24,450 bases of DNA from a virus. The position numbers and the translations under genes are program-made. Positions 1-24,450 of the stretch are shown here, in pieces. Below the pieces are notes generated by a model. The model was given only the letters and a program-made list of their open reading frames with translations. It was not told the origin of the DNA and searched no databases. Numbering within the stretch: the stretch's first letter is position 1; every line of letters starts with the position of its first letter. Where the stretch lies: positions 1 to 24,450 of the IMG/VR virus record IMGVR_UViG_3300034375_001343; one strand, written 5' to 3'.

Positions 1-1
1 T

Positions 2-115
2 CAAGTTGAAGAAGAAAAAGAAAAGAACAAGGTAATCAATAAAGTATTTAATGCTATTATTTTATCTATATTATATATTGGGTTTGGTTTGTTTATAATT
101 ACCGTGGAGTCATGA
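2..115 (+). CDS. C-terminal end of a small membrane protein (partial)
   Basis: An open frame enters from the left edge and ends at the TGA at 113-115, giving 37 visible residues. They begin with a charged Glu/Lys-rich stretch (VEEEKEKNK) and continue into a hydrophobic segment of about 20 residues (AIILSILYIGFGLFIITV) that should cross the membrane, leaving only two or three residues after it. The stop overlaps the ATG of the next gene in an ATGA arrangement, so the two are probably translationally coupled. Because the next gene looks like a spanin, this could be a holin or another lysis-cassette membrane protein. That role is inferred from position only; the start and most of the protein lie outside the window. 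Confidence 0.6.
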   Translation, partial: QVEEEKEKNKVINKVFNAIILSILYIGFGLFIITVES

Positions 116-573
116 GGAAAATATTAATTTACTTTATTTTATTGCTCGTGACAACATCTTGTTCTGAAGCTAAAAAGCTTAGAAGAGCAGAGAAAAAAAT
201 ATATAGGTTAACTCAGAAATATCCTGATTTACTAAAACAAGATACATTACATGACACGCTTTCTGTTATCACTCCTGAAGTTAGATATGATACGCAGTTC
301 GTTGACAAGCCTGGAGATACAACGTATATCAATAACGGAAAGCTTGAAATCAAATATGTTCGGATTGGAGATACTACGTTTATTGAGGGGAAGTGCAAGA
401 GCGACACAATTATACAAACAGTGGAAATCCCTGTTGAAAGAATTGTAGTAAGGAAAGAAACGATAGTAGATCAGTTAATAAGATATTTTAAAAATTCAAT
501 TATTTGGGTAATTATATTAGTTGTACTTGCCTTTGTAATTAAATTACTTTGGAAGTTTATAAAACCGTTTTAA
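112..573 (+). CDS. Putative unimolecular spanin (u-spanin) lipoprotein
   Basis: The 153-aa product has an N-terminal lipoprotein signal (MRK, a hydrophobic run, then TTSC with the candidate lipidated Cys17) and a C-terminal transmembrane segment at about residues 129-147, ending in a short basic tail. Between them lies a periplasmic region of about 110 residues predicted to be rich in beta strands (for example EIKYVRIGDTTFIEG) with little long coiled coil. This is the architecture of u-spanins such as phage T1 gp11, which tether the outer and inner membranes and fuse them at the last step of lysis. The -3 lipobox position is Thr rather than Leu/Val, tolerable in Bacteroidota. No acidic surface-export signal follows the Cys, which fits retention facing the periplasm. 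The start is fixed by the ATGA overlap with the preceding membrane-protein gene. No endolysin is recognisable next to it. The function is inferred from topology, not sequence identity. Confidence 0.6.
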   Translation: MRKILIYFILLLVTTSCSEAKKLRRAEKKIYRLTQKYPDLLKQDTLHDTLSVITPEVRYDTQFVDKPGDTTYINNGKLEIKYVRIGDTTFIEGKCKSDTIIQTVEIPVERIVVRKETIVDQLIRYFKNSIIWVIILVVLAFVIKLLWKFIKPF

Positions 574-582
574 TAAAAAACA

Positions 583-1161
583 ATGGGTAAGAAAAAGAAA
601 AGAATTAAAGAGTTAGAGCAAGAGCTTGCTAAAAAACCATTTGAACCAAGGGGTTACGGCTCTGGAAAAAATGATGGAGGCTCATCAGTTTCTGATGTTC
701 TAAAATCTCAGTCTGGTCCATCAATGTATGGAGACGCATATAACTATAAACAAATCAATTCCTGCGGTCCTTCAATGGAGGGTAATACAGGTCTTAAGCG
801 AATTCCAGAAGTTGATAGTAGTGACTTTGCGTTTAAGCCAGATGGTAAAAAAAGATGGACACCCGTCCATAGCGCTGCTAGCACATATCACAAGGCAAAG
901 GCAAAGCTTGATGAGATTGAAGGCAAAAGCCCAGGAACAAAAAAATTGTTGCGTGAAACCGCATTCAGTGCAGCTGAAAGTGGATTGAAGTTTGGTGTTT
1001 CAGCTATTCAGGGTAGAAAGGCCACAAGGCAAGCCGCACAGAAAGCATTTAGAAATAGATTTGCATCCACGTCAAGTGGTTCATCATCTACTTCTCAACC
1101 AACATCAGTAGATTCATATAGATCCTCAGAGAAGAAATATTCTAGAGGAATGTTCGGTTAA
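583..1161 (+). CDS. Basic, low-complexity phage protein of unknown function
   Basis: The product has 192 aa and I do not recognise a family. It opens with a Lys-rich stretch (MGKKKKRIKELEQELAKK), followed by a Gly/Ser-rich part in which the short motif GPSM occurs twice (about residues 46-49 and 62-65). A helical Ala/Lys-rich part spans roughly residues 95-160, and the C-terminus is Ser/Thr-rich and ends KYSRGMFG. No signal peptide or membrane segment is visible. The composition is strongly basic, compatible with a DNA-associated or internal virion protein, but this is a guess from composition. The A-rich leader TAATAAAAAACA precedes the ATG. It lies between the spanin-like gene and another basic repeat protein, and the two may act together. 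Confidence 0.75.
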   Translation: MGKKKKRIKELEQELAKKPFEPRGYGSGKNDGGSSVSDVLKSQSGPSMYGDAYNYKQINSCGPSMEGNTGLKRIPEVDSSDFAFKPDGKKRWTPVHSAASTYHKAKAKLDEIEGKSPGTKKLLRETAFSAAESGLKFGVSAIQGRKATRQAAQKAFRNRFASTSSGSSSTSQPTSVDSYRSSEKKYSRGMFG

Positions 1162-1180
1162 TTTAAAAAAAAAAGATAAA

Positions 1181-1822
1181 ATGGAACCAATAACAATAGC
1201 TGCCATTGCAACTGGGGTAACATCACTAATAGGTAGCGGTATAAGTGCTGCATCATCATCTAAGAAAAAAAAGTTAGGCAAAAAATTAGGTATGAAATCT
1301 AGGTTTGCATCCTCAAAACCAACTGGGGGTGGATACAGCCAGGGACCAAACTCAATTGGAAGCATCATTGGGACAATAGGGAAGGTTGCTGGACAGGTGG
1401 GTAAGTTTGCGATGGAGAATCCAGAGATAACTAAAGCGGCATTAGGAGCAGCTGGAGATATTGGATCGCAACTTATTGAGAATAAACAAAATAAAAATAA
1501 AGGAGCATATATGAAAGGCAAGAATAAAAGCAGAAAGCGAATCGCGCAAGACTATGCACGAAACGCAATTGCAGACCGCAGAGCTGGAAAAACGAGAGAG
1601 GCAAACTACGAGGGGCGACAGGCTACACGGGTTGCTGCTGGTGAGGCTCCTACCATGATGGGTTACAATCCACTATCTAAGCACATGGGTGGTCGTGGTG
1701 CTGACATGATGGGTAAGAAGCCTATGATGATGGGTAAAAAGCCTATGATGATGGGTGAGAACGTCATTGTTCGTGATTCTAAGTCTGGAGGTAAAAATCA
1801 ATACAACAAACGAGGTAAGTAA
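1181..1822 (+). CDS. Basic protein with N-terminal hydrophobic helix and Met-rich repeats
   Basis: This 213-aa protein is of unknown function. Residues 4-25 form a small-residue hydrophobic helix (ITIAAIATGVTSLIGSGISA) of glycine-zipper type, followed directly by a Lys run. A second Gly/Ala-rich amphipathic stretch lies at about residues 65-105. The C-terminal part is very basic and contains MMG four times, including nearly perfect tandem copies of the heptad MMGKKPM at about residues 176-192. The helix could insert into a membrane or pack inside the virion, so an ejected internal protein is one possibility. An A-rich leader (AAAAAAAAAAGATAAA) precedes the start. The stop overlaps the next ATG as TAATG, indicating coupling to the metallopeptidase-like gene. 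No catalytic motif is visible. Confidence 0.75.
   Translation: MEPITIAAIATGVTSLIGSGISAASSSKKKKLGKKLGMKSRFASSKPTGGGYSQGPNSIGSIIGTIGKVAGQVGKFAMENPEITKAALGAAGDIGSQLIENKQNKNKGAYMKGKNKSRKRIAQDYARNAIADRRAGKTREANYEGRQATRVAAGEAPTMMGYNPLSKHMGGRGADMMGKKPMMMGKKPMMMGENVIVRDSKSGGKNQYNKRGK
1706..1762 (+). repeat. 21-bp tandem repeat encoding the heptad MMGKKPM
   Basis: Two near-identical units start at 1706 and 1727 and a third, partial unit starts at 1748, each beginning ATGATGGGT. The period is 21 nt, so the repeat stays in frame and encodes MMGKKPM repeated, then MMGEN. The first two 18-nt cores differ by one synonymous base (AAG versus AAA), which points to recent duplication. Confidence 0.9.
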
Positions 1823-2163
1823 TGGGATTTAAATTGGATAAGCCACCATACACCATTGATGGTCCAGCAGTATATCTGAGTGACTTTAGTGACGAGCCTG
1901 CTGTCATTGGCCGAACCAATAAAAATGGTACCATTCTTTTGAATGAGAATCTTGACCCACAATACCACGACAAGGTAATAAAACACGAAAAGGTTCACGT
2001 TGACCAAATCAAAAGGGGGGATCTCGATTGGGATGGCCCCAATTTCTATTGGAAGGGTAAGAAGTATTCACGATCGTTAAACATGATGGGTACTGGAAAA
2101 GAACCTTGGGAGAAGGAGGCTTATAAAAAAGGTGGGGTACCTTTTGGTAAAATACCCGTTTAA
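1822..2163 (+). CDS. Minimal HExxH zinc metallopeptidase-like protein (gluzincin type)
   Basis: The product has only 113 aa. It contains HEKVH at residues 55-59, matching the HExxH zinc-binding and catalytic motif, followed by VDQ. About 40 residues downstream comes PWEKEAY (residues 95-101), which fits the ExxA third-ligand pattern of gluzincins, with Glu97 the better candidate and Glu99 the alternative. Upstream, GTILLNENLDP (residues 36-46) resembles the edge strand and loop that precede the active-site helix in this fold. There is no signal peptide or membrane segment, so it would act in the cytoplasm or within the virion. Its size is close to that of minigluzincins, single-domain zinc peptidases of about 100 residues. 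The substrate is unknown: proteolysis of a virion protein and cell-wall peptide cleavage are both possible. It is coupled to the upstream gene by a TAATG overlap. The metal-site motif is seen directly; activity is inferred. Confidence 0.6.
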   Translation: MGFKLDKPPYTIDGPAVYLSDFSDEPAVIGRTNKNGTILLNENLDPQYHDKVIKHEKVHVDQIKRGDLDWDGPNFYWKGKKYSRSLNMMGTGKEPWEKEAYKKGGVPFGKIPV

Positions 2164-2186
2164 TAACAATAAAGACAATAATTAAA

Positions 2187-2453
2187 ATGGGACAATTCGG
2201 AAATCAACCAGATTTTGGAACAGAGGCGTTTAGTATTACACCTAGTGACACTATAAATGCGACTACCAATTTAGGTGGGTGTATTTTATATGTTGGTGGC
2301 ACTGGCAACGTAAAGGTATTAATGGCTGGTAAAACACAACTTGCTGACGCTATTACGTTTACTAATATTCCAGATGGTACTTTTTTACCAATTGTAGTAG
2401 ACTATGTACTAGCAACTGACACAACTGCAACTGCCATTATTGGCGTAAAATAA
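2187..2453 (+). CDS. Small beta-rich probable virion protein
   Basis: The 88-aa product begins MGQFGNQPDFGTEA and is composed mostly of alternating hydrophobic and Thr/Gly residues predicted to form beta strands (GGCILYVGGTGNVKVLMAG, TFTNIPDGTFLPIVVDYV). The pattern resembles small conserved proteins near tail-fibre genes in marine phages, where they are usually left as hypothetical or structural. No catalytic residues or signal sequence are visible. The gene has an A-rich leader (AATAATTAAA) and sits 5 nt upstream of the long fibre gene, so a role as a small decoration, fibre-base or adaptor component is plausible but inferred from position. Confidence 0.7.
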   Translation: MGQFGNQPDFGTEAFSITPSDTINATTNLGGCILYVGGTGNVKVLMAGKTQLADAITFTNIPDGTFLPIVVDYVLATDTTATAIIGVK

Positions 2454-2458
2454 TAACT

Positions 2459-4795
2459 ATGTCTATAGGACTTGGTATAGGTAATTCTATTGGTGGTAAG
2501 ATAAGTGGTGGCTATGATCAAGCAGCTCAAGCGTATTTTACAGCAGTAAAAAACGAGGGCGGGTCTTTGACGTCTCTAGAAAAAGACCTTGTAAACACAT
2601 GGTTCGTCACTGAACGAGCAGCAGGAAGACTATCTAAGTACAAGGCTGTCTACCCATTCAAGGGTAGGAACTCTGCGGCTGCGGCAATCAACATGGTCAA
2701 TCCTTCGACCTACGACCTCGCATTCCCCAACTTCGTAGCAGGAGACTTTGCTACTTCTGGTTATCTAAAGCCAGATGGTTCTACTAAGTATGCGGACATG
2801 GGTGTTTCGTATCCCGAAGTTGTTAGCTCTATTGACGATATACAATTAGGCTGGTTATTTGATGAAACTATTACTGGCGGCTTTGAGGTTTTAATGGGTA
2901 ATTATAGAGCTTCTGATAATGCAATAACAACTATTCAAATGAATGGGGCTACACCTCAAGCAAGAATGTATGCTGGTGCAGTTGCAGATGGTGTTACAGC
3001 AGGAAATTTAACTGAAGATAATCTTTATGTTGGCTCTAGAACATCATCAAGCAGGATGGACTCTTATGTTGATAGTTTAGAAGGCTTACCTCAAACGGGT
3101 GCTAGAACTGTTGGGTTTTCAGATTTAAACATTGCCATTTTTGCTAGAAACAACAATGGAACTATTGGCAATCACACCCAATGGGCATCAAAGCTAATCT
3201 TTATAGCAGAAGGTATCACAGCGGCAGAACAAGACGATGTTAACGAGTCCGTCAAAAATCTAGTTGTAGACACTGACGCACAAGCCTACATCCAAGAGGT
3301 ATTCGACCAAGGAGGAACCCTCACCCTAGCACAACAAGCTGCGGTAAACAATCTAGTGAAGTCTATGAAGGCTGATGGGTTGTGGGATGGGGCTATCAGG
3401 TTATATCCATTTATGGGTGGTACGATTGATGCGGCTAGAATAGACCTTATAAGTTTAGGGCAAGCTACGAACAATAACTTCGTTGACGCAGATGTAAATG
3501 CTAAAATAGGTTTAACTGGTGATGGTTCCACAAAAGCAATTACAGGTACCAATCTAGCTACTGAACTCAGCTCCATATTTAATTATCAAATATTTGACTT
3601 TGTTGGTACAATAGACCCAGACGATAACTCATATTCTTGGGGAGGTTTTTCTTCATCTAATCAAGTTAGCCTAAGAACACCAGCTAGTGGTAGGTATTTC
3701 TACTACTCGAATCTTGTTTCGGTATTGTTATCGTCTCCATCGAATGTGATGGCTAATGGAGACTCAATTATTACCGCAAGATACTCTACAACGGACTCCA
3801 AATTGTACTTGAATGGGGAAGAACTGACATCAAGCACAACAGATGTTAGTTCTGCAACAACTTTCGGTCCAGACGTAGCATTGTTTGCTGCGTTACAAAA
3901 TGGGACTGGGTTGTCAGCTTACTCCACGCAAGAAAAATTAGGGTGGGTTGCAATGGAAAACCTGAATGAAGAAGACGCCTTAAGATTCGAAAAACTCTAC
4001 AAAGCCTTCATCCAACAAGTACAAGATGGAGAGACATACGAAACAGATGCAGCTGCATATTTTCAAGCTGTAGAGGATGCAGGTGGAACATTAACAAATA
4101 ATGTTAAGTCTGAGTGGGATGCTTTTGTTAGTCGTGAAGTAGTAGCAGGAAGATGGTCTAAGATAAAAAGATTATATCCGTATTTAGGTGGTGTTATTAA
4201 CTCAGCTGTAATTGATGCTATTACGTTAAATGCCGCAACTAATAATAACTTTGTTGATGCTGATGTTGATGCTACAATAGGTTTAACAGGGGATGGTAGT
4301 ACGAAATCAATAATTGAAAGTGGGGATATAACAAATATTATAACAGATGATTACAATTTTGCAATTGGTACTTTTGCTAAAGATCCAGTTGGCGTAACCC
4401 CTTCAGGGCAATATTATACACAGTATTATGATGGCTCAAATAGAATTGCAATAAGGAGGCTGTTTAATTCAATTGGCGCATACTCTGGTTCTGTAAGCAC
4501 ATATTTTTATGATAGTACAGATATAACTGCTGAATCTAATTGGTCTTTTATTATGGGGCAATATACTTCAAGTAGCAGAAGTATATTATTTAATGGAACT
4601 AACGTAAAAACAAATACAGCAACAAGTTCAAATCCAGCGACAGGTTTTATTGGAGACCCATATAAATATGATCATTACTATTTTACTTATGGTGGGCAAT
4701 CAAATAGCTCTTTTATAAGTCAAGGAATGTCAGAGACAGAATTAATTGCCTTTGAGTCATCCTACAAAACATTCATTAACAATATAACAGCTTAA
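2459..4795 (+). CDS. Three-module tail fibre / adhesin with LamG-like domains
   Basis: The product has 778 aa. After a Gly/Ile-rich N-terminus (MSIGLGIGNSIGGKISGG), which may anchor it to the virion, it contains three tandem modules of about 250 residues starting near residues 22, 274 and 531. Each opens with a helical segment (AQAYF/AQAYI/AAAYF, then GG[ST]LT and, at about 45 residues, YPF or YPY). Each continues with a strand-rich domain containing DGSTK, and ends with a short helix such as MSETELIAFESSYKTF. The strand-rich core with this terminal helix resembles concanavalin A-like/LamG lectin domains, suggesting binding of host glycans or surface proteins. No peptidase or autocatalytic tip is visible. 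Modules 2 and 3 share ATNNNFVDADV, which module 1 lacks. Codon use changes along the gene. Receptor binding is inferred. Confidence 0.75.
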   Translation: MSIGLGIGNSIGGKISGGYDQAAQAYFTAVKNEGGSLTSLEKDLVNTWFVTERAAGRLSKYKAVYPFKGRNSAAAAINMVNPSTYDLAFPNFVAGDFATSGYLKPDGSTKYADMGVSYPEVVSSIDDIQLGWLFDETITGGFEVLMGNYRASDNAITTIQMNGATPQARMYAGAVADGVTAGNLTEDNLYVGSRTSSSRMDSYVDSLEGLPQTGARTVGFSDLNIAIFARNNNGTIGNHTQWASKLIFIAEGITAAEQDDVNESVKNLVVDTDAQAYIQEVFDQGGTLTLAQQAAVNNLVKSMKADGLWDGAIRLYPFMGGTIDAARIDLISLGQATNNNFVDADVNAKIGLTGDGSTKAITGTNLATELSSIFNYQIFDFVGTIDPDDNSYSWGGFSSSNQVSLRTPASGRYFYYSNLVSVLLSSPSNVMANGDSIITARYSTTDSKLYLNGEELTSSTTDVSSATTFGPDVALFAALQNGTGLSAYSTQEKLGWVAMENLNEEDALRFEKLYKAFIQQVQDGETYETDAAAYFQAVEDAGGTLTNNVKSEWDAFVSREVVAGRWSKIKRLYPYLGGVINSAVIDAITLNAATNNNFVDADVDATIGLTGDGSTKSIIESGDITNIITDDYNFAIGTFAKDPVGVTPSGQYYTQYYDGSNRIAIRRLFNSIGAYSGSVSTYFYDSTDITAESNWSFIMGQYTSSSRSILFNGTNVKTNTATSSNPATGFIGDPYKYDHYYFTYGGQSNSSFISQGMSETELIAFESSYKTFINNITA
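2522..4795 (+). repeat. Three diverged tandem protein modules within the fibre gene
   Basis: The modules begin at about 2522, 3278 and 4049, giving periods of roughly 753 and 771 nt. Modules 2 and 3 are closest: both encode ATNNNFVDADV followed by IGLTGDGSTK, but they differ at many third positions, so the duplication is old at the DNA level while the protein has been conserved. Module 1 is the most divergent and keeps mainly the helical opening and the DGSTK motif. Confidence 0.8.
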
Positions 4796-4797
4796 CA

Positions 4798-5001
4798 ATG
4801 CAAATCATTAATTTAAATGCAGAGCAAAAGGCTCAAGTAGATACAGATGTAATTGTTGGGATTGAGAACTTCTCGCCAGCGGGTACATTTAGGTACAATG
4901 TGGACAAACGTGAACACATCGAAAGCATCTTAGGTGATGTATCGGAGTATATCGTAGACCTTGACACCATCGTGATGTCAGATCCTGAATTAGATATTTA
5001 A
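4798..5001 (+). CDS. Small protein downstream of the tail fibre, unknown function
   Basis: The 67-aa product (MQIINLNAEQKAQVDTDV...) is acidic, has no signal peptide or membrane segment, and matches no family I can name. Its start lies 2 nt after the fibre stop (TAACAATG), so it is translated with the fibre. Small genes in this position often encode fibre chaperones or attachment factors; that role is inferred from position only. Codon use is typical of the window and the frame ends cleanly at TAA, which supports it as a real gene. Confidence 0.65.
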   Translation: MQIINLNAEQKAQVDTDVIVGIENFSPAGTFRYNVDKREHIESILGDVSEYIVDLDTIVMSDPELDI

Positions 5002-5027
5002 AACTAATACAAATTAAATTTAATTAA

Positions 5028-5258
5028 ATGAAAATCGAGAAAGAAGAACTTGATCTTATTGTAGATCAGCAGATGGAAATGAATAACATGCTAAAGCAAA
5101 TTGGCCTGTTGGAAAGTGAAAAAAGTAGGGTATTGAAGTTTTATTCGGACTTATTGACCGAATCCAATAAAACCAAAAAGGGTCTTGAAGAGAAATATGG
5201 AGCAATAAACATTGATCTATCGGACGGATCTTACACCCCTATTGAGAAAAAAGATTAG
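5028..5258 (+). CDS. Small coiled-coil protein
   Basis: The product has 76 aa. Residues 3-55 are almost entirely helix-forming with a heptad-like spacing of Ile/Leu/Met (KEELDLIVDQQMEMNNMLKQ, then IGLLESEKSRVLKFYSDLL), so it probably forms a coiled coil. The C-terminus (INIDLSDGSYTPIEKK) is short and extended. It has no signal or membrane segment. It lies in the run of small genes leading to the terminase genes, preceded by an AT-rich 26-nt gap ending ATTTAATTAA. The function is unknown. Confidence 0.7.
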   Translation: MKIEKEELDLIVDQQMEMNNMLKQIGLLESEKSRVLKFYSDLLTESNKTKKGLEEKYGAINIDLSDGSYTPIEKKD

Positions 5259-5260
5259 AG

Positions 5261-5485
5261 ATGCCTGTAATTAGAAAGATAAGTATAGGTTCAGATTACA
5301 AGAATGATGCAATGCATTATTCTGTTGGCCAATCGGTGTATGGTGGTCATGATATATGCGACATCATTTTTAATGAAGAGGAAAGTTCATACAGCATATA
5401 CATAACAAAAGACGAAGAAGTGTTGCCATGGAAGAAGTTCAATAAGAACATGGCAATATCTGTCGAATATGATCTTTCTTACTAA
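5261..5485 (+). CDS. Small conserved-type hypothetical protein
   Basis: The 74-aa product (MPVIRKISIGSDYKND...) is predicted to be mostly beta-stranded and rich in Asp/Glu/Tyr, with no membrane segment or signal peptide. It starts 2 nt after the preceding stop (TAGAGATG) and ends 5 nt before the next gene, so it is part of a tightly packed operon. I recognise no functional motif. Two cis aromatic/charged stretches (MHYSVGQSVYGGHD and EVLPWKKFNKN) are the most distinctive parts and would serve for a homology search. Confidence 0.7.
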   Translation: MPVIRKISIGSDYKNDAMHYSVGQSVYGGHDICDIIFNEEESSYSIYITKDEEVLPWKKFNKNMAISVEYDLSY

Positions 5486-5490
5486 GCTTT

Positions 5491-6087
5491 ATGAATAGTA
5501 TTCATGACTTTATTGTAAAGCCAATTGATGGCAGATACAATAACAAGAAAAAGATTGGTGATGTAACATTTATTACCAACACAAAGATAGAGGACTACAA
5601 AAGCGTAAGCAAGGATGGGGTGGTGGTTGCCACTCCATTGGCTTTTGACACAAAAATTAAGAAGGGTGACATAGTTAGGGTTCATCACAACGTATTTAGA
5701 AGGTTCTATGATATACGGGGTAATGAGAAAAACAGTAGGAGTCACATACAGGATGACATGTATGCCTGCTCACCAGAACAGATATACCTATACGGTGATA
5801 ATGTATCCCACTTAGATTATTGTTTTGTTCAGCCAATAATCAACGATGACCAGTGGTCGGCTCAAAAAGATAAACCATTGACTGGTATACTGAAGTACGG
5901 AAACGAACTACTAGAAAAAGAAAGCGTCATACCTGGGATGGTGGTTGGTTTCACACCAGAATCAGAGTTTGAGTTTGTGGTCGATGGTGAACTATTATAT
6001 TGTATGAAATGTAAAAATATTGTTTTGGCCTATGAAAACAAAGGAGACAAAACTGAGTATAATCCAAGCTGGGCAAGCAGCAGTTGA
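5491..6087 (+). CDS. GroES-like (Cpn10-fold) protein with a large insertion
   Basis: The 198-aa product matches the GroES layout in two separated halves. Residues 6-13 (DFIVKPID) resemble the GroES first strand. Residues 41-64 (KDGVVVATPLAFD, then IKKGDIVRV) resemble the segment where GroES has EG-VVAVGPG followed by VKVGD-V. Residues 151-182 (VVGFTPESEFEFVVDGELLY, then NIVLAYE) resemble the last strands, where GroES has EVLIM-ESDILAIVE. Between them lies an extra segment of about 85 residues (HHNVFRRFYDIRGNEKNSRS and following) absent from ordinary 97-aa GroES. A phage co-chaperonin analogous to T4 gp31 would help the host chaperonin fold capsid protein. The N-terminal region where the mobile loop should lie (about residues 17-35) is not a standard GroES loop. 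The 3' end overlaps the next gene by 56 nt. The fold is likely; function is inferred. Confidence 0.6.
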   Translation: MNSIHDFIVKPIDGRYNNKKKIGDVTFITNTKIEDYKSVSKDGVVVATPLAFDTKIKKGDIVRVHHNVFRRFYDIRGNEKNSRSHIQDDMYACSPEQIYLYGDNVSHLDYCFVQPIINDDQWSAQKDKPLTGILKYGNELLEKESVIPGMVVGFTPESEFEFVVDGELLYCMKCKNIVLAYENKGDKTEYNPSWASSS

Positions 6088-6313
6088 GGAACTGATTAAG
6101 GTTGCTAAGGAACCGATTGTAACTGGTGGTGAAGATGATGTTTCAGCAGATAGATTAAAAAACGCAGCAGCCACTAAGAAGCTTGCCATATTCGATGCCT
6201 TTGAGATTCTTAACAGAATCAATGAAGAGCAGAATATGCTAGATGGTAAAACAGAACAAGAGGCGCCTAAGAAGGCGTTTACTGGATTTGCAGAGAATAG
6301 ATCTAAAAAATAA
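6032..6313 (+). CDS. Candidate small terminase subunit (TerS)
   Basis: The 93-aa, mostly helical product lies immediately upstream of TerL and overlaps its start as TAATG. The visible core, SIIQAGQAAVEELIKVAKEP followed by DRLKNAAATKKLAIFDAFEI, suggests helix-rich oligomerisation, and the basic C-terminus ends in RSKK. Position and size fit a small terminase subunit that would recognise phage DNA and regulate TerL, but no helix-turn-helix is obvious, so the role is inferred. I chose the ATG at 6032; the frame could be extended to a TTG at 6020, which is less likely. The start lies inside the GroES-like gene, giving a 56-nt overlap. It may alternatively be an uncharacterised packaging accessory protein. 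Confidence 0.6.
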   Translation: MKTKETKLSIIQAGQAAVEELIKVAKEPIVTGGEDDVSADRLKNAAATKKLAIFDAFEILNRINEEQNMLDGKTEQEAPKKAFTGFAENRSKK

Positions 6314-8529
6314 TGTACGAACAAACATTATTAAAAATATTAGATGACCATATAAAGCCGCATGTTCTGAAAAGAATGAACAAGGGCAAAAAGTGGGAGT
6401 ATGGGTATAATGAGGACCACGATGTTGTAGTTATTAGTAAGACTGGCCAGATAGGTGAGATTTACGAAATACAAAACCTAAAGATAGCCTTACCGTTAGA
6501 GAGTAACGTGGTTAGGTTCAAGAGTAATAAGTGGGAACGTATGGAGTACCCCAAAGAGCTGTCTAGGTTTAAGAGTGTATTTGAGTGGAATGATGCTCCA
6601 GAAGAGTTTAAGAATAAATGGTTTGATTACATCGACACTGAGTTTACAAGAAGAGAGGAGGGGTTTTGGTTTGTAAACAACAAGAAGCCAACGTATATAA
6701 CTGGCTCCCACTACACATACTTGCAGTGGTCAAAGATTGATGTTGGTAAACCAGATTTTAGAGAATCAAACAGGTTGTTCTTTATATTCTGGGAGGCGTG
6801 TAAGGCAGACCATAGGAGCTATGGGATGTGTTATTTGAAAAATAGGCGATCTGGTTTTTCATTTATGTCTTCCGCTGAAACAGTAAATATGGCCACTCTG
6901 TCTAGCGACTCTAGATTTGGCATTCTATCCAAGACTGGTCCAGATGCTAAGAAGATGTTTACGGATAAGGTAGTACCAATTTCGGTAAACTACCCGTTCT
7001 TCTTCAAGCCAATACAGGATGGTATGGATAGGCCAAAGACAGAACTAGCTTATCGAGTACCAGCATCTAAGTTTACAAGAAAGAAGTTAGACACCAAGGC
7101 TTCGGTTGAGGAGATTACTGGTCTTGACACTACAATTGACTGGAAAAATACTGGGGACAACTCTTATGATGGTGAGAAGCTGTCGCTGTTGATTCATGAT
7201 GAATCTGGTAAATGGGAGAAACCCAATAACATCCTAAACAACTGGAGGGTAACTAAGACCTGTTTACGGCTCGGTAGCCGCATTATCGGAAAGTGTATGA
7301 TGGGTAGCACCTCCAACTCATTAGATAAGGGAGGAGAGAGCTTTAAAAAGCTTTACGAGGAGTCTGATGTAACGAAACGAAATGCTAACGGACAGACCGC
7401 CTCTGGCTTGTATTCTTTGTTTATACCAATGGAGTGGAACTACGAGGGATATATTGATGAGTATGGTGCACCAGTTTTTGAAACGCCAGAAGAAAAAGTT
7501 TACGATCCGTATGGTAACCAGATAAGGATTGGTGTTATAGACTACTGGCAGAATGAGGTTGATGGTTTAAAAAATGACCAGGAGGGATTGAATGAGTTTT
7601 ATCGTCAGTTCCCAAGAACAGAAGAACATGCTTTTAGGGATGAGGCTAAAAATGCCTTATTCAATCTAACCAAGATATACCAACAGATAGACTACAACCA
7701 AGACCTAAGAAACACCAATATACTTACTAGGGGTAACTTCCAGTGGGAACATGGAATCAAAGACAGTAGAGTAATATTTATGCCAAATAACAATGGCAGA
7801 TTTTTAATTTCCTGGGTTCCACCTATAAATTTACAAAATAGAGTAATATTAAAGAATGGAGTTAAGTATCCTGGTAATGAGCATTTAGGGGCGTTTGGGT
7901 GCGATAGTTACGATATATCAGGTACCGTAACTGGCACAGGATCAAATGGATCTCTGCATGGATTAACAAAGTTTTCAATGGAGGAGGCTCCAGCGAATCA
8001 TTTCTTTTTGGAGTATATATCTAGACCACAGACGGCTGAGATATTCTTTGAAGATATTTTGATGGCGATTGTATTTTACGGAATGCCAATACTTTGTGAA
8101 AATAATAAGCCCAGGTTGCTGTACCATATAAAGAGGAGGGGGTATAGAGGTTATTCAATGAACAGGCCAGATAGGGTTTGGAATAATCTTTCTCAGACAG
8201 AAAAAGAAATCGGTGGAATACCCAACTCAAGCGAGGATATTAAACAGGCTCACGCAGCGGCTATAGAGACATACATAGACGAGTGTGTTGGTATAATCGG
8301 GGATGGTGAGTACGGTGATATGTATTTCGATAGGACACTTAATGATTGGGCCAGATTTGATATAAACAACAGAACAAAATTTGATGCGTCTATAAGTTCA
8401 GGATTAGCAATAATGGCATGTAATAAAAACAGATACGCACCCATAAATAAAGTTGTTAGAAAAAATATAGCTCTTGCGTTTAAAAAATATGATAACACTG
8501 GTAGTGTTTCTAAATTGATAGATAAATGA
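6313..8529 (+). CDS. terL: Terminase large subunit (packaging ATPase and nuclease)
   Basis: The 738-aa product drives DNA into the procapsid and cuts the concatemer. The ATPase half shows a deviant Walker A at residues 176-183 (KNRRSGFS), in which Lys176 precedes the arginines and the usual GKS lysine is replaced by Phe. Walker B follows at about 292-297 (LLIHDE; Asp296, catalytic Glu297), and a coupling motif (GSTSNS) at about 331-336. The nuclease half has an RNase H-like acidic set: Asp531 in GAFGCDSYD, Glu596 in PILCEN, and Asp691 in KFDASISSG. The length and motif style are close to crAss-like phage terminases. The start overlaps the stop of the upstream gene (TAATG), and the 3' end overlaps the portal start (ATGA), so packaging and portal proteins are translated as a coupled unit. 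Identification is firm; the family assignment to crAss-like phages is by recognition. Confidence 0.92.
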   Translation: MYEQTLLKILDDHIKPHVLKRMNKGKKWEYGYNEDHDVVVISKTGQIGEIYEIQNLKIALPLESNVVRFKSNKWERMEYPKELSRFKSVFEWNDAPEEFKNKWFDYIDTEFTRREEGFWFVNNKKPTYITGSHYTYLQWSKIDVGKPDFRESNRLFFIFWEACKADHRSYGMCYLKNRRSGFSFMSSAETVNMATLSSDSRFGILSKTGPDAKKMFTDKVVPISVNYPFFFKPIQDGMDRPKTELAYRVPASKFTRKKLDTKASVEEITGLDTTIDWKNTGDNSYDGEKLSLLIHDESGKWEKPNNILNNWRVTKTCLRLGSRIIGKCMMGSTSNSLDKGGESFKKLYEESDVTKRNANGQTASGLYSLFIPMEWNYEGYIDEYGAPVFETPEEKVYDPYGNQIRIGVIDYWQNEVDGLKNDQEGLNEFYRQFPRTEEHAFRDEAKNALFNLTKIYQQIDYNQDLRNTNILTRGNFQWEHGIKDSRVIFMPNNNGRFLISWVPPINLQNRVILKNGVKYPGNEHLGAFGCDSYDISGTVTGTGSNGSLHGLTKFSMEEAPANHFFLEYISRPQTAEIFFEDILMAIVFYGMPILCENNKPRLLYHIKRRGYRGYSMNRPDRVWNNLSQTEKEIGGIPNSSEDIKQAHAAAIETYIDECVGIIGDGEYGDMYFDRTLNDWARFDINNRTKFDASISSGLAIMACNKNRYAPINKVVRKNIALAFKKYDNTGSVSKLIDK

Positions 8530-10931
8530 ATATAAGCACAAATCCAAATAGTTCTTTCCCTAGTCAGGTCGTTAGTGACGAGGAGAAAAAGAGTTATGAC
8601 TACGGCAAACAGGTTGGTAGGGCTATAGAGGGTGAGTGGTTTTATGGGGGCAGACATGGCAATAGATTTGCCACAAACTGGAATAAATACCACAACCTTA
8701 GACTTTATGCGAGAGGAGAGCAGCCTATACAGAAGTATAAGGACGAGCTTTCTATTAACGGTGATTTGTCTTATCTTAATCTAGATTGGAAGCCAGTTCC
8801 AGTCATATCTAAGTTTGTTGACATCGTAGTCAACGGAATGTCTGAGAAAAAGTATAGCGTTAATGCGTATGCTCAGGATCCAGACTCATTAAAGGAAAGG
8901 ACTAACTATGCTAGTAACCTACTTAGAGAGATAATAGCCAAAGAACAGATTGCTAAACTAAAGCAGGACATCGGAATTGATGTATCTAACTTCCCTGGTA
9001 AAACCGATTTACCTGAAAACCCAGATGAGGTTGCTTTGTACATGCAGCTTAAGTACAAGCCCTCTATTGAAATAGCTGAGGAGGAGGCAATTAATAATAC
9101 ACTGGCTAAAAACAAATTTGAATTAACAAGGCGAAGATTTAATCAGGATCTTGTTGTACTCGGTATTGGTGCGGTAAAGACTAATTGGAATAAGGCTAAT
9201 GGTATAGTTTTAGATTACTGTGACCCAGCTAAAATGGTTTGGTCATATACAGAGGATCCAAACTTTGAGGATATATACTATGTTGGTGAGGTTAAGTCAA
9301 TCACCATCCCTGAGCTTAAAAAGCAATACCCACAAATCTCCGAGGAGGAGCTAGACAGAATTTCTAAGCTTGGCAACCGAAGTGACTATGTGGTAGGATG
9401 GAACGACTATGACGAGAATACGGTTCAGGTTTTGTACTTTGAGTATAAGACATACATGAACCAGGTATTCAAGCTAAAGAGAACAGCAAATGGCCTTGAG
9501 AAGGCTATCCAGAAAACAGATTCATTTAATCCTCCACCATCAGACTCGTTTGATAAGGTATCTAGAACAATAGAGGTATTGTTTCAAGGGGCTAAGATTC
9601 TTGGGTACGATGAAATGCTTGACTGGAGATTGTGTGAAAACATGACTCGACCTAAGTCAGACACCACTCGTGTTAAAATGAATTACGCCATCACTGCCCC
9701 AAGAATGTATAAGGGCAGAATAGAGTCTGTGGTTAGCAAGATTACTGGGTTTGCTGACATGATTAATATTACAAACCTCAAGATACAGCAGGTTATATCT
9801 AAGCTTGTTCCTGATGGTGTGTACTTGGATATAGATGGACTAGCGGAGGTTGATCTTGGTAACGGAACCAACTACAACCCACAGGAAGCACTGAACATGT
9901 ACTTCCAAACTGGTAGCATCCTTGGTAGATCACTCACCCAGGAAGGTGATATGAACAGGGGTAAGGTACCTATCCAGGAGTTAAACTCATCGAATGGACA
10001 GGCAAAGCTTGGAGCTTTAATTAATACATACCAGTATTACCTGCAAATGATTCGTGACGTGACGGGTCTAAATGAGGCTAGGGACGGTAGTGTACCAATG
10101 GAGGATACTCTTGTAGGACTTCAAAAGCTGGCCGCTAACGCATCAAATGTAGCGACTAGACATATCCTACAGGCAAGCCTTTATCTCATCGCTAGAGCAT
10201 GCGAAAACGTCTCTCTAAGGATTGCTGACTCTATTGAGTTTGCTTTGACTAAAAATTCACTGCAAAACTCTATCAGTTCATTTAATGTGGGTACGCTAGA
10301 GGAGATTAGAAACTTACCTCTTCATGACTTTGGTATTTACTTAGAGCTTGAGCCAGAGGAAGAGGAAAAAGCACAATTAGAGCAGAACATCCAGGTGGCA
10401 CTTAAAACTGGTGGCATCGACATTGAAGACGCTATTGATATACGTCAAATAAACAACATCAAGCTTGCTAATGAAATCCTCAAGCAGAAGAGAGCTAAAA
10501 GGATGGAGATGGAGCAGCAGCAAAAGCAGCAGATGGTTCAAATGCAGGCTCAAGCGAATGCACAGTCGGCAGAACAAATAGCTCTTTCAGAGGCTCAAAA
10601 GCAGCAGGTGTTGACGCAGGAAAAGATTAGCATCGAGCAAGCTAAATCTCAATTCGAGATTCAAAAACTACAAACTGAGGCTCAGATTAAGAGAGAACTC
10701 ATGCAGTTAGAGTTTGATTTTAACATGCAATTAGCTCAAATACGAGCCAATGCAGAGTCTCAAAAGGATATGGAAATCGAGGACAGAAAAGACAAGAGAA
10801 TTAAAATGCAGGGAACTCAGCAGAGTGAGCTAATTAATCAAAGAAAAAACAATCTACTCCCAATGGATTTTGAATCATCTGGGAATGATGTCTTGGGTGG
10901 CATAGGACTAGAGCAGTTTGAGCCACGGTAA
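8526..10931 (+). CDS. Portal protein
   Basis: The 801-aa product forms the dodecameric ring at the capsid vertex through which DNA is packaged and ejected. Its position directly after TerL (ATGA overlap), its length and its mixed alpha/beta core match crAss-like portals. The central region contains conserved-looking segments such as WKPVPVISKFVDIVVNGM and EARDGSVPMEDTLVGLQKL, the latter in the helical part near residues 520-540. The C-terminus carries a long Gln/Glu/Ala-rich coiled coil at about residues 650-765 (EMEQQQKQQMVQMQAQANAQ and following), which probably forms the portal barrel or contacts internal proteins. The last residues (LGGIGLEQFEPR) are non-helical. No signal or membrane segment is present. 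A 31-nt AT-rich gap separates it from the scaffold-like gene. Confidence 0.88.
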   Translation: MNISTNPNSSFPSQVVSDEEKKSYDYGKQVGRAIEGEWFYGGRHGNRFATNWNKYHNLRLYARGEQPIQKYKDELSINGDLSYLNLDWKPVPVISKFVDIVVNGMSEKKYSVNAYAQDPDSLKERTNYASNLLREIIAKEQIAKLKQDIGIDVSNFPGKTDLPENPDEVALYMQLKYKPSIEIAEEEAINNTLAKNKFELTRRRFNQDLVVLGIGAVKTNWNKANGIVLDYCDPAKMVWSYTEDPNFEDIYYVGEVKSITIPELKKQYPQISEEELDRISKLGNRSDYVVGWNDYDENTVQVLYFEYKTYMNQVFKLKRTANGLEKAIQKTDSFNPPPSDSFDKVSRTIEVLFQGAKILGYDEMLDWRLCENMTRPKSDTTRVKMNYAITAPRMYKGRIESVVSKITGFADMINITNLKIQQVISKLVPDGVYLDIDGLAEVDLGNGTNYNPQEALNMYFQTGSILGRSLTQEGDMNRGKVPIQELNSSNGQAKLGALINTYQYYLQMIRDVTGLNEARDGSVPMEDTLVGLQKLAANASNVATRHILQASLYLIARACENVSLRIADSIEFALTKNSLQNSISSFNVGTLEEIRNLPLHDFGIYLELEPEEEEKAQLEQNIQVALKTGGIDIEDAIDIRQINNIKLANEILKQKRAKRMEMEQQQKQQMVQMQAQANAQSAEQIALSEAQKQQVLTQEKISIEQAKSQFEIQKLQTEAQIKRELMQLEFDFNMQLAQIRANAESQKDMEIEDRKDKRIKMQGTQQSELINQRKNNLLPMDFESSGNDVLGGIGLEQFEPR

Positions 10932-10946
10932 TCGTGTTTAAACAAT

Positions 10947-10957
10947 TATATATTATA
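10947..10957 (+). promoter_or_regulatory. AT-rich motif TATATATTATA before the scaffold gene
   Basis: The 31-nt gap between portal and scaffold holds the 11-mer TATATATTATA, found again exactly at 14621-14631, in the gap before the ring-protein gene. Both are intergenic and downstream of large structural genes. It may be a phage promoter element or just AT-rich spacer. Here it ends 5 nt from the ATG, which is awkward for a -10 element unless the transcript is nearly leaderless. Confidence 0.25.
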
Positions 10958-10962
10958 TTATT

Positions 10963-12120
10963 ATGTCGGAAACTAAATTAGATTTATCTAAAGTAAAGCC
11001 TAAAAAGGCTAAGGAGACGGTAACCAAGTTGGACCTGTCTAAGAAAAAAGAAGAAGAAGTAAAAACAGAAGAGAATGCCATTCAAGAGCAAGAACCAAGC
11101 GGTGTGGATGAGAATCAACAAGCCGCAAATGTACAAGAGGTGGAGGCAGGAGCATCCGAATCAGGATCTGTCGAAGCTACCAAAGAAGTCTCCAGTGGAG
11201 ATGATGGGGGTGACAAAGAAGAAGCTGTAGTAATCGAAGAGGTTACTGAGGATCCTGTACAGGAGGATGTACAAGAGAATGTAGAAAATACATCACATCT
11301 ACCAGAAGGTGTTGACAAATTGGTTCAGTTTATAAATGATACTGGAGGCACGGTAGAGGATTATGTTCGATTGAATGCTGATTACTCTAATGTGGATGAA
11401 GACACGCTGCTGAGAGAATATTACAGGCAGTCAAAACCACATCTAGATAAAGAAGAAGTAGATTTTGTAATGGAAGAAAGCTTCTATTACGATGAAGATA
11501 TTGATGACGAGCGAGACATCAAAAGAAAAAAACTCGCTAAAAAGGAAGAGATTTCAAAGGCACGTTCTTTTCTTAATAATTTGAAGGATAAATATTACGA
11601 GGAAATCAAGTCGAGGCCCACGTTATCCAACGAACAGAGAAAAGCAATGGACTTTTTTAATCGATACCAGAAGAATCAACAGGAGGCTGAGGAGGCCAGT
11701 AAGTTGTTTCAGTCCAGAACAAAAAAGTTTTTCCAAAACGATTTCAAAGGTTTTGATTTCAATCTTGGGGAAAAGAAGTTCAGGTACGCATTAAACAACA
11801 CTGACTCTATCGCTGATACTCAATCTAGTATTGACAATATATTGGGAAAGTTTCTCGATGAAAAAGGCAATATTAAGGATTTTAACGAGTATCACAAGGC
11901 GATGTACGCAGCCCAGAATGTTGACAAAATTGTCTCTCACTTTTATGATCAGGGTAGAGCTGACGGTATTAAGGAGGTAGCTAGTAATTCTAAAAATATT
12001 ACTGATGAAGCTCCAAGACAAACCGCCAACGAAACTCTGTTTATTAATGGTTTGAAGGTCAAGGCTGTCAACGGGGTTGATACTTCACGACTTAAAATTA
12101 ATAAAAAACCTAAAAATTAA
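10963..12120 (+). CDS. Probable capsid scaffolding protein
   Basis: The 385-aa product sits between portal and MCP, the usual place for a scaffold. The N-terminus has two copies of TKLDLSK (residues 4-10 and 21-27), each followed by a Lys-rich stretch. An acidic, Glu/Val-rich disordered region follows to about residue 115. The rest is highly charged and helical (for example DIDDERDIKRKKLAKKEE and FLNNLKDKYYEEI), and the C-terminus is basic and ends RLKINKKPKN. A long charged helix with a basic tail that binds the acidic MCP arm is the standard scaffold design. The gene ends only 5 nt before the MCP start. No protease domain is fused to it, so it does not resemble a self-cleaving scaffold. The assignment rests on position and composition. 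Confidence 0.6.
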   Translation: MSETKLDLSKVKPKKAKETVTKLDLSKKKEEEVKTEENAIQEQEPSGVDENQQAANVQEVEAGASESGSVEATKEVSSGDDGGDKEEAVVIEEVTEDPVQEDVQENVENTSHLPEGVDKLVQFINDTGGTVEDYVRLNADYSNVDEDTLLREYYRQSKPHLDKEEVDFVMEESFYYDEDIDDERDIKRKKLAKKEEISKARSFLNNLKDKYYEEIKSRPTLSNEQRKAMDFFNRYQKNQQEAEEASKLFQSRTKKFFQNDFKGFDFNLGEKKFRYALNNTDSIADTQSSIDNILGKFLDEKGNIKDFNEYHKAMYAAQNVDKIVSHFYDQGRADGIKEVASNSKNITDEAPRQTANETLFINGLKVKAVNGVDTSRLKINKKPKN

Positions 12121-12125
12121 AAAAA

Positions 12126-13640
12126 ATGGGATCATTTGCAACTAACGACCCGTTGGGTTCGTTTTCCTTGGTACCTACTCCGTTTAAGAGTGTAACCCAA
12201 GGTTCTTATTTAAACTTTACTGATGGTAGCGGAAACGACTTCGCACAGCAGTATCTACCTGAAATCTACGAAGCTGAAGTAGAGCGTTACGGTAACCGTA
12301 CAATCTCTGGCTTCCTTCGCATGGTTGGCGCTGAAATGCCAATGACATCTGACCAAGTTGTTTGGTCTGAGCAAAACCGTCTTCACTTGTCATTCGTACC
12401 TGGTATGGGCGGTGGTGGAGCAACCACTGTTTCTGCTCCTGCTATTGCAGCTGGCGCTACAGTAATTACAAACGTAGCTGGCGAGAATGCTGCTGGAGAA
12501 TCAATCCAGCCAATCATCCGAGCTGGTTCTACTATTGTTGTTTACAACACAGTGAGTTTTGCTTCTGTTAAGTGTTTTGTTGACGCAGAGCCTGCTGCTG
12601 GAGCTACTAACTGGGATGTTAACGCTTTCCCATACGATGCTGCCAACCTAAACGCAGTTTCTACTGCTGTTGGACAGCCAGGTGAGGGTGGAGATGTTAA
12701 AATCTTCGTTTACGGTTCTGAGTTTGGTAAGGGAACTGACTCTATGGTTGGTTCTGTCACACCATCATTCACTCAGTACAGCAACAGCCCAGTAATCATC
12801 AAGGATCAGTACGAGGTTTCAGGATCTGATTCTGCTCAAATTGGTTGGGTTGAAGTAACTGATGAGGCTGGTCTTTCTGGATACCTTTGGTACTTGAAGG
12901 CTGAAGGCGAGACTCGTCTACGCTTCCAAGACTATCTTGAGATGGTTTCTGTTGAAGGTGAGCTTGCTGCTGCTGGTTCAGCCGCTATCGGACAACTTGC
13001 TGGAGGTAGCTCTAGCGCAAACGTAAAGGGTACTGAAGGTTTGTTTGCTGCTGTTGAGGCACGAGGAAATGTTTACAACAACTTCTCTGCTGCAACTGGA
13101 TTGGCTGACTTCGACAAGATCCTTGCTAACCTTGACAAGCAGGGCGCTATTGAGGAGAACATGCTGTTCTTGAATCGAGCTACTTCGCTTGATATGGATG
13201 ACATGCTTGCTGCTCAGAACTCTTACGGTGCTGGTGGTACTTCTTACGGAGTATTTGAAAACAGCGCTGAGATGGCTTTGAATCTTGGATTCTCTGGATT
13301 CCGAAGAGGTTCTTACGATTTCTATAAGACTGACTGGAAATATCTTAACGATGCTTCTACTCGTGGTCTTACTGAAGACGTAGATGGAGTCTTGGTTCCT
13401 GCTGGAACAACTACTGTTTACGACCAAATGCTAGGTACTAACATTCGTCGTCCATTCTTGCATGTACGTTACCGTGCATCTGAGGCTGATGATCGAAGAA
13501 TGAAGTCTTGGATTACTGGTTCTGTAGGTGGTGCTGCTACTTCAGGAGAAGACGTAATGAAGGTTCACTTCCTTTCTGAGCGTTGCTTAGTTACTCAGGC
13601 GGCTAACAACTTTGTGTTGTTCAAGAGCGTATCTGCCTAA
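12126..13640 (+). CDS. Major capsid protein
   Basis: The 504-aa product is the shell protein, expected to have the HK97 fold. The N-terminal segment (QQYLPEIYEAEVERYGNRTI, then SGFLRMVGAEMPMTSDQVVW) is a pattern I associate with major capsid proteins of crAss-like and related marine Bacteroidota phages. Codon use differs clearly from the neighbours: it favours GCT, GGT, TCT, AAC, TAC and TTC, as expected for the most abundant protein. The leader is the A-rich AAAAATTAAAAAA with no Shine-Dalgarno sequence. There is no obvious processed prohead peptide; the N-terminus runs directly into the ordered-looking domain. A strong terminator follows 13 nt after the stop, closing the head transcription unit. 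Confidence 0.9.
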   Translation: MGSFATNDPLGSFSLVPTPFKSVTQGSYLNFTDGSGNDFAQQYLPEIYEAEVERYGNRTISGFLRMVGAEMPMTSDQVVWSEQNRLHLSFVPGMGGGGATTVSAPAIAAGATVITNVAGENAAGESIQPIIRAGSTIVVYNTVSFASVKCFVDAEPAAGATNWDVNAFPYDAANLNAVSTAVGQPGEGGDVKIFVYGSEFGKGTDSMVGSVTPSFTQYSNSPVIIKDQYEVSGSDSAQIGWVEVTDEAGLSGYLWYLKAEGETRLRFQDYLEMVSVEGELAAAGSAAIGQLAGGSSSANVKGTEGLFAAVEARGNVYNNFSAATGLADFDKILANLDKQGAIEENMLFLNRATSLDMDDMLAAQNSYGAGGTSYGVFENSAEMALNLGFSGFRRGSYDFYKTDWKYLNDASTRGLTEDVDGVLVPAGTTTVYDQMLGTNIRRPFLHVRYRASEADDRRMKSWITGSVGGAATSGEDVMKVHFLSERCLVTQAANNFVLFKSVSA

Positions 13641-13652
13641 TTATAACTTGAT

Positions 13653-13696
13653 AAACTTGGGGCTGCAATTTGTGGCCTCAAGTTTTCTTTTTTTTT
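13653..13696 (+). terminator. Intrinsic terminator after the major capsid gene
   Basis: An 11-bp stem (AAACTTGGGGC at 13653-13663 pairing with GCCTCAAGTTT at 13675-13685, with one G-U pair) encloses an 11-nt loop. It is followed by a T-rich tract running to 13696. This is the clearest transcription stop in the window and lies 13 nt after the MCP stop codon. It would separate head from tail transcription, or attenuate read-through so that MCP mRNA is in excess. Confidence 0.88.
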
Positions 13697-13718
13697 AATT
13701 ATTTAATTATATCATATT

Positions 13719-14612
13719 ATGGCACGTCCAAGAAAAACAACAACTACCGCAAAAGAAGAAGTGGTAGTAGATCAAGAAGAAACTACGGTTGAAGAAACAG
13801 TAGAAGAAACATACGAAGAGCCGACACCAAAACCGATTAAAAAGCAGGTGAAGGTTGAGGAAACTAAAAATAAGGATGATTGGGAGATTAAGGCTCGCCA
13901 ATACTTCCTTACTGGAAACAAGGAGCCACTGACCTTTACATTGGCCAGTAAGCACAGTGAGAGGCATCCGCTTCTTTGGTTTGATCCAGAAAAAAATATG
14001 CAGAGAGAGATTCGATATGCAACCAATCAAAAAAGTTGCTTTGTCGATGAACAGACTGGATCTGTAACGCTTGAACACATTGTGTTTAAAAATGGTGTGC
14101 TTCATGTACCAAAAGAAAAGCAAAGCCTACAGAGGTTGTTGTCTATCTATCATCCTCACAAGGATAAGTTGTATAGAGAGTTTGATCCAGTGCAAGAAGC
14201 GGAGTATGGCTTGGAGGATTTGGAGACTGAGTTGGAGGCTATGACTGCCGCTAGAGAGATTGATATCGATCACGCTGAGGCAATCCTTCGTGCAGAAAAA
14301 GGTTCTAGCGTTTCTACAATGACAACCAAGGAGATACGAAGAGACTTGATGGTTCTTGCCAAGACAAACCCAAGACTATTTATTAGTTTGGCAATGGATG
14401 AGAATATTCAACTTAGAAACTTTGCAATTAAAGCCGCTGAACAGGGCATCATTAAACTATCACAAGATCAAAGGACATTCACCTGGGCATCTACTGGTAG
14501 AAAACTAATGACGGTTCCATTTGATGAACACCCATATTCAGCTATGGCATCATTTTTCAAGACAGACGAGGGTATGGAAATATTCTCATCTATTGAGAAA
14601 AAATTAATGTAA
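13719..14612 (+). CDS. Conserved phage structural-region protein, possible neck/ring component
   Basis: The 297-aa product has a disordered N-terminus (about residues 1-52) that is first basic (MARPRKTTTTAK), then Glu/Val/Thr-rich (EETVEETYEEPTPKP). A compact domain follows with segments such as HPLLWFDPEKNMQREIRYAT and FVDEQTGSVTLEHIVFKNG. A helical part carries KEIRRDLMVLAKTNPRLFIS, and the end is distinctive (LRNFAIKAAEQGIIKLSQDQ, then TFTWASTGRKLMTVPF). I recognise this as a type of protein often encoded just after the MCP in marine and Bacteroidota phages, without an established function. The helix-rich C-terminal half and position suggest a head-completion or ring protein. It opens the unit after the MCP terminator. 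The AT-rich gap before it (TTAATTATTTAATTATATCA) may contain a promoter, but none matches a known consensus. Confidence 0.7.
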   Translation: MARPRKTTTTAKEEVVVDQEETTVEETVEETYEEPTPKPIKKQVKVEETKNKDDWEIKARQYFLTGNKEPLTFTLASKHSERHPLLWFDPEKNMQREIRYATNQKSCFVDEQTGSVTLEHIVFKNGVLHVPKEKQSLQRLLSIYHPHKDKLYREFDPVQEAEYGLEDLETELEAMTAAREIDIDHAEAILRAEKGSSVSTMTTKEIRRDLMVLAKTNPRLFISLAMDENIQLRNFAIKAAEQGIIKLSQDQRTFTWASTGRKLMTVPFDEHPYSAMASFFKTDEGMEIFSSIEKKLM

Positions 14613-14620
14613 CAACGTAA

Positions 14621-14631
14621 TATATATTATA
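14621..14631 (+). promoter_or_regulatory. Second copy of TATATATTATA
   Basis: This exact copy of the 11-mer at 10947-10957 lies 8 nt after the stop of the upstream gene and 52 nt before the next start. Its spacing would suit a -10-like element feeding a transcript that begins near the following hairpin. A shorter match, TATATTATA, also occurs at 67-75 inside the first coding fragment. Known Bacteroidota promoters (TAnnTTTG) do not match, so this is only a candidate. Confidence 0.3.
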
Positions 14632-14636
14632 GTGGT

Positions 14637-14659
14637 TAGGTCAGGTTTATCCTGGCCTA
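14637..14659 (+). other. 5'-leader hairpin before the ring-protein gene
   Basis: TAGGTCAGG (14637-14645) pairs with CCTGGCCTA (14651-14659) across a 5-nt loop, giving a 9-bp stem with one G-U pair; weaker pairs can extend it outward. No T tract follows; the downstream sequence is A/T-rich (CTATAAATAATAAAAAAAC) up to the ATG. It may therefore be an mRNA-stabilising leader structure or an RNase processing site rather than a terminator. Confidence 0.5.
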
Positions 14660-14683
14660 GCTTCTATAAATAATAAAAAAACT

Positions 14684-15781
14684 ATGGCTATAAATGTTAA
14701 TGAAGTATATAAAACTGCTTTGTTGATCCTGAATAAGGAACAAAGGGGTTATGTTACTCCCAATGAGTTTAATAAAATAGCCACTCAAGTTCAGCTGCAA
14801 ATGTTTGAAAACTATGCGGAAGAACTAAACCAGCAGCTTCGAATCCCACAGGCCGATGCAGACTACTCTGACAGGGTCATGAATACGGATGAGAAGCTTT
14901 CTGTATTTAAAGAGATTGATAAACCATACTACAATACAGATCACTACGAGCTTCCTGGATGGATTGACCCAGCCACTGGGACATCACCCACTGGCAATAC
15001 TGATACATTCTACCGACTAGGTTCTATTGTGTATAATGGCCTGAACGGAAAGCAAGTAGAGGCACAAAGGCTTCAGAGGTTTGATTTTTATAACATTCAA
15101 AACTCACCACTTACAGCATCAACAACAAGCTTTCCAACGTATCTATACGAGGACAATAAAATTTATATCAGTCCATCGACAATTAATGGACAGTACGATG
15201 CGAGTCCAGTTTACAATAATATATCCGTAAGCTATCTACGCAAACCAAAAAACCCACGATGGGGTTATAGTGTTGGCTCTCTGGGTCAGTACATCTACGA
15301 TGCAACCACATACGGCGATGCATTAATCAATACAGGAACTGGGACATTAACATCTAGCATAAGCACCAACCCAACAAATAAGGACGCTGCGGTTACTACT
15401 GGTGTAAACCCATCTGCTACATCTGGGTCTGGTACTGGTATCGAGGTGACAATAACAACTACTGGTGGTGCTGGTTCAGCAACCGTAACAAGTGTGACAG
15501 TTACTAACGCAGGTTCTGGTTATGCCTCTGGTGACACCATTACATTTTCTGGGGCAAGCTTCGGTGGCGGTGTTGGTGGCGATATGATCATCACACTCAC
15601 TGATGCGAACTTTAATGCAAATAGCACATACGGATCTACAGACATCGAACTTCATGTGTCAGAGCAAACCGACTTTATAATTAAGCTCCTGTTCTATTTT
15701 GGTGTAGTTATAAATGATCCAAATATAATTCAGGCCGCTGTTCAAGAAGCTAGATCTGAGGAGATAAACGAAAAAAGCTAA
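14684..15781 (+). CDS. Ring/adaptor (head-tail connector) protein with inserted beta domain
   Basis: The 365-aa product has an alpha-helical start (VNEVYKTALLILNKEQRGYV, VQLQMFENYAEELNQQLR) and a beta region with FPTYLYEDNKIYISP and NISVSYLRKPKNPRWGY. It ends in a helix after ELHVSEQTDFIIKLLFYFGV. This matches the ring-protein family that stacks under the portal in crAss-like phages. Residues about 213-315 are a Gly/Thr/Ser-rich beta domain (core motif NAGSGYASGDTITFSGA) that interrupts the native fold and is homologous to a domain in the 1301-aa protein downstream. Flanking 9-bp direct repeats mark its edges. Removing the interval between the repeats leaves TTYGSTDIELHVSE in frame, which reads as a normal ring protein. 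Leader is A-rich (AATAATAAAAAAACT). Ring identity is by recognition and position. Confidence 0.7.
   Translation: MAINVNEVYKTALLILNKEQRGYVTPNEFNKIATQVQLQMFENYAEELNQQLRIPQADADYSDRVMNTDEKLSVFKEIDKPYYNTDHYELPGWIDPATGTSPTGNTDTFYRLGSIVYNGLNGKQVEAQRLQRFDFYNIQNSPLTASTTSFPTYLYEDNKIYISPSTINGQYDASPVYNNISVSYLRKPKNPRWGYSVGSLGQYIYDATTYGDALINTGTGTLTSSISTNPTNKDAAVTTGVNPSATSGSGTGIEVTITTTGGAGSATVTSVTVTNAGSGYASGDTITFSGASFGGGVGGDMIITLTDANFNANSTYGSTDIELHVSEQTDFIIKLLFYFGVVINDPNIIQAAVQEARSEEINEKS
15307..15633 (+). repeat. 9-bp direct repeats bracketing an inserted domain
   Basis: CACATACGG occurs at 15307-15315 and again at 15625-15633. The offset is 318 nt, exactly 106 codons, so exact deletion between the copies keeps the frame. 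The repeats coincide with both edges of the Gly/Thr-rich inserted domain of the ring protein, and both encode the residues TYG. This looks like the footprint of an insertion by duplication or short-homology recombination. Confidence 0.7.
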
Positions 15782-15787
15782 TAAGAA

Positions 15788-16993
15788 ATGGCAGTACCAA
15801 ATGGAGGTTTAATTACCGAAACAAACGAGGAGTATTATGTAGGCCAAAGAGTGTATGACCTTGGTGCGGCCGAAACGCAATCAAGCTTTCCCACGACATT
15901 TAATACCGAACTAACAGACGGTGTATCTGGTGAGTATCCAAGGAACTATTATCTTCAAACAAGTAATGATGGTGGCGTAACATGGGTTACCGTACCATCT
16001 GAGGTTGCTACAGCTACTACAAATCAAGTTATTAGTGGTACAAATGCGGTTCCAGTGCCTCTTGGTCCAAGCATTATGGTAAGGGTTGTACTGTTTATTA
16101 CAGCAGCGCAGAATAATTATGGTGGGTATCAGTACATCACCATATCTGACATTGTCAATAACTTTTTGGTGGCCTACGTTGGTGCTGGTAAGCTCATCCC
16201 AAGCGTAAAAAGAACAGATGTAATATTCCACGCCAAGAGAGGTTTACAGGAGTTTAGCTATGATACATTAAAAAGTATTAACTCAATTGAACTTACGATT
16301 CCAGACAGCCTGAGTTTACCAATCCCACAAGACTATGTAAACTACGTTAGGGTGTCATGGATTGATCAACTTGGTGTAAAGCATATCGTATACCCAGCTA
16401 ATAATCTGACAATCAATCCAGTACAAAGTCCAGAACAAGACTCTGCTGGTGGTTTAATTCAGGATGGTGACGGCACAAACATACAGCTATCATCTCAAAC
16501 AGAGACTAGATGGAACACCAATGACACTAACGAAATTACAGGAATATTTAACAGTAACCAAGTCAATCAAGGCTACGATTGGTGGGGTTATGGATTAGGG
16601 TATGCTTGGGGTTACGGTGGATATTTTGGACAGAGATACGGCCTAGATCCAACACTGACTCAAGGGAATGGATGGTTCACTATTAGTGAAAGAACAAACT
16701 CATTTGGGTTTTCTAGCAACTTAGCAAACCAATTAGTTGTCATAGAGTATATATCTGATGGGTTGGCTTATGGAGAAAACTCACGGGTACCAAAGCTTGC
16801 AGAAGACGCTATGTACGCACACCTAGTGTACTCAATTATGAGTACAAGGGCAAACCAGCCAGAGTATGCTGTAAGACGATGGAAGCAGGAAAGAAGTGCT
16901 AAACTGAGAAATGCCAAGATTAGGCTTTCCAATCTGAAATTAGGCGAACTCATTCAGGTCATGAGGGGTAAGTCTAAGATGATTAAAAACTAG
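15788..16993 (+). CDS. Second ring/adaptor protein with N-terminal beta insertion
   Basis: The 401-aa product begins MAVPNGGLITETNEEYYVGQ and resumes a conserved-looking ring-protein fold at about residue 114. Marker segments are YQYITISDIVNNFLVAYVG, VIFHAKRGLQEFSYDTLKS and LPIPQDYVNYVRVSW; HAKRGLQEFSYD is typical of ring proteins in crAss-like phages. Residues about 20-113 form a separate beta domain (YYLQTSNDGGVTWVTVPSEV) resembling an Ig-like insert. Residues 262-285 are extremely Gly/Tyr/Trp-rich (GYDWWGYGLGYAWGYGG and on), likely an exposed loop. The C-terminus is a basic helical arm (RRWKQERSAKLRNAKIRLSN) ending KSKMIKN. It probably stacks with the preceding protein between portal and tail. 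The start lies 6 nt after the upstream stop. Confidence 0.75.
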   Translation: MAVPNGGLITETNEEYYVGQRVYDLGAAETQSSFPTTFNTELTDGVSGEYPRNYYLQTSNDGGVTWVTVPSEVATATTNQVISGTNAVPVPLGPSIMVRVVLFITAAQNNYGGYQYITISDIVNNFLVAYVGAGKLIPSVKRTDVIFHAKRGLQEFSYDTLKSINSIELTIPDSLSLPIPQDYVNYVRVSWIDQLGVKHIVYPANNLTINPVQSPEQDSAGGLIQDGDGTNIQLSSQTETRWNTNDTNEITGIFNSNQVNQGYDWWGYGLGYAWGYGGYFGQRYGLDPTLTQGNGWFTISERTNSFGFSSNLANQLVVIEYISDGLAYGENSRVPKLAEDAMYAHLVYSIMSTRANQPEYAVRRWKQERSAKLRNAKIRLSNLKLGELIQVMRGKSKMIKN

Positions 16994-16999
16994 AATTAA

Positions 17000-19900
17000 A
17001 TGGCAGAAACTAAAAATGTTTTTCTTGGGGCTAAGATGAATAAAGATCTTGATCCAAGATTAATATCCAATAGAGAATATATTGAGGCTAGAAACGCGTC
17101 CGTCACTGATTCAGCTGGTGGAGACTCAGGGGTATTGGAGAATGTTTTTGGTAACAGTGAGCTGACAACCTTTGGTCTTACAGATAGCCACCTTAAAATT
17201 ATTGGCTTTTATGTAGACACTGCCAACGATAGGTTATTTGCTTTTTTAACAAACTACACAGACTCATCTGCTACGGCTTTAGATAACTACGCACCAAGCG
17301 GATCCGCACACTATATAGCCATGTATAACACCATAAACGGTGAATACACAATTTTAGTTGGTGGCAGCTTCCTTAACTTTTCAGATACACACGAGGTACT
17401 TGGTATAGACCTTATAGAGAATCTACTGTTCTTTACAGACAACAGAAATCAGCCAAGAAAAATTAATGTTGACCTAGCTATAGCCAACCCATACGGTTCA
17501 GCAAACCCATACTACACATCCGAAGAGCATATATCGGTCGCTAAATACTACCCATATCAGGCACCATCCTTAAGCACGTTGAAGGGTGATGGTAGCATAG
17601 CTAACGGAACAATTATACCGATAGATAGCCCAGTAATTATTACTGGTGTTGCATCTCCAAGCTCTGCTATTTTTACTGTTGGTGTTACATCTGGTGTTAC
17701 CACCGATGGAGCTGGGGGTACGCTAACTTGTAATGTCACAACATTTGCAAGTGGAACCCCAAATACACTATATGTGGGATCAATATTTGTTAATGTTGCA
17801 CCAACTGATGCGAATAACAACTATGTAGTTGGTGATAAGATAACAATTACAGCGGCAACTTTAGCGTCATTTTTTGGTGGCCCTGCGAGTAAAAATGCCA
17901 CCTTTACCATCAGTAGACAGGACTTTGCTAGAACCCCATCCATGTGGGATGTAGTTAGTGAAAACCTTCCTCTACCATATACCACAACTGCGGCGGCTGG
18001 GGGTACTGGGTCGTTTACAGTCACTGGTACTGCACCAAACATAAATTATATTGGTGCCATAGTTACATCGACAACATCTGGAGGCAGCCCAGTAATTACT
18101 GTTTCGGACGGTATTACGGTTACTAACGTAGCTGGCTCTGTAGTAACCACATCTGGCGGTACATTTAGCGCTACAAATAAGGTAACAATTGGGGCGAACC
18201 CATACTACGACCCAAACTTCACGGGTGATAAGAATTTCTTATCTGACAAGTTTGCTCGATTCAGCTACAGATACAAGTTTGAGGATAACGAATACTCCCT
18301 AATAGCCCCGTTCTCTCAGGCTGCGTTTATACCGAAGCAGGATGGGTACTTCTTAGAGGAATCTATTCCTACGAGTATCTTAGACGATGCAGCAGATAGT
18401 GATGAGAACAACACCATTAAAAGCACCATAATTGACTTCTTTGAAAACAAGGTAAATAAAATAGATATTGCCATACCAATGCCTGATGACGCATTCGTGT
18501 CTAATACGTTAGCTGAGGGGAGTGGTGTTTTGACGTCAAGCATAACAACCAACCAGATTGATTTTGCGGATGGACTCTATTCTGGAACAGTGGGTGTGAC
18601 GGCTGGGTATTCATCCTCTGGAAGCGGCATTGGATTAGAAATTAATATCAGTGTCGTAGGTGGTTCGGTGATTGATGTTAGCGTTGTGTCTAGCGGATCT
18701 GGTTACATGGTTGGAGACACCGTTACAGTTTTAGGGGCTATTTTGGGTAGCGTTACTGGAGACCTAATTATAACACTTCAATCATTAGCATTCAACAAAG
18801 ACAGCATATACAATAAGTATAAAGTAAAAGAAATTGACGTACTATTCAAGGATTCTGAAGGTAACGCGATAAAGGTTGTGGATACAATTGATTTCGATGA
18901 TTTAGCCTCGTCCACTGGTAGTGAGTATGTGTATACATACAACTCATCAAAACCGATTAGAACCCTACCATCAAAGGAAACTGTAAGAGTTAGCGACCAG
19001 GTTCCATTAAGAGCAAGAGCGCAAGCCGTAGCTGGTAATAGGGTAATTTACGGCAATCTCACACTAAGGAGTGCATCGTTAAAAAGCCTTAACTACAGCG
19101 TTACTGCTGGGGATAAATTAGATTATGGGTTTGGTGGGCCTGGGTCTAAAGAGGAGTACCCAAACCACTCACTAAAGCAGAATAGGACATACCAGGTTGG
19201 TATTGTTCTTGCTGACAAATATGGAAGGCAGTCAGATGTAATCACATCAGACACATCTACAATATACCATCCATATAAGGATGATGTTATGAATTTGAAT
19301 TTTCTTGGTGATTCACTTCAGGCCACATTTAATGCTCCAATACCGTCTGTGTCGTCTACCATTGGGTATATAGGACTCTATGATGCCACCACAAATCCAC
19401 TTGGGTGGTACAGTTACAAGTTTGTTGTGAAGCAGCAAGAGCAGAGCTACTACAATGTATACCTACCAACTATACTAAATGGATACCCTCAAGATGTTAG
19501 TTCATCAGCACCTCATCCAACTAGTTATAGTACAGTTCAAGACGAAGCCTATATAACACTATTTTCAGATAATATTAATAAAATACCAAGGGACCTTCAG
19601 GAGGTTGGGCCGCAAGACCTTCAGTTTTCAAGTTCTGTCAGGGTTTTTGGAAGGGTTTACAATACTGGATTTAGTTCATCAAATCCAACCAACAGGCAGT
19701 ATTTCCCTACGATATCAGGTGATGAGGTCACGTTGATTGGTGACAGAAATGAAATTGGATTAGACACTACGTCTGAGGGTGATGAGTATTACAGCTCACC
19801 GTTTTATAGCATACCCACCAACAATGTTGGTACTGTTCCTGGGGATGGAGCTGATTTGAGAGGGGCGAACCCATACATAGGAAGAGTTTCTACCGTGAAT

Positions 19901-20905
19901 CTAATTGGTGCTGTTGGTGGTGGGGATTTAACTACACCTTCTGGTTTTGATCCACCAGAGGTAACAAATTTAAATACACGCCTAAATGTCTATGAGACTG
20001 CTCCATTTATCTCAAATCTAGAGATATTCTGGGAAAGTACATCTTCGGGGCTTATATCTGCACTTAACTCATATGTAAAGCAAGACTTTTCTGAGCTTCC
20101 AGTGTCTATAGCTAACTTAGAATGGAATCTTTCAGAGGACGCCATACCCCCTAGTGGTTTTATTGCAGTTCCAGAGATAGCTCGATTTGATTTAGCTGCC
20201 GCCAATGGTGAGGTAATTAGCAACACCACCACCACAGCTATGCTAGTAGAGGTAAGGAATGGTAATGGAGGGATTGTCACAAACAAGTTTACACTGAATA
20301 GGGACAATTCTCTTAACCAATTCTATATTACACCGTCACCAGGTACATACTTTGTATATACAGAGAACAGCAGGATATTTGACAATTATTCATTTACGAT
20401 AAGCGCCACAAACAACTCTGGACCAGCCTCTTTAATCTCTACTGGATTTGGTAATTACCTAGCAAATGTAGCGCCAACAGCAACTGCCACTGGTAGCGCA
20501 TCACTTCCAGAGATTATACCGCCATCTACATGGGCTACATTTACTGTAATGGATGGGGATAATGGCGCAGCTCAAGTTTCTGATCAAAAGAACGGCTTGA
20601 TTTGGGAGGTTACAAAGGTTGAGTTTCAGTGGACAGGAAATGGTGGGGCTTGGACACAATACAATACCCCAGTATCGGATATGTTTAGAGTAGTAAAAGG
20701 TAGTGGCCAATCCATTCCAGAGACGCTTCAGTATAACAACCAGTTAATTTGCCTTGATGTAAACGCAACCAATGAGGCAAACTTATACAACTATAGTAAT
20801 AGGGTAGATACAGATGTAAGGGTTACGTTGAAGCTGACTGACGCTAGTGGTTCTGGATTGAGTTACGAAACAGTTGAGACAACAACGCTAACTAGAACTA
20901 ATTGA
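17000..20905 (+). CDS. Tail hub / tubular-type protein (beta-rich, multiple inserted domains)
   Basis: The 1301-aa product opens with FLGAKMNKDLDPRLISNREY, a start I associate with the tail tubular/hub protein of crAss-like and other short-tailed phages (P22 gp10 / T7 gp12-like). A repetitive strand-rich part follows that could form a propeller or barrel. A core segment (DKFARFSYRYKFEDNEYSLI) and a later conserved-looking stretch (TYQVGIVLADKYGRQSDVIT) mark the native fold. The fold is interrupted by Gly/Ser/Thr-rich beta domains at about residues 210-305, 328-397 and 501-603. The third is homologous to the ring-protein insert. The C-terminal 350 residues are also beta-rich and Ig-like. It starts 6 nt after the upstream stop and ends 1 nt before the next start. 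The protein should form part of the short tail tube; whether it is hub or muzzle cannot be told by sequence alone. Confidence 0.7.
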   Translation: MAETKNVFLGAKMNKDLDPRLISNREYIEARNASVTDSAGGDSGVLENVFGNSELTTFGLTDSHLKIIGFYVDTANDRLFAFLTNYTDSSATALDNYAPSGSAHYIAMYNTINGEYTILVGGSFLNFSDTHEVLGIDLIENLLFFTDNRNQPRKINVDLAIANPYGSANPYYTSEEHISVAKYYPYQAPSLSTLKGDGSIANGTIIPIDSPVIITGVASPSSAIFTVGVTSGVTTDGAGGTLTCNVTTFASGTPNTLYVGSIFVNVAPTDANNNYVVGDKITITAATLASFFGGPASKNATFTISRQDFARTPSMWDVVSENLPLPYTTTAAAGGTGSFTVTGTAPNINYIGAIVTSTTSGGSPVITVSDGITVTNVAGSVVTTSGGTFSATNKVTIGANPYYDPNFTGDKNFLSDKFARFSYRYKFEDNEYSLIAPFSQAAFIPKQDGYFLEESIPTSILDDAADSDENNTIKSTIIDFFENKVNKIDIAIPMPDDAFVSNTLAEGSGVLTSSITTNQIDFADGLYSGTVGVTAGYSSSGSGIGLEINISVVGGSVIDVSVVSSGSGYMVGDTVTVLGAILGSVTGDLIITLQSLAFNKDSIYNKYKVKEIDVLFKDSEGNAIKVVDTIDFDDLASSTGSEYVYTYNSSKPIRTLPSKETVRVSDQVPLRARAQAVAGNRVIYGNLTLRSASLKSLNYSVTAGDKLDYGFGGPGSKEEYPNHSLKQNRTYQVGIVLADKYGRQSDVITSDTSTIYHPYKDDVMNLNFLGDSLQATFNAPIPSVSSTIGYIGLYDATTNPLGWYSYKFVVKQQEQSYYNVYLPTILNGYPQDVSSSAPHPTSYSTVQDEAYITLFSDNINKIPRDLQEVGPQDLQFSSSVRVFGRVYNTGFSSSNPTNRQYFPTISGDEVTLIGDRNEIGLDTTSEGDEYYSSPFYSIPTNNVGTVPGDGADLRGANPYIGRVSTVNLIGAVGGGDLTTPSGFDPPEVTNLNTRLNVYETAPFISNLEIFWESTSSGLISALNSYVKQDFSELPVSIANLEWNLSEDAIPPSGFIAVPEIARFDLAAANGEVISNTTTTAMLVEVRNGNGGIVTNKFTLNRDNSLNQFYITPSPGTYFVYTENSRIFDNYSFTISATNNSGPASLISTGFGNYLANVAPTATATGSASLPEIIPPSTWATFTVMDGDNGAAQVSDQKNGLIWEVTKVEFQWTGNGGAWTQYNTPVSDMFRVVKGSGQSIPETLQYNNQLICLDVNATNEANLYNYSNRVDTDVRVTLKLTDASGSGLSYETVETTTLTRTN
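18500..18810 (+). other. Inserted domain homologous to the ring-protein insert
   Basis: Encoded residues about 501-603 of the hub protein share a pattern with residues 213-315 of the 365-aa ring protein. Both have G-x-LTSSI-[ST]-TN near the start, SGSG-x-G-[IL]-E in the middle, then GSGY-x-x-GDT, then GD-x-IITL and AFN or NFN before S-x-Y at the end. The DNA is clearly diverged, so the sharing is old or independently acquired. The domain is predicted to be all-beta. Confidence 0.7.
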
Positions 20906-20906
20906 T

Positions 20907-22559
20907 ATGGCAGCTACAATTGAAATAAAATACTTTAATTCTTTTATAGTAAAGAAGGTTCTCACTAGCGGTGGTGTTGCTACATGGCCATCACTTCCAT
21001 GGAACCCAGACGGATACCCACAGTACCCACTGCTTTCTGTGACCGACACCAAGCAATGGTATGTGGAGGAGTCCAGAATTAGGGGTGGATACAATAACAC
21101 GGAAACGGGTTATGGAGTTAGGGCTTACATTACAGAAGAGAGGGATGATGAGATCGTCTCATCCAACTCCCTTATTTACTCTGGTCTATACAACGCTCTA
21201 ACAAACTTCAATGAAACAAACGTGTTTTCAGTTGGGGAGAGTATAACTAAGAGTGTTGACCCAACATACGGAAGCATTCAGAAACTATACACCAACAATG
21301 GAAACTTAATGGTGTTCCAAGAGGATAAGGTAAGTACAGCATTGATTGATAAGTCAGCCATATACTCAGCCCAGGGAGACGCAACAGTGACATCAAGCGA
21401 CTTGGTTATTGGGCAGGTAACACCGTATGCTGGTGAATACGGAATGAGTAAGAACCCAGAGTCATTCGCTAAGAAGGGGTACAGGGTATATTGGACCGAT
21501 CAGTCTAGGGGTGCTGTATTGAGATTATCTAGGGACGGTATCACTGAGATTAGTGACTATGGTATGCACGATTATTTTAGAGATAAACTTGCGCCAATAA
21601 CGAGTAATTATAAGAATAGTCAACTACTGAGTTTTACCGCATCTGGAACGGGGTCTACAATAACACTTACTGGTGATGTAGATTTAATCCAAATCGGGAT
21701 GTCTATTTATGGTAACTATAGCGGAGTATCTGGTGCCTATGTCACCGACATAAATATCACAACACCAGGCTCTGTTGCTGATGTGACATTTAGCCAGTCA
21801 TTTAGCTCTATACCAGCTACTATAAACCTATACAAGCTACAGAGGGATAAGATTGTAGGTGGATACGATAATTACTCAGACTCGTTTGTAGCCTCGATAC
21901 AGCCAGTTGTACCTGATTTGTCAGCTGGAGATGGGGATTATGATACTATATCATTTAGTGACTCAAATAATGGCTGGAGTAGCTTCTGGGATTATAAGCC
22001 AGCATTTGCCGATACATTAAACGCTAATTTCTACACATGTAAAGATGCAGCTATTTGGAAGCATTACGACAATACTGTAGCTAAGAATAGAGGTAGTTTT
22101 TATGGTAATACTGTTGATACTAGTGTTACCTTTGTGTTTAACCCAGAGGTTAGTACATCTAAGGTGTTTAAGACCATATCATACGAGGGTACAAACGGAT
22201 GGGAGGTTGAAAGCTTTAAGTCAGATGTACAGGGTGTAGACTTGAATAATTATTCAGGGCCACCAAGTTTAAATGACTACCAAGACGTTAGCGCTAGCGT
22301 CTATAGCTACGATGAGGGATCATATACTGAGGGTGGCGTGACGTATCGAGCTGGATTTGATAGAAAGGAAGGTAAATACATGTCTAACCTAGTTAATAAT
22401 AGCACAGCTAGAATTGATGAGGTGGTATACGGTGTAGACATGTCTGGAATTAAAGGATACTACGCCACGGTAAAAATTAAAACAGATGCCACGACAGATG
22501 TGGGTGGTAACAAACAGATATTTGCGGCATCTACAAATAACATTATGTCGTCTAATTAA
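20907..22559 (+). CDS. Tail stabilisation / muzzle-type protein
   Basis: The 550-aa product contains QWYVEESRIRGGYNN near residues 50-64 and, near residues 190-215, YRVYWTDQSRGAVLRLSRDG followed by ITEISDYGMHDYFRD. These are strong markers of the stabilisation/muzzle protein in crAss-like phages. GGYDNYSDSF occurs shortly after residue 315. These stretches are consistent with propeller-type blades. Residues about 242-309 (SFTASGTGSTITLTGDVDL and on) are a beta domain splitting the fold between NYKNSQL and KIVGGYDNY, again an insertion. The start lies one base after the hub stop (TGATATGG), so the two proteins are made together and are likely to contact each other at the tail end. No enzymatic motif is visible. 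Identification is by recognition. Confidence 0.75.
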   Translation: MAATIEIKYFNSFIVKKVLTSGGVATWPSLPWNPDGYPQYPLLSVTDTKQWYVEESRIRGGYNNTETGYGVRAYITEERDDEIVSSNSLIYSGLYNALTNFNETNVFSVGESITKSVDPTYGSIQKLYTNNGNLMVFQEDKVSTALIDKSAIYSAQGDATVTSSDLVIGQVTPYAGEYGMSKNPESFAKKGYRVYWTDQSRGAVLRLSRDGITEISDYGMHDYFRDKLAPITSNYKNSQLLSFTASGTGSTITLTGDVDLIQIGMSIYGNYSGVSGAYVTDINITTPGSVADVTFSQSFSSIPATINLYKLQRDKIVGGYDNYSDSFVASIQPVVPDLSAGDGDYDTISFSDSNNGWSSFWDYKPAFADTLNANFYTCKDAAIWKHYDNTVAKNRGSFYGNTVDTSVTFVFNPEVSTSKVFKTISYEGTNGWEVESFKSDVQGVDLNNYSGPPSLNDYQDVSASVYSYDEGSYTEGGVTYRAGFDRKEGKYMSNLVNNSTARIDEVVYGVDMSGIKGYYATVKIKTDATTDVGGNKQIFAASTNNIMSSN

Positions 22560-22570
22560 GTACATAGAGG

Positions 22571-23254
22571 ATGGGACAAAGAAGAAAATACGCAGAATTA
22601 TATCGAGCGCTAGAAAGAAGCTTTTACTATGAGGAGCAACAGAGGCAAGCTACAGACCAGCTCAATGCTGTTCGTGACTCACGTCAAGCTATTATTGACC
22701 CATCGTCTGCTGTCAGGGACCTAAGTGGAGATTTTTATAATCCATACGCAAATCTTGGTGTAGCCACTAAGGCTGCTGAAATGCAGATAGAGCAGACGGA
22801 TATTGCATTAGCAAATACATTGGATACACTTCGGGCAACTGGCTCTGGAGCTGGTGGCGCAACCGCACTCGCTCAGGCTGCATTGCAGAGTAAGAGAGAG
22901 GTATCTGCAAGTATACAGCAACAGGAGGCCGATAACGCTAAATTAAAGGCTCAGGGAGACGCTCAATTGCAACAGATGAAGGCTAGTGAGCAGCAGAGAG
23001 TTCAGGCAGCTAAAGCAGCTGGCATGGAGTTCATGTTTAGCGCACAAGAGGCTAGAACAAATGCAGATCTCGACTTCTATGCCAACCAGATGCAGCTTGC
23101 TGATGAAAGAGCGTACCAGGCCGAGGGCGATGTGGAGGCTACTCTCAATTCGTTCGGAAGAATAGGTAAGGCCGTAAGAAGCCTGTTTGGTGGTTCGGAC
23201 CCAGACAAGAATTGGACGGATAGAAGAGAGGCTAGTATCTACGATATACCATAA
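22571..23254 (+). CDS. Internal virion (cargo) protein, Gln/Ala-rich coiled coil
   Basis: The 227-aa product is almost wholly alpha-helical. It has an N-terminal helix with ALERSFYYEEQQRQATDQL, a Gly/Ala hinge (ATGSGAGGATALAQAALQS), and a long Gln/Ala/Glu coiled coil (SIQQQEADNAKLKAQGDAQL). The C-terminus is less helical (SLFGGSDPDKNWTDRREAS). Proteins of this composition after the tail genes are carried inside the capsid and ejected with the DNA in crAss-like podoviruses. The sequence upstream of the start includes a Shine-Dalgarno-like AGAGG, unusual in this window. It is followed 23 nt later by another Gln/Ala-rich gene, probably a partner in the same ejected complex. The role is inferred from composition and context. 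Confidence 0.65.
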   Translation: MGQRRKYAELYRALERSFYYEEQQRQATDQLNAVRDSRQAIIDPSSAVRDLSGDFYNPYANLGVATKAAEMQIEQTDIALANTLDTLRATGSGAGGATALAQAALQSKREVSASIQQQEADNAKLKAQGDAQLQQMKASEQQRVQAAKAAGMEFMFSAQEARTNADLDFYANQMQLADERAYQAEGDVEATLNSFGRIGKAVRSLFGGSDPDKNWTDRREASIYDIP

Positions 23255-23277
23255 ATTATACTAGAAAAAAACAAGAG

Positions 23278-24450
23278 ATGGCTTATAGAACTCAATCGAC
23301 CAGAAGTCAATACAGGGATGTATCTCCAGATAAGGAGGACACCTCATATGCGCGAGAGCTAACTGCTGCCGCCACTGCATTTCTAGGTAGTGAACTTATT
23401 TCTTTGGGTAAAAGAAACTCAGAAAGAAAGCAAATAAATAATGCGCTGATGCTTCAGTCTGAGGCTAAAAAGGCTGAGTTAATGACCAACATAGGTGCGC
23501 TTGCTACTCAGGAGAATGCTGTTAACAGAGCTGCGCTTGAGGAGACTTCTTCCGCTGTAGTTAAGGACCTGGCTGATGCCCAACTAAGACTAAATCAGTC
23601 AACTGGCACCTACAGATACACAGACCCATTAACTGGAGAGGAAAGAACTAGACAGGATGATTTAAGGACGATATCACAAGCAAATAATTTTGTTAACAAC
23701 ATCGGAAGTGATATTGAGGCGAACGAGGCTTTGATTGGTAAACTTCAAGAGCAACTGGCAATGAATAATATCGGTGATCATCCAGGAGCCATTGACATGA
23801 GTACGGTTGATCCTAGAGTGCTTGCCATTGCACTGGGTGATGACCCATCAAAGGGGATTAAATTTACAGAGACGTACAAGGTGGATTACGACCCAGAAAA
23901 GGGGTACATGACCAGTATTGTATATAAGGGTGATGGTATCGCTGAAGCTAATAAGGCACTTGGTGTTTCTGGTGATGAGTTTGTCATCAACGCTAAATCA
24001 CTTGCTGGTATACTAAACGATCCAGAGCGAAACCCAGCAAACATGTACGCCTATGTATCATCAAACAACTTTACTGGTGCAGATAATCTGTTCGGTAAAC
24101 AGGCGACCCAAATTACAGCAGATGGTTTATTGAGGGATAATTTCTATACACCAGCTGGGGAAAAAACAATCAGCCTTGGTGGCAACAGGAGGCAGTTAGT
24201 TGATCAAAAAATGTTGAAGTATAACGAAGTTCACAGCGCCCTTAATGGTACAAGTGTAGCAGCCGTGGGGTCAAGCATGCGTGGCAATAATCCACAGCAA
24301 GTCCTCACTGATATAAAGGCCTACACGAAGTATGATGAAAAAACAAAGGAGTATTATTATAACACGCCAAAGGTAGGTGAAGATGGACTTTTACAGTACA
24401 ACGACAAGGGTGAGGTTATAATGAATGACGATAGGTCTGTTTTAATTAAA
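23278..24450 (+). CDS. Large internal virion (cargo) protein, N-terminal part
   Basis: A frame opens at the ATG at 23278 and stays open to the window edge, giving 391 residues without a stop; the C-terminus is missing. The start MAYRTQSTRSQYRDVSPDKE is polar, followed by a helical Ala/Glu-rich region (EAKKAELMTNIGALATQENA) to about residue 110. A mixed region follows with TGTYRYTDPLTGEERTRQDD and IKFTETYKVDYDPEKGYMTS. There is no signal peptide. Position after the coiled-coil gene and large size fit the big ejected cargo proteins of crAss-like phages. No lytic transglycosylase or peptidase motif is visible in the part seen; any such domain could lie beyond the edge. Leader is A-rich with a weak GAG (AGAAAAAAACAAGAG). 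Confidence 0.75.
   Translation, partial: MAYRTQSTRSQYRDVSPDKEDTSYARELTAAATAFLGSELISLGKRNSERKQINNALMLQSEAKKAELMTNIGALATQENAVNRAALEETSSAVVKDLADAQLRLNQSTGTYRYTDPLTGEERTRQDDLRTISQANNFVNNIGSDIEANEALIGKLQEQLAMNNIGDHPGAIDMSTVDPRVLAIALGDDPSKGIKFTETYKVDYDPEKGYMTSIVYKGDGIAEANKALGVSGDEFVINAKSLAGILNDPERNPANMYAYVSSNNFTGADNLFGKQATQITADGLLRDNFYTPAGEKTISLGGNRRQLVDQKMLKYNEVHSALNGTSVAAVGSSMRGNNPQQVLTDIKAYTKYDEKTKEYYYNTPKVGEDGLLQYNDKGEVIMNDDRSVLIK

Follow-up and report, generated by a model that had tools for sequence, protein, structure and literature searches.

How did a Gly/Thr-rich segment of about a hundred residues come to lie within a conserved virion protein of 365 aa, and do the two perfect copies of a 9-bp word at its edges record the event? 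The DNA analysed here, called the window, is a stretch of 24,450 nt from a viral record of IMG/VR, and records compared with it are given by their L numbers. According to the original prediction, the segment is a domain inserted into a ring protein, the repeats may be a readable scar of the insertion, and such domains move as cassettes by short-homology recombination or a duplication-forming mechanism. The geometry on which this proposal was built is correct: CACATACGG occurs exactly twice within the window, both times on the + strand, at a spacing of 318 nt (106 codons) that keeps both copies in one codon phase of the 365-aa ORF, and removal of one period between the copies gives the in-frame product IYDATTYGSTDIELH, a TTYGSTDIELH-type ring sequence as claimed.

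The host gene product matches phrog_14543 ("virion structural protein") with E 2e-22, and its core is related by tblastn to those of phi38:1 and the elemo phages. The gene lies between the capsid genes and that of a large tail protein, in the order terminase, portal, capsid protein, a 297-aa product, the ring protein, a 401-aa product and a 1301-aa tail protein, which is also the order in Cellulophaga phage phi38:1. The AlphaFold2 model of the protein (pLDDT 86.7) gives Foldseek matches to 7qoj chains D, E and F, which are tail-barrel rings of phicrAss001 (E 2e-5 to 5e-5), as well as to the tail rings of SU10 and Pa223; a sequence search of the PDB with the ring profile gave no match. Both the sequence family and the modelled fold are those of a crAss-like or phi38:1-type ring protein, and the product is most probably a tail-barrel ring protein of a marine phi38:1 / crAss-like podovirus. 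The matched ring fold needs no insert, since the three 7qoj chains have only 226–238 aa. Elsewhere in the window, the 153-aa product of an ORF at 112–573 begins like a lipoprotein (LLLVTTSCSEAKK), has a transmembrane stretch late in its sequence and might act in lysis as a spanin-type protein. A 778-aa ORF (2459–4795) consists of three related repeats of ~260 aa, two of them with a near-identical ATNNNFVDADVxAxIGLTGDGSTKxI, and resembles a repetitive surface or fibre protein. Among the other records, L202:2472-3566 has an apparent frameshift near the ring gene end relative to L203 (FYFWSCGKRPSN), probably a sequencing error.

Table 1. Coordinates of the ring gene, the inserted domain, its edge repeats and further copies (positions in the window unless a record is named).
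Feature	Position	Strand	Basis or remark
Gene of the ring protein (tail-barrel / adaptor-type; 365 aa) in which the domain is inserted	14684..15781	+	phrog_14543; AlphaFold2 model
Inserted beta domain, ~102–106 aa, residues ~212–313 (modelled 208–317)	15305..15634	+	GTG...GSGY..GD motif
Left copy of CACATACGG	15307..15315	+	Encodes T-TYG; GTT TAT GG in most relatives
Right copy of CACATACGG	15625..15633	+	Encodes S-TYG; within STYGSTDIEL, the conserved domain tail / re-entry
Tail protein gene, 1301 aa, second host gene of the domain	17000..20905	+	phrog_14478; block homologous to phi38:1 gp097
Third, diverged copy, aa 221–311 of the 1301-aa protein	17660..17932	+	HMM E 7e-5
Second domain copy, aa 499–604 of the 1301-aa protein	18494..18811	+	E 1e-15, 47% identity; HMM 1.6e-22
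Domain-empty site, aa ~834–836 (PQDV|SSS)	19499..19507	+	Alignment; filled in L115, L041, L118, L119, L045
Nested domain copy, one within another (aa ~221–403)	L194:4749-9536
Domain ORF, ~205–240 aa	~4.4–5.1 kb in L080, L085, L092, L096; 3.5–4.3 kb in L083

The segment occupies a single loop between the last strands of the beta part of the ring (YIYD | STDIEL). In one tree of 88 ring homologues, 32 have 100–125 residues at this loop and 56 have 2–15, and these 56 break at precisely the insertion site of the window. Folded alone, the insert is predicted with a pLDDT of 90.8 (from an alignment of homologous copies); residues ~212–313 come out as an independent beta domain, and the ring core fold without it is known from phicrAss001. 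These results support the proposed domain insertion, and the Gly/Thr-rich segment is, as modelled, a separate domain set into a conserved loop of the ring protein. It is judged to be old because it is common to ring genes at ~35% protein identity. Structural matches of the insert in BFVD are marine phage virion proteins, among them fibre, baseplate and other virion proteins of marine cyanophages, with a probability of 1.0; they are suggestive only, the best E value being 0.0026 and none falling below 0.001. No solved structure in the PDB was related to the insert below E 0.001, Pfam gave no match (BACON and Ig families included), and assignment as an Ig-like or BACON domain was rejected on these two results; annotated phages gave no tblastn match to the isolated domain. 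The analysis thus brings to notice a widespread, uncharacterised and putatively surface-exposed domain of marine phages without a solved structure.

That the domain entered or left by recombination between the 9-bp copies, or by a target duplication, with the repeat as its scar, is suggested by the exact, in-frame position of both copies at the domain edges, by an excision product just two residues longer than natural empty alleles, and by L004, which likewise has a 9-nt match at the insert edges, although a different one (ACATATGGG). Of the 32 distinct ring genes with an insert, however, just one has the perfect pair, that of the window (record L003 is identical to it). In L004 and L005 (92% identical) the left and right sites agree at 8/9 positions, and in all other relatives compared at 4–7/9; in most relatives the left site reads ACN-GTT-TAT-GG, which matches the right site at 4–6/9. 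At the protein level, STYG at the right edge is kept in close relatives. Given the protein, the identity is also near what chance provides: synonymous codon shuffling makes the two sites identical in 5.3% of the shuffled versions, exact 9-mer repeat pairs number 5 in the ring gene where shuffled versions average 4.27, and 60 maximal 9-mer repeats with spacings of 150–400 nt are present in the window. The repeat is therefore neither conserved in close relatives nor above chance. Nor do empty alleles carry a single copy of it. In phi38:1, the Flavobacterium elemo phages and MW202828 the loop has no insert and is FFNPSADDFQDFEL-like; empty alleles read YD-xxx-STQIEL or YDTN-NSTDIEL, as exemplified by YDTTLSTQIELD and by the L199 version TATGATACCACATTATCTACTCAAATAGAA, all without TYG. 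A search of IMG/VR with a pattern for the excision-type allele found no match, while the control pattern for the natural empty allele matched 6 contigs. With an insert old enough to be shared at ~35% identity as a further objection, the scar explanation is exceedingly improbable for the window, and recombination between 9-mers as a general mechanism is refuted. The comparison of sites instead points to a chance identity of two Thr-Tyr-Gly stretches with different origins and no part in the insertion: the left TxY would derive from the host loop, since some long-loop empty homologues read YDPTIYNPNTNPGGSRDFEL, and the right STY from the domain tail. Homogenisation of the two copies (TAC/TAC in the window, TAT/TAT in L004) was also considered; other genes have no such pattern, and it was taken as chance.

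What moves with the insert is some 100 bp of flanking ring sequence, which speaks against the short-homology or duplication-forming route via the 9-mers. On a tree of the ring core only, presence of the insert changes 7 times, at least 4 of them forced by well-supported branches; the tree gives no direction at the ring site. The clearest case is a pair of records, the empty L199 (its allele identical in three contigs) and the full L198 (from one metagenomic contig), which have 466 of the first 470 nt in common, are alike again past a patch of ~150 bases, and share 99–100% identity over most of the gene. Within core positions 521–600, around the junction at 585, identity falls to 70–78%. All ten quartet sites that join L198 with the full L036 and L199 with the empty L195 fall at 533–579, and the 14 sites joining L198 with L199 all lie outside the patch (permutation p = 5e-5 for this clustering). 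Compensatory selection on the loop could be suspected here, as several changes alter loop-adjacent residues (WGF/WGY, GA/GL); this explanation is very improbable, since some of the linked sites are synonymous third positions, and the patch states agree site by site with other full or empty alleles, 10 to 0. The patch pattern argues for homologous recombination in the flanks rather than excision between 9-mers, and at the level of sequence the presence or absence of the insert is exchanged together with ~100–150 bp of flank by homologous allelic replacement. Another explanation makes the domain ancestral to the ring family and the empty alleles repeated deletions. Four empty records (L045, L218, L195 and L199) are indeed nested in the insert-bearing clade, so some losses, or replacements by an empty allele, are likely. 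As a general account it is nevertheless unlikely: most homologues, even distant ones such as phi38:1, the elemo phages and MW202828, are without the domain, as are the solved phicrAss001 ring proteins, and the L199/L198 contrast is one of allele replacement and not of simple deletion.

Inserts are also exchanged for one another. In three pairs with near-identical ring cores (L007/L012, L010/L205 and L018/L213) the inserts are of different types, 38–60% alike over most of their length, and the breaks fall at conserved domain edges (LNTG..TLTSSIT ... ITL...FN..STYGST); in the domain tree, the L007 insert groups with a different type from that of its core sister. Other carriers of the domain are the 1301-aa tail protein, ORFs of ~205 aa close to the capsid gene and a second ring paralogue. 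The tail protein is probably a nozzle or muzzle protein, and a PDB sequence search with its profile gave no match. Its site at aa 499–604 is empty in L115, L041, L118, L119, L120, L042 and L045; the first four, all close relatives, have instead a copy at the position equivalent to aa ~834 of the window, and L120 has neither. Several relatives carry copies at the site equivalent to aa 221–311. A tail-protein copy in L036/L194 is nested in a further copy of the domain, is missing from the related phage L195, and shares 76% aa identity with the L036 ring insert and 84% nt identity over 211 bp with the ring insert of its own genome. The domain tree, in which some branches are long, nests this tail-protein copy among ring copies, and the hypothesis that ring copies form a single clade is rejected (p-AU 1.6e-5). 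ORFs of ~205–240 aa bear the domain near their N-terminal half in L080, L083, L085, L092 and L096; in L085 the ORF follows the capsid gene immediately and possibly encodes a head decoration protein, and the window is without such a gene. An additional ring paralogue precedes the main ring gene in L059:4406-5398 and, similarly, in L223, L225 and L246; that of L059 bears the domain, though in another loop, which follows the helical part. The domain is thus shared by proteins that are otherwise unrelated, varies between presence and absence in orthologues at a single site (32 with, 56 without), and exceeds 70% identity between unrelated host proteins (the L036 ring and the L036/L194 tail protein), as expected of a mosaic domain with recent transfer. 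The proposal that such domains move as cassettes is upheld by the allele replacement, the type swaps and the copies in other genes.

Taken together, we favour, with a probability of about 0.8, an old inserted virion surface cassette that is exchanged by homologous recombination and sometimes copied to other virion genes, the 9-mer being irrelevant. An independently folding beta domain of ~105 aa, belonging to a family of virion surface cassettes, would have entered the ring loop YIYD | STDIEL long ago; empty and full alleles would then be exchanged through recombination in the conserved flanks of the ring gene, one domain type would be replaced by another through recombination at the conserved domain edges, and the domain would at times be copied into other virion genes, notably into different loops of the downstream tail protein. 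It probably decorates the exterior of both barrel and tail, where it would modulate how the virion meets the cell surface. More tentatively, and with the odds somewhat against it, the conserved edges may act as built-in homology arms, with marine crAss-like phages sharing a pool of interchangeable surface domains for barrel, tail and head proteins; if true, this would be a general system for re-surfacing the virion. Full and empty alleles in near-identical backgrounds reveal the route by which a barrel protein, presumably an essential one, can acquire, lose or exchange a probably outer domain, namely homologous recombination in the coding sequence on either side.

Among known systems, the tail-barrel rings of phicrAss001 (R1–R5; gp43, gp40, gp35, gp34; PDB 7QOJ; PMC10172136) have a similar core fold, with a helical and a beta part, and their genes likewise lie among portal, capsid and tail genes, although sequence similarity to the window ring is below HMMER detection and 7qoj chains D, E and F have no inserted domain. 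Another counterpart is the ring-type structural protein gp095 of phi38:1 (phrog_14543), which has an orthologous core in the same gene order but, unlike the window, an insert-free loop, FFNPSADDFQDFEL. BACON domains are known in crAss-like phages (de Jonge et al., 2019, PMC6949934) and, as with Ig-like domains of phage virions, are small beta domains moved horizontally among structural and tail-associated proteins; the window insert differs in matching neither family in Pfam. Insertions in the muzzle and capsid proteins of crass phages are also known (PMC10172136). Domain mosaicism in phage proteins was described by Smug et al. (2023, PMC10684548), whose text makes no mention of crAss phages; as there, virion proteins that are unrelated in other respects share a domain of ~100 aa, with identities above 70% that mark recent exchange, and unlike there, the full/empty swap is directly visible within a barrel ring gene. 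Because domain shuffling in virion proteins has already been described (PMC10684548, PMC6949934, PMC10172136), the case is a well-documented addition to a known kind of phage evolution.
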